64,000 nucleotides of DNA from Pseudomonas pergaminensis (GTDB taxonomy: Bacteria; Pseudomonadota; Gammaproteobacteria; Pseudomonadales; Pseudomonadaceae): NCBI RefSeq assembly GCF_024112395.2, contig NZ_CP078013.2:4216001-4280000 (forward strand). Direction: 5' to 3'. Below are positions 1 to 64,000 of this stretch, piece after piece. The position numbers were made by a program, and so were the translations under genes. The notes beneath the pieces were generated by a model that searched no databases, was not told the DNA's origin, and saw only the letters and a list, made by a program, of their open reading frames with translations. Within the stretch, counting starts at the first letter, position 1; every line of letters starts with the position of its first letter.

Positions 1-2326
1 CGAAAAACAGCATGAAACGGCCGACATCGCCCGGCTGCCAACGTTGGGGTTTGCTGAGCATCTGCGCATCGACGTTATCGAACGGAATCGCAATCTGCGA
101 AATGTCGTACAGCAGGTTCTGCACCAGCAAGTGCATCGGCAGCATCGGCAGGAACGGGATAAACGCACTGGCCACCAGCACCGAGAACACGTTGCCGAAG
201 TTGGAACTGGCGGTCATCTTGATGTACTTGAGCATGTTGGCGAAGGTGCGCCGGCCTTCCAGCACGCCCTCCTCCAGGATCATCAGGCTCTTCTCCAGCA
301 GGATGATGTCGGCAGCTTCCTTGGCGATGTCCACCGCACTGTCCACCGAAATGCCGATGTCGGCGGTACGCAGCGCCGGCGCGTCGTTGATGCCATCGCC
401 CATGAACCCCACCACATGCCCGTTGGCCTTGAGCAGGCGCACGATGCGCTCCTTGTGGGACGGTGTCAGCTTGGCGAACACATTAGTGGTTTCCACGGCC
501 TTGGCCAGCTCGGCGTCGGTCATGTCCTCGATGTCGTTGCCCATCAGCAGGCCCTGTTGCTCCAGCCCCACTTCGCGGCAGATCTTGGCGGTGACCAGTT
601 CGTTGTCGCCGGTCAGCACTTTCACGGCGACGCCGTGGGCTTTAAGCGCCTTGAGCGCAGGCGCGGTGCTTTCCTTCGGTGGGTCAAGGAACGCCACGTA
701 GCCGATCAGCGTGAGGTTTTTCTCATCCGCCAGGCTGTACGTATCTTGCCCCGGCGCCATCGGCTGCGCCGCCACAGCCACTACACGCAGACCTTCTTCA
801 TTGAACGCGGCAGTCACCTGGCGAATACGTGCCAGGAGGTTTTCGGTCAGCGCTTCGTTGACGTCGCCATGGCGCACGTTGGTGCACACCGACAGGATCT
901 CTTCCACCGCGCCCTTGCAGATCAGCAGATGCGGCTGGCCTTGCTCGGCGACCACGACCGACATGCGGCGGCGATTGAAGTCGAACGGGATCTCATCGAC
1001 TTTCTGGAACGCGGTGCCGACCTTCAGCTCACGATGCACCTCCACATGTTCCAGCACCGCCACGTCCAGCAGGTTTTTCAGGCCCGTCTGGTAGTAGCTG
1101 TTGAGATAGGCCATTTCCAGCACATCGTCGGACTCTTCGCCCCACACGTCCACATGGCGTGCGAGGAAAATCCTGTCCTGGGTCAGGGTGCCGGTCTTGT
1201 CGGTGCACAGCACGTCCATGGCGCCGAAGTTCTGGATCGCGTCCAGGCGTTTAACGATGACCTTTTTGCGCGACAGAAACACCGCCCCCTTGGCCAGGGT
1301 GGACGTGACGATCATCGGCAGCATTTCCGGGGTGAGGCCCACGGCAATCGACAATGCGAACAGCAGCGCCTCGGTCCAATCGCCCTTGGTGAACCCATTG
1401 ATGAACAGCACCAGCGGCGCCATCACAAACATGAAGCGAATCAGCAACCAGCTGACCTTGTTGACGCCGTGCTGGAACGAGGTGGTGGCGCGGTCGGTAG
1501 CGGTCACACGCTGGGCCAGCGCGCCGAAATAGGTACTGTTGCCGGTGGTCAGGATCACCGCCGTCGCCGCACCGGACACCACGTTGGTGCCCATGAACAG
1601 GATATTCTCCAGGTCCAATGGGTTGCGGGTCTTGGCGTCCTGCTGCTGGGCGAACTTCTCCACCGGCATCGATTCGCCGGTCATCGCCGCCTGGCTGACG
1701 AACAGGTCCTTGGCGCTGAGCACGCGGCAGTCGGCAGGGATCATGTCACCGGCCGACAGGATGATCAGGTCGCCCGGCACCAATTGCTTGATCGGCAGCT
1801 CGATGCGCTTGGCTTCGTCCCGGCGCAACACGGTGGCGGTGTTGCTCACCATGGCCTTGAGGGCGTCGGCAGCCTTGTTGGACTTGGCCTCCTGCCAGAA
1901 ACGCAGCAGCGTCGACAGCACCACCATGGAGAAAATCACCGTGGCGGCCTTCATGTCTTCGGTCAGCCAGGAGATCACCGCCAGCAAGGTCAGCAGCAGG
2001 TTGAACGGGTTTTTGTAGCAATGCCACAGGTGCACCCACCATGGCAGCGGCTGCTCATGCTCGACTTCGTTGAGGCCGTATTGCACGCGCAGCGCATCGG
2101 CTTCCTGGGTGTTCAAGCCTTCGGCGTGGCTGCCCAGGGTACCGAGCAATTGCACGGCACTGCTGTTGGCCGAGACCACCAGGGTGTGCGCCAGGGTCGG
2201 CGGTACTTCGCGGCTGACACTGGCGTCGGTCACGGTTTCGAGCATCGCCAGGCGGCGGAAGTGCCGGGCGATGTGCCGGGTCCGCAGGAAGCCGGCGAAG
2301 AACTCTTTCAACAGAGTGAAGTTCAT
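1..2326 (-). CDS. mgtA: Magnesium-transporting P-type ATPase (partial, 3' end outside window)
   Basis: Inner-membrane P3B-type ATPase that imports Mg2+ using ATP. About 775 N-terminal residues are visible; the family is about 900, so only the last membrane helices are missing. The N-terminus reads MNFTLLKEFFAG. The phosphorylation motif DKTGTL places the acceptor Asp near residue 376. The TGES motif of the actuator domain and the GDGINDAPAL hinge motif are also present. The ATG at 2326 has a GCAGGAG ribosome site 9 bases upstream. It is preceded by an approximately 420-base leader rich in hairpins, which fits a Mg2+-regulated gene. A long open frame on the opposite strand (44-2479) is a GC-rich shadow. 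Confidence 0.95.
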   Translation of the reverse strand, partial: MNFTLLKEFFAGFLRTRHIARHFRRLAMLETVTDASVSREVPPTLAHTLVVSANSSAVQLLGTLGSHAEGLNTQEADALRVQYGLNEVEHEQPLPWWVHLWHCYKNPFNLLLTLLAVISWLTEDMKAATVIFSMVVLSTLLRFWQEAKSNKAADALKAMVSNTATVLRRDEAKRIELPIKQLVPGDLIILSAGDMIPADCRVLSAKDLFVSQAAMTGESMPVEKFAQQQDAKTRNPLDLENILFMGTNVVSGAATAVILTTGNSTYFGALAQRVTATDRATTSFQHGVNKVSWLLIRFMFVMAPLVLFINGFTKGDWTEALLFALSIAVGLTPEMLPMIVTSTLAKGAVFLSRKKVIVKRLDAIQNFGAMDVLCTDKTGTLTQDRIFLARHVDVWGEESDDVLEMAYLNSYYQTGLKNLLDVAVLEHVEVHRELKVGTAFQKVDEIPFDFNRRRMSVVVAEQGQPHLLICKGAVEEILSVCTNVRHGDVNEALTENLLARIRQVTAAFNEEGLRVVAVAAQPMAPGQDTYSLADEKNLTLIGYVAFLDPPKESTAPALKALKAHGVAVKVLTGDNELVTAKICREVGLEQQGLLMGNDIEDMTDAELAKAVETTNVFAKLTPSHKERIVRLLKANGHVVGFMGDGINDAPALRTADIGISVDSAVDIAKEAADIILLEKSLMILEEGVLEGRRTFANMLKYIKMTASSNFGNVFSVLVASAFIPFLPMLPMHLLVQNLLYDISQIAIPFDNVDAQMLSKPQRWQPGDVGRFMLFF

Positions 2327-2745
2327 GGTGTTACTCCTGCGCGAGGAAACCGTCGTGCAGGTACCGCCGTCTGCACCGCGCCCGTTTCATGGGCACAGTC
2401 AGCTTGGCCCGCCTGCCGAAAAAAGGCAGGCGCGTCCGTAGCATCCCGAGGCGAGTCAGGTGCTGGTCAGCGTCGATGAGAGGGATTCGGGCAGGTGCCA
2501 GGATTGGCCGCTGCCGGGATGCCGCTTCTCGCTTTTAGTGGCGAGACAACGGCATCGGAAAAATGCGCGTTACCTTGCCAAGCCTGTGCCGGTTACCGAA
2601 ACCGGCCGACTACTGTCACTCGAACAAGTACCCACTGAGGGTCTCCGCTATTGATGAAAACGCGCGAAGCTTACGCCCCGATGAAAGGAGAGTAAACCGT
2701 AGGAAAGTTTCCGTATGGGGAATAAGAAGATTCTTCAGGATGGGT
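2327..2745 (-). promoter_or_regulatory. Structured 5' leader of mgtA, candidate cis-acting Mg2+ control RNA
   Basis: This 419-base stretch between the GNAT gene and mgtA has no convincing large gene. On the mgtA strand it holds at least three clean stems: a 7-bp GCCGGTT/AACCGGC hairpin (2588-2606), a long stem with inner CTCGC/GCGAG and outer GATGCCG/CGGCATC arms (about 2515-2557), and a 7-bp GCCTGCC/GGCAGGC hairpin with a T-rich loop (2411-2431). A 37-codon basic reading frame (2444-2331) ends inside the mgtA ribosome site. Known mgtA genes of enterobacteria have regulatory leaders; a functional parallel here is inference. I do not recognise the M-box consensus. Confidence 0.5.
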
Positions 2746-3354
2746 TCAGGAAGGTAGATCCACTTGATCTCGCGGCACCAACGTCGGGAAATCACCCACC
2801 TGCCCACCTGTCAGGGCCTTGACCTGAATCGATACGCTGTTCACCTGACGCCCCATCGTGATCCCTTCGCGGGTGCGTACCTGCACATAGCCAAGTTTTG
2901 GCCAGAAACGTTCGGCCTTGGCATTGCCGATGACTACCGTCAAACGCAGCCATTGAGCGCCATTGCCCGCCGCCCAAGCCTCAAGATCGGCGTGCAGCCG
3001 CTGCGCCAACCCAGTGCCATGCAAGCGTGCATCCACCAGCAACAGCCCGATATGCCAAACACCAACAGCCAGCAAGTCCGCCGCAATGTTCACCACCGCC
3101 ACCAGCTGGTTTTCCACATCGCGGTAACCCAGCCAATACATCCGACTGCACGCCCACCCCGCGGGCAACTGTCCCTGCAACTCCTCATGCGCTTCGGTCG
3201 CAGTGGCGGGTGCGCCGTTGACCGCGATGAAGTAATCCGGCGCCCGCTCAAAAAACCGCTGCAACTCGACCTCATCGCGATCACCCAGCTCAACGACCTG
3301 AATGCCCACGACGGAACACGCCGGCAACCCGTGTGAATCAACCTCCATGTCCAT
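2746..3354 (-). CDS. GNAT-family N-acetyltransferase
   Basis: Cytoplasmic acetyl-CoA-dependent N-acetyltransferase of unknown substrate. The acetyl-CoA-binding core is seen as a beta strand (VWHIGLLLVDARLHGTGLA) followed by an alpha helix, with RFWPKLGYV in the typical last strand region. About 202 residues, normal for a single GNAT domain. The frame can be extended to a TTG at 3363 that overlaps the upstream FKBP stop, but the ATG codons at 3354 and 3348 sit just after a GAGG ribosome site, so 3354 is used. It probably forms a two-gene unit with the FKBP gene, whose stop is 5 bases away. Confidence 0.8.
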   Translation of the reverse strand: MDMEVDSHGLPACSVVGIQVVELGDRDEVELQRFFERAPDYFIAVNGAPATATEAHEELQGQLPAGWACSRMYWLGYRDVENQLVAVVNIAADLLAVGVWHIGLLLVDARLHGTGLAQRLHADLEAWAAGNGAQWLRLTVVIGNAKAERFWPKLGYVQVRTREGITMGRQVNSVSIQVKALTGGQVGDFPTLVPRDQVDLPS

Positions 3355-3359
3355 CGTCC

Positions 3360-3704
3360 TCAATCGTCCCGCGTCAGCACTTCCAGCAACTCAATCTCAA
3401 AACGCAGGTTGCTGTTGGGCTTGATATGCGCGCCCATCGACCGCTCGCCATAGGCCAGATGCGCCGGCACAAACAGCGTGCGCACACCGCCCACCTGCAT
3501 GCCCATCAAGCCCAGGTCCCAGCCCTTGATCACACGCCCGGTGCCAATCACACACTGGAACGGCTTGCCGCGCTCCCAAGAGGAATCGAACACCGTGCCA
3601 TCTTCCAGAGTGCCGGTGTATTGGGTGGTGATCAGCGCGCCCTTGACCACGGCTTTGCCGGTGCCAGGGCGGAGGTCGGTGATTTGGAGTTCTTCGGGGC
3701 TCAT
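3360..3704 (-). CDS. FKBP-type peptidyl-prolyl cis-trans isomerase
   Basis: Small single-domain proline isomerase (114 aa) of the FKBP fold. Characteristic segments: GTGKAVVKGALITTQYTG near residues 14-31, DGTVFDSSWERGKPF, VIKGWDLGLMGM and the FVPAHLAYGERSMG loop, followed by the closing strand LRFEIELLEVL. There is no signal peptide, so it is cytoplasmic. The ATG at 3704 begins the conserved domain with only a short lead. It lies immediately upstream of the GNAT gene on the same strand. Confidence 0.92.
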   Translation of the reverse strand: MSPEELQITDLRPGTGKAVVKGALITTQYTGTLEDGTVFDSSWERGKPFQCVIGTGRVIKGWDLGLMGMQVGGVRTLFVPAHLAYGERSMGAHIKPNSNLRFEIELLEVLTRDD

Positions 3705-3868
3705 AGGGCGCTCGTTGACGGTACAAAGGGTGGGGTTTTCCCAGAATTGGGTAGGTTTGGCAAGTGTAGGAAGAGTCGCTGCGATGACATTTCCCTTTAT
3801 CTCGCAGGACGTTTCCGAGAGAATCCCAACCGCTTGCGCCGCTCAAATCACGTGGCTAGTCTTCGTCG

Positions 3869-3888
3869 GTCACTGCCAATTCAGTGAC
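3869..3888. promoter_or_regulatory. Palindrome GTCACTG-N6-CAGTGAC upstream of the C4-like RNA
   Basis: A perfect 7-bp inverted repeat with a 6-base spacer, 8 bases before the first pairing block of the C4/CI-like element. It could be an operator or the first stem of the leader transcript; sequence alone does not decide. Confidence 0.4.
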
Positions 3889-3895
3889 TCGGGGT

Positions 3896-4075
3896 TTGGT
3901 AGACCACGAGTGATTAGGCGCTAAGCGCCCCCTTCTGCAAGGCGCTTTTTTTCGGCCCTGCGTTATGGTGGCCGTGCGCAGGGCACCTTCGGGTGCACCG
4001 GGTCCTAATCACCGGTCTACCAATCTGCGTACGGTCACCACCCTAAAAGTCGTTTGGTAGCGATCGTGGTGACAT
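3896..4075 (+). ncRNA. C4 / P4-CI-like antisense RNA element in the leader of a small gene
   Basis: Seen: TTGGTAGACC at 3896-3905 and TTGGTAG at 4054-4060 flank GGTCTACCAA at 4014-4023, so the central block can pair with either flank but not both. The outer pairing extends through GTGATTAGG (3910-3918) with CCTAATCAC (4004-4012). Inside lie an intrinsic terminator (3924-3952) and a GCACC-TTC-GGGTGC hairpin (3983-3996). GTCACCAC and GTGGTGAC form a further stem before the ribosome site. This seqA-seqB-seqC arrangement is that of the P4 CI and P1 C4 immunity RNAs, where a processed RNA causes premature termination of its own leader. The consensus match is from memory. Confidence 0.7.
3924..3952 (+). 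terminator. Intrinsic terminator inside the C4-like leader
   Basis: AGCGCC (3924-3929) pairs perfectly with GGCGCT (3941-3946), followed by a run of seven T (3946-3952). Placed between the first and second pairing blocks, it would stop transcription before the downstream small gene. Confidence 0.75.
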
Positions 4076-4101
4076 TCCAACTTAGATTAGGAGTTGAACC
4101 C

Positions 4102-4347
4102 ATGGACAAACCTGTCCCCGCGCCGCCCGCTTCAGAACTGCAATTCTTCACCACCACCCCAGACCTCAGCTTCGAAGACGCCCTGGCCCACGCCAGCAGC
4201 GTGTTGCGTTGTGCTGCCGTTGCGGCGCAAACCGCCGGGGATCAACTGGAAGGGACGTCACGCACGTTGGTGCTGTCGGTCATGCACCTGGTGGACATGG
4301 CCAGTGTGATGGTGGATCGGTCGCTGGAGTGTATGCAGCCGAGCTAA
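4102..4347 (+). CDS. Small DUF6124/DUF3077-like protein
   Basis: An 81-aa soluble protein of unknown function. It has a proline-rich head (MDKPVPAPPASELQFF), then a predicted helical hairpin containing PDLSFEDALAHASSVLRCA and a second helix LVLSVMHLVDMASVMVDRSLE. I recall many short Pseudomonas proteins with the EDALAHAS...VMHLVDMA pattern under DUF6124 or DUF3077, but no biochemical role. The ATG at 4102 follows a TAGGAG ribosome site at 4088-4093; an in-frame upstream extension lacks one. It lies directly behind the C4-like RNA element, suggesting control by premature termination. Confidence 0.75.
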   Translation: MDKPVPAPPASELQFFTTTPDLSFEDALAHASSVLRCAAVAAQTAGDQLEGTSRTLVLSVMHLVDMASVMVDRSLECMQPS

Positions 4348-4370
4348 GTCCGTTCGCATCAAGCAAAACC

Positions 4371-4498
4371 TTGTGGTGAGCGGGCTTGTCCCGCGCTGGG
4401 CTGCGAAGCGGCCCTAAAACAGACTCGTTCTAATCAGGCAGAACGCTTTTTTTGGGGCCGCTTCGCGCCCCAACGCGGGACAAGCCCGCTCACCACAA
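4371..4498. repeat. Long REP-type inverted repeat (25-bp perfect arms)
   Basis: TTGTGGTGAGCGGGCTTGTC... at 4371-4395 is exactly complementary to 4474-4498, with a second inner GC-rich pairing (GCTGCGAAGCGGCC with GGGGCCGCTTCGCGCC). It sits between two convergent gene ends and can form a bidirectional terminator. Confidence 0.85.
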
Positions 4499-4532
4499 CA
4501 AGCCCTGCCCACCACAATAGTTAACTTGCTCC

Positions 4533-5153
4533 TCACAACCACCGCCAAAACCGACTCCAAAACCCACGCCCCAAATCATCCTTGCACCGCGCATATTGCG
4601 CCGCATACATCTGCGAGCGCGCCTGTACCTTGCTAGCCACCGGCGGCAGCCAGGCCTTGGCGGCGTAGGTGCGTTGGCGGTAGCCGCCCCAGCCTTCGTG
4701 GTAGTTCAGGTATTGGCCGTAGGCGTCGTATTTGTAGACGCCATTGATGGTGTAGGTCTTGTCCATGTACCAGCCGACAAAATCGATGGCGTCGTCGAAG
4801 TCCTGGCGGCTGGCGCCGGTGCGGCCGGTGCTCTTGCGGTAGTCGTTCCACACTTCGTCCTTGGCCTGGGCGTAGCCGGCGGCGGTGGAGACGCGGCCCC
4901 AGGGGATGATCCACAGCAGGTATTTGCGGGGGGCCAGGGCGTCCTGGCGGAAGCCGGACTCCTGGTACATGATGGCGAACGGTACCTGGATCGGCACGCC
5001 CCAGCGCTTTTGCGTGACTTTGGCGGCGTCGTACCAGTCGTCTTTTTCGCGGAAGATGCCGCACAGGTCATTGGGCGTGCGTGGCGGCGAGGTGCCGCAC
5101 GCCGCCAACAGGGAGGTGAGTAGTAACAGTCCGACGGCTTTGGCTGCGCTCAA
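4533..5153 (-). CDS. Lysozyme-like (SLT-type) transglycosylase-domain lipoprotein
   Basis: Predicted outer-membrane or periplasmic lipoprotein of 206 aa. The N-terminus has a lipoprotein signal peptide with lipobox LLAAC (Cys at about residue 19). The following domain carries IMYQESGFRQDALAP, the catalytic-Glu helix of SLT-like enzymes, and WGRVSTAAGYAQAKDEVW, a variant of the SLT GLMQ region, so peptidoglycan cleavage is likely. The start is a TTG with an AAGGTG ribosome site 6 bases before it; no ATG gives a complete signal peptide. Closest family from memory: Pseudomonas SLT-domain lipoproteins. Convergent with the small gene at 4102-4347. Confidence 0.8.
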   Translation of the reverse strand: MSAAKAVGLLLLTSLLAACGTSPPRTPNDLCGIFREKDDWYDAAKVTQKRWGVPIQVPFAIMYQESGFRQDALAPRKYLLWIIPWGRVSTAAGYAQAKDEVWNDYRKSTGRTGASRQDFDDAIDFVGWYMDKTYTINGVYKYDAYGQYLNYHEGWGGYRQRTYAAKAWLPPVASKVQARSQMYAAQYARCKDDLGRGFWSRFWRWL

Positions 5154-5200
5154 GGGGCACCTTTGCGAGATACGCGTAAAAAAACCGGCATTTTACGCGT

Positions 5201-5665
5201 TCATTGAGGTGAGTGCCGATGTGTCATCCAGTCGTTTTGATAACGGCGGTGACCTCCAATTCCAGCATTCCGCCACTGGGCAACCCCGCCACGCAGACCG
5301 CCGACCGCCGACCGCGCATGCCGGCCCTGCTCGCCAAACACGTCAATCAACACCTGGGAAGCGCCGTCGACCACGTTGGAAAAGCGCTGGAAACCCTCGC
5401 CGCCAAACACAAAACCTCGCACAAACAGAATGCGCTCGACGTTCTCTAACCCTACCGCCTGATCCAGCACGCTCAAGGCGCGCAACGCGCAGGTTTGACC
5501 GGCCTGTGTCACCCGCGCTGGCGAGGTCTGGTCCGTCACCGGTCCGCTGATCACGCCATCGCCCAGCCGGCACACTTGTCCACTCACATAGGCCACACCC
5601 GCATGAATCGTCACTGGCACATAGTCACCCTTGGGTCCTGGCGCCTCGGGAAGTTGCAACCCCAA
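5201..5665 (-). pseudogene. RidA/YjgF-family protein with frameshifted C-terminus
   Basis: Residues 1 to about 120 match the RidA family (enamine/imine deaminase): HAGVAYVSGQ, LRALSVLDQAVGLENVERILFVRGFV, GEQGRHARSAV. After RHARSAV the frame leaves the family. A 7-bp unit occurs three times (5295-5301, 5302-5308, 5309-5315, last copy with one change). Removing one unit restores VCVAGLPSGGMLELEVTAVI and a stop at 5224, giving a family-typical 144 aa. The 5' end is also poor: the only in-frame start is TTG at 5665, with no ribosome site. A recent loss-of-function mutation or a slippage switch are the options. Confidence 0.75.
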
Positions 5666-5775
5666 GGCCGCGACACGCGCGTGGTGACAGACTTGTGGCG
5701 CAAGGGATCGAGCCGGATCATGCGCGGGATCGGGACATCGGTGATTGGGGGTGCGCCTGGAGGAACCGACTCGAA

Positions 5776-5878
5776 TGTGGGAGCTGGCTTGCCGGCGATG
5801 GTCGTCAACGATGACGCGGAAAGCCAGAACGTATGCGGCGCCTTTACGTTTTTCACCGGTAAGCCGGCGCCTATAGGG
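5776..5878. repeat. REP-type inverted repeat
   Basis: TGTGGGAGCTGGCTTGCCGGCG at the left is complementary to GCCGGCGCCTATAG at the right. The stop codon of the FAD protein gene lies in the right arm. A typical Pseudomonas intergenic REP pair. Confidence 0.7.
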
Positions 5879-7262
5879 TAAGTCGTGCGGCCAGTGCCTT
5901 GGCTTGCAGCGCTACATCGGTCACTGCGGTGCTTTCCCACCACATCCCGCGCAACGGCGGGCCCATGGCGAACAGGCGCCGGCTGACATTGCCCTCTGCG
6001 TCCAACACCGCGCCCGACGCGTCCGCCGCAATCCCCAACGCCAGAGGCCCCGGCTGGATCAGCCCACGCTTGAGCAATTGCTGCGGCAGCGCACGGGCCA
6101 CGCGGCGCCAGTCGTATTCGATACCGCTGGAGTTGATCAGCGCTGCGCCCGAGACCTGGGTGATGGCTTGCTCGCCGCGATGACGCAAGCGAATGGTCAC
6201 GCCTTCAGCCGAAGGTTCCAAGCCCTTGAAGGAGGCTGCCCGGATCCGTAACCGCCCCTCATCATGCAAGCGTGCCACTAACTGCGCGCTCAACGGCGGC
6301 GAACGGTGGTGATGGCTTTCCCACCACGGCCGCACATGCCGTACGAACTGGCGTTTCTCGCGCTCGCTGGCCTGGCTCCACAGGCGGCCGATGTGTGCGC
6401 GCACGGTGTCCAGCGGCGCTTGCCAATCGATGCCCTGCGTTTGCGCAATAGCGCATTGCCGACGCACTTCGCGCAGCAATTGCCGAGGGCTGCGCAGACG
6501 GTGATCCTCGCCGAGAAAATCCACCCAGCTCGGCGGTTGCCGGCGCACATGGGGCAGCAAGCCGTGACGCGAGAAAACCTCGATGGGTCCGCGATGCCCG
6601 GCCTGTTCCAGGGAGACCACAGCGTCGACCATCGTCAGCCCCGATCCGATGATCAGCACCGGCGCTTGTGGGTCAATCCCGGTCATCGCCTTGACATCCC
6701 ACGGGTCCACCGCCGCCGCATTCAGCCCACTGGATTCGGTTTGTGGCGTGCGTGCCGCCGGGAACATGCCGGTGGCCAGTACCGCAAACCCGCCGCGCAG
6801 TGGCTGGCCGTTATCGAGGGTCAGCAGCGTCGAGGCTTCCTCCACTTGCAGGTCGACCACTTCGCCGCGCACGTGCTCGACGCTGGATGCAGACTGCGCC
6901 TTGGCCTCAGCCAAGCGTTGCTGGGCGTACAAACCAAAAATCCCGCGCGGCGGGAACAATTCGCTGATCGGCACGCGTTGCTGGCCGGACTCCGGCCAGC
7001 CGCCGGCGCCGATGTAGTCGGTGAGCCATTGGGTCAGGTCGTCGGCATTGTCCGGGTCGACACTCATGCGCGCCGCATTGCCGTTGAGGGTGTGGCCCAG
7101 TTCGACAGCACTGTAGGCCTCTCCGCGCCCCAGTTCCGCGCGCGGCTCGATCACCAGGATCCGGCGTTGGCCGGGCAGGCGCAGCAGTTGCACGGCCAGC
7201 ATCGTGCCGCTCAGGCCGCCGCCGATGATCAGTACATCAGCGTTGCGGATGGATTCAGTCAT
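5871..7262 (-). CDS. FAD/NAD(P)-binding protein, COG4529-like
   Basis: A 463-aa flavoprotein with an N-terminal Rossmann fold (DVLIIGGGLSGTMLAVQLL, residues 9-27), an acidic strand end (ILVIEPRAELGRGEAYS) and the second FAD motif VLATGMFPAA. It resembles the FAD-NAD(P)-binding family (Pfam NAD_binding_9), whose members often accompany uptake or oxidation operons; the substrate is unknown. It is the last gene of the sulfur/ABC cluster, 12 bases after the ABC ATPase, and may act on an imported compound or recycle flavin for the monooxygenase (inference). Its 3' end lies within a REP element. Confidence 0.75.
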   Translation of the reverse strand: MTESIRNADVLIIGGGLSGTMLAVQLLRLPGQRRILVIEPRAELGRGEAYSAVELGHTLNGNAARMSVDPDNADDLTQWLTDYIGAGGWPESGQQRVPISELFPPRGIFGLYAQQRLAEAKAQSASSVEHVRGEVVDLQVEEASTLLTLDNGQPLRGGFAVLATGMFPAARTPQTESSGLNAAAVDPWDVKAMTGIDPQAPVLIIGSGLTMVDAVVSLEQAGHRGPIEVFSRHGLLPHVRRQPPSWVDFLGEDHRLRSPRQLLREVRRQCAIAQTQGIDWQAPLDTVRAHIGRLWSQASEREKRQFVRHVRPWWESHHHRSPPLSAQLVARLHDEGRLRIRAASFKGLEPSAEGVTIRLRHRGEQAITQVSGAALINSSGIEYDWRRVARALPQQLLKRGLIQPGPLALGIAADASGAVLDAEGNVSRRLFAMGPPLRGMWWESTAVTDVALQAKALAARLTL

Positions 7263-7274
7263 GCAGAGTTGCCC

Positions 7275-8042
7275 TTACTGTTTGCCCAGATAAATGTCAT
7301 GCAAGTCGCCCCGCGCCAACAGTTCAGCGGCGCTGCCACTCAAGGCCACGCGCCCAGTATCCAATACGTAGCCGTGGGACGCATAGTTCAGCGCAACGTT
7401 GATGTTCTGCTCCGCGATCAGGAAGCTCACCTGCTGCTCGCGGTTGAGCTGCGCGATGATCGCGAAAATCTCCTGCACGATCATAGGCGCCAAACCCATG
7501 GATGGCTCGTCGAGCAGTACCAAAGTAGGACGGGTCATCAACGCCCGTCCAATGGCGACCATCTGCTGCTCGCCGCCCGAGGTGAGACCAGCGCGGGTGT
7601 GGCGCTTGGTCTTGAGCCGTGGGAACCAGGCGTAGATGCGTTCCAGGTCGTGCTCCATCTCCTTGCGGCTCAGGCGCCGGACAAAACCGCCGCTGCGCAG
7701 GTTGTCTTCCACGCTCAGTTGGCCGAACACATGGCGACCTTCCAGCACGTGGACCATGCCCTGGCGCACGCGCTGGCTGGGGTCGACGCCGGCCAGGTCG
7801 GCACCGGCGTATTCGATCGTGCCCCGGCTGACCTCGGCCCGCTCGGCACGCACCAACCCGGAGATGGCCTTGAGCGTGGTGCTCTTGCCGGCGCCATTGG
7901 CACCGAGCAAGGCCACGATCGCGCCCTTGGGTACGCTCAGCGACACCCCGGCCACCGCGAGGATCGCGCCGTCGTAGATCACTTCGATGTCGTTGACGCT
8001 CAACAGCGCCTGGCTGGCGGATTCAGCGGCGGGCTGGCTCAT
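7275..8042 (-). CDS. ABC transporter ATP-binding protein, LivF type
   Basis: A 255-aa cytoplasmic ATPase subunit of a branched-chain-amino-acid-type (HAAT) importer. Walker A GANGAGKST at about residues 43-51, signature SGGEQQM, Walker B LVLLDEPSMGL, and the switch His in the C-terminal half are all present. The ATG at 8042 follows the substrate-binding protein stop by 3 bases. It pairs with the LivG-like ATPase at 11340-12113. Context points to a non-amino-acid cargo, perhaps an organosulfur compound. Confidence 0.9.
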   Translation of the reverse strand: MSQPAAESASQALLSVNDIEVIYDGAILAVAGVSLSVPKGAIVALLGANGAGKSTTLKAISGLVRAERAEVSRGTIEYAGADLAGVDPSQRVRQGMVHVLEGRHVFGQLSVEDNLRSGGFVRRLSRKEMEHDLERIYAWFPRLKTKRHTRAGLTSGGEQQMVAIGRALMTRPTLVLLDEPSMGLAPMIVQEIFAIIAQLNREQQVSFLIAEQNINVALNYASHGYVLDTGRVALSGSAAELLARGDLHDIYLGKQ

Positions 8043-8045
8043 GGT

Positions 8046-9386
8046 TTATTCATCCCCGGTGCAGGTACGCGGCGTCAGGCCTTTTTCCTTGGCGAACGCT
8101 GCCGACTTTTCATCGATCAGCGGGCGCAACAGGGCGCGGTCGGCGGCGATCCAGTCGCTGATCAGCGTCCAGTTGGCGCCGTCCCACTGTTGCACCCGCG
8201 CCGAGCCGCCACCTTCGTGGTCGCGGCACGACAGCTTGAGGTTCTGCATCAGGCCCAGGTAGCCCATGTCCTTCAAGCGCGCATCATCGATGTTCAGGTG
8301 TTCCAGGCCCCAGCGGCCTTCTTCGCCATTGAGCGGGCGCTTGCCGAACTTGGCCTGGCCGGTGCGAATCGCTTCTACCGCCACGGCGGCGTTCACCAGG
8401 CCGGAGTTGTAGTAGACGCTGCCGAAGTTCTTCAGGTCCTTGAGGTCACTGTGGCCCTTGTCGAGGACGTACTGCTTGAGGCGTTTGTGGATCTCGAAAT
8501 CAGCCCCGGCCGGGTATGGCGTGAGGGCCAGGTAGCCCTTGGCGGCAGCTCCGGCGGGCAACACGTCTTCGCTGGAGCTGGCCCAGATATCACCGACGAT
8601 GTGGTCCACCGGGAAGCCGAAACGCGCAGCGGTCTTCACCGCGACCGGTGTGGACACGCCCCAGGTGCGCAGGAACACCCAGTCCGGGTTGGCCTGGCGC
8701 ACCTGGCGCCATTGCGCGGACTGTTCGTTGCCGGGGTCAGCCACTGGAATCTGGATGTTTTCAAAGCCGTACTTTTCCGCCAGCAATTTCAGCGGGCCGA
8801 GGGTTTCGCGACCATAGGCCGAGTCGTGGTAGACCGTGGCGATTTTCTTGCCCTTGAGTTTGTCGAAGCCGCCTTCGCGCTGGGCGATGTAGTTCACCAG
8901 CGTCGACGCCTCGCTATAGAAGGTCAGCATCACCGGAAAGTTGTAGGGGAACACCGTGCCGTCGGTGGCTTCGGTGCGGCCGTAGCCGAGGGTGATCAGC
9001 GGGATCTTGTCGACTTCCGCGCGCTCGCTCAGCGCATACGCCGCTGGCGCGCCGTTGGGCTGGTACACCGCAACCGGCGCGCCATCCAGGCCATTCTTGA
9101 AGCGCTCATAGCACTCGATGCCCTTCTCCGCCGTCCACTCGGTTTCGCACTCCTGCCACACCAGCTTCACACCATTGATGCCGCCTTCGACCTCGTTGAT
9201 ATAACGCAGGTAGTCGATCATCCCGGCCCACACCTGCACACCGCTGGAGGCGTAGGCGCCCACGCGGTAGGTGGCCAGGGGAATGAATTGCTGGTCCGGC
9301 GAGGCCATCGCCTGGGGGACCGCACCGGCCAGGGTTGCCAGCGTAAACGCGGCGCCGATCATGGAACGTTTCAAGGATGCACGCAT
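8046..9386 (-). CDS. Periplasmic ABC substrate-binding protein, LivK/branched-chain type
   Basis: A 446-aa protein with a cleavable signal peptide (KRSMIGAAFTLATLAGAVPQAMA, cut near residue 28) followed by a Peripla_BP_6-type two-lobed domain: YRVGAYASSGVQVWAGMIDYLRYINE, GINGVKLVWQECE, IPLITLGYGRTEATDG, KKIATVYHDSAYGRE. It is longer than LivK (about 370 aa), as are HAAT receptors for aromatic or other non-amino-acid ligands. The ATG at 9386 is followed by a classic Lys/Arg-rich n-region. The ligand cannot be read from sequence; the neighbouring sfnB and monooxygenase genes suggest a sulfur-containing molecule. Confidence 0.88.
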   Translation of the reverse strand: MRASLKRSMIGAAFTLATLAGAVPQAMASPDQQFIPLATYRVGAYASSGVQVWAGMIDYLRYINEVEGGINGVKLVWQECETEWTAEKGIECYERFKNGLDGAPVAVYQPNGAPAAYALSERAEVDKIPLITLGYGRTEATDGTVFPYNFPVMLTFYSEASTLVNYIAQREGGFDKLKGKKIATVYHDSAYGRETLGPLKLLAEKYGFENIQIPVADPGNEQSAQWRQVRQANPDWVFLRTWGVSTPVAVKTAARFGFPVDHIVGDIWASSSEDVLPAGAAAKGYLALTPYPAGADFEIHKRLKQYVLDKGHSDLKDLKNFGSVYYNSGLVNAAVAVEAIRTGQAKFGKRPLNGEEGRWGLEHLNIDDARLKDMGYLGLMQNLKLSCRDHEGGGSARVQQWDGANWTLISDWIAADRALLRPLIDEKSAAFAKEKGLTPRTCTGDE

Positions 9387-9407
9387 GGGAATTCTCTTGA
9401 GGGAATG

Positions 9408-10457
9408 TTAGAAACGCAGCGGCCACTGCCGCACACGGTCACGCAGGTTGTGCAACAGGCGAATCAAACCCTCGGGTTCCTTGATCAGGAACACGATGAT
9501 CAATACGCCAAAGATGATTTTCTGCAGGTTCTGCAACTGCCCCGCATCCACCGAACCGCCGAACAGTGCCTGGCCGGCATGGCTGAGGAAGATCGGCAGC
9601 AGGCTGATGAAGGCCGCGCCGACAAAGTTGCCGGCGATGCTGCCCATGCCGCCGATAATGATGATGAACAGGATTTGGAAGGAGCGGTTGATATCGAAGC
9701 TGCTGGCGCTGGCCGTGCCCAGGTAGGCAAAGGCCCATAGCGCGCCGGCAATGCCTAGGTAAAACGAGCTGACCGCAAACGCCAGGCGCTTGTAGCGCAC
9801 CACCGGGATGCCGACTACGGCGGCGGCGGTGTCCATGTCGCGGATCGCCATCCAGTTGCGGCCGACCTGGCTGCGCACCAGGTTGATCGCGGTCCAGGTC
9901 AACAGCACCACGGTAACCAGGGTCAGCAGGTAACGGCCCAACGGCGTGTTGAGGTCATGACCGAACAGCGCCAGCTTCGGCGCGGAGATGGTCCCTGACG
10001 AACCGTAGTTGTAGAACCAGGGGAACTTGACGAACAGCCACTCCAGGAAAAACTGCGCGGCCAGGGTGGTGACCATCAGGTAGAAGCCCTTGATCCTCGA
10101 GCTCGGCAGGCCAAACAGCAGGCCAACCAAGGCGCTGATAATGCCACCACCGAGCAGCGCCACCGGCAACCCCAGCTCCGGCAGGCGCAGCAAAAAACCG
10201 TAGGTGGCAAATGCGCCGACGGCCATGAAGCCGGCCGCCCCCACCGAGGTCTGGCCGGTGTAGCCGGTGAGCAGGTTCAGGCCCAGCCCGGCCAGCGACA
10301 GCACCAGGAACGGGATCAGGATCGCGTTCAGCCAGTAGTCATTGCCCCACAGCGGCACCACGATAAAGGCCAGCGCCAACAGGCCATTGAGGGCCCAGGG
10401 GATGCGCCGCTGAATCAGCAGCAACGGCGCGGTGTCTTGAGCAACGGGAATCGACAT
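9408..10457 (-). CDS. ABC transporter permease, LivM type
   Basis: A 349-aa inner-membrane permease with about nine hydrophobic segments and the LivM-type conserved region LNLLTGYTGQTSVGAAGFMAVGAFATYGFLL and RDMDTAAAVVGIPVVRYKRLAFAVSSFYLGIAGAL (the EAA-like loop contacting the ATPases). The ATG at 10457 is preferred over an upstream in-frame extension to 10565, which would overlap the LivH-like gene by about 100 bases. Together with 10462-11343 it forms the channel. Confidence 0.9.
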   Translation of the reverse strand: MSIPVAQDTAPLLLIQRRIPWALNGLLALAFIVVPLWGNDYWLNAILIPFLVLSLAGLGLNLLTGYTGQTSVGAAGFMAVGAFATYGFLLRLPELGLPVALLGGGIISALVGLLFGLPSSRIKGFYLMVTTLAAQFFLEWLFVKFPWFYNYGSSGTISAPKLALFGHDLNTPLGRYLLTLVTVVLLTWTAINLVRSQVGRNWMAIRDMDTAAAVVGIPVVRYKRLAFAVSSFYLGIAGALWAFAYLGTASASSFDINRSFQILFIIIIGGMGSIAGNFVGAAFISLLPIFLSHAGQALFGGSVDAGQLQNLQKIIFGVLIIVFLIKEPEGLIRLLHNLRDRVRQWPLRF

Positions 10458-10461
10458 GGTT

Positions 10462-11343
10462 TCAGACTCGCTCGATGGCGCGCTCGCCGAACAGGCCGGC
10501 GGGACGGATATACAGGAAGGCCAGGGCCAATACGTAGGCGAACCACGGCGTGATGCCGCCGCCAATCAACGGGCCGATGTACACCTCGGCGAGGTTCTCC
10601 GCCGCGCCGACGATCAGCCCGCCGATTATCGCCCCGCCAATCGAGGTAAAGCCGCCGATGATCAACACCGGCAAAGCCTTGAGCACTACCAGCGACAAGG
10701 AGAACTGCACGCCCTGGCGCGCGCCCCACAGCAGGCCTGCCACCAGCCCGACGATGCCCGCCACCGCCCAGACGATCTGCCAGATGCGGTTGAGGTTGAT
10801 GCCGATGGACAGCGCCGCCGTGGTGTCATCCGCCACTGCACGCAGCGACACGCCGATGCGAGTCTTGTTGAACAGCAGCGCCAGCACTGTCACCAGCACC
10901 ACGGCAGCAGCGGCAGCGATCAGGTCGAACTGGCTGAGCATCAGCGGGCCAACGAACAACGGTACGTCGTCGATGCCCAGGTCGAGGGCGCGCACCTGGG
11001 AGCCCATCAAGCCCTGGGCCAGGCCTTCGATAATGAACGACAGGCCCAACGTGGCCATGAACAAGGTGATCTGCGAACGGTTCACCAGCGGCCGCAGCAC
11101 CAGGCGCTCGATGAGCAAGGCGCCGACGATCATCACGATCACGGTCAGTAGCAGCGCCAGGGCAAACGGCACGCCTTGGTCATGCAGGCTGACAAAGGTC
11201 AGCGCCGCAAACAGCAGCATCGAGCCCTGGGCGAAATTGAACACACCACTGGCCTTGTAGATCAGCACGAAGCCGATGGCGACCAGCGAATACATGGTGC
11301 CGGCGAGCAGGCCGCCGAGCAGGGTTTCGAAGAAGAACGTCAT
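10462..11343 (-). CDS. ABC transporter permease, LivH type
   Basis: A 293-aa inner-membrane permease. N-terminal LLGGLLAGTMYSLVAIGFVLIYKASGVFNFAQG is the LivH hallmark; the cytoplasmic loop AVADDTTAALSIGINLNRIWQIVW contacts the ATPase. Eight or so membrane helices. The start ATG at 11343 overlaps the stop of the LivG-like gene by 4 bases (ATGA), so the two are translationally coupled. Ends 5 bases before the LivM-like start. Confidence 0.9.
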   Translation of the reverse strand: MTFFFETLLGGLLAGTMYSLVAIGFVLIYKASGVFNFAQGSMLLFAALTFVSLHDQGVPFALALLLTVIVMIVGALLIERLVLRPLVNRSQITLFMATLGLSFIIEGLAQGLMGSQVRALDLGIDDVPLFVGPLMLSQFDLIAAAAAVVLVTVLALLFNKTRIGVSLRAVADDTTAALSIGINLNRIWQIVWAVAGIVGLVAGLLWGARQGVQFSLSLVVLKALPVLIIGGFTSIGGAIIGGLIVGAAENLAEVYIGPLIGGGITPWFAYVLALAFLYIRPAGLFGERAIERV

Positions 11344-12113
11344 GGGTTTACAACTCCCAGGTAGGCCGCGATCACCTCGGGATTGGCCTGCACGTCGGCA
11401 GGCGTGCCATCGCCGACCTTGCGCCCGTAATCGAGCACCACCACATGGTCGGACAGGCCCATCACCACGCCCATGTCGTGTTCGATCAACACCACGGTGG
11501 TGCCAAGGTCGCGGTTTACGTCAGCGACGAAGCGCGCCATTTCCTGTTTTTCTTCGGCGTTCATGCCGGCCATGGGCTCGTCCAGCAGCAACAGGCTCGG
11601 CCCGGCGATCAACGCCCGCCCCAGTTCCACGCGTTTTTGCAGGCCGTAGGACAGGTTGCCGACCAACACGTCCCGGTGGGCTTGCAACTCCAGGAATTCA
11701 AGAATGCCCTGGGCCCGCGACCGGAATGCCTCGGCTTCTCGGCGTGCGCGGGGCAAGCCCAGGGCCTGCTCAATAAAGCTGCTGCGCATGTGACGCGACA
11801 GGCCGGTGAGGAGGTTGTCGAGCACGCTCATCTTCTTGAACAGCGCGTTGTTCTGGAAAGTGCGGCCAATGCCCCGGCGCGCGGCACCCAAGGGGTCGAT
11901 GCGGTGGAAGTGCTGGTCTTCGAAGACAATCTCGCCAGCATCGAAGCGATACACGCCATTGAGCACGTTGAGCAGCGAGCTTTTACCGGCACCATTGGGG
12001 CCGATCAGCGCGCAGATTTCGCCGCGCGCCACCTCGAAGGACAAGGCATTGATCGCCTTGACGCCCTTGAACGACAGCGAAATATCCCGCACTTGGAGAA
12101 TGGCCTGGCTCAT
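11340..12113 (-). CDS. ABC transporter ATP-binding protein, LivG type
   Basis: A 257-aa ATPase subunit. Walker A GPNGAGKSS, signature LSYGLQKRVELG, Walker B LLLLDEPMAGM and the LivG-type C-terminal VVLDYGRKVGDGTPADVQANPEVIAAYLG are seen. The ATG at 12113 overlaps the stop of the degenerate AMP-binding gene (ATGA); an in-frame extension to 12266 would run deep into that gene and is not used. Works with the LivF-like ATPase to power the importer. Confidence 0.92.
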   Translation of the reverse strand: MSQAILQVRDISLSFKGVKAINALSFEVARGEICALIGPNGAGKSSLLNVLNGVYRFDAGEIVFEDQHFHRIDPLGAARRGIGRTFQNNALFKKMSVLDNLLTGLSRHMRSSFIEQALGLPRARREAEAFRSRAQGILEFLELQAHRDVLVGNLSYGLQKRVELGRALIAGPSLLLLDEPMAGMNAEEKQEMARFVADVNRDLGTTVVLIEHDMGVVMGLSDHVVVLDYGRKVGDGTPADVQANPEVIAAYLGVVNP

Positions 12114-13012
12114 GCGATGTCCCGCTTGAATTCCGCCAGCCACGCCGGCGAAGGGGTGGATTTGACGGGTTGCCAGATATACGCCAGGCGCTGGAAACCC
12201 AGGAGTTTGCGCACGCGGTTTTTCAGCAGGCGACGCAGGCCGCTTTGCGGATGGGCGATGGCCCACTCGCAGAGGCGACGGCGCCAGGTGCCGTGGGGCG
12301 CCAGGCGGCTTTCGATCTCGTCGGCCAAGTGCTGCAGACGTGCGGGCGACAGCAGCAGGCCGGTGGGGGCGACTTCACTGCGGTCACGTCGCGCCGACGC
12401 CAGGCTTTCCGGGAAGGCCAGGCCATGGCCGCTGTTCAGCCACTGCTCCAGGACCACCGCCAGGCCGCCCTGCCAATGGGTGCCCTCTTCGCTCCACAGC
12501 ACGGTCTCCCCCGTGGGATGCCACCAACGTGCGAGGTGTTGCGCGGGCGCCAACGGACCGAGCAATTGGGCGAAGTCCATCAGATTGGCCGACTGCCAAT
12601 GCCGCACGCTCTGGCGGCTCTGCACATAGGAATGGGTGGGGCGAATGCGCCACAGGTGCTGCTGGAGCGCCTCGGGTTCCAGGTCGTCGGCCAGGGTCAG
12701 GACCTGCCCGCCGATGGATTGCGCCGCCAGCGCCAGCAACAACAGGTTCGGCTCGAACGCGCCGCTCAGGGCCAGCCGCGAGTGCTCGCTGAAACCTTGC
12801 TGGCGCAAGCCATCGGCCAGGCGCTCGACGTCACGCAATGCGTCAATCCAGCGCCACGCGTACCACTGCCCCTGGCGCTTGTGGCGCAAGGCGGTGTGCA
12901 GCGGCGTGATCTGCGCCCAGTGCTGCAGTTGTTCCAGCGCCTTGGGCAGGTTGCCGAGGCATTCGGCGGGCCATTCCAGGACCAGCGGACGTTTGAGTTC
13001 GTGCACGCTCAT
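12110..13012 (-). CDS. Truncated, degenerate AMP-binding (ANL) protein in the ABC operon
   Basis: A 300-aa protein resembling the N-terminal part of acyl-CoA synthetases: WPAECLGNLPKALEQLQHWAQITPLHTALRHKRQGQWYAWRWIDALRDVERLADGL corresponds to the domain start where these enzymes read ...AVVFEDQ.YTYRELWERVNRLA. The phosphate-binding TSGTTG.PKG loop, the YGxTE motif and the C-terminal domain are not found, and full enzymes are about 550-650 aa. Full-length AMP-binding genes occur in many branched-chain-type ABC operons, so this is probably a decayed or repurposed member. ATG 13012 has a TAGGAG site; its stop overlaps the LivG start, so it is still in the translational chain. Confidence 0.65.
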   Translation of the reverse strand: MSVHELKRPLVLEWPAECLGNLPKALEQLQHWAQITPLHTALRHKRQGQWYAWRWIDALRDVERLADGLRQQGFSEHSRLALSGAFEPNLLLLALAAQSIGGQVLTLADDLEPEALQQHLWRIRPTHSYVQSRQSVRHWQSANLMDFAQLLGPLAPAQHLARWWHPTGETVLWSEEGTHWQGGLAVVLEQWLNSGHGLAFPESLASARRDRSEVAPTGLLLSPARLQHLADEIESRLAPHGTWRRRLCEWAIAHPQSGLRRLLKNRVRKLLGFQRLAYIWQPVKSTPSPAWLAEFKRDIA

Positions 13013-13088
13013 AGGGGTGATGCTCCTATTCAAGTGATGTGCGTGCGGTGGTCCGCTGGCCGTTTTTTTTGAATCGACACCGATTTAC

Positions 13089-13178
13089 TGTGGGAGCGGG
13101 CTTGCTCGCGAAAGCGGCAAATCAGTCGACATACATGTTGAATGTCAGTCCGCATTCGCGAGCAAGCCCGCTCCCACA
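13089..13178. repeat. REP inverted repeat inside the sulfur operon
   Basis: TGTGGGAGCGGGCTTGCTCGCGAA and its complement at the right end, about 24-base arms. It separates the monooxygenase gene from the AMP-binding gene, and the last 11 codons of the monooxygenase are read from it. It may attenuate or stabilise the mRNA between the oxidoreductase half and the transport half of the cluster. Confidence 0.9.
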
Positions 13179-14560
13179 TTGGAAGGGTGCAAGGCCGCCA
13201 AATCGCGGTAACCGGCCCCCGGATGATTCGCCGCCAACCTCGCACCATCGCCAAACAACTTCTCGCGCAGCGTGCCCTGAGCGTATTCGGTCTTGTACAC
13301 GCCACGCTTCTGCAACTCCGGCACCAGCAGGTCCACGGCGTCGATGAAGGTTTCGTGGGTCAGTGCATAGGCCAGGTTGAAGCCGTCGACATCGGTTTCT
13401 TCGACCCACTCCTGCAACAGGTCTGCCACGGTTTCCGGGCCGCCGACAAAAAGCGGGCCAAAGCCGCCGATGCCGACCCAATCGGCCAGTTCGTTTGGCG
13501 TCCAGACCTTGTTCGGGTCCGCCGTGGAGAAGGCTTCCACCGCCGACTGAATCGCGTTGGTGTGCACGTGCTTGAGCGGTTCATCGGGCTTGAACTGGCT
13601 GAAGTCGATGCCGGTCCAGCCAGAGATCAGCGCCATCGCGCCCTCGTAGCTGACGTAGGATTTGTATTCGTCAAACTTGGCCTTGGCCTTGGCGTCGGTC
13701 TCACCGACGATCACCGTCTGCAAGTTGAAGATCAGGATCTTCTTCGGATCCCGCCCGGCGTCGGCGGCACGCCGGCGGATGTCAGCGACGGTCTTTTTCA
13801 GCAGCACCTTGGAGGGTGCGGCGACGAATACGCACTCGGCCTGTTCGGCGGCGAACTGCTTGCCACGGCTGGACGCCCCGGCCTGGTAGAGCACCGGCGT
13901 GCGCTGCGGTGACGGCTCGCAGAGGTGAATGCCGGGCACCTGGAAGTGTTTACCGACATGGCGGATTTCGTGGATCTTGCTCGGGTCGCTGAAAATCCGA
14001 CGCTCGCGGTCGCGCAGCACGGCGCCCTCCTCCCAACTGCCTTCCCAGAGTTTGTAGCAGACCTCCAGGTACTCCTCGGCGTAGTCGTAGCGCGCGTCGT
14101 GTTCGGTCTGGGCTTTCTGCCCAAGATTCTTGGCGCCGCTTTCCAGGTAGGAGGTGACGATGTTCCAGCCGATGCGACCCTTGGTCAGGTGGTCGAGGGT
14201 GGAGAGACGGCGGGCGAACGGGTACGGATGCTCAAAGGACAACGAAGCGGTGAGGCCAAAACCCAGATGCTCGGTGACCAGCGCCATCGGCGCGATCAGC
14301 GACAGCGGGTCATTGACCGGCACCTGCGCGGCCTGGCGAATCGCCGCATCACCGTTACCGTTGTAGACGTCATAGATGCCCAGCACGTCAGCGATAAACA
14401 GGCCGTCGAACTTGCCGCGCTCCAGGATTTTCGCCAGGTCGGTCCAGTATTCCAGGTCCTTGTACTGCCACGATCGGTCACGCGGGTGCGCCCACAGGCC
14501 CGGGGATTGGTGGCCGACACAATTCATGTCGAAGGCATTCAAGCGGATTTCACGGGACAT
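13145..14560 (-). CDS. FMN-dependent LLM-class monooxygenase, NtaA/SnaA/DszA family
   Basis: A 471-aa two-component flavin monooxygenase of the bacterial luciferase-like TIM-barrel family. Conserved parts: LNAFDMNCVGHQSPGLW, FDGLFIADVLGIYD, LEHPYPFARRLSTLDHLTKGRIGWNIVTS (family HPY.FAR..STLDHLS.GR.GWN.VTS), PQRTPVLYQAGASSRGKQFAA. Such enzymes cleave C-S or C-N bonds (dibenzothiophene sulfone, dimethyl sulfide, nitrilotriacetate) with FMNH2 from a partner reductase, not seen here. The ATG at 14560 overlaps the upstream stop (ATGA). The final residues NVGAGLLANAD are encoded by the REP element, so the native C-terminus was overwritten or extended. Confidence 0.9.
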   Translation of the reverse strand: MSREIRLNAFDMNCVGHQSPGLWAHPRDRSWQYKDLEYWTDLAKILERGKFDGLFIADVLGIYDVYNGNGDAAIRQAAQVPVNDPLSLIAPMALVTEHLGFGLTASLSFEHPYPFARRLSTLDHLTKGRIGWNIVTSYLESGAKNLGQKAQTEHDARYDYAEEYLEVCYKLWEGSWEEGAVLRDRERRIFSDPSKIHEIRHVGKHFQVPGIHLCEPSPQRTPVLYQAGASSRGKQFAAEQAECVFVAAPSKVLLKKTVADIRRRAADAGRDPKKILIFNLQTVIVGETDAKAKAKFDEYKSYVSYEGAMALISGWTGIDFSQFKPDEPLKHVHTNAIQSAVEAFSTADPNKVWTPNELADWVGIGGFGPLFVGGPETVADLLQEWVEETDVDGFNLAYALTHETFIDAVDLLVPELQKRGVYKTEYAQGTLREKLFGDGARLAANHPGAGYRDLAALHPSNVGAGLLANAD

Positions 14561-14886
14561 CAAAGCACTCCGTTGAGGTGGTAGTTGCCGACAACCTGGT
14601 ATTTCCAGCGCAGGGGGTCGTCGAGGGTCGACGGCAGTGCGGTGCGTTGGCCGGTCAGTTCGAATTCGGCGTTGCTCGCGGCGATCAGGGCTTCGGCGGC
14701 GGCAATTTGCGCTTCGGTGGCGGCCACCGGGCTGGGATGGGTTTCGGCGCGTTCCAACAGGGCAGCGGCGACATCGACGCGAATCTGTAAGTCGCCAAAG
14801 CGACTGATGACGTAGGGGTCATCGCTTTTCTCGACATGCCGGCGGGTGCTGTCCAATAGTTGGCGCGCAAGGCTCAGTGCAGTCAT
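14560..14886 (-). CDS. Stand-alone acyl-CoA-dehydrogenase-type C-terminal domain
   Basis: A 108-aa, mostly helical protein. It lines up with the C-terminal domain of the adjacent SfnB: FGDLQIRVDVAAALLERAE against IGDLEWRVHGTEAILAKAG, AEFELTGQRTA against KLFELAGTRSV, and DPLRWKYQVVGNYHLNGV against DPARWKYYLIGNFVLNGV. It lacks the N-terminal and middle domains that bind flavin and so cannot be an enzyme alone; it might pair with SfnB or be a decayed paralogue kept by translational coupling. ATG 14886 has a strong AAGGAG ribosome site and the stop overlaps the monooxygenase start. Intact frame and ribosome site argue for function. Confidence 0.75.
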   Translation of the reverse strand: MTALSLARQLLDSTRRHVEKSDDPYVISRFGDLQIRVDVAAALLERAETHPSPVAATEAQIAAAEALIAASNAEFELTGQRTALPSTLDDPLRWKYQVVGNYHLNGVL

Positions 14887-14897
14887 GGTTAAGCTCC

Positions 14898-16094
14898 TTA
14901 GTTCCAGGCGTGGCGCGCGGGCTTCACACCGTTGAGCACGAAGTTGCCAATCAGGTAGTATTTCCAGCGGGCCGGGTCGTGCAGGGTGTGGGTGCGTGCG
15001 TTGCGCCAGAAGCGGTCGAGGTTGTGCTTGCCGGTGACCGAGCGGGTGCCGGCCAGTTCGAAGAGTTTGCTGCTGGCGAGCAAGGCGGTTTCGGCCGACA
15101 GCACTTTGGCCTGGGCGACCACCAACGAGGCATGGGCCACGCTGTCTTCACTCGGTTCGGCGAGGGCGCGGTCCACCGCCAGGCCGGCCTTGGCGAGAAT
15201 GGCCTCGGTGCCGTGCACCCGCCATTCCAGGTCGCCGATGGCGGCGATGGTGAACGGGTCCTGCCAGCCGTGCTCTTGTTGGCTGTCGATCCAGGGTCGC
15301 GCCTGGCGGGCGTAGATCTTGGCCTGCTCCAGCGCGCCGAGGGCGATGCCGGTGTCGACGGCGGCCTGGATGATCTGCGAGATCGGGCCATTGGCCGTGG
15401 GCTGGTCGAAGGCCAAGTGGGCTGGAATCACCGCGCTCACGGGCACGGTCACACCGTCGAGGGTCACGCCGCCGCTGGCGGTGGTGCGCTGGCCGAAGCC
15501 GTCCCAGCTGTCGATCACGTTCAGGCCGGGCGCGTCGCGTTCGACAAAGGCAATAAAGGCCTGGCCGTCTTCATTGTTGCCGACGGTGGGCACCAGATGG
15601 GCGAACAGCGCGCCGGTGCAGTAGAACTTCTCGCCGTTGATTTGCGCGGTGTCGCCATGGAAGCGAATCTGCGTGTCGAAGGTGCCGGCGTTCTTGCTCT
15701 TGGCTTCGGAGAAGGCGTTGCCGAAGCGATAGCCCTGGAGGACTTTGCCGAAGTAGTGCTGTTTTTGTTCCTCGGTCGCCGTTTGCAACAGGATGTCGAC
15801 GACACCGAGGTGGTTCTGCGGAATCTGCCCCAGGGACGGGTCGGCGGCGGAGATCAGCTTGATCACCTCGGCCACGGTCACATAGGACACGCCAGCTCCA
15901 CCGTACGCTTTGGGAATGGTGATGCCCCACAGACCGCTGGCGGAGAACTCGTCAAGCTCGGCCACCGGCAGGCGCCGCTCACGGTCGCGCGCGCTGGCCT
16001 CGACGGCAAAGCGTTTGGCCAGGCGCGTGGCGACCTCGATGGCTTCCGCGTCCGAGCGGATGATATGGGCAAGGTGTTGAGGGTGGGCTGACAT
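14898..16094 (-). CDS. sfnB: SfnB-family sulfur acquisition oxidoreductase
   Basis: A 398-aa acyl-CoA-dehydrogenase-fold flavoprotein of the SfnB/DszC group, which in Pseudomonas serves growth on organosulfur compounds under sulfate limitation. Features: N-terminal helical domain, LWGITIPKAYGGAGVSYVTVAEVIKLISAADPSLGQIPQNH, flavin-domain NGEKFYCTGALFAH, and C-terminal helical bundle ending RWKYYLIGNFVLNGVKP. The ATG at 16094 fits the family start; a longer frame to 16163 would cover the promoter. A sigma-54 type promoter (GG-N10-GC) lies about 40 bases upstream, matching the known SfnR/sigma-54 control of sfn genes. First gene of the cluster. Confidence 0.88.
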   Translation of the reverse strand: MSAHPQHLAHIIRSDAEAIEVATRLAKRFAVEASARDRERRLPVAELDEFSASGLWGITIPKAYGGAGVSYVTVAEVIKLISAADPSLGQIPQNHLGVVDILLQTATEEQKQHYFGKVLQGYRFGNAFSEAKSKNAGTFDTQIRFHGDTAQINGEKFYCTGALFAHLVPTVGNNEDGQAFIAFVERDAPGLNVIDSWDGFGQRTTASGGVTLDGVTVPVSAVIPAHLAFDQPTANGPISQIIQAAVDTGIALGALEQAKIYARQARPWIDSQQEHGWQDPFTIAAIGDLEWRVHGTEAILAKAGLAVDRALAEPSEDSVAHASLVVAQAKVLSAETALLASSKLFELAGTRSVTGKHNLDRFWRNARTHTLHDPARWKYYLIGNFVLNGVKPARHAWN

Positions 16095-16133
16095 GGGCCG
16101 ACTCCAGGCTCCGAGGGGATTACCTGGGTGATT

Positions 16134-16147
16134 GCAGGAGTCGTGCC
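16134..16147 (-). promoter_or_regulatory. Sigma-54 promoter of sfnB (copy A)
   Basis: Minus-strand GGCACGACTCCTGC has the invariant GG and GC separated by 10 bases and matches the TGGCAC-N5-TTGC pattern with few changes. It is 40 bases upstream of the sfnB start. SfnR, a sigma-54 enhancer-binding protein, is known to control sfn genes in P. putida; no sfnR gene is in this window. Confidence 0.7.
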
Positions 16148-16250
16148 TGAATCTAATCGCCAATAAAATCAGCGAGTTGCTGGCATTTAAGCGCAGCCGA
16201 GCGCGTTTTCAAACCAGCAAAGTGTCCATCCACTGTTGCCGGAAGAACAG

Positions 16251-16448
16251 TTAGATCACCACATTGCGCACAAAGCGCACCGCCACGTCGCCGTCATTGC
16301 GATAACCATGCACGTTCCGGCTGGCGAACATATAAAACTCACCAGCGGCGACGCGCTTTTCTTCATCGCCCACCAGCAGCGTGAGGCAGCCTTGGAATAC
16401 AAATATCTGCACGCGCCAACCGTCCGGGTCGGGGGCATCCGGCGCCAT
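16251..16448 (-). pseudogene. Truncated cupin: duplicated C-terminal end of the XRE-cupin regulator
   Basis: A 65-codon frame, MAPDAPDPDGWRVQIF to the C-terminus, nearly identical to the last 60 or so residues of the XRE-cupin protein at 17239-17814 (for example GDEEKRVAAGEFYMFASRNVHGY against GDEEKHVAAGEFYMFASRHVHGY). The DNA identity runs over about 190 bases and is roughly 88 percent by eye. The helix-turn-helix half is absent. It still has an ATG, a CTAGGAG ribosome site and its own copy of a sigma-54 promoter, so expression of a mini-cupin is possible. Confidence 0.8.
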
Positions 16449-16462
16449 ACTCCTAGGAGATA

Positions 16463-16540
16463 ACCTGGGTGACTGCAGGAGTCGCGCCTGAAATGACTAC
16501 CAATAGAATCAGTCAGTTAAAGGAAAACAGTGTCCATGGT
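16463..16540. repeat. Direct repeat of the sfnB promoter region (partner at about 16121-16230)
   Basis: ACCTGGGTGACTGCAGGAGT and the following bases to the AGTGTCCAT motif repeat the upstream region of sfnB with scattered substitutions. Together with the cupin fragment it shows that a promoter-plus-gene-end block was duplicated here. Confidence 0.75.
16475..16488 (-). promoter_or_regulatory. Sigma-54 type promoter, duplicated copy B
   Basis: Minus-strand GGCGCGACTCCTGC keeps the GG-N10-GC spacing. The surrounding bases (about 16463-16520) are a direct repeat of the sfnB promoter region (about 16121-16180), including ACCTGGGTGA, GCAGGAGTCG and CAATA-AATCAG. It stands 27 bases upstream of the truncated cupin start. 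Confidence 0.65.
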
Positions 16541-16719
16541 CGCCTTTCGGCAAAATGTCGACTCACTGCTTCCAGGTAACAGTTGATTGGAGGTGTACCG
16601 AATATTCGAAGAAAGTTTGGCTTGCTATGGCGTACTTCGATTCACAATGCAGTCCCTTGAGCAACCGCTGCTGCAAAGTAACTGATAATCACGCCATATC
16701 CCTGGACTGCCTGCAAGCG

Positions 16720-17073
16720 CTATGGAACTACCGTGTAAAGTGTGGGAGCCGCCACAACGACGTTTCCGGAATTGTTGGTTATCCAGTAAATGGCTTGTGC
16801 AGAGCCTAATGCAAAGGCATCAGCTGGTACGTGAAATAACAGTGGAAACGTGGGGTTTGCAGGCAATGTATAACTATTGTTGAATGCTCCCGCGCTGGAA
16901 AAAAAGTAAGCAGTCAGCACATCACCAAGCGATCCACCCTGAAACGAGTGAACAGCCAATGTTCCTCCATGAGTAACATGTTCCTGACGAATCTTATCTC
17001 CAATCGACTCCAGGATTTGTGCAGGCGGAAGTATAGGTGACGATGCTGAAACTTTCTTAAGGTGAGTAGTCAT
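16720..17073 (-). CDS. Unknown small protein, predicted beta-rich
   Basis: A 117-aa protein not recognised by me. After a short helix (PPAQILESIGDKIRQEH) it turns into alternating polar and hydrophobic strands (GGTLAVHSFQGG, DVLTAYFFSS, FPLLFHVPADAF, QAIYWITNNSGNVVVAAPTLYTVV), suggestive of a single Ig-like beta-sandwich. No signal peptide or cysteines. The second ATG (17073) is chosen because GGAG lies 7 bases before it; the frame can start at 17088. The DNA is visibly lower in GC than the neighbours and is flanked by the cupin fragment and the intact cupin gene, so it may have been inserted. Confidence 0.55.
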   Translation of the reverse strand: MTTHLKKVSASSPILPPAQILESIGDKIRQEHVTHGGTLAVHSFQGGSLGDVLTAYFFSSAGAFNNSYTLPANPTFPLLFHVPADAFALGSAQAIYWITNNSGNVVVAAPTLYTVVP

Positions 17074-17238
17074 ATCCAAAAACTCCATTTTCAGTAGAAG
17101 ACCAGCACCGGATCACTAATCGTGCGAACTTGCAGATAAGCGGCGATGCCCGTCTCATTAGAGTTCACAAAAACATTGTGATCTACTGTCAGAAGCAACA
17201 GGTTTACAAGAGTTGATATTCGCGCTACTCGCAGAGCT

Positions 17239-17814
17239 TCATATCACCACATTGCGCACAAAGCGCACCGCCAAATCGCCGTCATTGCGATAGCCATGCA
17301 CGTGACGGCTGGCGAACATATAAAACTCACCGGCGGCAACGTGCTTCTCTTCATCGCCCACCAGCAATGTGAGGCAGCCTTCGAATACAAATAGCTGCAC
17401 GCTCCAGCCATCCGGGTCGGGATCGGGACTGTAGCGATCGCCCGGCTCCAGTTGCATTTCCCACAACTCGACCTCGCGGCGCGCCGTGGCCTTGGCCAAC
17501 AGCACCGCCTTGCTCCCAGGAATTTCCCCCGCCCAGGCCAGTTCGTTGATACGGCTGTGGTCAGGCGCATCCGGGGCCTGGATCAGGTCGCTGAACGCCA
17601 CGTCCAACGCTTCGGCCACGCGGTCGAGGGTGGACAGGCTGACGTTCTTTTCGCCCGCCTCGATGGCCACCAGCATGCGCCGGCTGACCCCGGATTTTTC
17701 CGAGAGCGCGGTCTGGCTCAAGTCGGCCGCGTGGCGCAGGCGACGAACGTTCTGGCTGACGTGCTGCAGGACCGAAGCCCGTTGCGGATTTTCTTTGTGC
17801 ACTATATTGCTCAA
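17239..17814 (-). CDS. XRE-family transcriptional regulator with C-terminal cupin domain
   Basis: A 191-aa regulator: N-terminal helix-turn-helix (VRRLRHAADLSQTALSEKSGVSRRMLVAIEAGEKNVSLSTLDRVAEAL, residues 24-70) and a C-terminal cupin sensor (LFVFEGCLTLLVGDEEKHVAAGEFYMFAS.HVHGYRNDGD). Such PuuR/SutR-like proteins repress an adjacent gene and sense small molecules. The start is a TTG at 17814 or a GTG at 17802; no ATG is available. It is divergent from the EamA transporter, 80 bases away, its likely target. The cupin end has a duplicate at 16251-16448. Confidence 0.88.
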   Translation of the reverse strand: MSNIVHKENPQRASVLQHVSQNVRRLRHAADLSQTALSEKSGVSRRMLVAIEAGEKNVSLSTLDRVAEALDVAFSDLIQAPDAPDHSRINELAWAGEIPGSKAVLLAKATARREVELWEMQLEPGDRYSPDPDPDGWSVQLFVFEGCLTLLVGDEEKHVAAGEFYMFASRHVHGYRNDGDLAVRFVRNVVI

Positions 17815-17894
17815 TAGGTGGGTGTGCGCAGTATACTGCCCAGCGTGCGGCGCATTGTGCGGTCCGTGCCTTTCCCTTGCAAGACCGAGCCGCC

Positions 17895-18824
17895 ATGACC
17901 ACCCCGAACTCCCCTTCGCGTTTCAACCGTTTCAGCAAAGCCGAATGCATCCTGGTGGTGATCACCATGATCTGGGGCGGCACCTTTTTGCTGGTGCAGC
18001 ATGCGATGACCGTCAGTGGCCCGATGTTTTTCGTCGGCCTGCGGTTTGCGGCGGCGGCCATCGTGGTGGGGTTCTTTTCCTTGCGCACCCTGCGCGACCT
18101 GACCCTGTTCGAGTTGAAGGCCGGGGTGTTTATCGGCGTGGCGATCATGTTTGGCTACGGGTTGCAGACCATTGGCCTGCAGACGATCCTGAGCAGCCAG
18201 TCGGCGTTTATCACCGCGCTCTATGTGCCCTTCGTGCCATTGCTGCAATGGCTGGTACTGGGCCGGCGCCCGGGGTTGATGCCAAGCATCGGCATCATGC
18301 TGGCGTTCACCGGGTTGATGCTGCTGACCGGGCCGGCGGGCGCTTCGTTGAATTTCAGCCCCGGTGAAATCGCCACCTTGATCGGCGCGGTCGCGATCGC
18401 GGCAGAAATCATCCTGATCAGCGCCTTTGCCGGGCAGGTGGATGTGCGCCGGGTGACCGTGGTGCAACTGGCCACGGCGTCGTTGTTGTCGTTCCTGATG
18501 GTGGTGCCGATGGGCGAGGCACTGCCGGGGTTTTCATGGTTATTGCTATTCAGTGCCGTGGGCCTGGGCTTGACCAGTGCGGTGATCCAAGTGGCGATGA
18601 ACTGGGCGCAGCAAAGTGTTTCGCCCACCCGCGCCACGTTGATCTATGCCGGCGAGCCAGTGTGGGCCGGCGTGGTGGGGCGGATTGCGGGGGAGCGTTT
18701 TCCGCCGATTGCGATGCTGGGGGCGGCGTTGATTGTGGCGGCGGTGATTGTCAGTGAGATGAAGACCAAGGGGCAGAAGGCCCTCGAATTGCGCGATGAG
18801 CGGGAACAGGAACAGCAGGGATAG
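17895..18824 (+). CDS. EamA/DMT-family transporter
   Basis: A 309-aa inner-membrane protein with ten predicted helices in two EamA repeats: AECILVVITMIWGGTFLLVQHAM opens repeat 1 and GEIATLIGAVAIAAEIILISAFAG opens repeat 2. RATLIYAGEPVWAGVVGRIAGER is the conserved end segment. These drug/metabolite carriers usually export amino acids or related metabolites. The ATG at 17895 is preferred to an in-frame TTG at 17877. Divergent from the XRE-cupin regulator, which probably controls it. Confidence 0.9.
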   Translation: MTTPNSPSRFNRFSKAECILVVITMIWGGTFLLVQHAMTVSGPMFFVGLRFAAAAIVVGFFSLRTLRDLTLFELKAGVFIGVAIMFGYGLQTIGLQTILSSQSAFITALYVPFVPLLQWLVLGRRPGLMPSIGIMLAFTGLMLLTGPAGASLNFSPGEIATLIGAVAIAAEIILISAFAGQVDVRRVTVVQLATASLLSFLMVVPMGEALPGFSWLLLFSAVGLGLTSAVIQVAMNWAQQSVSPTRATLIYAGEPVWAGVVGRIAGERFPPIAMLGAALIVAAVIVSEMKTKGQKALELRDEREQEQQG

Positions 18825-19035
18825 GGTCCGAATGCTTGCGGTGGCTGTCAGATTGCCATCGCGGGCAAGCCCGACTTCCACAGGGAGCGGTGTCGCCCGT
18901 AGGAATGCGGTCACTTTAAACAAGGCTAAATGAGCAGTTTCGACCTATCTTGTAGGATCCTGCCACATGTTGCCGTTTGGTGATCGTTAAAGCGGCACGT
19001 ATGATGCATCCCAAACTCCCGCAGATTAGAAGCCT

Positions 19036-21957
19036 ATGTCCTTGATAGTTCTACTGCTTCTGCCGTTTATTGGCAGCTGTCTGGCGGCCTTGCTGCCGCA
19101 CAATGCACGTAACACCGAATCCCTGCTGGCTGGCCTTGTGGCCCTGGTCGGTACCGTTCAAGTCGCCCTGCTCTACCCCCAAATCGCCCACGGTGGCGTG
19201 ATCCGCGAAGAATTCATGTGGTTGCCCAGCCTTGGGCTGAACTTCGTGTTGCGCATGGACGGGTTTGCCTGGCTGTTCTCGATGCTGGTGCTGGGCATCG
19301 GCACGTTGGTGTCGCTGTATGCGCGCTACTACATGTCGCCGGATGACCCGGTGCCGCGCTTCTTTGCGTTTTTCCTGGCCTTCATGGGCGCCATGCTCGG
19401 GCTGGTGATTTCCGGCAACCTGGTCCAGATCGTGTTCTTCTGGGAACTGACCAGCCTGTTCTCGTTCCTGCTGATCGGCTATTGGCACCACCGCGCCGAC
19501 GCGCGACGCGGTGCATACATGGCGTTGATGGTCACCGGCGCCGGTGGTTTGTGCCTGCTGGCGGGCGTGATGCTGCTGGGGCATATCGTCGGCAGCTATG
19601 ACCTCGACCAGGTGCTGGCAGCGGGCGATCAGATTCGCGCGCACGCGCTGTACCCGGTCATGCTGGCCCTGGTGCTGATCGGCGCCTTGAGCAAAAGCGC
19701 CCAGTTCCCCTTCCACTTCTGGCTGCCCCACGCGATGGCGGCGCCCACCCCGGTGTCGGCGTACCTGCATTCGGCGACGATGGTGAAGGCCGGCGTGTTC
19801 CTGCTGGCCCGCCTGTGGCCGTCGCTGTCCGGTAGCGAAGAATGGTTCTGGATCGTCGGCGGTGCCGGCGCTCTCACCCTCCTCCTCGGCGCCTACTGCG
19901 CCATGTTCCAGAATGATCTCAAGGGCCTGCTGGCCTACTCCACCATCAGCCACCTCGGGCTGATCACCTTGCTGCTGGGGCTCAACAGCCCGCTGGCTGC
20001 CGTCGCAGCCGTGTTCCATATCCTTAACCACGCCACGTTCAAGGCCTCGCTGTTCATGGCGGCGGGCATCATCGACCACGAAAGCGGCACGCGGGATATC
20101 CGCAAGCTCAGCGGGCTGGTGCGGTTGATCCCCTTTACGGCGACACTGGCGATGGTGGCCAGTGCGTCCATGGCCGGCGTGCCGTTGCTCAACGGCTTCC
20201 TGTCCAAAGAGATGTTCTTCGCCGAAACCGTGTTCATCACCTCGACCGCTTGGGTGGAGTTTGCCCTGCCGTTGATCGCGACCATTGCCGGTACGTTCAG
20301 CGTGGCCTACGCGCTGCGTTTCACGGTCGATGTGTTCTTCGGCCCAACCGCGACCAACCTGCCGCACACGCCCCACGAACCGCCGCGCTGGATGCGTGCG
20401 CCGGTCGAGCTGCTGGTGTTCACCTGCCTGCTGGTGGGCATTTTCCCGGCCCAGGTGGTGGGTTCGATCCTCGCCGCTGCCGCCCTGCCAGTGGTGGGTG
20501 GTGTGCTGCCGGAGTACAGCCTGGCGATCTGGCACGGCTGGAACGCGCCGATGATCATGAGCCTGGTGGCCATGTCCGGCGGCGTTGTGCTCTACCTGCT
20601 GCTGCGCAAGCAACTCAAGCGCGGCCGCTTCAAATACCCACCGGTGATCAGCTACTTCAACGGCAAGCGCGGTTTCGAGCGCAGCCTGGTAGTGATGATG
20701 CGCGGCGTGCGCAAGATCGAGAAACGCATCAGCACCAAGCGCCTGCAGACGCAACTGTTCTTGCTGGTGTTGGTGGCGGTGATCGGCGGCATGATCCCCA
20801 TGCTCAACAGTGGCCTCAGTTGGGGCGACCGACCGAAGATCCCCGGTTCCATTGTGTTCGTGACCCTGTGGCTGCTGGCGATTGCCTGTGCCCTCGGCGC
20901 CGCCTGGCAAGCCAAGTATCACCGACTGGCAGCCCTGACCATGGTCAGCGTGTGCGGCCTGATGACCTGCATCACCTTTGTGTGGTTCTCGGCGCCGGAC
21001 TTGGCGCTGACGCAGTTGGTGGTCGAAGTGGTCACCACTGTGCTGATCCTGCTGGGCCTGCGTTGGCTGCCACGGCGGATCGAAGAAGTCTCGCCACTGC
21101 CCAGCTCGCTGCGCAAGGCTCGCATCCGTCGCTTGCGTGACTTCCTGTTGTCCACGGTGGTGGGTGGCGGCATGGCGCTGCTGTCCTACGCGATGCTGAC
21201 CCGCCAGACACCCAACGACATTTCCTCGTTCTACCTCAGCCGCGCCCTGCCCGAAGGCGGCGGCAGCAATGTGGTGAACGTGATGCTGGTGGATTTCCGT
21301 GGCTTCGACACCCTGGGCGAGATCACCGTGCTCGGCGCCGTGGCGCTGACGGTGTACGCCCTGCTGCGGCGCTTCCGCCCATCCAAGGAAAGCATGCAAC
21401 TGCCCGCGCAACAGCGCCAGTTGGCGCCGGACGTGGCCACCGACCTGGTCAACCCGCGCCAGGCCAGCGACACCGCCCTGGGCTTCATGATGGTGCCGGC
21501 GGTGCTGGTGCGCCTGCTGCTGCCGATAGCGCTGGTGGTGTCGTTCTACCTGTTCATGCGCGGCCACAACCAACCGGGCGGCGGGTTTGTCGCCGGCCTG
21601 GTGATGTCGGTCGCGTTTATCCTGCAATACATGGTTGCCGGCACGCAGTGGGTCGAGGCACAGATGAGCCTGCGGCCGATGCGCTGGATGGGCTTCGGGC
21701 TGTTCTCGGCGACGCTGACCGGGCTCGGTGCACTGTTTGCCGGCTACCCGTTCCTCACCACCCATACCTGGCATTTCAGCCTGCCGGTGCTGGGCGACAT
21801 CCATGTCGCCAGCGCCTTGTTCTTCGACGTCGGCGTGTACGCCATGGTCGTCGGTTCGACGCTGCTGATGCTTACCGCCCTCGGTCACCAGTCCGTGCGG
21901 GCCCATAAACCGAGCAACCAGGCCAAAGTGGTTGCCGCAACGGAAGGAGCCGCCTGA
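19036..21957 (+). CDS. mrpA: Mrp Na+/H+ antiporter subunit A with fused MrpB domain
   Basis: A 973-aa inner-membrane protein. Residues 1 to about 500 are NuoL-like (LLPFIGSCLAALLPHNARN, ELTSLFSFLLIGYWHHR, SKSAQFPFHFWLPHAMAAPTPVSAYLHSATMVKAG, the proton-channel signature). A DUF4040-like part (VWFSAPDLALTQLVVEVVTTVLILLGLRWLP) follows, and the last 150 residues are MrpB (RGHNQPGGGFVAGLVMSVAFILQYM). The fusion defines the six-gene group-2 Mrp systems of Pseudomonas. The complex swaps cytoplasmic Na+ for H+, supporting growth in salt or at alkaline pH. The stop overlaps the mrpC start by one base. Confidence 0.95.
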   Translation: MSLIVLLLLPFIGSCLAALLPHNARNTESLLAGLVALVGTVQVALLYPQIAHGGVIREEFMWLPSLGLNFVLRMDGFAWLFSMLVLGIGTLVSLYARYYMSPDDPVPRFFAFFLAFMGAMLGLVISGNLVQIVFFWELTSLFSFLLIGYWHHRADARRGAYMALMVTGAGGLCLLAGVMLLGHIVGSYDLDQVLAAGDQIRAHALYPVMLALVLIGALSKSAQFPFHFWLPHAMAAPTPVSAYLHSATMVKAGVFLLARLWPSLSGSEEWFWIVGGAGALTLLLGAYCAMFQNDLKGLLAYSTISHLGLITLLLGLNSPLAAVAAVFHILNHATFKASLFMAAGIIDHESGTRDIRKLSGLVRLIPFTATLAMVASASMAGVPLLNGFLSKEMFFAETVFITSTAWVEFALPLIATIAGTFSVAYALRFTVDVFFGPTATNLPHTPHEPPRWMRAPVELLVFTCLLVGIFPAQVVGSILAAAALPVVGGVLPEYSLAIWHGWNAPMIMSLVAMSGGVVLYLLLRKQLKRGRFKYPPVISYFNGKRGFERSLVVMMRGVRKIEKRISTKRLQTQLFLLVLVAVIGGMIPMLNSGLSWGDRPKIPGSIVFVTLWLLAIACALGAAWQAKYHRLAALTMVSVCGLMTCITFVWFSAPDLALTQLVVEVVTTVLILLGLRWLPRRIEEVSPLPSSLRKARIRRLRDFLLSTVVGGGMALLSYAMLTRQTPNDISSFYLSRALPEGGGSNVVNVMLVDFRGFDTLGEITVLGAVALTVYALLRRFRPSKESMQLPAQQRQLAPDVATDLVNPRQASDTALGFMMVPAVLVRLLLPIALVVSFYLFMRGHNQPGGGFVAGLVMSVAFILQYMVAGTQWVEAQMSLRPMRWMGFGLFSATLTGLGALFAGYPFLTTHTWHFSLPVLGDIHVASALFFDVGVYAMVVGSTLLMLTALGHQSVRAHKPSNQAKVVAATEGAA

Positions 21958-22301
21958 TGGAAGAAGTCATCGCAATTGCCATTGGGGTCCTGGCGGCCTC
22001 CGGCGTCTGGCTGATCCTGCGGCCACGGACGTTCCAGGTGGTGATGGGCCTGTGCCTGCTGTCGTACGGGGTCAACCTGTTCATTTTCAGCATGGGCAGC
22101 CTGTTTATCGGCAAGGAGCCGATCATCAAGGACGGCGTGCCGCAGGACCTGCTCAACTACACCGATCCACTGCCCCAGGCGCTGGTGCTCACGGCCATTG
22201 TGATCAGCTTCGCCATGACCGCGCTGTTCCTGGTGGTGTTGCTGGCGTCCCGGGGACTGACCGGCACTGACCATGTGGACGGCCGGGAGCCCAAGGAATG
22301 A
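21957..22301 (+). CDS. mrpC: Mrp Na+/H+ antiporter subunit C
   Basis: A 114-aa NuoK-like membrane subunit with three helices; LRPRTFQVVMGLCLLSYGVNLFIF and DPLPQALVLTAIVISFAMTALFLVVL are the family marks. The ATG overlaps the mrpA stop (TGATG) and its end overlaps mrpD by 4 bases. Confidence 0.93.
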   Translation: MEEVIAIAIGVLAASGVWLILRPRTFQVVMGLCLLSYGVNLFIFSMGSLFIGKEPIIKDGVPQDLLNYTDPLPQALVLTAIVISFAMTALFLVVLLASRGLTGTDHVDGREPKE

Positions 22302-23980
22302 CGTGGATGAATCAACTGATCGTCGCGCCGATCCTGCTGCCGTTGCTTACCGCCGCCCTGATGCTGATGCTCGGCGAGAAGCATCGGCCGCTGAAAGCGC
22401 GTATCAACCTGTTCTCCAGCATGATCGGGCTGGGCATCGCCATCCTGCTGCTGTACTGGACGCAAAAAGGCGGCCCCGGCTCCATCGGCGTGTACCTGCC
22501 GGGCAACTGGCAAGTGCCGTTTGGCATCGTGCTGGTGGTGGACCAATTGTCGGCACTGATGCTGGTGCTCACCGGGATCATTGGCGTGAGCGCGCTGCTG
22601 TTCGCTATGGCCCGCTGGGACCGCGCGGGCACCAGCTTCCATGCGCTGTTCCAGGTGCAGATGATGGGTTTATACGGGGCCTTTCTCACCGCCGACCTGT
22701 TCAACCTGTTCGTGTTCTTCGAGGTGCTGCTGGCGGCGTCCTATGGCTTGATGCTGCACGGTTCCGGGCGTGCGCGGGTGTCCTCGGGCCTGCATTACAT
22801 AGCGATCAACCTGCTGGCCTCGTCACTGTTCCTGATTGGCGCGGCGATGATCTATGGCGTCACCGGCACGCTGAACTTCGCTGACCTGGCGCTGAAAATC
22901 CCGCTGGTGCCCGAGGCGGATCGCGGCCTGTTGCACGCCGGTGCGGCCATCCTCGCGACGGCATTCCTGGCCAAGGCCGGCATGTGGCCGCTGAACTTCT
23001 GGCTGGCCCCCGCCTACTCCTCGGCCAGTGCGCCGGTGGCGGCGATGTTCGCGATCATGACCAAGGTCGGCGTGTACACCGTGCTGCGCCTGTGGACCCT
23101 GCTGTTTTCCGGCCAGGCCGGTGCCTCGGCGCTGTTTGGCGGCGACTGGCTGGTGTATGGCGGCATGGCGACCATCATCTGCGCGGCGCTGGCGATGGTG
23201 GCGGCGCAGCGGCTGGAGCGCATGGCCAGCTTGAGCATCCTGGTGTCGGCCGGGATCCTGCTGTCGGCCGTGGGTTTCGCTCAGCCGAGCCTCACCGCTG
23301 GGGCGCTGTTCTACCTGGTCAGTTCGACCTTGGCGCTGAGTGCGCTGTTTCTGCTGGCCGAACTGATCGAGCGGTCACGCTCGGCCAACGACCTGCCGCT
23401 GGATGAAGAGATCGATGCGCTGCCCAAGGCCATGGAATCCCTGCATCCGCGTCCTGGCGTCAACCTCGATGACGAGCAGAAAGCCGTGATCGGCCAGGTG
23501 ATTCCCTGGACCATGGCCTTCCTGGGCCTGAGCTTTATCGCCTGCGCCCTGTTGATCATCGGCATGCCGCCGCTTTCCGGGTTTATCGGCAAGCTCAGCC
23601 TGTTGAGTGCGCTGGTCAATCCACTGGGCCTGGGCGTCAGCGTTGACGCGCCGATCCGCCCGGCGGCCTGGGGCTTGGTGGCGTTGCTGATTCTTTCCGG
23701 CCTGGCGTCGTTGATCGCCTTCGCGCGCCTGGGCATCCAGCGCTTTTGGACCCCGGAAGAGCGTCCATCGCCACTGCTGCGTCGCTACGAGTGCCTGCCG
23801 ATCTTCTTCCTGCTCGGCTTGAGCATCCTGCTGACCTTCAAGGCCGAGCCGCTGATGCGCTACACCCAGGACACGGCTGTCAGCCTGAACAACCCGGAGC
23901 ACTATGTTATGGCGGTGATGGCGACGCGACCGGTGCCGAGCCCTGAGGCCAAAGCCGCCGCGCTGGAGGTGCAGCCATGA
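22298..23980 (+). CDS. mrpD: Mrp Na+/H+ antiporter subunit D
   Basis: A 560-aa NuoM/N-like membrane subunit with about 14 helices. TADLFNLFVFFEVLLAASYGLMLHG and AFLAKAGMWPLNFWLAPAYSSASAPVAAMFAIMTKVGVYTVLRL are the conserved proton-channel helices with the key Glu and Lys. A soluble loop of about 60 residues (near 365-400) is a usual lineage feature. ATGA overlaps at both ends couple it to mrpC and mrpE. Confidence 0.94.
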   Translation: MTWMNQLIVAPILLPLLTAALMLMLGEKHRPLKARINLFSSMIGLGIAILLLYWTQKGGPGSIGVYLPGNWQVPFGIVLVVDQLSALMLVLTGIIGVSALLFAMARWDRAGTSFHALFQVQMMGLYGAFLTADLFNLFVFFEVLLAASYGLMLHGSGRARVSSGLHYIAINLLASSLFLIGAAMIYGVTGTLNFADLALKIPLVPEADRGLLHAGAAILATAFLAKAGMWPLNFWLAPAYSSASAPVAAMFAIMTKVGVYTVLRLWTLLFSGQAGASALFGGDWLVYGGMATIICAALAMVAAQRLERMASLSILVSAGILLSAVGFAQPSLTAGALFYLVSSTLALSALFLLAELIERSRSANDLPLDEEIDALPKAMESLHPRPGVNLDDEQKAVIGQVIPWTMAFLGLSFIACALLIIGMPPLSGFIGKLSLLSALVNPLGLGVSVDAPIRPAAWGLVALLILSGLASLIAFARLGIQRFWTPEERPSPLLRRYECLPIFFLLGLSILLTFKAEPLMRYTQDTAVSLNNPEHYVMAVMATRPVPSPEAKAAALEVQP

Positions 23981-24465
23981 AACGCCTGTTACCTGCCCCG
24001 TGGTTGTCGCTGGCGTTGTGGGTGTTGTGGCTGGTGCTGAACCTGTCGGTAAGCCCCGGCAACCTACTGCTGGGCGCGCTGTTGGGCTTTCTCGCGCCGC
24101 TGCTGATGGCGCCGTTGCGGCCGTTGCCCATCCGCATCCGCCGCCCGGGGGTGATTATTCGCCTGTTTTTCCTGGTGGGCCGCGACGTGATCGTCTCCAA
24201 CCTGCAAGTAGCTTGGGGCGTGCTGATGTGTGGCGCCCGCCCGCCGCGTTCGCGCTTCATCAAGATCCCCCTGGACTTGCGTGATGCCAACGGCCTGGCC
24301 GCGCTGTCGATGATCACCACGGTAGTGCCTGGCACCATCTGGTCGGAACTGGCGCTGGACCGCAGCATCCTGCTCCTGCATGTGTTTGACCTGGAGGATG
24401 AAGCGTCTTTCATCGAGCACTTCAAGTCCGCCTACGAGCGGCCCCTGATGGAGATCTTCGAATGA
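23977..24465 (+). CDS. mrpE: Mrp Na+/H+ antiporter subunit E
   Basis: A 162-aa subunit: two or three N-terminal hydrophobic segments, then a soluble domain with DANGLAALSMITTVVPGTIWSELALDRSILLLHVFDLED, diagnostic of MrpE. Overlaps mrpD and mrpF by 4 bases each. Confidence 0.93.
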   Translation: MKRLLPAPWLSLALWVLWLVLNLSVSPGNLLLGALLGFLAPLLMAPLRPLPIRIRRPGVIIRLFFLVGRDVIVSNLQVAWGVLMCGARPPRSRFIKIPLDLRDANGLAALSMITTVVPGTIWSELALDRSILLLHVFDLEDEASFIEHFKSAYERPLMEIFE

Positions 24466-24740
24466 GCGCCCTGCTCTCCAATGCGATCCTGTTCAGCCTG
24501 TTCCTGTTCTCCCTGGCCATGGTGCTGACGCTGATCCGCCTGTTCAAGGGCCCGTCGGCCCAGGACCGGGTACTGGCGCTGGACTACCTGTACATCCTGG
24601 CGATGCTGATGATGCTGGTGCTGGGCATTCGGTACGCCAGTGACACCTACTTTGAAGCGGCGCTGTTGATCGCGCTGTTCGGCTTCGTGGGCTCGTTTGC
24701 CCTGGCCAAATTCCTGCTGCGTGGGGAGGTGATTGAATGA
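24462..24740 (+). CDS. mrpF: Mrp Na+/H+ antiporter subunit F
   Basis: A 92-aa three-helix membrane subunit with the MrpF core RLFKGPSAQDRVLALDYLY and FEAALLIALFGFVGSFALAKFLLRGEVIE. Coupled to both neighbours by 4-base overlaps. Confidence 0.93.
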   Translation: MSALLSNAILFSLFLFSLAMVLTLIRLFKGPSAQDRVLALDYLYILAMLMMLVLGIRYASDTYFEAALLIALFGFVGSFALAKFLLRGEVIE

Positions 24741-25075
24741 TGCCGTTGTGGATGGAAACCGTCGTGGCGGTGCTGTTGGTGCTCAGCAGTGTGTTTGCGC
24801 TGATCGGCGCGATCGGGTTGTTGCGCATGAAGGACTTCTTCCAGCGCATGCACCCGCCAGCACTGGCCTCGACGCTGGGAGCGTGGTGTGTGGCGTTGGC
24901 GTCGATCATTTATTTTTCGGTGCTCAAGTCCGGGCCGGTGTTGCACGGGTGGTTGATTCCGATTTTGCTGTCGATCACCGTGCCGGTGACCACGTTGCTG
25001 TTGGCGCGCACTGCGCTGTTCCGCAAGCGCATGGCCGGTGATGACGTACCGGCCGAAGTCAGCAGCCGCCGCTGA
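24737..25075 (+). CDS. mrpG: Mrp Na+/H+ antiporter subunit G
   Basis: A 112-aa three-helix membrane subunit with FALIGAIGLLRMKDFFQRMHPPALASTLGAWCV, the MrpG signature. Last gene of the operon; a REP hairpin 27 bases downstream probably ends or protects the transcript. Confidence 0.93.
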   Translation: MMPLWMETVVAVLLVLSSVFALIGAIGLLRMKDFFQRMHPPALASTLGAWCVALASIIYFSVLKSGPVLHGWLIPILLSITVPVTTLLLARTALFRKRMAGDDVPAEVSSRR

Positions 25076-25101
25076 TTCATCAAGCGAACACAGTAAAAAA
25101 G

Positions 25102-25190
25102 TGTGGGAGCGGGCTTGCTCGCGAATGCGGTTTTTCAGTCAGCACATCAGCGACTGACCCACCGCATTCGCGAGCAAGCCCGCTCCCACA
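25102..25190. repeat. REP inverted repeat between convergent genes
   Basis: TGTGGGAGCGGGCTTGCTCG and its complement in the right arm, about 30-base arms including the GCGAATGCGG extension. Lies between mrpG and the HIT gene, both ending toward it. Confidence 0.9.
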
Positions 25191-25202
25191 TTTGGTTTTG
25201 CA

Positions 25203-25661
25203 TTAGACAAATGATCTGATGTGCGCCGCCAACTCCGCTAGCTCGGCATCATCCGCCCGCACAAAATCGTGGGACGAGATATAGCCCTCATAGGCTTCGA
25301 AGAACTTCTCCACCTTGGAGCTGATGGGCTTGAAGGTACTGTCCCCGCCCGTCCCGTGCATGGGAAACAACTTCGCATGCAGATGATCCACCCCGTACCC
25401 TTCCAGCACCATCCCCGTACGGGCCACATCGGGAAACGCACGGTCGATCTGAAGCGCGGTTTTCTTCGCTGCAACGGCAAGCCCGGCCAACACCTCATCC
25501 GACTGCGCAAACGCATAGCTGCCGTAATGCTGCTTGGGGATTACCACGCTGAAACCCGGTGTATTGGGAAAGATCGAAAGAAACGCCATATGCTGGTCGT
25601 CTTCCCACAGAATGTGCGCTGGGGAGGTCTTTTGAACAATGCTGCAGAAGATACAATCCAT
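25203..25661 (-). CDS. HIT-family protein with variant active-site motif
   Basis: A 152-aa histidine-triad superfamily protein (nucleotide hydrolase or transferase). CIFCSIVQKTSPAHILWEDD and PGFSVVIPKQHYGS are typical HIT segments. The catalytic motif, normally His-x-His-x-His-x-x, reads HLHAKLF (His93, His95, Lys97), so the third His is replaced by Lys while the nucleophile His95 is kept. The ATG at 25661 gives the usual MDCIFC start; in-frame starts at 25682 and 25706 are possible. Divergent from the HxlR gene. Confidence 0.85.
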   Translation of the reverse strand: MDCIFCSIVQKTSPAHILWEDDQHMAFLSIFPNTPGFSVVIPKQHYGSYAFAQSDEVLAGLAVAAKKTALQIDRAFPDVARTGMVLEGYGVDHLHAKLFPMHGTGGDSTFKPISSKVEKFFEAYEGYISSHDFVRADDAELAELAAHIRSFV

Positions 25662-25773
25662 TTTAATCACCGCTGGTTTCATCGTGGGTTTGGTCGTGTC
25701 GACCATCTAAAGCCAGGCTGCGGCGGACGTCAAAAAAAATGGCAATTTTCCGAAATGTCCTAGGACTTATGCG

Positions 25774-26103
25774 ATGAGTAAACCCTACACCCCTGCCACC
25801 GCCGCCGCCGACGTCGAAACCACGCTCGCCTGGCTTGGCGGGCGCTGGAAGCTGATCATTCTGTTCCACCTGTTCGGCGGCCAGGTGCAGCGTTATTCCG
25901 ACCTTGAGCGACTGATCCCGGATATCTCGCAGAAGATGCTCGCCCAGCAATTGCGCCAGCTCGAAGCCGATGGCCTGGTACAGCGCACGGTCTACCCAGT
26001 GGTGCCGCCCAAGGTGGAATACCGTATGACCGAGTGGGGGCAGAGCCTGTGCCCGGTACTGGATGGCCTGCTCAAATGGCAGGCCGCCAAACCGGCGATT
26101 TAG
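25774..26103 (+). CDS. HxlR-family transcriptional regulator
   Basis: A 109-aa winged-helix regulator. [75 protein letters not shown] is a full HxlR DNA-binding domain. The N-terminal cysteine common to redox-sensing members is absent. It ends in a 4-base overlap with the convergent SDR gene, a possible target or redox partner. Confidence 0.92.
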
Positions 26104-26882
26104 ACCGTAGGGACGGTGCCGCCGTCGATCACGTACTCGGTGCCGCTGATCGACGCGGCGCGGGGCGAGACCAGGAAGGCGATCAAGTCAGCCACCTCCT
26201 GGGGCTTGGCCGGCCGTCCAAGCGGAATACCGCCGAGCGCCTGCATGATGATCTGCTTGCCCCCCGCGTAATCCGTTCCCGCCTGCTCCGCCAGGCGCTC
26301 CGCCAGTGCCACCGCCGCGTCCGTCTCCACCCAGCCCGGCGAAACCCGCACCACCCGAATACCCTTGGGCGTGACTTCTTTCGACAGGCTCTTGCTGTAG
26401 GTCGCCAACGCTGCCTTTGCAGCGGCATACGCCGTGGTCGACTCCGGCAACGGCAACTCCCGCTGGATCGACGTGACATGAATAATCACCCCGGCGCCGC
26501 GCGCGAGCATCCCAGGCAGAAGCGCCCGATCCACCCGCACTGCCGCCATCAGGTTCTGGCCCAGGGCATTCGCCCACTGCTCATCATCGAGCACCGCAAA
26601 ACCACCGCCGGGCGCGCTTGAGCCGCCGAGCACATTGACGATGATATCGACGCCGCCAAGCCGAGCCTTCACCGCCTCAGTAGCACTCGCACAACCGGCG
26701 GCAGTGCCTAGGTCGGCAGCGATGAAATGCACGCCTTCGGGCGTCGAATCCGCCGCCGAACGCGCGACCGAAATCACCTGGGCGCCTTGTTCACGCAACA
26801 CCGCCACCACGGCGGCGCCGATACCTTTGGTGCCACCGGTGACCAGCGCACGAAGGCCTTTTAGTCCGAGATCAAAGCTCAT
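26100..26882 (-). CDS. Short-chain dehydrogenase/reductase
   Basis: A 260-aa NAD(P)-dependent oxidoreductase of the classical SDR type. Cofactor motif TGGTKGIG at residues 15-22, N-V-L-G-G variant of the NNAG motif near 83, catalytic Ser138, Tyr152 and Lys156 (YAAAK), and the PGWVET segment. Substrate unknown. The ATG at 26882 has a CAGGAG site 10 bases before it; a longer in-frame start at 26939 lacks one. Convergent with the HxlR gene, its ORF end overlapping by 4 bases. Confidence 0.9.
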
Positions 26883-27014
26883 GGAACCTACTCCTGGGTA
26901 AACGAAGACCGCAGGATAGGAACCGGGCGGACAGCCCACAAGAACGCACGAAAAGGTAATGGGCTAACCCAAAAGTGAGTATCTGGATTCAGGGGCCCTC
27001 GTAACATACCCAAC

Positions 27015-27103
27015 TGTAGGAGCCGGCTTATCGGCGATGGCGGCGTGTCAGTCGCCGTCAATATAGCGGATACGCCGCCATCGCCGGCAAGCCAGCTCCT
27101 ACA
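27015..27103. repeat. REP inverted repeat
   Basis: TGTAGGAGCCGGCTTATCGG left arm, CCGGCAAGCCAGCTCCTACA right arm, with an inner GATGGCGGCGT/ACGCCGCCATC pairing. Lies between the signal peptidase gene end and the SDR promoter. Confidence 0.85.
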
Positions 27104-27123
27104 GGGGTAATGAGGGCTTGTCC

Positions 27124-27792
27124 TTACAGGATCGGCGCGCCAAATCTGTTCATGCGTGGCATCCAGTGATCCAGGATCTGCGCCGACGCCAGCACATGAT
27201 GCGCCCGCCCGATCAGCAGCCGGCGTGGCACAACGCCGATATACCGTGAGTCATCGCTGTTATCACGGTTGTCCCCCAGCATGAAGTAACTGTCGGCCGG
27301 CACCACCACCGGCCCGAAATTACGCATTGCCCGCACCGTCGGCATGAACTGCACGGTGCGCTGTCGGTTGGCCGCCCGCTCGTTCAGCTTGATTCCTGGC
27401 ACCGTATGGCCGGGCAGGATGGGTTCGCTGATGTCCTGCGCGTCACTGTAGGTAGCCGGCACGCCGTTGACCCAGAGCACCTCGTCTTTCATTTCCAGGG
27501 TGTCACCGGGTATGCCGACGATACGCTTGATCAGGCGCATGCCGTCCTTGGGTGATGAAAACGTCACCACATCGCCACGTTGGGGGTCATCGAGCTTGGC
27601 CAGGGAAATGTCCGTGAGCGGCAGCTTGAGGTCGTAGGCCACCCGGTTCACCAACACCACATCGCCCTCCAGCAAGGTCGGGCGCATGGAGCCAGAGGGA
27701 ATGGGATTCCAGTCGGCCAGGGACGTACGGAAAACGCCGAAGCACATCCAGAAAATGATTGCGTAACGGTAACGGATCAACCAACTTCGCAT
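27124..27792 (-). CDS. lepB: Signal peptidase I (accessory paralogue)
   Basis: A 222-aa inner-membrane serine protease that removes signal peptides. Box B IPSGSMRPTL gives the nucleophile Ser35; box D MRLIKRIVGIPGD gives the general base Lys89; box E GDNRDNSDDSR is complete. It has one N-terminal membrane helix and is shorter than the usual 284-aa Pseudomonas LepB, and it is not next to lepA, so it is likely a second signal peptidase. The ATG at 27792 follows GAGGA; an in-frame upstream ATG (27819) is less well placed. Confidence 0.88.
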   Translation of the reverse strand: MRSWLIRYRYAIIFWMCFGVFRTSLADWNPIPSGSMRPTLLEGDVVLVNRVAYDLKLPLTDISLAKLDDPQRGDVVTFSSPKDGMRLIKRIVGIPGDTLEMKDEVLWVNGVPATYSDAQDISEPILPGHTVPGIKLNERAANRQRTVQFMPTVRAMRNFGPVVVPADSYFMLGDNRDNSDDSRYIGVVPRRLLIGRAHHVLASAQILDHWMPRMNRFGAPIL

Positions 27793-27903
27793 ACATCCTC
27801 GCACGGCAGAAAGGGGCATCAGGATTGTGTCTAGACGCCCGGTTGTTGCACCCGAGGATTAAATGAGTATTAGCGTCCACGCGCACTAAAAGGAGTTTTC
27901 GCC

Positions 27904-28467
27904 ATGGATAACCAATGTTCGGTCTTCATCGCAGCCAGCATCGACGGCTTTATTGCCCGCCCGGACGGTGATATCGAGTGGTTGCACCGACCAGAGTACG
28001 AAACCGCCGAGCTGAACGGCGTGACCTATGAACGCTTCATCGCCATGGTCGATGCACTGGTAATGGGTCGCAAAACCCTGGAGAAAGTATTGTCCTTCCC
28101 CGAGTGGCCCTACGAGGGCACGCCCGTCATTGCGCTGTCCCACCAGCCTCTGCAACTCCCTGCGCACCTGGAGGGCAAGGTCGAGGTCATGGCAGGAGAC
28201 GTCACCTCACTCGTGGCAACGTTAGCCGAGCGCGGCATGAAGCACCTCTATATCGACGGAGGCCAGACCATCCAGGCGTTTCTTGAAGCGGGCCTGATCG
28301 ATGAGCTGATCATTACGCGTATCCCGGTTTTACTCGGGCAAGGCGTTCCACTGTTCAGCCAGGTTGGCAGTGAGCGGCAGCTTCACCATGTAGGCACCTA
28401 CGTGTCGGACAATGGTTTTGTGCAGAGTCGATATCAAGTGACGGCAGGCGCTCACGCCGCGCAATAA
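27904..28467 (+). CDS. Dihydrofolate-reductase-family (RibD C-terminal-like) reductase
   Basis: A 187-aa NADPH-dependent reductase fold. VFIAASIDGFIARPDGDIEWL, ALVMGRKTLEKVLSFPEWPYEG, the glycine-rich cofactor site HLYIDGGQTIQAFLEAGLIDELIITRIPVLLGQGVPLF are typical of the YwjB/YyaP-like group. Substrate unknown; not expected to be the housekeeping DHFR. Strong AAGGAG ribosome site 7 to 8 bases before the ATG. Divergent from the signal peptidase gene. A DHFR-like fragment follows at 28492. Confidence 0.88.
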   Translation: MDNQCSVFIAASIDGFIARPDGDIEWLHRPEYETAELNGVTYERFIAMVDALVMGRKTLEKVLSFPEWPYEGTPVIALSHQPLQLPAHLEGKVEVMAGDVTSLVATLAERGMKHLYIDGGQTIQAFLEAGLIDELIITRIPVLLGQGVPLFSQVGSERQLHHVGTYVSDNGFVQSRYQVTAGAHAAQ

Positions 28468-28491
28468 TGGACTTCTCTGAAGGAACAGACC

Positions 28492-28617
28492 ATGTACCCA
28501 CCCCTCGCATTGGTTGCAGTCATAGGAAGTCGTAACCGCTCCATCGGCAAAGCCGGCGGGTTGTTGCGAATGGTGCCGGATGATTTTTACGTGAGGCGTG
28601 GATCAGCAACTGAATGA
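28492..28617 (+). pseudogene. Truncated DHFR (folA-like) N-terminal remnant
   Basis: A 41-codon frame reading MYPPLALVAVIGSRNRSIGK then GGLLRMVPDDF, which parallels the DHFR start (L.VA....VIG..G.LPW.LP.D). The conserved LPWHLPEDF is altered to LLRMVPDDF and the frame ends before the rest of the enzyme. An AAGGAAC ribosome site precedes the ATG. It starts 24 bases after the DHFR-family reductase stop. Confidence 0.6.
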
Positions 28618-28635
28618 AGCAGGCACCGTAAAAAA

Positions 28636-28725
28636 TGTGGGAGCTGGCTTGCCAGCGATAGCGGAATATCAGTCTGCATCTTCGGTGACTGGCACTCCGT
28701 CATCGCAGGCAAGCCAGCTCCCACA
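28636..28725. repeat. REP inverted repeat
   Basis: TGTGGGAGCTGGCTTGCCAG left arm and GCAAGCCAGCTCCCACA right arm. Between the DHFR remnant and the convergent cysS end. Confidence 0.85.
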
Positions 28726-28756
28726 GTGGATCGAGTGAGCCGTTAAAACGGTGTGC

Positions 28757-28790
28757 AAAAAAAACGCCCCGAACCAGTCGGGGCGTTTTT
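28757..28790. terminator. Bidirectional intrinsic terminator at the end of cysS
   Basis: An A-run, ACGCCCCGA, a short loop, TCGGGGCGT and a T-run: a GC-rich stem flanked by A8 on one side and T5 on the other. Lies 18 bases past the cysS stop and can stop transcription from both directions. Confidence 0.88.
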
Positions 28791-28807
28791 CGTTCAGCGT
28801 TTACCGA

Positions 28808-30196
28808 TCAAGCCTGATCAGCCAACCGCCACGTCGTCCCACCCTTCCCGTCTTCCAACACCACACCCATCGCGGTCAGTTGGTCGCGGAGTCGGTCGGA
28901 TTCCGCCCAGTCTTTATTGGCACGCGCAGCCAGACGCGCCTGGATCAACGCATCCACTTCAGCCGCATCCACACGCCCTTCGGCGCCGGCTTGCAGGAAA
29001 TCTTCAGGCTTCATTTGCAGAACCCCCAGCACGCTGGCCAGTTCTTTCAAGCGCGCCGCCAGACCCGCCGCCGCATCAAGATCGCTCTCACGCAAACGGT
29101 TGATCTCGCGCACCATCTCGAACAGCACCGCGCAGGCTTCCGGGGTGCCGAAGTCGTCGTTCATGACTTCGGTAAACCGTGCGACGAAGGCTTCGCCGCC
29201 GGCCGGTGCCACGGCTGGCAGGCCTTTCAATGCGTGGTAGAAACGCTCCAGGGCGCCCTTGGCGTCCTTGAGGTTGTCTTCCGAGTAGTTGATAGCGCTG
29301 CGGTAGTGGCTCGACACCAGCAGGTAACGCACGACTTCCGGATGGTACTTTGCCAGCACGTCGCGGATGGTGAAGAAGTTGTTCAAGGACTTGGACATCT
29401 TCTCGCCATTGATGCGGATCATGCCGCAGTGCATCCAGGCGTTGGCGTAAGTCTTGCCGGTGGCGGCCTCGCTTTGGGCGATTTCGTTTTCGTGGTGCGG
29501 GAACTCGAGGTCGCTGCCGCCGCCATGAATGTCGAAGGTCTCGCCCAGGCAGCAGGTGGACATCACCGAGCATTCAATGTGCCAGCCCGGACGCCCGGCG
29601 CCCCACGGCGATTCCCAGCTCGGCTCGCCGGGCTTGGTGCCTTTCCACAGCACGAAGTCGAGCGGGTCCTGCTTGGCTTCGTCGACTTCGATACGTGCGC
29701 CGATGCGCAGGTCTTCGATTTTCTTGCGCGACAGCTTGCCGTAGCCCATGAACTTGGCGACGCGGTAGTACACGTCGCCGTTGCCTGGGGCGTAGGCATA
29801 ACCCTTGTCGATCAGGGTCTGGATCATCGCGTGCATGCCCGGGATGTGGTCCGTGGCACGCGGTTCCATGTCCGGCTTGAGGATGTTGAGGCGGGCCTCG
29901 TCCTCGTGCATCGCGGCGATCATGCGCTCGGTCAGCGCGTCGAACGACTCGCCGTTTTCATTGGCGCGGTTGATGATCTTGTCGTCGATGTCGGTGATGT
30001 TGCGCACATAGGTCAAGTCATAGCCGCTGAAACGCAACCAGCGGGTCACCAGGTCGAAGGCAACCATGCTGCGGCCGTGGCCGATGTGGCAGTAGTCGTA
30101 CACGGTCATGCCGCACACGTACATGCGCACCTTGTTGCCATCCAGCGGCTTGAAGACTTCTTTGGTCTTGCTGAGTGTGTTGTAGATCGTTAGCAC
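28808..30196 (-). CDS. cysS: Cysteinyl-tRNA synthetase
   Basis: A 462-aa class Ia aminoacyl-tRNA synthetase that charges tRNA-Cys. The HIGH motif appears as [12 protein letters not shown] near residues 32-43, with zinc-binding Cys28 ([10 protein letters not shown]), and [16 protein letters not shown] carries the KMSKS loop. The start is GTG at 30196, with AAGGAAG 6 bases before it, as often in pseudomonads. It follows glnS by 18 bases on the same strand, so glnS-cysS is an operon. Confidence 0.97.
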
Positions 30197-30214
30197 AACG
30201 GCTTCCTTAGAGAA

Positions 30215-31915
30215 TCACTGGCCCCACGAATCACGCAAGGTCACGGTACGGTTGAATACCGGCTGACCTGGTTTCGAGTCCTTGATATCCGCGCAGAAGT
30301 AACCTTCGCGCTCGAACTGGAAACGGTCTTCCGGCTGTGCGTCGCCAAGCGATGGCTCGGCACGACAACCAGTGAGTACTTGCAGGGAGTCAGGGTTGAT
30401 GTTGTCGAGGAAACTGGCGCTGTCTTCGGCCTTTTCAGGGTTCGGCGAGCGGAACAGGCGATCGTACAGGCGCACTTCGCACTCGATGCTGGCCGCGGCT
30501 GGCACCCAGTGGATCACGCCCTTGACCTTGCGGCCTTCAGGGTTCTTGCCCAGTGTTTCCGGGTCGTAGGAGCAACGCAGTTCGACGATGTTGCCATCGG
30601 CGTCCTTGATCGCTTCGTCGGCACGGATCACGTAGCTGCCGCGCAGGCGCACTTCGCCGTTCGGCTCCAGGCGCTTGTAGCCCTTTGGCGGCTCTTCCAT
30701 GAAGTCATCGCGGTCGATGTAGATTTCACGGGCGAACGGCAGCTTGCGCACGCCGAGTTCTTCTTTTTGCGGATGACGTGGCAGCTCGAGGTGGTCGACC
30801 TTGTCTTCCGGGTAGTTGGTGATCACGACTTTCAACGGACGCAGCACGCACATGGCGCGCGGGGCGTTGGCGTCGAGGTCCTGGCGGATACTGAATTCGA
30901 GCATGCCAAAGTCGACCACGCCGTCGGAACGGTTGGTGCCGACCATGTCGCAGAAGTTGCGGATCGATGCCGGGGTGTAGCCGCGACGGCGGAAACCCGA
31001 GAGCGTCGACATGCGCGGGTCGTCCCAGCCGTTGACGTGCTTTTCATCGACCAGTTGCTTGAGCTTGCGCTTGCTGGTGATGGTGTAGTTCAGGTTCAGG
31101 CGGCTGAACTCGTACTGACGCGGGTGCGCCGGTACCGGCAGGCTGTCGAGGAACCATTCGTACAGCGGACGGTGACTTTCAAACTCCAGGGTGCAGATGG
31201 AGTGGGTGATGCCTTCGATGGCGTCCGATTGGCCGTGGGTGAAGTCGTAGTTCGGGTAGATGCACCACTTGTCGCCCGTCTGGTGGTGATGGGCGTGGCG
31301 GATGCGGTACATGATCGGGTCGCGCAGGTTCATGTTCGGCGAGGCCATGTCGATCTTGGCGCGCAGCACGCGGGCGCCGTCCGGGAACTCACCGGCGCGC
31401 ATGCGGGCGAACCAGTCGAGGTTCTCTTCTACCGAACGGTCGCGGAACGGGCTGTTCTTGCCCGGCTCGGTCAGGGTGCCGCGGTATTCCTTGGCCTGCT
31501 CCGGGGTCAGGTCGTCGACGTAGGCCTTACCGGCCTTGATCAGCTCGACGGCCCAGTCGAACAACTGGTCGAAATACTTCGAGGCATAGCGCACTTCACC
31601 GGACCATTCGAAACCCAGCCACTTGATGTCGCTTTCGATGGCGTCGATGTATTCCTGGTCTTCCTTGGCCGGGTTGGTGTCGTCGAAACGCAGGTGCGTG
31701 ACGCCACCGAACTCCTGGGCCAGGCCGAAGTTCACACAGATCGACTTGGCGTGACCGATGTGCAGGTAGCCGTTGGGCTCTGGCGGGAAGCGGGTGACGA
31801 TCTGCGTGTGCTTGCCCGAATCCAGGTCCGCCTGGATGATCGGGCGCAGGAAATTGACCGGGACGGCAGGTCCGGCCTTGGCATTCGAGGTAGGGTCGAC
31901 AGTGGGCTTGCTCAT
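30215..31915 (-). CDS. glnS: Glutaminyl-tRNA synthetase
   Basis: A 566-aa class Ib synthetase that charges tRNA-Gln. [25 protein letters not shown] holds the HIGH motif; the KMSKS-like loop is [27 protein letters not shown]. The C-terminal anticodon-binding beta barrels are complete, ending [13 protein letters not shown]. The ATG at 31915 is preferred to an upstream in-frame start at 32026, having an AAGGA site. Divergent from ppiB. Confidence 0.97.
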
Positions 31916-32164
31916 AGGATCCTTGAACAGACAGGTTCGTGGCCGGGTGAGGCCAGATAAAACAAAGGCGATATCATAGCCGATGCTGTCAAGCACCTGA
32001 CAGGGCAGCACCGAAAACTGCAGCATTTATTGCACAGGCGGTAAAAAACCACCTCGAAATTCCCGCCGGGCACGCTAAACTGCGCCCCTTGGCCGCAGTT
32101 TCGCCATACCGGTCGTGGTGCCCAGGCACCCAAACCCACGAATTCCCTGAAAAGAGTAGTGAAC

Positions 32165-32668
32165 ATGACTCAAGTCAAACTGACCACCAACCACGGTGAC
32201 ATCGTCATCGAGCTGAACGCCGAGAAAGCGCCGATCACCGTCGCCAACTTCATCGAGTACGTGAACGCCGGCCACTACGAAAACACCGTTTTCCACCGTG
32301 TCATCGGCAACTTCATGATCCAGGGCGGCGGTTTCGAGCCTGGCATGAAAGAAAAGAAAGACAAGCGTCCAAGCATCCAGAACGAAGCGGACAACGGCCT
32401 TTCCAACGACAAGTACACCGTCGCCATGGCCCGTACCATGGAGCCGCATTCGGCCTCCGCGCAGTTCTTCATCAACGTCGCCGACAACGCCTTCCTGAAC
32501 CACAGCGGCAAGAACGTGCAGGGCTGGGGCTACGCGGTATTCGGTAAAGTCACCGAAGGCCAGGACGTCGTCGACAAGATCAAAGGCGTGCAGACCACCG
32601 GTAAAGCCGGTCACCAGGACGTTCCGGTAGACGACGTGATCGTCGAGAAAGCCGAGATCGTTGGGTGA
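32165..32668 (+). CDS. ppiB: Cytoplasmic cyclophilin, peptidyl-prolyl isomerase B
   Basis: A 167-aa cyclophilin without signal peptide: [36 protein letters not shown] and the closing [18 protein letters not shown] are the conserved active-site segments. Length matches E. coli PpiB. Its stop overlaps the GTG start of lpxH, a conserved pairing in pseudomonads. Confidence 0.96.
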
Positions 32669-33414
32669 TATTGCTGATTTCAGATTTGCATCTGGAAGAG
32701 GAGCGCCCGGATATTACCCGGGCGTTTCTGGATCTGCTCCACCACCGCGCTCGTGGCGCCCAGGCGTTGTACATTCTGGGGGACTTCTTTGAAGCCTGGA
32801 TTGGCGACGATGGGATGACCCCCTTCCAGCGTTCGATCTGCGAGGCTCTGCGCGAGCTGAGCGACAGCGGCACCCCGATTTTCATCATGCACGGCAACCG
32901 CGATTTCCTGATCGGCAAGGCGTTCTGCAAAGCAGCAGGTGCCACCTTGCTCAAGGACCCGAGTGTCGTGCAGCTCCATGGCGAGCCCGTGCTGCTGATG
33001 CACGGCGACAGCCTCTGCACCCGCGACGTCGGCTATATGAAGCTGCGGCGCATCCTGCGTAACCCGATTGTGCTGTTTATCCTGCGGCACCTGCCGCTGG
33101 GCACGCGCCATAAACTGGCACGCAAGCTGCGCAGTGAGAGCCGTGCACAGACACGCATGAAGGCCAACGACATCGTTGATGTAACCCCCGAGGAAGTGCC
33201 CCGGGTGATGCAGCAGTTTGGCGTGCGCACCCTGGTCCACGGCCACACCCACCGGCCCGCCATTCACAAGCTGCAGATTGGCGACCAGGCGGCCAAGCGC
33301 ATTGTGCTGGGGGATTGGGACAAGCAGGGCTGGGCGTTGCAGGTAGATGAGCAAGGGTTTCAGTTGGCGGCGTTTGACTTCGTCAATCCGCAATTGGCGT
33401 TGCCTGGGGCTTGA
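32665..33414 (+). CDS. lpxH: UDP-2,3-diacylglucosamine diphosphatase
   Basis: A 249-aa peripheral membrane phosphoesterase that makes lipid X in the lipid A pathway. The metal-binding motifs are [30 protein letters not shown] and GHTHRP. The start is GTG at 32665 overlapping the ppiB stop (GTGA), giving [10 protein letters not shown]. Confidence 0.95.
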
Positions 33415-33454
33415 GCCACCAACACCCCAGATCCCCCGTGAAAAGAGATCAAAA

Positions 33455-33543
33455 TGTGGGAGGGGGCTTGCCCCCGATGGCTGTGGATCTGTCAGCATAT
33501 TTTTGACTGAGCCACCGCTATCGGGGGCAAGCCCCCTCCCACA
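33455..33543. repeat. REP inverted repeat between convergent genes
   Basis: TGTGGGAGGGGGCTTGCCCC left arm and GGGGCAAGCCCCCTCCCACA right arm, 20 or more perfect pairs plus inner pairing. Between lpxH and the efflux operon end. Confidence 0.9.
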
Positions 33544-33569
33544 GTTGATTGCATTCCAGCCCTTGCGGA

Positions 33570-35099
33570 TCAGTGGCCGGAAGCCTCCGGCCCTGCCTTG
33601 GCGCCAAACGGCGGCTTGGCCAGCCACACCAGCAGCATCAACCCCATGAACATCCACCCCAGCAACGTGAAGTAATCCACGGTGGACATCATGTACGCCT
33701 GGCTGGTGAGGATCTGGTCCAGCTGCGTGTAGGCCTTCTGCCCTGCCCCGCCCAGCGCCTGCAAGGCATCGCGGGTCGCGGAGTCGTAGGTGGTCATGTT
33801 CTCGCTCATGTACGCATGGTGCTGGTCCGCCCGGCGAATCCAGATCCAGGTGGTCAGCGACGCCGCAAAGCTGCCGCCCAGGGTCCGCAGGAAAGTCGCC
33901 AAGCCCGCACCGTCGGCAATCTGGCTCGGCGGCAGGTCGGACATCAGGATGCTCAAGGTCGGCATGAAGAACAGCGCCACACCGATACCCATGAACAGCT
34001 GCACCAGGGCGATATGCTGGAAGTCCACCTCATTGGTGAAGCCCGCCCGCATGAAGCAGCTCAAGCCAATCGCCAGGAACGCCAGGCCCGCCAGCAGGCG
34101 CAGGTCGAACTTGTGCGCGTACTTGCCGACAAACGGCGACATCAGCACCGGCAAGATGCCGATCGGCGCCACCGCCAGGCCGGCCCAGGTGGCGGTGTAG
34201 CCCATCTGGGTCTGCAACCACTGCGGCAGGATCAGGTTGATGCCGAAGAAGCCCGCGTAACCGAGGATCAACACGATGGTGCCGATGCGAAAGTTACGGT
34301 AGGCAAACAGCCGCAGGTTGACCACCGGGTGTTTGTCGGTGAGCTCCCAGATGATAAACACCGCCAGGGCAATCACCGAAATCGCCGCGCCAATGATGAT
34401 GAAGTTGGATTCGAACCAATCCAGGTCGTTGCCCTTGTCGAGGATGATCTGCAAGGCGCCGACCCCGACGATCAGGGTCAACAGCCCCACATAGTCCATT
34501 GGCTGGAAACTGGTGACCACCGGGCGTTTCTTCAATTGTGAACGCACCACCATCACCGCAAAGATGCCGATGGGCACATTGATAAAGAAGATCCACGGCC
34601 AGCTGTAGCTGTCGGTGATCCAGCCGCCGAGGATCGGCCCCGCAATCGGCGCCACCACCGTGACCATCGCCAACAGCGCCAGGGCCATGCCTCGCCTCGC
34701 CGGTGGGTACACGGCGATCAACAGCGTCTGGGTCATTGGGTACAACGGCCCGGCCACCAGGCCTTGTATGACCCGAAACGCGATCAGCTCCGGCATCGAG
34801 GTGGAAATACCACAGAGGAACGACGCCAGCACAAACAGCAGGGTCGCCCACAAGAACAGCTTCACCTCGCCAAACCGGCGGCTGAGCCAACCGGTGAGCG
34901 GCAAGGCGATGGCGTTACTCACCGCAAACGAGGTGATGACCCAGGTGCCCTGCTCCGAACTCACGCCAAGGTTGCCGGAAATGGTCGGCAACGCCACGTT
35001 GGCGATGGTGGTGTCGAGCACCTGCATGAAGGTCGCCAGCGACAGGCCAATAGTGGCCATCAACAGGCTGGGTGGCGTGAAGGAGGCGTTATTGCTCAT
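33570..35099 (-). CDS. DHA2-family MFS drug transporter, EmrB type
   Basis: A 509-aa inner-membrane H+ antiporter with 14 predicted helices. LSLATFMQVLDTTIANVALPTISGNLGVSSEQGTWVITSF (motif D1/C region), FRVIQGLVAGPLYPMTQTLL and PIAGPILGGWITDSYSWPWIFFINVPIG are EmrB/QacA marks. It pumps hydrophobic toxic compounds through the tripartite complex with the adjacent EmrA-like adaptor and OM factor. Its ATG overlaps the EmrA stop by one base. Confidence 0.93.
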   Translation of the reverse strand: MSNNASFTPPSLLMATIGLSLATFMQVLDTTIANVALPTISGNLGVSSEQGTWVITSFAVSNAIALPLTGWLSRRFGEVKLFLWATLLFVLASFLCGISTSMPELIAFRVIQGLVAGPLYPMTQTLLIAVYPPARRGMALALLAMVTVVAPIAGPILGGWITDSYSWPWIFFINVPIGIFAVMVVRSQLKKRPVVTSFQPMDYVGLLTLIVGVGALQIILDKGNDLDWFESNFIIIGAAISVIALAVFIIWELTDKHPVVNLRLFAYRNFRIGTIVLILGYAGFFGINLILPQWLQTQMGYTATWAGLAVAPIGILPVLMSPFVGKYAHKFDLRLLAGLAFLAIGLSCFMRAGFTNEVDFQHIALVQLFMGIGVALFFMPTLSILMSDLPPSQIADGAGLATFLRTLGGSFAASLTTWIWIRRADQHHAYMSENMTTYDSATRDALQALGGAGQKAYTQLDQILTSQAYMMSTVDYFTLLGWMFMGLMLLVWLAKPPFGAKAGPEASGH

Positions 35100-36298
35100 T
35101 AGCGTTGCGCAGCCTTGGGTGCGGCGGTGCTGTTGTCATGGATCAACTGGTTGATCATGGCGTCAGCCTCGGCCAATTGCCGGTCATACACGTTGGTGGT
35201 GAACGAGGCCTTTTGTGGGGGCTGTTGCGCCAGTACCGGGCCGCTCTGGTCATGCAGGTCCACGTTGACCACGGTGCTCAAGCCCACGCGCAGTGGGTGC
35301 TTGGCCAACTCGTCGGCGTTGACGTGGATGCGCACCGGTACACGTTGCACGATCTTGATCCAGTTACCGGTGGCGTTCTGCGCCGGCAGCAGGGCAAACG
35401 CACTGCCGGTACCGGCACCCAGGCTGTCCACGGTGCCGCTGAACTTCACGTCACTGCCGTAGATGTCCGACTCGATGTCCACGGGTTGGCCGATACGCAT
35501 ATTGCGCAGTTGGGTTTCCTTGAAGTTGGCGTCGATCCACAGCTGGTTCAGCGGGATCACCGCCATCAACGCGGTGCCCGGCTGGACGCGCTGGCCCAGT
35601 TGCACGGTGCGTTTGGCCACGTAGCCAGTGACCGGTGCGATCAAGGTGCTGCGCGCATTGGTCAGGTAGGCCTGGCGCAATTGCGCGGCAGCGGCCTGCA
35701 CATCCGGGTGGGAACTGATCACCGTGTCGTCCACCAACGCATTGGTGGTTTTGAGTTGCTGCTCAAGGTTGGTCAGGGCGTTTTTGGCCGCAGTGAGGCT
35801 GTCACGGGCATGGGACAGCTCCTCCTGGGAAATCGCCCCGCCCTGGGCCAGGGTTTTACGACGATTGAAGTTGTCCTGGGCGGTTTGCACGTCGGCTTTC
35901 TGTGCATTGACCTGGGCCTTCATGCCGTCGACGTTGCTGTACAGGCCGCGCACTTGGCGCACGGTACGGGCCAGGTTGGCCTGGGCACTTTGCAGGCCGA
36001 CAGCGGCGTCGTTCGGGTCGAAGTTGATCAGCACCTGGCCTTCGTGGACCAGGTCGCCATCGTCGGCGCCGATGCTGACCACGGTGCCGGTGACCAACGG
36101 GGTGATTTCCACCACGTTGCCGTTCACGTAGGCGTCGTCGGTGCTTTCGTTGAAACGGCCGTAGAGCTCATACCAGCCCCACACGCCGACCACAGCGAGG
36201 ATGACGATCAGCGCCAGGCCGATCAGCATCACTTTGCGTTTGCGTGGGTTGTTGTCTTTGGGTTGTTCGGTTGCGTTGGTGTTTTCGGCAGTGGCCAT
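35099..36298 (-). CDS. HlyD/EmrA-family membrane fusion protein
   Basis: A 399-aa periplasmic adaptor anchored by one N-terminal helix (KVMLIGLALIVILAVVGVWGWYELYG). It shows the biotinyl-lipoyl-like half motifs (TPLVTGTVVSIGADDGDLVHEGQVLINFD and LIAPVTGYVAKRTVQLGQRVQPGTALMAV), a coiled-coil hairpin between them (residues about 100-190), and DANFKETQLRNMRIGQPVDIESDIYG, characteristic of EmrA. Second-last in the marR-OMF-emrA-emrB operon. Confidence 0.93.
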   Translation of the reverse strand: MATAENTNATEQPKDNNPRKRKVMLIGLALIVILAVVGVWGWYELYGRFNESTDDAYVNGNVVEITPLVTGTVVSIGADDGDLVHEGQVLINFDPNDAAVGLQSAQANLARTVRQVRGLYSNVDGMKAQVNAQKADVQTAQDNFNRRKTLAQGGAISQEELSHARDSLTAAKNALTNLEQQLKTTNALVDDTVISSHPDVQAAAAQLRQAYLTNARSTLIAPVTGYVAKRTVQLGQRVQPGTALMAVIPLNQLWIDANFKETQLRNMRIGQPVDIESDIYGSDVKFSGTVDSLGAGTGSAFALLPAQNATGNWIKIVQRVPVRIHVNADELAKHPLRVGLSTVVNVDLHDQSGPVLAQQPPQKASFTTNVYDRQLAEADAMINQLIHDNSTAAPKAAQR

Positions 36299-36313
36299 GA
36301 CAAATACCTCAAA

Positions 36314-37765
36314 TTATTCCGTGCGTGTGGCTGGGGTGGTCGCTGCCACGTTGTCGGCGCTGTAGCCGCCGCCCAGGGCCTGCATCAATTGAATCGACAG
36401 GTCGATCTGCGCCGCATTCAGGGTCGCCAGTTGGCGCTGGGCCTGCAGCAATTGCTGCTCGATGCTCAGCACATCCAGGTAGTTACCGATCCCGGAGCTG
36501 TAGCGCTGCACGCCGGTGTCGTAGGACTGCTGGGCAATGTCCGCGGCGTGTTGCTGGGCCTGGATCTGCCGGCCGGTGTCGCGCAGTTGCGAAAGGGTGT
36601 TGCCGATATCGCCCAGGGCTTGCACCAGGGTCTTGTTGTACTGCGCCACTGCAAGGTCGTAGTCGGCGTCACGGGCGTCGAGGTCGGCACGCAGGCGGCC
36701 GCCGTCGAAGATCGGCAGCGAGATCGTCGGCGCAATGTTGAAGAAGCGGCTGGCCGATCCGAACATCGCATCCCCCAGCAACGACTCGGCCCCGGCGCTC
36801 GCGCTCAGGTTGAGGTTGGGATAGAAGCGGGTCTTGCTCGCATCAATGTTCTTGCCGGCCGCCTCCACACGCCAGCGCGCGGCGATCAGGTCCGGGCGAC
36901 GGCCAAGCAGCTCGGCCGGCAGCACGGATGGCACCGCGACGGCGCTGGGTTTCAGCACGGCGGGCCGCGCCAGTTCACTGCCCCGGTCCGGGCCTTTGCC
37001 AAGCAACACCGCCAAGGCAATCTTGGCGCTTTGCAGTTGTTTTTCCGCGTCGATCAGTTGCGATTGGGCGCTGGCTTCCAGGCTTTCGGTCTGCTGGAAC
37101 TGGTACTGGCTGTCGATGCCCGAGTTCAGGCGACGCTTGCCCAGGTCGAGCATCTGCCGGGTGCGCTTGAGGTCGTCATTGGCCAGGTCCCGCACGATAT
37201 GGGCCTGGCCCAGGTCGCTGTAGGCCTTGGCCACGTTGGCGGCCAGGGTCAGGCGTGCCGCCTGCTGGTCGACTTGGGCGGCACGCGCCTCACCCAAGGC
37301 AGCTTCCCAGGCAGCCCGCTGGCCGCCCCAGAGGTCGAAGTTGTAGTTGAAGCTGGCGCCGATGTTGCGCACGGTCGAATAAGCATCGCCTTCACCGCGC
37401 GGGTCCTGGTCTTTGGCCAGGCGCGAGCGGCTGACACCGGCGCTGGCGTCGAGGGTCGGCATGCGCTCGGCGTTGGCGGCGTAGGCAGCGGCTTCGGCCT
37501 GGTGGGCACGGGCGCTGGCGACTTGCATATCGGGGCTGTTTTGCAGGGCTTCCTGGATCAGGCCGTCGAGCTGTGGGTCGCCGAGGCTTTTCCACCAGTC
37601 GGCGGTCGGCCAGGCAGCGCTCGACAGGGTCATGCCGCTCAGGGACTTACCGGTTTGCAGGGTGTTGGCGTCGAGGCGTTTGCCTTGGGTGTCGAGGCCA
37701 CTGTAGTTGGCACAACCGGCCAGTGTCATCGCCACCAGCACCAGGCTGAATGCGCGTGTGTTCAT
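36314..37765 (-). CDS. Outer-membrane efflux lipoprotein, NodT/OprM family
   Basis: A 483-aa TolC-like outer-membrane channel. Signal peptide with lipobox TLAGC (Cys18). Two OEP repeats follow: WWKSLGDPQLDGLIQEALQNSPDMQVASARAHQAEA and LGRRPDLIAARWRVEAAGKNIDASKTRFYPNLNLSASAG. ATG 37765 overlaps the marR stop (ATGA). It provides the exit duct for the EmrAB-like pump. Confidence 0.93.
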   Translation of the reverse strand: MNTRAFSLVLVAMTLAGCANYSGLDTQGKRLDANTLQTGKSLSGMTLSSAAWPTADWWKSLGDPQLDGLIQEALQNSPDMQVASARAHQAEAAAYAANAERMPTLDASAGVSRSRLAKDQDPRGEGDAYSTVRNIGASFNYNFDLWGGQRAAWEAALGEARAAQVDQQAARLTLAANVAKAYSDLGQAHIVRDLANDDLKRTRQMLDLGKRRLNSGIDSQYQFQQTESLEASAQSQLIDAEKQLQSAKIALAVLLGKGPDRGSELARPAVLKPSAVAVPSVLPAELLGRRPDLIAARWRVEAAGKNIDASKTRFYPNLNLSASAGAESLLGDAMFGSASRFFNIAPTISLPIFDGGRLRADLDARDADYDLAVAQYNKTLVQALGDIGNTLSQLRDTGRQIQAQQHAADIAQQSYDTGVQRYSSGIGNYLDVLSIEQQLLQAQRQLATLNAAQIDLSIQLMQALGGGYSADNVAATTPATRTE

Positions 37766-38235
37766 GAGTTACCTACCCGCTGGATGACGATGGCGTCACC
37801 GGCTGCGACGAGAATTTTCTTGAGGATTTTTTCCAGGGTTTGCAGCTCGCCAGGCTCCAGGGCGCCGGCCAGCTCGTTCATCGACTGGGCGCCGATGTGC
37901 GGCAGCATGTCTGCCAGGCGCTGGCCGTCTTCCGTGAGGACCAGCCGCACCTGGCGCCGGTCCTGCTCGGAACGCTGGCGCGCCAGCAAGCCCTTTTGCT
38001 CCAGGCGATCGAGCATGCGGGTCATGGAGCCACTGTCCAGGGACAGGTTGCGGCATAGCTCCGCCGGGGTATCGACGTCGAACTGGGCAATGATGATCAA
38101 CACTTTGAACTGCGCGGCAGTTACGCCGTGCGGCTCCATATGGGTGTCGATAATGCGGTCCTTGAGCAGCGCCGCCCGGCCCAGGAGCAGGCCGAGGTGG
38201 CAGTTGCGAAAGCTGTCAGGGGTGAAGTGGGGCAT
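37762..38235 (-). CDS. MarR-family transcriptional regulator of the efflux operon
   Basis: A 157-aa winged-helix repressor. MEPHGVTAAQFKVLIIIAQFDVDTPAELCRNLSLDSGSMTRMLDRLEQKGLLARQRSEQDRRQVRLVLTEDGQRL is a complete MarR domain with the DRR wing. First gene of the operon and thus self-controlled through the two palindromes just upstream. Inducer unknown; phenolic compounds are the usual ligands of the family. Confidence 0.93.
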   Translation of the reverse strand: MPHFTPDSFRNCHLGLLLGRAALLKDRIIDTHMEPHGVTAAQFKVLIIIAQFDVDTPAELCRNLSLDSGSMTRMLDRLEQKGLLARQRSEQDRRQVRLVLTEDGQRLADMLPHIGAQSMNELAGALEPGELQTLEKILKKILVAAGDAIVIQRVGNS

Positions 38236-38251
38236 CGGAAGTCACCTTATT

Positions 38252-38298
38252 ACTGCCTAGGCAGTGAATGTATGACAAGATGTTACTGCTTAGGCAGC
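38252..38298. promoter_or_regulatory. Twin MarR operators
   Basis: ACTGCCTAGGCAGT (38252-38265, perfect palindrome) and ACTGCTTAGGCAGC (38285-38298, one mismatch pair) are 33 bases apart start to start, about three helical turns, 17 to 63 bases upstream of the marR gene. Typical placement for autorepression. Confidence 0.8.
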
Positions 38299-38362
38299 GA
38301 ATGTCAAATGGAATTATTAGCTTGCTTGGTATCTGGCGGACAAACGGCGGGATGCACAAGAC

Positions 38363-38390
38363 TGTAGGCGCCGGATTGCCGGCGCCTACA
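38363..38390. terminator. Hairpin after tamB
   Basis: TGTAGGCGCCGG, a 4-base ATTG loop and CCGGCGCCTACA: a 12-bp perfect stem 14 bases past the tamB stop. There is no T-run, so a processing or stabilising role is as likely as termination. Confidence 0.5.
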
Positions 38391-38403
38391 CGGTTGGTGG
38401 GGG

Positions 38404-41400
38404 TTAGAAATCGCGTTTGTAGAAGATGTCCAGGGAGCTGGCCACGCCGCTCGCCACCTCCAGGTACACCTTTTTGCTCAACAGGTAGCGCAAGGCAATG
38501 GTACTGGCCGGCTCGAACACCCCCACCCCGTAACGCAGGCTGAGTTTTTCGGTGATCTTACCGCTGGCGACAACAGACGTGTTGTTTCCGGAGCCTTGAG
38601 TGTCGAGGTCGAAGTCCTGGATACCCAGCTTAGTGGCAATATCTGAAGTCACTCCAGCACTGCCCATCAGGCCAAGGCCCAAGGCCGCTTCGGCCAGCAT
38701 ATTGTTGTCTTCACCGGTGTTGTTGCGCGAACGTCCCAGCACCAGATAAGACAGCGCATCCTCCTGAGCCATCGCGGGCTCGGAGAAAACCTGCGTGGTC
38801 GGCTGTTCGGCGCTGCCACTCAGGCGAATACCTGCAGTCACCGTCTTGGAGGGCTCGGTGACGAGGCGCACCGCCTCAACATCCAGGAACGGTTGATCGA
38901 GCGGCCCCGTAAATAGCAGCCGCGCACGGCGCACATCCAGGCGCTGCCCATAGGCACGGTAGCGGCCATCGTTGAGCCAAAGCTCGCCACGGGTGTCGAG
39001 GTTGTCGCCGATGTGCACATGGCCCTGTACCTTGGCGGTGAGGCCAAAGCCCGAGAAGTTGAGCTTGTCCTCGCCCACTACCACGTCGATGTCCATGGCC
39101 ATCGCCATTGGCGGCTTGCCCTCTTCGGTCTGGCCGCCGACGATCACCGTGTCATCGGAGACCTTGACGGTGGACGGCGGCAACTCGCGCACGGTGATAT
39201 CGCCACGTGGGATGTGCACCTTGCCGGCAACCGCCAGCTTGTCGTTCTTCAGGCTGATCTTCAGGTCGGGCGCCACCTCCAGCACGGCGTAAGGCTCGAC
39301 CGTGACCGGCAGTTGCGTGCCCTGCAAGCTCAGGTCCACCACCAGCGCCTGGCCCCAGTCAATCTGGCCCTTGAGGCTGCCCTGCCCCACCTTGCCACTG
39401 TGCCAGGCGCCGTTGAGCTGCACGCTTTCGCCCGCGATCAGCGCTTGCACATTCAGGCCTTCCAGGCTGATCGGCAGTTCCGGACCGGATACCTCGCCGC
39501 CCACCAGGTTCACGTTGCCGTTGACCTGGGGTGCCAGCAAACCACCGGAAATACGGCCATTACCATTGAGCTTGCCGCTGAGGGTTTCCACCATCGGCAC
39601 AAACGGCCGCGCCACGGAAAGGTCAAGGCCGGCCAGGTTGAAATTGCCGGTGATCGGCTTGTTCTTCGGCAACGGGTTGATTTGCGCCTGCACCATCAAT
39701 TCACCCAACTTGCCGCCACGGAAGTTGAGCTGCGTGTCGATGCGCTTGGGGTTAAGGGTGGTTTCGAGCTTCAAGGTGTCGTACGGGAAATCCAGCCACT
39801 GGTCCTTGTCCTTGACGCGCAGGGTGCCGCCACTGGCGTCCACCGAAACCACGCCTTTGGGGCCGCTGTCCGGGAGGTCCAGTTGCAGGTCGGCGTTGAG
39901 CTTGCCCTGCCAGGCAAAATCCTTGGGCAGGAATGCCGCCAGGCTGTCGATGGGGAATTGCTTGAGGTGGTAGCGCAGCTTCGGCTCGGGCATCAGACGC
40001 TGGTCTTCGCCACACAGGCTGGCGGGGCCGGACACCCAGCAATGCGCGGCAAAGGTGAGCTTGCCATCGGCCATGCGCTCGATCTTTGCCGGCGCCTGCA
40101 GTTTCCAGTCCTGGCCACCGGCCTGTACATCACCACTGGCCAGGCGCCCGCGCCAATTGCCTTTGTCGAGATTGCCGTCCAATGCCAGGGCCAGCTTGAC
40201 CAATGGGCCGGCCAGGTCCAGTTGGACTTTCTGGTTCTTGATATCGCCCTGGGCGCTGGCCGTCAGGGTGCCGACCTGGGTGTCGCCGGCCTGGATACCG
40301 CTGCCCTTGAGGTCGATTTTGGCGCGCTGGGCATTATCCAGGTTGGCATCGAGGGTGAGGCTTTGCAGGCGGTTCTCGGCAAACGCCAGTTGCTGGCCCT
40401 TGAGGGCGAGTTTGCCCTGAGGCGCGTTGAGGCTGCCGGCCACGTCGAGCCGGCCATTGACCTGGCCGCGCAACTGCGGCCACAACTGGGCCAGGCGCGC
40501 CAGCTTGATATCGATCTGCCCGGCCAGGCGTTGTTGCAGGCTGCCACTGCCGTTGATGCGGTTGTCGCCGAGGCGGATGTCCAGGTTGGCCAGGGTCCAC
40601 TGCTCGCCCGCGCCTTCGGCCTTGGCCGCCAGCACCGCGGTTTGCCCGCGCAGGCGGCCCTTGAGGTCGAGGTCGGCATTGAGCTTGAGTTGCTCGTTCT
40701 TGAACTCGCCCTTGCTGCGCAACGGCCCTGCCAGGGTGCCGGGCAGTTCGGCCACCCAATATGCCGGGTTCAGCGCCGACAGGTCGAGGGCCGTGTCCCA
40801 GGCAATGCCATCGGCAAATTGCAGGTTCAGGTGGCCTTCGGCCTTGCCTTGGCCGGCGGTGAGTTTCAGCTCGGGCAGGAAGATTTGCGTGAGGTCGCCA
40901 CTGAACGGCGTGACCACATTGAACTTGCCCGCCGGGCCATCAAGGTCGGCCTTGAGATTGCCCAGGTAGTTGCCGTCTTTATAGGAAATCTCGCCATTGA
41001 ACGTACGCAGGGTGACTTGCGGCTCGTCGATCACCGGATAGAGGCGATGCCAGGGGAAGTCCAGCCAATCGATCTTGGCGTCGGCGCTGAAGCCCTGTTG
41101 CCAGTCCAGCTGGGCCGTGAGCTTGAGGTTTTGCTTGTCACCGGCATTCAGGTCCAGGCCGGCGATCTGCGCACCCTTGGCGTCGACCTTGCCTTGCAGC
41201 AGCAAGTCCACCGGGCCTTTTTCCGCCGGCAGCACGGCTTTGCCCAGCAGTTGGTAGCCACGGCTCAAATCACCTTGGGCGGTGAGGTCGAGTTGATTCA
41301 GTTGCAGGGTGTCGGGCAGCTCGGCGCTGGGCTTGAAGCCGTCGGCGGTGATGTGTAATTGCGCTGGGAGGTTTTCCACCAGGGGTTGAAGTTCCCCCGT

Positions 41401-42087
41401 GAGCTTGGCCGGCAAATAGCCCGTGCTGTCGGCGTCAAGCTTGAGGGTCTTGAGCAGGTTGCCCTCAACCTTGAGCGACACCTTCCAGGGTGCATCACCT
41501 GGCGCGTAGGGCAGGCTCAGATTACCGCTGGCGCTCAACGGCCAGTCGCCGGTGGGTTGCAGCAGGCCAGCCAGGTCCAGCACCAGGCCATCGCGCTGCA
41601 GGTGCACCGAGTCGATCTGCATACCGGCGGCGGTCCAATGCGCCGCCAGTTGCAGGCCCTTGAGCTCTTCGCTGCCGTTGAACAGTAGGCTACCGACGCG
41701 CACGTCGCCCAACTGGATGACCACGGGCAGCTTCAAGTCAGGCAGTGCGATGGGGCCGCTGCTGTCTTCGGTGCTCGGTGGAAATTGCAGGCTGACCTGT
41801 TTCACGTCCAAGCGGTCGATGCACAAGGTCATGCGCAACAGGCACGCCGGTGACCAGTCGAACTGCGGCGCCTGGAGTTCGACGCGGCTGCTGTCCTGCT
41901 GCCACAGCAAATGGTCGGCGCTCCATTGGCCGCCCAGATGCCCCTGGAAATTGTCGACACTCAAGCCCGGCACGCGTGCCAAGGCCCAGCGGCTGCCCGC
42001 CTGGGTGCCGAGCACCGCCCACACTGCCAGTAACAGCACGGCGAGGATGGCCACCAAGGCCAACCCCGCTATTTTCACACCACGCAT
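38404..42087 (-). CDS. tamB: Translocation and assembly module subunit TamB
   Basis: A 1227-aa inner-membrane-anchored protein (one helix near residues 4-28) with a very long periplasmic beta-groove and a C-terminal DUF490 domain (RGELWLNDGRYRAYGQRLDVRRARLLFTGPLDQPFLDVEAVR ... EDALSYLVLGRS). With TamA it helps insert outer-membrane proteins and is implicated in phospholipid transport to the outer membrane. The ATG at 42087 overlaps the tamA stop (TGATG region); a GTG one codon earlier is the alternative. Length is normal for the family. Confidence 0.95.
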   Translation of the reverse strand: MRGVKIAGLALVAILAVLLLAVWAVLGTQAGSRWALARVPGLSVDNFQGHLGGQWSADHLLWQQDSSRVELQAPQFDWSPACLLRMTLCIDRLDVKQVSLQFPPSTEDSSGPIALPDLKLPVVIQLGDVRVGSLLFNGSEELKGLQLAAHWTAAGMQIDSVHLQRDGLVLDLAGLLQPTGDWPLSASGNLSLPYAPGDAPWKVSLKVEGNLLKTLKLDADSTGYLPAKLTGELQPLVENLPAQLHITADGFKPSAELPDTLQLNQLDLTAQGDLSRGYQLLGKAVLPAEKGPVDLLLQGKVDAKGAQIAGLDLNAGDKQNLKLTAQLDWQQGFSADAKIDWLDFPWHRLYPVIDEPQVTLRTFNGEISYKDGNYLGNLKADLDGPAGKFNVVTPFSGDLTQIFLPELKLTAGQGKAEGHLNLQFADGIAWDTALDLSALNPAYWVAELPGTLAGPLRSKGEFKNEQLKLNADLDLKGRLRGQTAVLAAKAEGAGEQWTLANLDIRLGDNRINGSGSLQQRLAGQIDIKLARLAQLWPQLRGQVNGRLDVAGSLNAPQGKLALKGQQLAFAENRLQSLTLDANLDNAQRAKIDLKGSGIQAGDTQVGTLTASAQGDIKNQKVQLDLAGPLVKLALALDGNLDKGNWRGRLASGDVQAGGQDWKLQAPAKIERMADGKLTFAAHCWVSGPASLCGEDQRLMPEPKLRYHLKQFPIDSLAAFLPKDFAWQGKLNADLQLDLPDSGPKGVVSVDASGGTLRVKDKDQWLDFPYDTLKLETTLNPKRIDTQLNFRGGKLGELMVQAQINPLPKNKPITGNFNLAGLDLSVARPFVPMVETLSGKLNGNGRISGGLLAPQVNGNVNLVGGEVSGPELPISLEGLNVQALIAGESVQLNGAWHSGKVGQGSLKGQIDWGQALVVDLSLQGTQLPVTVEPYAVLEVAPDLKISLKNDKLAVAGKVHIPRGDITVRELPPSTVKVSDDTVIVGGQTEEGKPPMAMAMDIDVVVGEDKLNFSGFGLTAKVQGHVHIGDNLDTRGELWLNDGRYRAYGQRLDVRRARLLFTGPLDQPFLDVEAVRLVTEPSKTVTAGIRLSGSAEQPTTQVFSEPAMAQEDALSYLVLGRSRNNTGEDNNMLAEAALGLGLMGSAGVTSDIATKLGIQDFDLDTQGSGNNTSVVASGKITEKLSLRYGVGVFEPASTIALRYLLSKKVYLEVASGVASSLDIFYKRDF

Positions 42088-43814
42088 CACAGCTCAGGCC
42101 CCATGGAAAAGTGCAATCGAACGCCACCCGGATCTTCGAGGGCATGGGCCAGGTCAAGGCGGATCGGGCCGACCGGCGACACCCAGCGAATACCGACGCC
42201 CACGCCGGTTTTCAGGCTGGGCATTTCCAGGGTATTGAACGAGTTGCCCTGGTCGATAAAGGTCGCGATTCGCCATTTTTCGGCGATGGAATATTGGTAC
42301 TCGGCGCTCAGGGCGACCATATAGCGGCCACCAATGCGGTCGCCACGGTCGTTCTCGGGCGACAGCGTCTGGTACTCGTAGCCGCGCACGCTCTGGTCGC
42401 CACCGGCAAAGAAGCGCAGCGACGGCGGCACCGACTTGTAGCCATTGGTGGCACTGCCGCCCACCTGGGCACGCGCCAGGAAGCGGTGGTTGTCCCACAA
42501 AGTGGTCAGGCCTTTGACCATGGCCGTGCCGTAAAGCAGGTTGGTGTCGGACCCCAGGCCTTCCTTGGCCACCTTGGTATCGAATTGCAGGCGGTAGCCA
42601 TTGTGCGGATCGATACGGTTGTCACTGCGCAGGTAGGAGTAGCTGACCCCCGGCATCACCAGGTTGCTCAGGCCGGAGTCATTGCCCAGGCGATATTCTT
42701 CGCGCTGGTACTTGAGCGAGATGACCCGGGTCCAGCCGCTGGGCAACTTGCTGTGCCACTCGGGGCCGAGGGTGAGCAATTTACTCAGGGTGTCGGTGTT
42801 GGCGATTTCTTCATTCTGGTAGCCACCGGCGAACCGCAGCTTGTCGGTGAGCGGCGGGTCGAGCGGGATGTCGTACCACAGGCCGACGTTCTGGCGTGGT
42901 GCCGACAGCTCGGCTTCCCAGCCATAGCTGTGCCCTTGGGGGTTGACCCAGTGGCGGGTCCAGTTGGCTTTGCCGCGCGGCCCCACGTCGGTGGAAAAAC
43001 CCAGGCCCAGGCCCATGGTGCGCGGCTTGCGGGTTTCCAGGCGCACAGCGACCGGGATGATGTCATTGCTGGAGGCGGCCGGGGCAGCGTCCACGCGCAC
43101 GCCTTCGAAAAAGCCGCTGGCTTGCAGGTTCTGGTTGAGTTCGGCGATCAGTTCGGAGTCGTAGGGCGTGCCGCTTTTGAACGGCACCATGCGTTGCAGC
43201 AGTTCTTCGTCAAACGGCGTATCACCGGCAAAGCTGACCTTGCCAAGGGTGTAGCGCGGGCCGCTGTCGTAGATGAGTTCGATATCGGCGACACCGGCCT
43301 GCGGGTCTACCGAAAGTGTCTGGTGGGTGAAGCGTCCGCTGAAAAAGCCGTAGCGCGACGCCTGGTTCTGGATCAGACGCTTGGCGTCTTCGTAATGGCC
43401 GTGGTTGAGCACGGCACCGGATTTGAGGTCGTCGCTGACGGGCACGCGAAAGGCCTTGAGGTCGGCGGCAGGGCCGTCGACCCGAATGGTCACGTTACGC
43501 AAATGCACCGGCTCGCCGGGGTCGATGGTAAGGATCAGGCGCGGGTTCTTGCCGCCCTTCACATCACTTTCGATCTGTGGCTGATAGAAACCCAGCGCCT
43601 GGGCGGCTTTGCGCGCCTGCTCCTCGGCGCCACGGCTGAACCGCAGCAGGGCCTCTTCATCACGATCACCTACCCCGCCGATATAGCCTTCGATGTTGGC
43701 TTTCAACGCGTCGTTTGAAGGCTTGATCCGCACGTCCAATTCGCTTTGCGCAAACGCGCCGCAGCTTGTGAACAGCAGAACCAAGCCGCTGGTAAATCTT
43801 CCTGGAAACTTCAT
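42087..43814 (-). CDS. tamA: Translocation and assembly module subunit TamA (Omp85 family)
   Basis: A 575-aa outer-membrane protein. Signal peptide (FTSGLVLLFTSCGAFAQ, cut near residue 22), three POTRA domains (about 25-265) and a 16-strand Omp85 barrel with RFFAGGDQSVRGYEYQTLSP (the VRGY loop-6 motif) and a terminal strand GGVRLHFSMGPEL. Partner of TamB, with which it overlaps by one base. Barrel and POTRA lengths match E. coli TamA (577 aa). Confidence 0.95.
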   Translation of the reverse strand: MKFPGRFTSGLVLLFTSCGAFAQSELDVRIKPSNDALKANIEGYIGGVGDRDEEALLRFSRGAEEQARKAAQALGFYQPQIESDVKGGKNPRLILTIDPGEPVHLRNVTIRVDGPAADLKAFRVPVSDDLKSGAVLNHGHYEDAKRLIQNQASRYGFFSGRFTHQTLSVDPQAGVADIELIYDSGPRYTLGKVSFAGDTPFDEELLQRMVPFKSGTPYDSELIAELNQNLQASGFFEGVRVDAAPAASSNDIIPVAVRLETRKPRTMGLGLGFSTDVGPRGKANWTRHWVNPQGHSYGWEAELSAPRQNVGLWYDIPLDPPLTDKLRFAGGYQNEEIANTDTLSKLLTLGPEWHSKLPSGWTRVISLKYQREEYRLGNDSGLSNLVMPGVSYSYLRSDNRIDPHNGYRLQFDTKVAKEGLGSDTNLLYGTAMVKGLTTLWDNHRFLARAQVGGSATNGYKSVPPSLRFFAGGDQSVRGYEYQTLSPENDRGDRIGGRYMVALSAEYQYSIAEKWRIATFIDQGNSFNTLEMPSLKTGVGVGIRWVSPVGPIRLDLAHALEDPGGVRLHFSMGPEL

Positions 43815-43878
43815 AGGCGCGGATGCTACACGAGCTGGGGAGAAACTTAGAACTCAGACAATTCTGAAAAATTCTGCG

Positions 43879-44529
43879 CTAAGCCGTTGCAGCATGTAAC
43901 GGCTGGGGGTTCGGATGAAAAAACACGTGTTCTAGGATGGGGCCTATAGCGACTTCACCAATTTCCTCGTAGCCCTGACGTTTATAGAACTCCAGGTAGC
44001 GTGAATTGCCCGTATCGAGCACCACACCGGCCGAGTGCGGGTCTTCGGCGCACCAGTTATGCACGGCCTCCAGCAACTGCTCGCCATAATGCTTGCCTTG
44101 GAATTGCGGGTGAATCCCCAGCAATGGCAACACATGCACCGACTCACTCGGCAGGCATGCCAGCACTGCATGATGGTAGTCGAGGTAGCGCCGCGTCCCG
44201 CGCACGCCAGTGCTCAGCCACATGCGCAATTGCCAGGCCCAGCTCTCGGTGATGCCCAGGCGCCGTTGCGGAGGCGCAATCAGGGCGATGCCGATCAGCC
44301 GGTCGTTGACGAACAGGCCAATGGCCGGCAGTTTCTGAAAGAAATGCTGCTTGACCAACTCGCGCACGGTGGCGCGTACCCGCTGCTCGTAACCCGAGCG
44401 CTCGGCTTCGAAAATGTAGGCAAAGGTCGGCTCGTGACGATAGGCCTGGTACAGCAGTGAACGAGCCTCGCGGGAATAGCCGCTGTTGAGCAGGCGGATT
44501 TCGGCAATGGCAGTCGAGGTGTCAGGCAT
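43879..44529 (-). CDS. GNAT-family N-acetyltransferase
   Basis: A 216-aa acetyltransferase. The acetyl-CoA site is HVLPLLGIHPQFQGKHYGEQLLEAVHNW (Q-G-K-x-x-G variant of the R/QxxGxG/A loop), followed by VVLDTGNSRYLEFYKRQGYEEIGE. Substrate unknown. The ATG at 44529 is used, with GGGAG 10 bases before it; an in-frame GTG at 44550 would add seven residues. Divergent from xthA. Confidence 0.85.
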   Translation of the reverse strand: MPDTSTAIAEIRLLNSGYSREARSLLYQAYRHEPTFAYIFEAERSGYEQRVRATVRELVKQHFFQKLPAIGLFVNDRLIGIALIAPPQRRLGITESWAWQLRMWLSTGVRGTRRYLDYHHAVLACLPSESVHVLPLLGIHPQFQGKHYGEQLLEAVHNWCAEDPHSAGVVLDTGNSRYLEFYKRQGYEEIGEVAIGPILEHVFFHPNPQPLHAATA

Positions 44530-44698
44530 ACAATCAATCTCCCTGGGCACCGCTCAGGAGGCGGCGTTCTTATGGGTACGAACCCACGCAGCACGAGTCG
44601 TTCCCAGACATTAGCAGCGCATCTGGCCTACCGCCACGCTGGCCCCCGTCCGACTTGTCCGCTAGCATCGCCCTTTTGCCAGGACTGGACAGCCGACC

Positions 44699-45511
44699 AT
44701 GAAAATCGTCTCCTTCAATATCAACGGGCTGCGCGCCCGCCCTCATCAGCTGGCGGCGCTGATTGAAAAGCACCAGCCCGACGTGATCGGCCTGCAGGAA
44801 ACCAAGGTCCACGACGACCAGTTCCCCCTCGCCGAAGTACAGGCCCTGGGCTATCACGTGTACTACCACGGGCAGAAAGGCCACTACGGCGTGGCGCTGC
44901 TCTCGCGCAAAGAAGCCTTGAGCGTGCACAAAGGTTTTGCCAGTGATGAAGAAGACGCCCAGCGCCGCTTCATCTGGGGCACCTTCGCCGACGAGAACGG
45001 CCACCCGGTCACCATCATGAACGGCTACTTCCCCCAGGGCGAAAGCCGCGACCACCCCACCAAATTCCCGGCCAAGCAGCGCTTCTATGAAGACTTGCAG
45101 CACCTGCTGGAAAGCCAGTTCAGCAATGACCAGGCACTGGTGGTGATGGGCGACGTAAACATTTCCCCGGAAGACTGCGACATCGGCATCGGCGCCGACA
45201 ACGCCAAGCGCTGGCTCAAGACTGGCAAGTGCAGCTTCCTGCCAGAAGAACGCGAGTGGATGGCCCGCCTGAAAAACTGGGGCCTGGTGGACAGCTTCCG
45301 TCACCTCAACCCGGACGTGGCCGACCGCTTCAGCTGGTTCGACTACCGCAGCCGCGGCTTTGAAGATGAGCCCAAGCGCGGACTGCGGATCGACGTGATC
45401 CTGGCCTCCAACGGCCTGATGCCGCGCGTCAAGGACGCCGGAGTGGACTACGACCTGCGCGGCCTGGAAAAGCCATCGGACCACGCGCCTATCTGGCTCG
45501 AATTGAGCTGA
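44699..45511 (+). CDS. xthA: Exodeoxyribonuclease III
   Basis: A 270-aa DNA repair enzyme with AP endonuclease and 3'-5' exonuclease activity. Motifs: [31 protein letters not shown] (metal Glu), [16 protein letters not shown] (GDxN), and [12 protein letters not shown] ... [12 protein letters not shown] (catalytic Asp-His). Length equals E. coli XthA. Confidence 0.96.
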
Positions 45512-45539
45512 CAACACCGTCCAGCCAGGTAACTACAGA

Positions 45540-45911
45540 ACGCTGTAGCAGCCACGGTAACCACGGTAACCACGATGCGAAGCGAGCCGCTCTTGATCTT
45601 GATTTTGATCTTGATCTCGCTTTTGATCCTAGGCGCCCCATCAAACACGCTGGCCGGAATTCGGCAGGGATTTGGGGGGTAAACCGGCAGGGATGCCGGT
45701 TTAGCCGCCCCGCGCCATGGATGGCGCGTGGCGGCGGCCCCCCAAATCACTGTCGAATTACGGGCACACCGAGCCTAGGCGAGGTGCCGAGTGTTGGGGC
45801 AAGAGCCCTTTGGTTACTTTGGGGCTTTTCCAAAGTGACCCGCCGTAAGGGCGGAACCCATAGAAGCCGTTACCCAAATAACGGATATGTACCCGGTCTG
45901 ATCCAATATCC
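45540..45911. repeat. Pseudomonas-type recurrent intergenic element
   Basis: Non-coding. It begins with GGTAACCAC direct repeats and a run of TTGAT/TTTGAT units (about 45591-45628). It goes on with a palindromic segment (AAACCGGCAGGGATGCCGGTTT at about 45679-45700), GCGCCATGGATGGCGC (45712-45727), and a GTTACTTTGG...CCAAAGTGAC hairpin (about 45813-45840) followed by CCGCCGTAAGGGCGG. From memory this composite recurs between genes of many P. fluorescens-group strains and leads into REP units; its function is unknown to me. Confidence 0.55.
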
Positions 45912-46328
45912 TGGTCGGCTGTCAGGCCGCCTTCGCAGGCAAGCCAGCTCCCACATTTTTGGATCAAGGGGTGACAGTTAGATTGTGGTCGGCTGTCAGG
46001 CCGCTTTCGCAGGCAAGCCAGCTCCTACATTTTTGGATCGCGGGGGGGGACAGTTGGAGAGTGGTCGGCTGTCAGGACGCTTTCGCAGGCAAGCCAGCTC
46101 CCACATTTTTGGATCGCGGGGGGATAGTTGGAGAGTGGTCGGCTGTCGGGCCGCTTTCGCAGGCAAGCCAGCTCCCACATTTTTAGATCGCGGGGGGACA
46201 GTTGGAGAATGGTCGGCTGTCGGGCCGCGTTCGCAGGCAAGCCAGCTTCCACATTTTTTGGATCGCGGGGTGACGGTTAGATTGTGGTCGGCTGTGAGGC
46301 CGCCATCGCTGGCAAGCCAGCTCCTACC
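45912..46328. repeat. Tandem array of six REP units, ~74-bp period
   Basis: Copies start at 45912, 45986, 46062, 46136, 46210 and 46285. Each reads TGGTCGGCTGT, a GC core, TTCGCAGGCAAGCCAGCTCC, CACATTTTTGGATC and a G-run spacer ending ACAGTTGGAGA or TTAGATTG. All copies are in the same orientation, unlike the head-to-head REP pairs elsewhere in the window. The outer copies diverge most. No coding sequence is supported within the array. Confidence 0.9.
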
Positions 46329-46399
46329 GTTGAGTCATATTTATGCAACCTGCCTGACTTATTCTCGCAGCACTCCCTTTGGCTTGAGAAGGTGGCGGC

Positions 46400-47731
46400 A
46401 TGAGGCTGCGCGTTCTGTTCCTGCTGACCCTGTTACCCCTCGTTTCTGTTGCTGCCCCCCTACCCGCTCCCGACCAAGGCCCCGCATTGCGCATCCAGGG
46501 TTCCAACACCATTGGCGCAGCGCTGGGTCCCGCGCTGGTCAAAGGCTTGATGGAGCACCAGGGCCTGCAGGCCGTGCACAGTGAGCCGGCCGAAGGCGCC
46601 AATGAACAGCGCGTGGTCGGCAAGACGCGCCAGGGCAAGACCGTCACCATCGAGGTCGCGGCCCATGGTTCCAGCACCGGTTTCACGGCGCTGAAAAAAT
46701 CCACCGCCGACCTGGCGGCTTCGTCCCGCCCGATCAAGGACAGCGAACTGGTCGACCTCGAACCCCTCGGCGACCTGAAAAGCCCCGAAGCCGAACAGGT
46801 GATCGCCATCGACGGCCTGGCGATCATCCTTAACCCGCAAAACCCGTTGAACAGCCTGAACACCGAGCAACTGGCGCAGATCTTCAATGGCGAAGCCAGT
46901 ACCTGGGAGGCCGTGGGCGGCGTCGGCGGGCCGATTCAGGTGTACGCACGTGATGACCAATCCGGCACCTACGACACCTTCAAGGACCTGGTGCTGCGCC
47001 TGCGCGGCAAACCGCTGGCGCCCTCCGCCAAGCGCTTCGAGTCCAGCGAGCAGTTGTCCGATGCCGTCAGCCGGGATCCCCAGGGCATCGGTTTTATTGG
47101 CCTGCCCTACGTGCGCCAGGCCAAGGCGGTGGCGATTGTGGATGGCGACTCACAACCCATGTTGCCGCTGAACAGCTTGATCGCCACCGAGGATTACCCG
47201 CTGTCCCGCCGCTTGTTCTTCTACCTGCCGCCGTCGGCGCGCAACCCGTGGGCCAAGGCACTGGTGGACTTTACCCAGAGCAGCAAGGGCCAGGCGATTG
47301 TCGCGGCCAGCGGGTTTATCGCCCAGCAGGTGCAGGCGATCGCCGTGGAGCCCCGTACTTCGATGCCCGAGGACTATCAGGCTATCGCCCGCGAGGCACA
47401 GCGTCTGACCGTGAATTTTCGCTTCGAGGAAGGCAGTGCGAGCCTGGACAACAAGGCGCGCCAGGATCTGCAGCGGGTGGTGGCGTATATAAAGAGCCAT
47501 GGCAAGCTCGACAAACAGGTGTCGCTGGTGGGCTTTGGTGATGCCAAGGATGACCCGCAGCGAGCGGCGCTGCTGTCGAAGTTGCGGGCGATGGCAGTGC
47601 GCCGGGAGTTGGTAAAAAACGGTGTGGTACTGCGGGATATTCGCGGGTTTGGCGCGCAGATGCCGGTGGCGGCGAATACGGCGGATGAAGGCCGGATCAA
47701 GAATCGGCGAGTGGAAGTTTGGGTGTACTGA
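46400..47731 (+). CDS. PstS-like substrate-binding protein fused to an OmpA domain
   Basis: A 443-aa secreted protein with signal peptide (LFLLTLLPLVSVAAP). Residues about 30-310 are a PstS-type periplasmic-binding domain: LRIQGSNTIGAALGPALVKGL, HGSSTGFTALKKSTADLAASSRPIK, IDGLAIILNPQNPLNSLNTEQLAQIFNGE, YARDDQSGTYDTFKDLVL. Residues about 335-443 are an OmpA/MotB domain (FRFEEGSASLDNKARQDLQRVVAYI ... GRIKNRRVEVWVY). It would tether a phosphate- or anion-binding module to peptidoglycan. No ABC permease genes are adjacent. Confidence 0.88.
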   Translation: MRLRVLFLLTLLPLVSVAAPLPAPDQGPALRIQGSNTIGAALGPALVKGLMEHQGLQAVHSEPAEGANEQRVVGKTRQGKTVTIEVAAHGSSTGFTALKKSTADLAASSRPIKDSELVDLEPLGDLKSPEAEQVIAIDGLAIILNPQNPLNSLNTEQLAQIFNGEASTWEAVGGVGGPIQVYARDDQSGTYDTFKDLVLRLRGKPLAPSAKRFESSEQLSDAVSRDPQGIGFIGLPYVRQAKAVAIVDGDSQPMLPLNSLIATEDYPLSRRLFFYLPPSARNPWAKALVDFTQSSKGQAIVAASGFIAQQVQAIAVEPRTSMPEDYQAIAREAQRLTVNFRFEEGSASLDNKARQDLQRVVAYIKSHGKLDKQVSLVGFGDAKDDPQRAALLSKLRAMAVRRELVKNGVVLRDIRGFGAQMPVAANTADEGRIKNRRVEVWVY

Positions 47732-47763
47732 GCATTGGGTTTTGTGTTGCTGGTACTGGCCTC

Positions 47764-47846
47764 ATCGCGGGCAAGCCCGGCTCCCACAGTTGACCGAGTT
47801 GTTCAGGAGAACACGGTCAACTGTGGGAGCCGGGCTTGCCCGCGAT
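47764..47846. terminator. Perfect 33-bp inverted repeat between convergent genes (REP type)
   Basis: 47764-47796 (ATCGCGGGCAAGCCCGGCTC...) is exactly complementary to 47814-47846 with a 17-base loop. It lies between the OmpA-fusion gene and the acyl-CoA dehydrogenase gene, both ending toward it, and can act as a two-way terminator or mRNA 3' protector. Confidence 0.85.
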
Positions 47847-47862
47847 TGCAGGCGACGCGGTG

Positions 47863-49092
47863 TTACTGGCCGCTGCGCATCAGCTCTTTAGGCACATACT
47901 TGCCAATCTCGAACTTGCCGATCGCTGCGCGGTGCACTTCGTCCGGGCCGTCGGCCAGGCGCAGGGTACGTTGCATGGCGTACATGTAGGCCAGCGGGAA
48001 GTCGTTGGACACCCCGGCACCGCCATGAATCTGGATCGCGCGGTCGATCACCTTCAAGGCTACGTTCGGCGCCACTACCTTGATCTGGGCGATTTCGCTT
48101 TTCGCCACTTTGTTACCCACGGTGTCCATCATGTACGCCGCCTTCAGCGTCAGCAGGCGCGCCATGTCGATTTCCATGCGTGAGTCGGCGATCTTGTCGA
48201 TGTTGCCGCCCAAGCGGGCCAGTGGTTTGCCAAACGCGGTACGGCTGACGGAGCGCTTGCACATCAATTCCAGCGCGCGCTCGGCCATGCCGACGGAGCG
48301 CATGCAGTGGTGGATACGGCCTGGGCCAAGACGCCCCTGGGCAATCTCAAAGCCACGGCCTTCGCCCAGCAGTACGTTTTCGTACGGTACACGCACATTG
48401 TCGAACAGCACTTCGGCGTGGCCATGGGGCGCGTCGTCGTAGCCGAACACCGGCAGCGGGCGCACGATTTTCACGCCGGGGGTATCCACGGGTACCAGGA
48501 TCATCGAGTGCTGCTGGTGGCGCGGCGCATCCGGGTTGCTCAGGCCCATGAAGATCAGGATCTTGCAGCGCGGGTCGCAGGCGCCGGAGGTCCACCATTT
48601 CTTGCCGTTGATCACCCACTCGTCACCCTGGCGCTCGGCGCGGGCGGCCATGTTGGTCGCGTCCGAAGATGCCACGTCCGGCTCGGTCATGGCGAACGCC
48701 GAGCGGATTTCGCCGCGCAGCAGCGGCTCCAGCCAGCGTTGTTTCTGCTCTTCGTTGGCATAGCGCACCAGCACTTCCATATTGCCGGTATCGGGGGCGG
48801 AGCAGTTGAACGGCTCCGGCCCCAAGAGGGAACGGCCCATGATTTCAGCCAGCGGCGCGTATTCAAGGTTGGTGAGGCCGGCGCCCAGTTCGGATTCAGG
48901 CAGGAACAGGTTCCACAAGCCTTCGGCTTTAGCCTTGGCTTTCAACTCTTCCATGATTGCGGTGGGCTGCCAGCGGTCGCCTTCGCTGACTTGGCGTTCG
49001 AACACCGGCTCGGCCGGGTAAACGTAAGCATCCATGAACGCAGTGACGCGTTCACGCAGTTCCTGAACCTTGGGCGAATAGGCGAAATCCAT
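47863..49092 (-). CDS. Acyl-CoA dehydrogenase (ACAD10/11-like)
   Basis: A 409-aa FAD enzyme of fatty-acid-type oxidation. N-terminal [24 protein letters not shown], flavin motif [40 protein letters not shown], and C-terminal [28 protein letters not shown]. The GDEW.INGKKWW form and length fit the ACAD11-like clade acting on long or modified acyl chains. Divergent from a LysR gene 150 bases away, which probably controls it. Confidence 0.9.
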
Positions 49093-49243
49093 GAGCAGCT
49101 CCCTTCTCTGAGAGGTTGTTTAGGTCATGCAATCGATGCTAGAACAGCGTTGATAATTTACCTAGCCTATTCTCGGCGTGTATTAACATTCATCACCGAT
49201 ATATGATCGACGTATGGCCACCTAACAATAAGAGCGCTACGAA

Positions 49244-50179
49244 ATGAATCTGAGCAAGGTCGACCTCAACCTGTTTATCGTCTTTGACGCGATCTACACC
49301 GAAGCCAACCTGACCCGCGCCGGGCAGATTGTCGGCATCACCCAGCCGGCGGTGTCCAACGCGCTGGCGCGTCTGAGGGAAACCTTCAACGACCCGCTGT
49401 TCGTGCGTACCGCCCAGGGCATGGTGCCCACGCCCATGGCGCAGAACATCATCGGCCCGGTGCGTAATGCGCTGTCGTTGCTGCGGGTTTCGGTGCAGGA
49501 AAGCCGCATCTTCAACCCGCAACAGGCGGCCAAGACCTACCGCATCAGCATGACTGACCTCACCGAAGCGGTGATTCTGCCGCTGTTGTTCCAGCGCTTG
49601 CGCCGCCTGGCGCCGACGGTGGTGATCGAGAGTTTCCTGTCCAAACGCCGCGAGACCACCAAGGAACTGGCCGCCGGGCGCCTGGACTTTGCCGTGGATG
49701 CGCCGTTGAACACCGACCCGCAGGTGCGCCACGTCAAGCTGATGGAAGACCGCTACGTATGCGCGATGCGCAAGGGCCACCCCCTGGCCAGCAAGGACAA
49801 GCTGACCCTGGATGACTACCTGTCGCTGACTCATATCCATATCTCCAGCCGCCGCAACGGGCTGGGCCACGTCGACCTGGCCCTGGGCAAGATGGGCATC
49901 CAGCGCAAGATCGCCCTGCGTTCCCAGCATTACCTGATGGCCTCGCAAGTGTTGCAGCAGACCGACATGGTCATGACCGTGCCCGAGCGCTTCGCCCGCC
50001 GCCACGAACTGCACTGGTTCAACCTGCCGGTCAACGACGTGCCGCCGGTGGAAACTCACCTTTACTGGCACGAAAGCACCGACCAGGACCCGGCGAACCG
50101 CTGGATGCGCGAGCAGATGATCGAGCTGTGCCAGCAGGTGACGGCGCACGAAAAGAAACTCGACAAACAACAATCCTGA
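49244..50179 (+). CDS. LysR-family transcriptional regulator
   Basis: A 311-aa regulator. The N-terminal helix-turn-helix is DLNLFIVFDAIYTEANLTRAGQIVGITQPAVSNALARLRETFNDPLFVRTAQGMVPTP. The effector domain follows, with RLDFAVDAPLNTDPQVRHVKLMEDRYVCAMRKGHPLA. Divergent from the acyl-CoA dehydrogenase gene; the intergenic region (49093-49243) would hold the LysR box, where I see only the loose candidate ATTCATCACCGATATATGAT. Confidence 0.92.
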   Translation: MNLSKVDLNLFIVFDAIYTEANLTRAGQIVGITQPAVSNALARLRETFNDPLFVRTAQGMVPTPMAQNIIGPVRNALSLLRVSVQESRIFNPQQAAKTYRISMTDLTEAVILPLLFQRLRRLAPTVVIESFLSKRRETTKELAAGRLDFAVDAPLNTDPQVRHVKLMEDRYVCAMRKGHPLASKDKLTLDDYLSLTHIHISSRRNGLGHVDLALGKMGIQRKIALRSQHYLMASQVLQQTDMVMTVPERFARRHELHWFNLPVNDVPPVETHLYWHESTDQDPANRWMREQMIELCQQVTAHEKKLDKQQS

Positions 50180-50191
50180 GATTGCCCTCCC

Positions 50192-50291
50192 TGTAGGAGC
50201 CGGCTTGCCGGCGAAAAACGCACAGTCACCGCAGTTGTCCGGGCTGGCTGCGTCATCGTTGACGACCATCGCCGGCAAGCCGGCTCCTGCA
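50192..50291. repeat. REP inverted repeat
   Basis: TGTAGGAGCCGGCTTGCCGGCGA left arm and TCGCCGGCAAGCCGGCTCCTGCA right arm. Just before the LiuR operator, it separates the LysR transcript from the liuR promoter. Confidence 0.9.
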
Positions 50292-50300
50292 GTGATTCGC

Positions 50301-50316
50301 TTGACGTTTACGTCAA
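50301..50316. promoter_or_regulatory. LiuR (MerR-type) operator before liuR
   Basis: TTGACGTTTACGTCAA is a near-perfect palindrome spanning a -35-like TTGACG, as expected for MerR regulators that bind within the promoter. The TTGACGTNNACGT core recurs in the liuA promoter at 59104-59116. Confidence 0.75.
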
Positions 50317-50357
50317 CCTGCCATTAGCTTAACGCCAAGACTTTCTTGAGCGCCGCC

Positions 50358-50750
50358 ATGAGCACCACCTACAGCATTTCCGACCTCGCCCGCGAGCTCG
50401 ACATCACCACCCGCGCCATTCGCTTCTACGAAGAACAAGGCCTGCTGGCCCCGGAACGCCGGGGCCAGGAGCGCATCTACTCCGCGCGCGACAAGGTCAG
50501 CCTCAAGCTGATCCTGCGGGGTAAGCGCATCGGCTTTTCCCTGGCCGAATGCCGCGAGTTGATCGAACTCTACGACCCCACCAGCGGTAACCACGTGCAG
50601 CTCAACAGCATGCTGGCGAAGATCACCGAGCGCCGCGAGCAGTTGGAACAGCAACTGCTGGATATCGAACAGATGAAGCTGGAACTGGACACCGCCGAAG
50701 AGCGCTGCACCCAGGCCCTGGCCCACACCATGCGCCAGGCTGGCCATTGA
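50358..50750 (+). CDS. liuR: MerR-family regulator of the leucine/isovalerate pathway
   Basis: A 130-aa MerR protein. The DNA-binding domain is YSISDLARELDITTRAIRFYEEQGLLAPERRGQERIYSARDKVSLKLILRGKRIGFSLAECRELIELYD, followed by a coiled coil. In P. aeruginosa LiuR represses the liu operon. The ATG at 50358 is used in place of an in-frame TTG at 50346. Its stop precedes the liuE start by 17 bases. Here it is parted from liuABCD by about 8.5 kb. Confidence 0.93.
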   Translation: MSTTYSISDLARELDITTRAIRFYEEQGLLAPERRGQERIYSARDKVSLKLILRGKRIGFSLAECRELIELYDPTSGNHVQLNSMLAKITERREQLEQQLLDIEQMKLELDTAEERCTQALAHTMRQAGH

Positions 50751-50767
50751 TCACGAAGGTAACTGCC

Positions 50768-51667
50768 ATGTCCCTCCCCTCACACGTACGCCTGGTGGAA
50801 GTCGGCCCGCGCGACGGCCTGCAGAACGAAGCCCACCCCATCAGCGTGGCGGACAAAGTCCAGTTGGTGGACGCCCTCAGCGCGGCCGGCCTGAGCTATA
50901 TCGAAGTCGGCAGTTTCGTCTCGCCCAAGTGGGTGCCGCAGATGGCGGGTTCAGCCGAGGTGTTCGCGCAGATCCAGCGCAAGCCCGGCGTGACCTACGG
51001 GGCACTGGCGCCGAACCTGCGCGGGTTCGAGGACGCATTGGCGGCCGGCGTAAAGGAAGTGGCGGTGTTTGCGGCGGCGTCCGAGGCGTTTTCCCAGCGC
51101 AATATCAACTGCTCCATCAGCGAAAGCCTGGAGCGCTTCGCGCCGATCATGGCGGCCGCCAGGCAGCACGGGGTCAGCGTGCGCGGTTATGTGTCGTGCG
51201 TGCTGGGTTGCCCGTATGAGGGTGAGATCGCGCCGGAGCAAGTGGCGGCGGTCGCGCGGGAGTTGTATGCCATGGGCTGCTATGAGGTGTCCCTCGGCGA
51301 CACCATCGGCACCGGCACGGCGGGCGCGACGCGGCGGTTGTTCGAGGTGGTCGCCGCGCAGGTGCCACGGGACAAGCTGGCCGGGCATTTCCACGACACC
51401 TATGGCCAGGCCATCGCGAATATCTACGCCAGCCTGCTGGAAGGAATCACGGTGTTCGACAGCTCTATCGCGGGCCTCGGCGGCTGCCCCTACGCCAAGG
51501 GCGCCAGCGGTAACGTCGCCACCGAAGACGTGCTGTACCTGCTTAACGGCCTGGGCATCCACACAGGAATCGACCTGGAGGCATTGATTGGCGCGGGCCA
51601 GCAAATCAGCACTGTGCTGGGCCGGCCTACAGGATCGCGTGTAGCGAAGGCGCGTAACGCCGGTTGA
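50768..51667 (+). CDS. liuE: Hydroxymethylglutaryl-CoA lyase
   Basis: A 299-aa TIM-barrel lyase that splits HMG-CoA to acetoacetate and acetyl-CoA, the last step of leucine breakdown. VRLVEVGPRDGLQNEAHP, GHFHDTYGQAIANIYASLLEG and the signature GLGGCPYAKGASGNVATEDVLYLL are present, with the catalytic Cys in GGCPYA. The ATG at 50768 has GAAGG before it. Also named mvaB. Normally next to liuABCD, here separated. Confidence 0.95.
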   Translation: MSLPSHVRLVEVGPRDGLQNEAHPISVADKVQLVDALSAAGLSYIEVGSFVSPKWVPQMAGSAEVFAQIQRKPGVTYGALAPNLRGFEDALAAGVKEVAVFAAASEAFSQRNINCSISESLERFAPIMAAARQHGVSVRGYVSCVLGCPYEGEIAPEQVAAVARELYAMGCYEVSLGDTIGTGTAGATRRLFEVVAAQVPRDKLAGHFHDTYGQAIANIYASLLEGITVFDSSIAGLGGCPYAKGASGNVATEDVLYLLNGLGIHTGIDLEALIGAGQQISTVLGRPTGSRVAKARNAG

Positions 51668-51687
51668 GTCGCTTAGCCGTGACAATG

Positions 51688-51717
51688 TGTTACCGCACGG
51701 CTACACATCGAGTAACA
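51688..51717. promoter_or_regulatory. Candidate CbrB enhancer site
   Basis: TGTTAC (51688-51693) and GTAACA (51712-51717) form an inverted repeat separated by 18 bases, about 84 bases upstream of the sigma-54 promoter, the right range for an enhancer-binding protein. CbrB sites at crcZ and crcY are, from memory, TGTTAC/GTAACA half-sites. Confidence 0.65.
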
Positions 51718-51798
51718 CGGGAACATATTTTGTCGTATTTGCCGTAGGCCATTCCCTACACAAAAGTTATATCACTGATTTTAAAGGAATTTTAAAAG

Positions 51799-51816
51799 TT
51801 GGCACGGGTTCTGCTA
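51799..51816 (+). promoter_or_regulatory. Sigma-54 promoter of the candidate crcY RNA
   Basis: TTGGCACGGGTTCTGCTA matches TGGCACG-N4-TTGC(T/A) with one change and has GG (51801) and GC (51813) exactly 10 bases apart. Transcription would start near 51826. Confidence 0.85.
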
Positions 51817-51825
51817 TCTCTATGG

Positions 51826-52195
51826 CATAACAAGAATAAAAAGCACCAAACCTAATAAAAATAAGACGAAACGACTCTGACATAACAAAAACAACACGGC
51901 AGAGACGCAGCTAACAGATTTTTTTGGAGAAGATGTGCTTCGCAGGGTACGGCGTGCCGAAACCCGCAACCGGTTAGAGAAAAATAAAACTACCTCAGGT
52001 AGCTACCCACTGGTTGGATCGTTCACGAAGAAGCAGATCAGCGCTCAAAAAAATACGTTTGCTCTTGACCCCGGATGGGGGTCGCCAAAAACAGCGGTAA
52101 AGGGTAACGGTTGCCAAAAACAACAATAGACCGCCCCTCAATAATAAAAAAAGAGCACGCAACGACACATTAAAGGGGACCCTCGGGTCCCCTTT
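51826..52195 (+). ncRNA. crcY: CrcY-like small RNA (Crc/Hfq-sequestering)
   Basis: Between the sigma-54 promoter and a GC-rich hairpin (52172-52195) lie about 370 bases, the size known for CrcZ/CrcY. The RNA has six or more A-rich AANAANAA-type motifs: AACAAGAATAA, AATAAAAATAAG, AACAAAAACAAC, GAAAAATAAAAC, CCAAAAACAACAATA and CAATAATAAAAAAA. In pseudomonads such RNAs, made under CbrAB/RpoN control on poor carbon sources, titrate the Hfq-Crc repressor. I recall P. putida crcY lying beside the HMG-CoA lyase gene, exactly the context here. A 64-codon open frame inside is not considered a gene. Confidence 0.88.
52172..52195. terminator. Hairpin ending crcY and facing the NEL gene
   Basis: AAAGGGGACC-CTCG-GGTCCCCTTT, a 10-bp perfect stem with A and T flanks on both sides, so it can stop crcY transcription and the convergent toxin-gene transcript (stop at 52216). 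Confidence 0.8.
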
Positions 52196-52215
52196 GTGCT
52201 GTGTGCCCCCCTCCC

Positions 52216-55200
52216 TCAGAGCGATGTCCCGCTCACCGCCGCAACGTTGTTCAATACAGTGCGCGTCAAGGTTTTCAGCGAGTTCTGCTCCAGCATTTGC
52301 CGCTCCACCCCCAATTGATCGAGCTCTCGCTTGTAAAAAGCACTCGGCATCGCGCCGTTCACCAGCACTTCATCCCTGCGTGCGCCAAACAGGCGGGCCA
52401 CCCGGTCGGCGGCCTCAGCGTGCTTTGCCTGCCATTGCTCTATTGCGTCCTGGCCAGCAGCGGTATCCCGTTGACCTTCCAGATCCGAAAGTTCGAATAA
52501 CGCTTCGCTCTTCTCTCCCAGCAACCCGAGACCGGGTGCCATCAGTGCATCGAGCGCTTGAGAGTAGCGGGTGCGAAGGTGTTTCTCCCAGAACAGGCAC
52601 CCGACAAAAAAAGCCTCCTCGGCAGCCGGATTGCGCTCGTCCCTGAGCACCTGTGCATACGCGGCGTCGATCGTCTCCGGGCTTACATTGGCCATCTGGG
52701 GAAACAACATGTCCCGGGACCGGACCGGTAACGCCAGCCGCTCTGCAAGCCGTACGCGATAAGCCAGGACAACTTCAACCTCCTCGGTAAATCCAGGGCC
52801 TCTTGCCGCAACGTCCCGTAGGGCAATGTCGTCTACCAGCATCAAACGATACAACTTCCTGGCCGTTTCGATCAGCGTGCTTTCGGCATTCTCCGCTCCG
52901 GCTAGTTCAAGTGCCTTTGCCCCTAGCAGCTCACGCTCAAGGTTCATGAACTCGACCGAACTGCCGTCACCACAGGTCACTCGATCGTCGGCCACGGTAA
53001 ATAACGCCTCGCGAATAGCCTGGCTTTCGCTTGCGGCCTCCAGCATGCCCCACACCCGCTCGGCCAGCGCTGGGCGAGTCACCGCGCTGGCGTACTCGGC
53101 ACTGCGGGTTGTGTCGGCCACCACTGCAAAAAAAGCATCCGAACTCAGACTGACCCTGAGTTCATCCCAGATCCCACCCAGCCGCGCCGAGTCACCGGTC
53201 GACGACGCGCCCAACCACAAACCACGCGCTTCATCGACCGTCACGTGCTCACCCAGTTGTACCTGGGCGGCTGCCAATACCGGATTGCCGTGCACAATAA
53301 CGCGATCCGGATGCTCATAGGCGTATTCAGGCAATGTCCTGATCCGGTTGTCATGCAGATCGGTACGGGCCAGATAGGGCAATTGTTCGGCACCGACGGG
53401 AAAGCTGACCGTACCTGTATTGGGCAGGTAAAGCTGGTTCAGGTTGCGCAAGCCACGCAGATCGGCCTGCCACCCCAAGCGGGGATTATTGCCAAGATTG
53501 AGTATCTTCAGGCTCCGCATACCCTCCAGGCGCCGACGGCTTTGGTCGGTCAACTGGATATCATTTCCGCTCAAATTGAGTTTGGTAAGCCCCACCCCCT
53601 CGTTCGCAAACGTCGGCAGTTGCGTCAGGTTGTTATTGCTCATGTTCAACCAGCGCAGCCCGCCGAATGCATTCAGAAAAGGCAAGGAGCTGTCTGAAAG
53701 CGCCATCCGGCGTAAAAACAGACTGCCTACGTGATCCATGTTTGCGCAGATCGCCGGTAACTCGCCGATCGCCTCATCCGACAGGTCCAGCACATGGCCG
53801 ATTGGTGTCCCATCCCCTGCAAATGCCTGCGCAGAGGCCCTGCGCCAAGCCGCCTTGAGGGTACCCGAGACTCTGCGCCGGGCGCTCGCATAACCTGATC
53901 CCCCTTGCTGTTGCCACTCGAGCAGCGTCTTGTTCAATGCGGCAAATTCCGCTTCAAGCTCGGTCAGTTTTGCCAGCAGAACGGCGTCACTGGCCTGTTG
54001 AAGGCCAAGCAGGGTCTCGACCTCTTCCATGGACTTTGTTGGATAGAGCGCCATCGCAGCACTCTTGCAAGCTAACGGACGTTCGACGGCGCCACCTACC
54101 GGACTGAGCGGATAACCCACGCGCCCATCAGCCAGGCGCATGGGGGATTTGAAACCGGGCTTGATCGCCTGCAAGCCCAGTGCACGTCGACTCACCGGCT
54201 CACTCAGCGGCTGCTGCGCAAGCTTGCGCTTGAGCCGTTGCGCAGCCGCATTGAACTGCGGCCAACTGGTGAACTTGCCACTGCTAGCCATCCAGAGCGC
54301 GTTGAAAAAGGCGTCCTTGTCGCTTCGCCAGTATTCAATTTTTCCCGGTCCGCTGCAGAGTTTCCACGTCTTCATGTCGGTGTGGATAAGCTGCAGTTGC
54401 CGGGGGGCACTACTGTCTCCCACCCGGTCCAGCAAAGGGCCGTCGTAGGCCCCCGACCGAAGCTCAATGCACACGCCATCCAGGAGTTCAGGCAGCGCGG
54501 CCATCTTGTGCAGTGCCAGGTGCACGCTGTCCAGGGTGAGTTGATTGTCGAATAACAGATCGGCCTGTGCCCGCATCACGCGCGCCTTCTGCAAGTACCC
54601 TCGCGCTTCTTCGGCCAGGCGCAACGGCACACGCGATGGGGTCTGCATGCGTGCCAGTTCCTGACTGTTGGCATGGCTCAGAATTTCTTCAGCCGCTAAC
54701 CTGGGCAAGCCTGGAAAGCTACGCTGGAGCAGCTGCACGTTGGCATCACTGGAAACCTCACCGGCCGAGATCTCGCGATTTAACAGCGTGCCTCGGGTGC
54801 TCTCGGCGGCTTCCAGCAAACAATCCCGGTATCGCACGACCCTTGCCAATGGTGTACGCAGGTATTGCATCAGTGGATCGACCTCATTGCCCTCCTGCAC
54901 CTGGCCCGCAGCAGCCGTATCCTGTATCACGTCTCGGGTCTGAAGAAACAGAAAGGCCATCGCTTCCCTTGTAACCCTCTGCTCTCCCAACAATCGGCGA
55001 ATTTCAGGTTCCGTCAACTGCTTGATGAACGACGGAAACAGCAGGCCACTTTGCAATTGCTCATGTTCCAGTGTGATCACTTGGTTTGCATCGCTCGGTA
55101 CACCTGAACGCCATATCGGGTTGCCCTTTGCATCCAGCGCCACCAATACACGTGACTCTGGCCACATCCCGCTCTCGATCAATACCTGGACTTGCATGAA

Positions 55201-57360
55201 CCAGTCGACGCGAGAAAACACCTCAGGGTCCGGGTGCCTTAACCGGTCGATAAATGCCTGGTGCCTGCCAGCGCATTCAAACCGCCGAAGCATATCCTTG
55301 AACAGCGGCGCGGGCGCTTGATGCTCAATGAACACCCGACGCAACTCGTCGTCCGACACACCACTGAACGCCCTGGCCTGCTCCAACTGGCTATCGCTCA
55401 AGTTATCCACGCTATGGCCTATGCGGCGCAACAGGGTCTTGCGATCCCAGGTCAAGGGTTGTTCGAACTCATGCACCCATGCGCCCTCACCGTTGTGGCG
55501 AATCCGGGGGGCATAACGTGAATCGCCATCGGGGTGCAGCAGCCTGAATTCGTCAGAGCGATTGCTGGCCTGGAGCTTGTAGTAGCCGCCGCCCGCTGCC
55601 TGCAGGTATAACCCTGCGTCGTGGGCATACAAGCCTTGTGTGTTGGGGCGGTGTCCGTCGGGCAGGTTGATCCTGTGCAGGTAGTGCGCGGGATTGAACG
55701 CGTAAAGACGCCTACGCCCACCGAACTCTACCTGCACCAGGCGCTTGATCAGCGCGGCGTCCTTGGTTGCCGACAACACGGCTGGCACCGCCAACCCAGC
55801 CAGGTTGAGCCCCACCGCCGAAAAATGCGCCCACGCCGTTTGGGTGTCGTCCTGCGACCAGGCCTCAATGCCTTCGCCGATCTCGTAAGCCATCTGCACG
55901 GCACCGACGACCAGCATCACCTCACCCAGCACAGGCACCACGAACGACGCAAGGTTGAGAATATCCAGCGCCGTACTGCCGAACGACCACAGCCAGGCGT
56001 TGTAGACCCGATCGTCGACGTCCTGTGTCGACACCACACTTGCGCGGGCATTCGCCACGAGCGAACGTATACGCTGAATCGCGCAGTCCGCCCAGACATC
56101 ACCCCATGCAAGCGCGTAGCTGCCCTGATGATTGACCCGGCCTTTTTGCGCCGGGTCAAAGTCCTGGGCGGGGCCGTGCAGCGCGCTCGGATCCAGCGAA
56201 GCCTTGAGCCTCGTGAAGAATGCATCCTGGCTGGCCAGCGGCACGAACTGGCTGAAGAAGGTGCGGTACTCGACACGACACAGGCGCGTGGTCAGGTGGT
56301 CGGTAAAAGCGCTGATCGTGTCATAGGCTTTGAGCGGATGAAGGGGGTCGCCTGGGATATAGACCAAGCACGCTCGGGGCATGAGATCCGCCCCTCTCGA
56401 ATGTGCCTGCCACACGACCGGACCGATGATCAGAATATTCTCGAGCACAAACGAGAATAGCCGAAACGGCGAACACTTGACCGCTTCCCCTGCCCATTTG
56501 ACCTGCGACTGGCTGCGCAACAGATCGAAGATCACTTGGTGGCCGTCGGGCTGGATATCGCCCTTCATCAAGGCAATCTCTGCGGCCAGCTCCAACTGGT
56601 TTCGATGACTGACAATCAAGGTGCTGTAGAGTTTGCCAATGCCTGCTTCAGTGGTGGTGGTACGGATCAGGCTATTGATGAAGGTGCGCACGTACTCGTA
56701 GTAAGTGTTGCCCAGGTCGAGCTCGCGGCACAGCTTGGCAAACGCATGGGGTTCAATGGCTAGCTTGACCGACTTGACGTTTGCAAGCGGATGAAACTTA
56801 TCGCTGGGGTACCCGTGAAAGTTGTAACGGGTGATCAGGTGGCAGTCTTTGCACACCGACTCAGCCGCCTCCTGTGCGGTGAAGTTGTTCAGCGCTGCCT
56901 CCAGCAGGCTGATACCCCGGTAAAAATAAAACTGCGCAGCCAAGGGGCTGGCCTGGCTCGTCGAGACCTCCTCAGGCTCGATGTCGCACTCTCTCTGCTC
57001 CATCTTGCGGGCATAAAATACCGTCCTGGTATCCAACCGTTGCCCGAGTTTCTTTTCAATCGCGGCCGCCAACAACGGCTCGGCGTAGGCTGCCGGCCCT
57101 TTGAAGTCCCTGAACATCTGATCGAGTTGATTCAAGGACCGCCTGCTGCGCACATGGACCGACCTCATGCGGTCCTTCGCCGTCGACGAGGCATTTTTGT
57201 ACCAGTCGGGAATACTCAGCGCCAACCCGGCCAATTCAGTTTTGCGCTCATCCAGCGCATCGGTGTACCAGCTTGGGGTGTTGTCCCGGATCACCTGCCA
57301 GTGGGGACTCTGTTCGTCCCCAACCGGACGCACGGGGGGATCAATGGAGGGGGTTGTCAT
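52216..57360 (-). CDS. LRR protein with C-terminal NEL E3 ubiquitin ligase domain (toxin/effector)
   Basis: A 1714-aa protein. The first ~1100 residues are a large N-terminal part of the kind found in Pseudomonas dermonecrotic-toxin-like (DUF6543) proteins, with two hydrophobic helices near 480-560 (LDILNLASFVVPVLGEVMLVVGAV). Residues about 1200-1400 hold leucine-rich repeats (LRWLNMSNNNLTQLP, LTKLNLSGNDIQL, LKILNLGNNPRL, RTDLHDNRIRTLP). The C-terminal ~300 residues are an IpaH/SspH-type NEL domain with the CxD motif as CGD (Cys1463, Asp1465) after VADDRVT. NEL enzymes ubiquitinate host proteins. No secretion genes are nearby and no signal peptide is seen. ATG 57360 has GAAGG at 8 bases. Confidence 0.9.
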   Translation of the reverse strand: MTTPSIDPPVRPVGDEQSPHWQVIRDNTPSWYTDALDERKTELAGLALSIPDWYKNASSTAKDRMRSVHVRSRRSLNQLDQMFRDFKGPAAYAEPLLAAAIEKKLGQRLDTRTVFYARKMEQRECDIEPEEVSTSQASPLAAQFYFYRGISLLEAALNNFTAQEAAESVCKDCHLITRYNFHGYPSDKFHPLANVKSVKLAIEPHAFAKLCRELDLGNTYYEYVRTFINSLIRTTTTEAGIGKLYSTLIVSHRNQLELAAEIALMKGDIQPDGHQVIFDLLRSQSQVKWAGEAVKCSPFRLFSFVLENILIIGPVVWQAHSRGADLMPRACLVYIPGDPLHPLKAYDTISAFTDHLTTRLCRVEYRTFFSQFVPLASQDAFFTRLKASLDPSALHGPAQDFDPAQKGRVNHQGSYALAWGDVWADCAIQRIRSLVANARASVVSTQDVDDRVYNAWLWSFGSTALDILNLASFVVPVLGEVMLVVGAVQMAYEIGEGIEAWSQDDTQTAWAHFSAVGLNLAGLAVPAVLSATKDAALIKRLVQVEFGGRRRLYAFNPAHYLHRINLPDGHRPNTQGLYAHDAGLYLQAAGGGYYKLQASNRSDEFRLLHPDGDSRYAPRIRHNGEGAWVHEFEQPLTWDRKTLLRRIGHSVDNLSDSQLEQARAFSGVSDDELRRVFIEHQAPAPLFKDMLRRFECAGRHQAFIDRLRHPDPEVFSRVDWFMQVQVLIESGMWPESRVLVALDAKGNPIWRSGVPSDANQVITLEHEQLQSGLLFPSFIKQLTEPEIRRLLGEQRVTREAMAFLFLQTRDVIQDTAAAGQVQEGNEVDPLMQYLRTPLARVVRYRDCLLEAAESTRGTLLNREISAGEVSSDANVQLLQRSFPGLPRLAAEEILSHANSQELARMQTPSRVPLRLAEEARGYLQKARVMRAQADLLFDNQLTLDSVHLALHKMAALPELLDGVCIELRSGAYDGPLLDRVGDSSAPRQLQLIHTDMKTWKLCSGPGKIEYWRSDKDAFFNALWMASSGKFTSWPQFNAAAQRLKRKLAQQPLSEPVSRRALGLQAIKPGFKSPMRLADGRVGYPLSPVGGAVERPLACKSAAMALYPTKSMEEVETLLGLQQASDAVLLAKLTELEAEFAALNKTLLEWQQQGGSGYASARRRVSGTLKAAWRRASAQAFAGDGTPIGHVLDLSDEAIGELPAICANMDHVGSLFLRRMALSDSSLPFLNAFGGLRWLNMSNNNLTQLPTFANEGVGLTKLNLSGNDIQLTDQSRRRLEGMRSLKILNLGNNPRLGWQADLRGLRNLNQLYLPNTGTVSFPVGAEQLPYLARTDLHDNRIRTLPEYAYEHPDRVIVHGNPVLAAAQVQLGEHVTVDEARGLWLGASSTGDSARLGGIWDELRVSLSSDAFFAVVADTTRSAEYASAVTRPALAERVWGMLEAASESQAIREALFTVADDRVTCGDGSSVEFMNLERELLGAKALELAGAENAESTLIETARKLYRLMLVDDIALRDVAARGPGFTEEVEVVLAYRVRLAERLALPVRSRDMLFPQMANVSPETIDAAYAQVLRDERNPAAEEAFFVGCLFWEKHLRTRYSQALDALMAPGLGLLGEKSEALFELSDLEGQRDTAAGQDAIEQWQAKHAEAADRVARLFGARRDEVLVNGAMPSAFYKRELDQLGVERQMLEQNSLKTLTRTVLNNVAAVSGTSL

Positions 57361-57441
57361 GGGCATGACCTTCAAGTGGCGAAATAATCCGCCACTTTAG
57401 GCACCACGGTTCAGCGCAGAGCCGTAGACATGTACCCCGTT

Positions 57442-59076
57442 TCAGCGGTCGTCGCGCAGCTCCTCGATGCTGATTTCGCGCATGCGGAATTTCTGGATCT
57501 TGCCCGTCACCGTCATCGGGAACTCGTCCACGATCTTGAAGTGCTTGGGCGTCTTGAAGTGTGCGATGCGGCCCTTGCACCAAGTTTGCAACTCAAGCTC
57601 ATTGGCCACATGCCCTGGATGGAACTTGACCCAGGCGACGATGGCTTCGCCGTAACGCGCATCCGGAATGCCGATAACCTGCACATCCGCCACCGCTGGG
57701 TGGGTGAAGAAAAACTCCTCCAACTCACGCGGGTACACGTTCTCGCCGCCGCGGATGATCATGTCCTTGTTGCGCCCGGCGATGCACACGTAGCCGTGGG
57801 CGTCCATGCTCGCCAGGTCGCCGGTGTGCATCCAGCCGGCGTCGTCGATGGCCTCGCGGGTGGCGTCGGGGTTGTTCCAGTAGCCGAGCATCACGCTGTA
57901 GCCACGGGTGCATAACTCGCCGATTTCACCCCGCGCCAGCGTGTTGCCGTCGGCGTCGATGATCTTGTTTTCCAACTGCGGCTGGGTGCGCCCGACCGTG
58001 GTCACGCGGCGTTCCAGGTCATCGTCCGCCCCGGTTTGCAAGGACACCGGGCTGGTTTCCGTCATGCCGTAGGCAATCTGCACCTCGCTCATATGCATCT
58101 CGCTGATGACCCGGCGCATCACTTCGATGGGGCACGTGGCGCCAGCCATGATGCCGGTGCGCAGGGTGGACAGGTCAAAGTCACCGAGGCGCGGGTGATC
58201 GAGCATGGCGATGAACATGGTGGGCACGCCGTACAGGCCGGTGGCGCGCTCTTCGGCGACGGCGGTGAGAGTCAGCAGCGGGTCGAAGCCGTCATTCGGG
58301 TAGATCATGGTAGTGCCGTGGGTGATGCAACCGAGGTTGCCCATGACCATGCCGAAACAGTGATACAGCGGCACCGGGATCACCAGGCGGTCTTGCGCGG
58401 TCAGGCCCAGGCTTTCGCCGACCATGTAGCCGTTATTGAGGATGTTGTGGTGACTGAGGGTGGCGCCCTTGGGGAAGCCGGTGGTGCCGGAGGTGTACTG
58501 GATATTCACGGCCTGGTCGAAGTGCAGGCTGGCCTGGCGGCTGTGCACCTGTTCGGGCGGGATGCCTGCCCCGAGCGCGGCCAATTGCGACCAGGGCAGG
58601 AACCCCGGGGGCGGGCTGGGGTCGAGGCTGATCATGCCGCGCAGGTCAGGCTTCAGCTCTTGCAACATGGCGTGGTAATCAGAGGTCTTGAACGACCCGG
58701 CGCACACCAGCCACTGGCAGCCGGACTGCTTGAGTACGTAGTCCAGTTCAGTGCTGCGGTACGCCGGGTTGATATTGACCAGGATCACGCCGAGCTTGGC
58801 ACTGGCGATCTGGCTGATGCACCACTCGGCGCAATTGGGCGCCCAGATACCCAGGCGGTCGCCGGCTTGCATGCCCAGGGCAAGAAAGGCACGGGCGTGC
58901 AGCTCAACGGTCTCGGCCAACTGCCGCCAGGTGTAGCGGCGCTGTTGATGGCGCACCACCAGGGCCTCGCCCTCGGGATACTGCGCGACGGTGTGATCAA
59001 AGGCCTGGCCGATGGTCATGGCCAGCAAGGTCTTGTCCTGAGAGCCACGGCTGTAGCTCTGATTCGGTTGATCCAT
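57442..59076 (-). CDS. AMP-binding acyl-CoA synthetase of the liu region
   Basis: A 544-aa ANL enzyme that activates a carboxylate to its CoA thioester. The P-loop is [18 protein letters not shown] (near residues 190-207), with YGMTETSP, the hinge [35 protein letters not shown], and the C-terminal catalytic Lys in [11 protein letters not shown]. Similar genes sit beside liu clusters in pseudomonads and probably make medium or branched acyl-CoA (isovaleryl-, methylbranched) substrates. ATG 59076 begins the family start; longer frames run into the promoter. Divergent from liuA. Confidence 0.9.
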
Positions 59077-59103
59077 AACGACCCCTGTTGTCTTTTTTGT
59101 AGG

Positions 59104-59161
59104 TTGACGTAAACGTAAACTACGATTGACAGCGCCGTAACGCAAGCTTACGTTAACGTAA
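59104..59161. promoter_or_regulatory. LiuR-type operators in the liuA / synthetase divergent promoter
   Basis: TTGACGTAAACGTAAACT (59104-59121) and the perfect palindrome TTACGTTAACGTAA (59148-59161) share the ACGT-N2-ACGT spacing of the site before liuR (50301-50316). Their position between the two divergent genes suggests joint control. Confidence 0.75.
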
Positions 59162-59224
59162 AGGTTAGCGTCCTCCCCTGGCGCCCTCCCCACAACAACA
59201 AAGCTCACATTAAGGTGCCTGTCC

Positions 59225-60388
59225 ATGAGTTACCCGTCCCTGAACTTCGCCCTCGGTGAAACCGTCGACATGCTGCGCGACCAGGTGCAGTCCTTCGTGA
59301 GCAAGGAGATCGCGCCCCGCGCGGCTCAGATCGATATCGACAACCTGTTCCCCGCCGACCTGTGGCGCAAGTTCGGTGACATGGGCCTGCTGGGCATCAC
59401 CGTGCCGGAAGAATACGGCGGCGCCGGCCTGGGCTACCTGGCCCACGTGGTGGCCATGGAAGAGATCAGCCGGGGCTCGGCGTCGGTGGCGCTGTCCTAC
59501 GGTGCGCACTCCAACCTGTGTGTGAACCAGATCAACCGCAACGGCAACCACGAACAGAAACTCAAGTACCTGCCCGCACTCATCAGCGGCGAACACGTCG
59601 GCGCCCTGGCCATGAGCGAGCCGAATGCCGGCTCCGATGTGGTCTCGATGAAGCTGCGCGCCGATAAACGCGGTGATCGCTACGTGCTCAACGGCAGCAA
59701 GACCTGGATCACCAACGGCCCCGATGCCAGCACCTATGTGATCTACGCCAAGACCGACCTGGAAAAAGGCCCGCACGGCATTACCGCATTCATCGTCGAG
59801 CGCGACTGGAAAGGCTTCAGCCGCAGCAACAAGTTCGACAAGCTGGGCATGCGCGGCTCGAACACCTGCGAACTGTTTTTCGATGACGTGGAAGTGCCGG
59901 AAGAAAACATCCTCGGCGCGCTCAATGGCGGCGTCAAAGTGCTGATGAGCGGCCTCGACTACGAGCGCGTGGTGCTGTCCGGCGGCCCCACCGGCATCAT
60001 GCAAGCCTGCATGGACCTGATCGTGCCCTACATCCATGACCGCAAGCAGTTCGGCCAGAGCATCGGCGAATTCCAGCTGATCCAGGGCAAGGTCGCCGAC
60101 ATGTACACCCAACTCAATGCCAGCCGCGCCTACCTCTATGCGGTGGCCCAGGCTTGCGAACGTGGCGAGACCACGCGCAAGGATGCGGCCGGCGTGATCC
60201 TCTACAGCGCCGAACGTGCCACGCAAATGGCCCTCGACGCAATCCAGATTCTCGGCGGCAATGGCTACATCAACGAATTCCCGGCCGGGCGCCTGCTGCG
60301 TGACGCCAAGCTGTATGAGATCGGCGCCGGCACCAGTGAGATCCGCCGGATGCTGATCGGTCGCGAACTCTTCAACGAAACCCGCTGA
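59225..60388 (+). CDS. liuA: Isovaleryl-CoA dehydrogenase
   Basis: A 387-aa FAD acyl-CoA dehydrogenase oxidising isovaleryl-CoA (and citronellyl-CoA-type intermediates) in leucine and terpene breakdown. [47 protein letters not shown] is diagnostic of isovaleryl-CoA dehydrogenase; the catalytic Glu lies in [17 protein letters not shown]-terminal [32 protein letters not shown] is complete. First of the liuABCD operon, 11 bases before liuB. Confidence 0.96.
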
Positions 60389-60399
60389 AGGAGCGCACC

Positions 60400-62007
60400 A
60401 TGGCCACCTTGCACACCCAGCTCAACCCGCGCTCGGCGGAGTTTGCCGCCAACAGCGCGGCGATGCGCCAACAGGTCGACGCCCTGCACACCCTGCTCGC
60501 CCACGTGCAGCAGGGCGGCGGCGCCAAGGCCCAGGAGCGGCACACGTCGCGCGGCAAACTGTTGCCCCGCGAGCGCATCAATCGTTTGCTCGACCCGGGC
60601 TCGCCGTTTCTTGAACTCAGCCAACTGGCCGCCCATCAGGTGTACGGCGAAGACGTGCCGGCTGCCGGGGTGATCGCCGGGATCGGCTGCGTGGAAGGTG
60701 TCGAATGCATGATCGTCGCCAACGACGCCACGGTGAAAGGCGGCTCCTACTACCCGCTTACGGTCAAAAAACACCTGCGCGCCCAGACCATCGCCGAGCA
60801 GAACCGCCTGCCGTGCATCTACCTGGTGGACTCCGGCGGCGCCAACCTGCCGCGCCAGGATGAAGTGTTTCCCGACCGCGAGCACTTCGGGCGGATCTTC
60901 TTCAACCAGGCCAACATGAGTGCCCAGGGCATCCCGCAGATCGCCGTGGTGATGGGTTCGTGCACGGCCGGTGGTGCCTACGTGCCGGCGATGGCCGACG
61001 AAGCGATCATGGTGCGTAACCAGGCCACTATCTTCCTTGCCGGCCCGCCGCTGGTAAAAGCCGCGACCGGTGAAGTGGTGAGTGCCGAAGACCTCGGCGG
61101 TGCCGATGTGCACTGCAAGATCTCCGGCGTGGCCGACCACTATGCCGACAGCGATGAACATGCGCTGGCGCTCGCCCGGCGCAGCGTGGCCAACCTCAAC
61201 TGGCGCAAACAGGGCGAGTTGCTGCAACGCCCGCCCGTGGCGCCGTTGTACAGCAGCGAAGAGCTGTATGGCGTGATCCCGGCCGACGCCAAGCAGCCCT
61301 TTGATGTGCGCGAAGTGATCGCGCGCCTGGTGGATGGCTCGGTATTCGATGAGTTCAAGGCACTGTTTGGTACCACCCTGGTGTGCGGTTTTGCGCACCT
61401 GCACGGCTACCCGATTGCGATCCTGGCCAACAACGGGATTCTGTTTGCCGAGGCCGCGCAAAAAGGCGCGCACTTTATCGAACTGGCCTGCCAGCGCGGC
61501 ATTCCGCTGTTGTTCCTGCAGAACATCACCGGCTTCATGGTCGGCCAGAAGTACGAAGCCGGCGGCATTGCCAAGCATGGCGCCAAGCTGGTCACCGCCG
61601 TGGCCTGCGCCAAGGTGCCGAAGTTCACGGTGATCATCGGCGGCAGCTTTGGGGCCGGCAACTACGGCATGTGTGGCCGCGCCTATGACCCGCGCTTCCT
61701 GTGGATGTGGCCGAACGCACGCATTGGTGTGATGGGCGCCGAACAGGCGGCCGGTGTGCTGGTGCAGGTCAAGCGCGAGCAGGCTGAGCGCGCCGGCGTG
61801 GGCTTTAGCGCTGAAGAAGAGGCGGCGATCAAGCAGCCGATCCTCGACCAGTACGAAACCCAGGGCCACCCCTACTATTCCAGCGCGCGCCTGTGGGACG
61901 ACGGTGTGATCGACCCGTTGCAGACCCGCGACGTGCTGGCCCTGGCCTTGTCCGCCGCGCTGAACGCCCCCATCGAGCCGAGCCGCTTCGGCGTGTTCCG
62001 CATGTAA
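60400..62007 (+). CDS. liuB: Methylcrotonyl-CoA carboxylase, carboxyltransferase (beta) subunit
   Basis: A 535-aa carboxyltransferase. [97 protein letters not shown], and [29 protein letters not shown] are typical. It works with LiuD to carboxylate methylcrotonyl-CoA. Its stop is 15 bases before the chosen liuC start. Confidence 0.96.
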
Positions 62008-62022
62008 ATGGAGCTGTACCCC

Positions 62023-62829
62023 ATGAGCGATTTCAATACCCTGGAACTCATCACCGACCCCCGTGGCTTTGCCACGCTGTGGCTCAGTCGTGAAGCCAAG
62101 AACAACGCGTTCAATGCCCAGATGATCCGCGAACTGATCATCGCCCTCGACCAGGTGCAAGGCGATCCGTCCCTGCGCTTTTTGGTCCTGCGTGGGCGCG
62201 GCAAGCACTTCAGCGCCGGCGCCGACCTGGCCTGGATGCAGCAGTCGGCCGAGCTGGATTACCACACCAACCTGGACGACGCCCGCGAACTGGCAGAGCT
62301 GATGTACAACCTGGCCAAGCTGAAGATCCCTACCCTTGCGGTAGTGCAAGGCGCGGCCTACGGTGGCGCGCTGGGCTTGATCAGTTGCTGCGACATGGCG
62401 ATTGGCGCGGATGACGCGCAGTTCTGCCTGTCGGAGGTCCGCATCGGCCTGGCGCCGGCGGTGATCAGCCCGTTCGTGGTGCAGGCCATCGGCGAACGCG
62501 CGGCGCGGCGCTATGCCCTGACCGCCGAGCGCTTTGGCGGCCAACGCGCGCGGGACATCGGTTTGCTGGCGGACAGTTATCCGCTTGGCGAGTTGGACGC
62601 TCAGGTCGAACAGTGGATCGCCAACCTGCTGCAGAACAGCCCGGCGGCCATGCGCGCCAGCAAGGACTTGCTGCGTGAAGTGGGCAACGGCGCCCTCACC
62701 CCGGCCCTGCGCCGCTACTGCGAAAACGCCATTGCGCGCATTCGGGTCAGCGCCGAGGGCCAGGAAGGCTTGCGCGCCTTCCTGCAAAAACGTCCACCGA
62801 GCTGGCAGCCCCAGGAGCCACGTTCATGA
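62023..62829 (+). CDS. liuC: Methylglutaconyl-CoA hydratase / enoyl-CoA hydratase family
   Basis: A 268-aa crotonase-fold hydratase forming HMG-CoA from 3-methylglutaconyl-CoA. LVLRGRGKHFSAGADLAWMQQSAELDYHTNLDDARELAELMYNL and VQGAAYGGALGLISCCDMAIGADDAQFCLSEVRIGLAPAVISPFV match the family, with catalytic Glu in SEVRIGL. An in-frame ATG at 62008 directly after the liuB stop is possible; the ATG at 62023 has GGAG upstream. Stop overlaps liuD (ATGA). Confidence 0.95.
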   Translation: MSDFNTLELITDPRGFATLWLSREAKNNAFNAQMIRELIIALDQVQGDPSLRFLVLRGRGKHFSAGADLAWMQQSAELDYHTNLDDARELAELMYNLAKLKIPTLAVVQGAAYGGALGLISCCDMAIGADDAQFCLSEVRIGLAPAVISPFVVQAIGERAARRYALTAERFGGQRARDIGLLADSYPLGELDAQVEQWIANLLQNSPAAMRASKDLLREVGNGALTPALRRYCENAIARIRVSAEGQEGLRAFLQKRPPSWQPQEPRS

Positions 62830-64000
62830 GCACATTGACGACCCTGCTGGTGGCCAACCGTGGCGAGATTGCCTGCCGGGTGATGCGCACCGCCAAGGCC
62901 ATGGGCCTGACCACCGTGGCGGTGCACAGCGCCACCGACCGCGATGCGCGTCACAGTCGCGAGGCTGATATTCGTGTCGACCTGGGCGGCAGCAAAGCCA
63001 CTGACAGCTACCTGCAAATCGACAAACTGATCGCCGCCGCCCAGGCCAGTGGCGCCCAGGCGATTCACCCAGGCTATGGTTTTTTGTCCGAGAACGCCGG
63101 CTTTGCCCGCGCGATTGAAGCAGCCGGGCTGATCTTCCTCGGCCCGCCCGCCTCGGCGATTGATGCCATGGGCAGCAAATCGGCCGCCAAGGCACTGATG
63201 GAAACCGCGGGCGTCCCCCTGGTGCCCGGTTATCACGGCGAAGCCCAAGACCTGGAAACCTTCCGCGCCGCCTGTGAGCGCATCGGCTACCCCGTGCTAC
63301 TCAAGGCCACGGCCGGTGGCGGCGGCAAAGGCATGAAAGTGGTCGAGGACGTCAGCCAATTGGCCGAAGCCCTCGCGTCGGCCCAGCGTGAAGCACTGTC
63401 GTCCTTCGGCAATGGGCAGATGCTGGTGGAAAAGTACCTGCTCAAGCCGCGTCACGTGGAGATCCAGGTGTTTGCCGACAGGCACGGGCACTGCCTGTAC
63501 CTCAATGAACGGGACTGCTCGATCCAGCGTCGCCACCAAAAAGTCGTCGAGGAAGCACCGGCGCCGGGCTTGAGTGTCGAACAACGCAAGGCCATGGGCG
63601 AAGCTGCTGTGCGGGCTGCTCAGGCGATCGGTTATGTCGGTGCCGGTACGGTGGAGTTTTTGCTCGACGCACGCGGCGAATTCTTCTTCATGGAGATGAA
63701 CACGCGGCTGCAGGTGGAGCACCCGGTAACCGAGGCGATCACCGGCCTGGACCTGGTGGCCTGGCAGATTCGTGTCGCCCAGGGCGAGGCGTTGCCGATC
63801 ACCCAGGCGCAGGTGCCGCTGATTGGCCATGCGATAGAAGTGCGGCTGTATGCCGAGGACCCGGCCAATGATTTCCTGCCCGCCACCGGGCACCTGACGC
63901 TCTACCGCGAATCCGCATCGGGGCCGGGGCGTCGCGTGGACAGCGGGGTCGAGCAAGGCGACAGCGTGTCGCCCTTCTACGACCCCATGCTCGGCAAGTT
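62826..64000 (+). CDS. liuD: Methylcrotonyl-CoA carboxylase, biotin carboxylase (alpha) subunit, partial
   Basis: The first ~391 residues of a protein of about 650. LLVANRGEIACRVMRTAKAMGL, AIHPGYGFLSENAGFARA, the ATP-grasp loop KATAGGGGKGMKVV, FMEMNTRLQVEHPVTE and IEVRLYAEDP show a complete biotin carboxylase domain so far; the biotinyl domain lies outside the window. Coupled to liuC by a 4-base overlap. Confidence 0.96.
   Translation, partial: MSTLTTLLVANRGEIACRVMRTAKAMGLTTVAVHSATDRDARHSREADIRVDLGGSKATDSYLQIDKLIAAAQASGAQAIHPGYGFLSENAGFARAIEAAGLIFLGPPASAIDAMGSKSAAKALMETAGVPLVPGYHGEAQDLETFRAACERIGYPVLLKATAGGGGKGMKVVEDVSQLAEALASAQREALSSFGNGQMLVEKYLLKPRHVEIQVFADRHGHCLYLNERDCSIQRRHQKVVEEAPAPGLSVEQRKAMGEAAVRAAQAIGYVGAGTVEFLLDARGEFFFMEMNTRLQVEHPVTEAITGLDLVAWQIRVAQGEALPITQAQVPLIGHAIEVRLYAEDPANDFLPATGHLTLYRESASGPGRRVDSGVEQGDSVSPFYDPMLGK

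Follow-up and report, generated by a model that had tools for sequence, protein, structure and literature searches.

The leader of a small DUF6124 gene in Pseudomonas pergaminensis contains a C4 antisense RNA flanked on both sides by segments complementary to its two address sequences. The gene lies near the start of a 64,000-nt stretch of the genome, referred to below as the window, whose numbering is used unless stated otherwise. Switches of this type are already known from phages; here they are paired with DUF6124/DUF3077 genes. We conclude that the locus probably belongs to a chromosomal family of largely insulated phage-type C4 switches, and that this C4-type switch probably keeps the DUF6124 gene off by default. 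The anatomy of the leader, the covariation of its pairing segments, the pairing of C4 with the gene family, the privacy of the addresses and purifying selection on the gene were all computed. DUF6124 and DUF3077 recur in Pseudomonas, and little literature was found under these names. C4 and c4-a1b1 motifs are listed in the accessible part of PMC2864571, and our literature search, which covered few subscription journals, found no paper linking C4 to DUF6124/DUF3077. As a frequent partner of these genes is an RNA switch of known type, their control is directly testable.

Anatomy of the leader

All features of the leader (3869–4101), of the promoter-like sequence before it and of the gene behind it are on the plus strand. 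A sequence-only reading of the window had proposed a C4/P4 CI-like layout and had named a covariance search as a check. This search confirmed the layout, as the C4 model (Rfam RF01695) matched 3961–4045 with 76.7 bits against a gathering score of 45 (E = 3.1e-13 for the window). The b' address, CCTAATCAC (4004–4012), occupies the loop of C4 hairpin P3, and the a' address, GGTCTACCAA (4014–4023), was identified by exact search and the C4 model. The two targets of a', identified by exact search and covariation, are a1, GGTTTGGTAGACC (3893–3905), and a2, GTTTGGTAGC (4052–4061); the three a blocks lie where that reading had placed them. It had overlooked a second set of addresses. The first target of b' is b1, GTGATTAGG (3910–3918), and the second is b2, GATTAGGAG (4085–4093), which includes the Shine-Dalgarno sequence TTAGGAG (4087–4093) of the ATG at 4102. 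Both address segments of the C4 RNA are therefore complementary to an upstream a1/b1 pair and to an a2/b2 pair at the ribosome binding site, as in the phage P1 circuit. A GG dinucleotide in C4 (3967–3968) resembles the RNase P cut site of the phage RNA, a motif described in the accessible part of PMC5320573.

A promoter-like sequence recognized by eye, TTGCGC (3834–3839) followed by a 17-nt spacer and TAGTCT (3857–3862), presumably marks the start of the leader. Similar TTG(C/T)GC-N17-TAnnnT sequences were seen by eye in several paralogs and most orthologs, and a generic scan listed no consensus sigma-70 promoter. A c4-a1b1-like element (RF03163) with the 5' hairpin GTCACTG..CAGTGAC (3869–3888) spans 3856–3912; its score of 42.5 bits is below the gathering score of 46.7 (E = 2.5e-9). 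The isrK model (RF01394) gave no match in the window's own allele, even at an E value of 10. An intrinsic terminator (3923–3952), also anticipated between the first blocks, consists of the arms AAGCGCC (3923–3929) and GGCGCTT (3941–3947) and a T tract to 3952. Its hairpin (3923–3947) is absent from the list of the generic scan, which has a loop limit of 8 nt, and the terminator is visible by eye in those orthologs that retain the leader. A short terminated leader (3869–3952) could arise as an IsrK-like trans-acting RNA. Overlapping b1 with its 5' arm is an alternative hairpin, GGCGC-TAA-GCGCC (3917–3929), a possible antiterminator that forms in the predicted fold of a transcript stopping before the 3' terminator arm. 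The predicted fold of the leader was more stable than 200 of 200 dinucleotide shuffles (z = −4.69).

The DUF6124 gene and its neighbours

The ORF behind the leader (4102–4347) encodes an 81-aa protein that matched DUF6124 (PF19619) in Pfam with 60.4 bits against a cut-off of 27; the DUF3077 match was marginal (22.5 bits against 21). The payload thus differs from the icd/ant antirepressor payload of P1 immI. Structure prediction with 13 sequences yielded a helical hairpin (residues 24–48 and 51–78) with a loose N-terminus, a mean pLDDT of 83.2 and a pTM of 0.62. Foldseek comparison with the PDB returned 215 matches up to an E value of 10, none of them at 0.001 or below, and two PDB sequence matches (E = 0.89 and 0.93; SufD) were not accepted as real. 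No NCBIfam or PADLOC model matched the protein, and its comparison with phage records found nothing. The most likely role for the payload protein is that of a helical adaptor or regulator of small size. Purifying selection on the ORF is evident from a dN/dS of 0.10 (mean dN 0.064, mean dS 0.613; 66 pairs of 12 intact sequences, including that of the window).

The neighbouring genes, for an FKBP-type isomerase and an SLT_4 transglycosylase, are both on the opposite strand. Given these neighbours, an upstream window flank of 3.9 kb and a comparison of 1–25000 with phage records, the locus does not have the appearance of an active prophage. The earlier statement that the window lacks phage genes held for 1–25000, to which the comparison was limited; just three phage records gave short matches there and nothing substantial was found. 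A large inverted repeat (4371–4498; REP-like doublet, 49 nt, 92%) just 3' of the ORF encloses a terminator-like hairpin (4426–4445) and has at most a putative link to the switch. The loop region of the hairpin contains CTAATCA, the core of b', possibly by chance.

Covariation of the pairing segments

A protein scan of named genomes identified the orthologous locus in 15 relatives, all Pseudomonas. The FKBP gene was upstream in all 15, and the SLT gene was within the examined flank in 7. C4 exceeded the cut-off in 13 of the 15 (72.3–82.7 bits) and was missing in P. haemolytica (L176) and P. sivasensis (L178). The c4-a1b1 element was above its cut-off in 6 orthologs, and isrK in 3 (L165–L167; 50.7–53.0 bits against 50), where it matched the a1b1-terminator segment. 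Three a alleles were found in the order a1/a'/a2: TTGGTAG/CTACCAA/TTGGTAG, TTAGTAG/CTACTAA/TTAGTAG and TTAGCAG/CTGCTAA/TTAGCAG. The two main b alleles were GATTAGG/CCTAATC/GATTAGG and GACTAGG/CCTAGTC/GACTAG, the latter before AGGAG. All three segments of each set therefore covary across the orthologous locus, apart from one mismatch in a1 of P. canadensis and a G-U pair in L172, where b2 is GGTTAGG. Compensatory changes in the pairing blocks, which the sequence-only reading had asked for among homologues, are thus present. The P. canadensis protein is identical to that of the window, yet its a allele is different. The gene was broken in 4 of the 15 relatives: L174 and L177 have a frameshift with C4 present, L176 has a stop codon and L178 a frameshift, both with C4 gone. 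The spacing between the FKBP and DUF6124 genes is longer in L164, L166, L174 and L177 than in the other orthologs, suggesting an extra insertion upstream of the switch.

Pairing was also examined in 121 C4 matches (117 above the cut-off) from five whole genomes, that of the window and four chosen single-contig ones. After 22 loci with alignment gaps were dropped, 99 loci with 39 distinct a' words remained for the a segments. Seven of 7 Watson-Crick pairs were found between a1 and a' in 76 of these loci, and between a2 and a' in 70. Shuffled pairings gave means of 3.75 (a1) and 3.77 (a2) of 7, with highest values of 4.18 and 4.14. Sliding the partner by 1–3 nt reduced the mean from 6.15 to 2.55 or less for a1 and from 6.02 to 2.61 or less for a2. 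As the shuffles leave relatedness in place, the orthologous locus carries the most weight.

C4 units in Pseudomonas and their payloads

The P. pergaminensis genome contained 11 C4 matches, all above the cut-off. In a GTDB sample of the genus, 54 of 59 genomes had a C4 match (53 of 59 above the cut-off), with a maximum of 54 per genome, or 55 with laxer filters. Matches were found in 29 of 194 genomes sampled from the order, and outside the family the listed counts were 1–6 per genome. A DUF6124/DUF3077 match was located within 800 nt downstream on the same strand for 80 of the 121 C4s in the five genomes; the opposite strand had none within this distance, and 3 were upstream on the same strand. 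A local HMM found a DUF-like ORF within 700 nt of 82 of the 121 loci. The expectation that the element always precedes this gene family held in part: C4 was frequent, preceding 78 of 93 DUF6124/DUF3077 loci, and the other 15 were without a recognized C4. The frequent pairing of C4 with these genes, the covariance match and the compensatory changes substantiate the earlier proposal of an antisense circuit wired to a chromosomal DUF6124/DUF3077-like gene.

Payloads assigned from ORFs within 300 nt of the 121 C4s were DUF-like at 79 loci, Bro-N at 9 and members of an unnamed family at 15, the model of which was built on 8 seeds selected from these same loci; none was recognized at 18. The Bro-N payloads in Pseudomonas are short proteins, and all four candidates tested exceeded the Pfam cut-off. 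The unnamed family gave an hhalign probability of 20.8% with DUF6124. The Bro-N payload of one locus (L122, G049:6041087) starts with MIKVTPNPPE, resembling the MFKVTPNPP of some DUF6124 payloads, such that the N-terminus seems to be shared and the domain behind it differs. Among 936 pairwise alignments across C4 in the largest genome, 366 begin 141–240 nt before C4 and 482 within 20 nt of the C4 start; they tend to end either close to where C4 ends or around +450 to +525, which is approximately the ORF end.

A DUF3077/DUF6124 gene without C4 is found directly 5' of the PrrF sRNA in four of the five whole genomes (L017, L179, L180 and L186), and is possibly an ancestral or separately regulated member of the family. 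That of P. pergaminensis (L017) lies at 4281638–4281832 of the genome, about 1.6 kb beyond the window end. Two other loci, L181 and L188, retain the a1b1 element (47.2 and 41.8 bits) and an open DUF frame with no recognized C4; other C4s could target them in trans. A sub-threshold isrK match of 30 bits is present in L181 as well. In P. putida, the frame of a DUF3077 pseudogene (PP_RS01475) is reported to have been restored in a furfural-evolved strain (PMC9630843, accessible part).

Addresses within one genome

Within a genome, two loci hardly ever have the same two-part address, which comprises 7 nt of a and about 9 nt of b. The number of distinct a' plus b' combinations was 11 of 11, 9 of 10, 15 of 15, 29 of 30 and 55 of 55 in the five genomes. 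Over the 121 loci, the mean Watson-Crick run of a' with its own flanks and with those of loci with a different address was 6.92 versus 4.96 upstream and 6.78 versus 4.10 downstream. The corresponding values for b' were 6.27 versus 4.78 and 6.77 versus 4.75, and none of 2000 permutations reached the own-flank values. A plain energy matrix of the 121 loci did not resolve related addresses clearly and was given up in favour of run lengths and address columns. Where a DUF-like ORF with an ATG was available (73 loci), a b' run of at least 6 was found downstream in 61. The match was located just before the ATG in 49, compared with 39 of 723 draws with the b loops of other loci.

A joint criterion of at least 6 of 7 in a and a run of at least 6 in b, applied downstream in the largest genome, was satisfied by 31 of 55 own targets and by 53 of 2970 others. 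Ranked by address score and summed over the five genomes, 69 of 119 C4s had their own target strictly first on the downstream side, and 65 of 100 did so on the upstream side. The nearly private addresses suggest that C4 units within a genome are to a large extent insulated from each other; this insulation is not absolute, as the own target was strictly best for part of the C4s only.

Paralogs were compared using the ORF nearest to each C4. None of 69 paralog pairs (39 loci, ORF DNA identity of at least 0.80) shared a b loop, and 16 shared a'. Mean identity in these pairs was 0.847 for the ORF, 0.723 for a', 0.663 for b and 0.792 for the C4 stem; the a' identity of random pairs in two genomes was 0.520 and 0.648. 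By these values, the address diverges more quickly than the protein gene, at about the pace of the remaining leader. Turnover of the address beyond that of the leader was not upheld. From the C4 stem identity of 0.79 in related paralog pairs, simple arithmetic predicts an identical 7-nt a' in about 13 of the 69 pairs, where 16 were counted, and an identical 12-nt b loop in about 4, where there were 0. Whole-leader exchange and selection on single positions are equally likely explanations.

We also entertain a broader reading, toward which the turnover result leaves us somewhat more doubtful than convinced: a Pseudomonas chromosome would maintain as many as some 55 antisense switches that are mostly orthogonal, and every switch would have its own two-part address in three copies. 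The address would be renewed more quickly than the protein, either by selection or by exchange of leaders that selection retains, such that paralogs avoid silencing one another. Each unit would be a potential source of two RNAs, C4 as a repressor and the short leader as an antagonist. If true, this would be an endogenous form of phage heteroimmunity that controls a multigene family member by member. The C4 family constitutes a natural riboregulator library, with dozens of addresses per cell and natural allele changes at one locus. It allows one to ask how far two addresses must differ for insulation, and why a genus would amplify an immunity device of phages into tens of copies.

Related elements in phages and other bacteria

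The C4 of phages P1 and P7 (immI) resembles that of the window in its fold, its a' and b' segments, the upstream a1/b1 and the a2/b2 at the ribosome binding site, and address differences separate the P1/P7 immunity groups. In the P1 circuit, RNase P processes C4 to an RNA of about 77 nt that works in trans, and C4 acts at the icd start. In contrast, the Pseudomonas C4 is chromosomal and present in many copies per genome, DUF6124 replaces icd/ant, and the window locus has an intrinsic terminator between b1 and C4.

The nearest phage leaders came from seven records: two of PAJU2, two of YMC11/02/R656, and one each of PAShipCat1, vB_Pae_CF74b and DVM-2008. PAJU2, PAShipCat1 and DVM-2008 exceeded the C4 cut-off (68.6–78.7 bits), and in the first two of these c4-a1b1 and isrK (55.2 bits against 50) were above their cut-offs as well. 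The PAJU2 and PAShipCat1 modules have the same order as the window, a1-b1-hairpin-terminator-C4-a2-b2, with the gene starting about 50 nt past C4. Unlike that of the window, the PAJU2 payload is a 286-aa Bro-N protein by Pfam (annotated as hypothetical), and the gene after the PAShipCat1 C4 is annotated as an anti-repressor. In DVM-2008, which is a record of a prophage region, the gene at this place is DUF6124, with prtR nearby (108.6 bits). Thirty viral contigs retrieved with one C4 pattern included 28 with a Bro-N-like ORF and none with a DUF6124-like ORF; the 28 cases are not independent because 21 of the 30 contigs have an identical C4 core. The Bro-N protein behind this identical core differs among several of the contigs (L211–L240). 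A second stem pattern found no viral contigs. A phage origin of the switch is likely.

The IsrK locus of the Salmonella prophage Gifsy-1 (RF01394) shares with the window a leader with a terminator, an RNA in the C4 position and complementarity between the leader and downstream sequence. According to the accessible part of PMC4825925, isrK and its terminator are followed first by STnc1160, a processed RNA that is stable, and then by anrP, which resembles anti-repressor genes. In the silent form of the long transcript, the middle of IsrK is paired to about 30 nt downstream, and short IsrK activates this transcript in trans; the authors of that paper liken IsrK to SeqA and STnc1160 to CI of P4. 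Relative to Gifsy-1 as described there, the window allele fails the isrK model, DUF6124 is directly behind a2/b2, and neither antQ nor orf45 was seen. P4 CI was compared by description only. In the same partial source, it is a leader-processed antisense RNA that binds seqA upstream as well as seqC downstream, and early termination results; it differs in acting on replication genes. The accessible part of PMC5320573 describes 21 C4-like RNAs in one Acinetobacter baumannii chromosome (Group 1 sRNAs), which share the variable a' loop and the multicopy chromosomal arrangement and undergo apparent RNase P-type processing. That part mentions no cognate cis target genes, whereas a small gene and a dedicated set of a1/b1/a2/b2 accompany most Pseudomonas C4s.

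Predicted folding and proposed mechanism

A terminator-like hairpin within 95 nt 5' of C4 was found at 22 of 121 loci, compared with 17 of 605 shuffles and 3 of 121 ORF controls. In at least one of the 22 (L062), the hairpin counted is that of a1. Of the 11 loci in the P. pergaminensis genome, that of the window is the sole one with such a hairpin. The terminator seen by the sequence-only reading is therefore present at the window locus, although it is not a family-wide feature, and a universal terminator mechanism was rejected. Blocking of the Shine-Dalgarno sequence, suggested by the b' match before the ATG in 49 of the 73 loci tested, is predicted to be a more general output than termination.

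When a1 and b1 were held unpaired, the predicted probability of the terminator rose from 0.19 to 0.85, a calculation that is merely suggestive because a second hairpin in the free leader also ends before the T tract. The isolated a'/b' segment is predicted to form about 20 bp with a1/b1, with small bulges (−31.1 kcal/mol). Cofolding of intact C4 gained only −2.3 kcal/mol with a1b1 and −1.1 kcal/mol with a2b2, because the C4 fold itself competes. This difference implies that pairing must be started by partial opening of C4 or by loop contacts.

From these features and the known systems we infer RNA processing, action in trans, the direction of control, the IsrK-like role, the function of the protein and descent. 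One transcript would carry a1/b1, C4, a2/b2 and the gene. C4 would be excised from it, as in phage P1, and act on later transcripts, with the DUF6124 gene held off by default. Binding of C4 to a2/b2 would cover the Shine-Dalgarno sequence and block translation, and binding to a1/b1 would favour the early terminator and limit the supply of C4 itself. The short terminated leader bears the same a1/b1 words; it may antagonize C4 or a closed cis fold and thereby turn the gene on, as prophage IsrK does. This antagonist role is suggested by the behaviour of IsrK in Gifsy-1 and the isrK matches in relatives. The unit may derive from, or share descent with, phage C4-antirepressor modules.

Alternative explanations

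In a rather unlikely alternative, the switch is of the IsrK type and acts mainly in cis: a'/b' would close the gene by pairing with a1/b1 of the same transcript, the short leader would open it, and free C4 would be minor. Consistent with this, a1/b1 and b'/a' enclose the terminator as paired segments in the minimum-energy fold of the entire leader, Gifsy-1 combines silent pairing with trans activation by short IsrK (PMC4825925, accessible part), and isrK was above the cut-off in 3 of 15 orthologs as well as PAJU2 and PAShipCat1. The isrK matches raise the standing of the cis switch slightly and lower that of an insulated C4 switch slightly. However, conservation of C4 extends past the addresses to its complete fold (117 of 121 loci above the cut-off), the window allele has no isrK match, and a short leader cannot be general, as most C4 loci are without a terminator-like hairpin. 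Moreover, the accessible parts of the sources describe raised read coverage over the C4 part of the A. baumannii RNAs (PMC5320573) and a stable RNA downstream of IsrK, STnc1160, in Gifsy-1 (PMC4825925). We also consider it improbable that the two genes form a type I toxin-antitoxin-like pair in which the DUF protein is harmful and C4 is the RNA antitoxin. In its favour, P1 immI encodes C4 together with Ant and the cell-division inhibitor Icd (PMC8201110, accessible part); in addition, the two orthologs that lost C4 (L176 and L178 of 15) have a broken gene too. The strict asymmetry expected from these two was rejected as a rule by open DUF frames without a recognized C4, namely L181 and L188 (a1b1 only) and the four PrrF-adjacent genes. 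No PADLOC model matched, and the broken genes with C4 kept (L174 and L177) are compatible with either view.

It is very unlikely that the chromosomal C4s form an immunity bank acting in trans on incoming phages or plasmids of the same address. Phage C4s do precede antirepressors, and one viral address, L233, agrees with the chromosomal L136 in a' and in 9 nt of b', a likeness that may be fortuitous. However, this was the single one of 10 distinct viral addresses to match any of the 121 chromosomal C4s in both parts, and the own target was best-scoring in over half of the loci. The same viral comparison, and the lack of a PADLOC match, leave the defence unit considered in the sequence-only reading unsupported. 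That reading had offered a prophage relic as well. Related leaders do occur in phage records and some loci are degraded, with 18 of 121 lacking a recognized payload and 4 of 15 orthologs broken. Nevertheless, a decaying remnant without present function is hardly tenable given the dN/dS of 0.10, the coordinated address changes, the FKBP neighbour in 15 of 15 relatives, the size of the family and the absence of a substantial phage match in 1–25000.

Two further RNAs were identified elsewhere in the window, a TwoAYGGAY RNA at 45646–45772 (61.2 bits against a cut-off of 43) and the CrcZ sRNA at 51827–52226 (329.6 bits).
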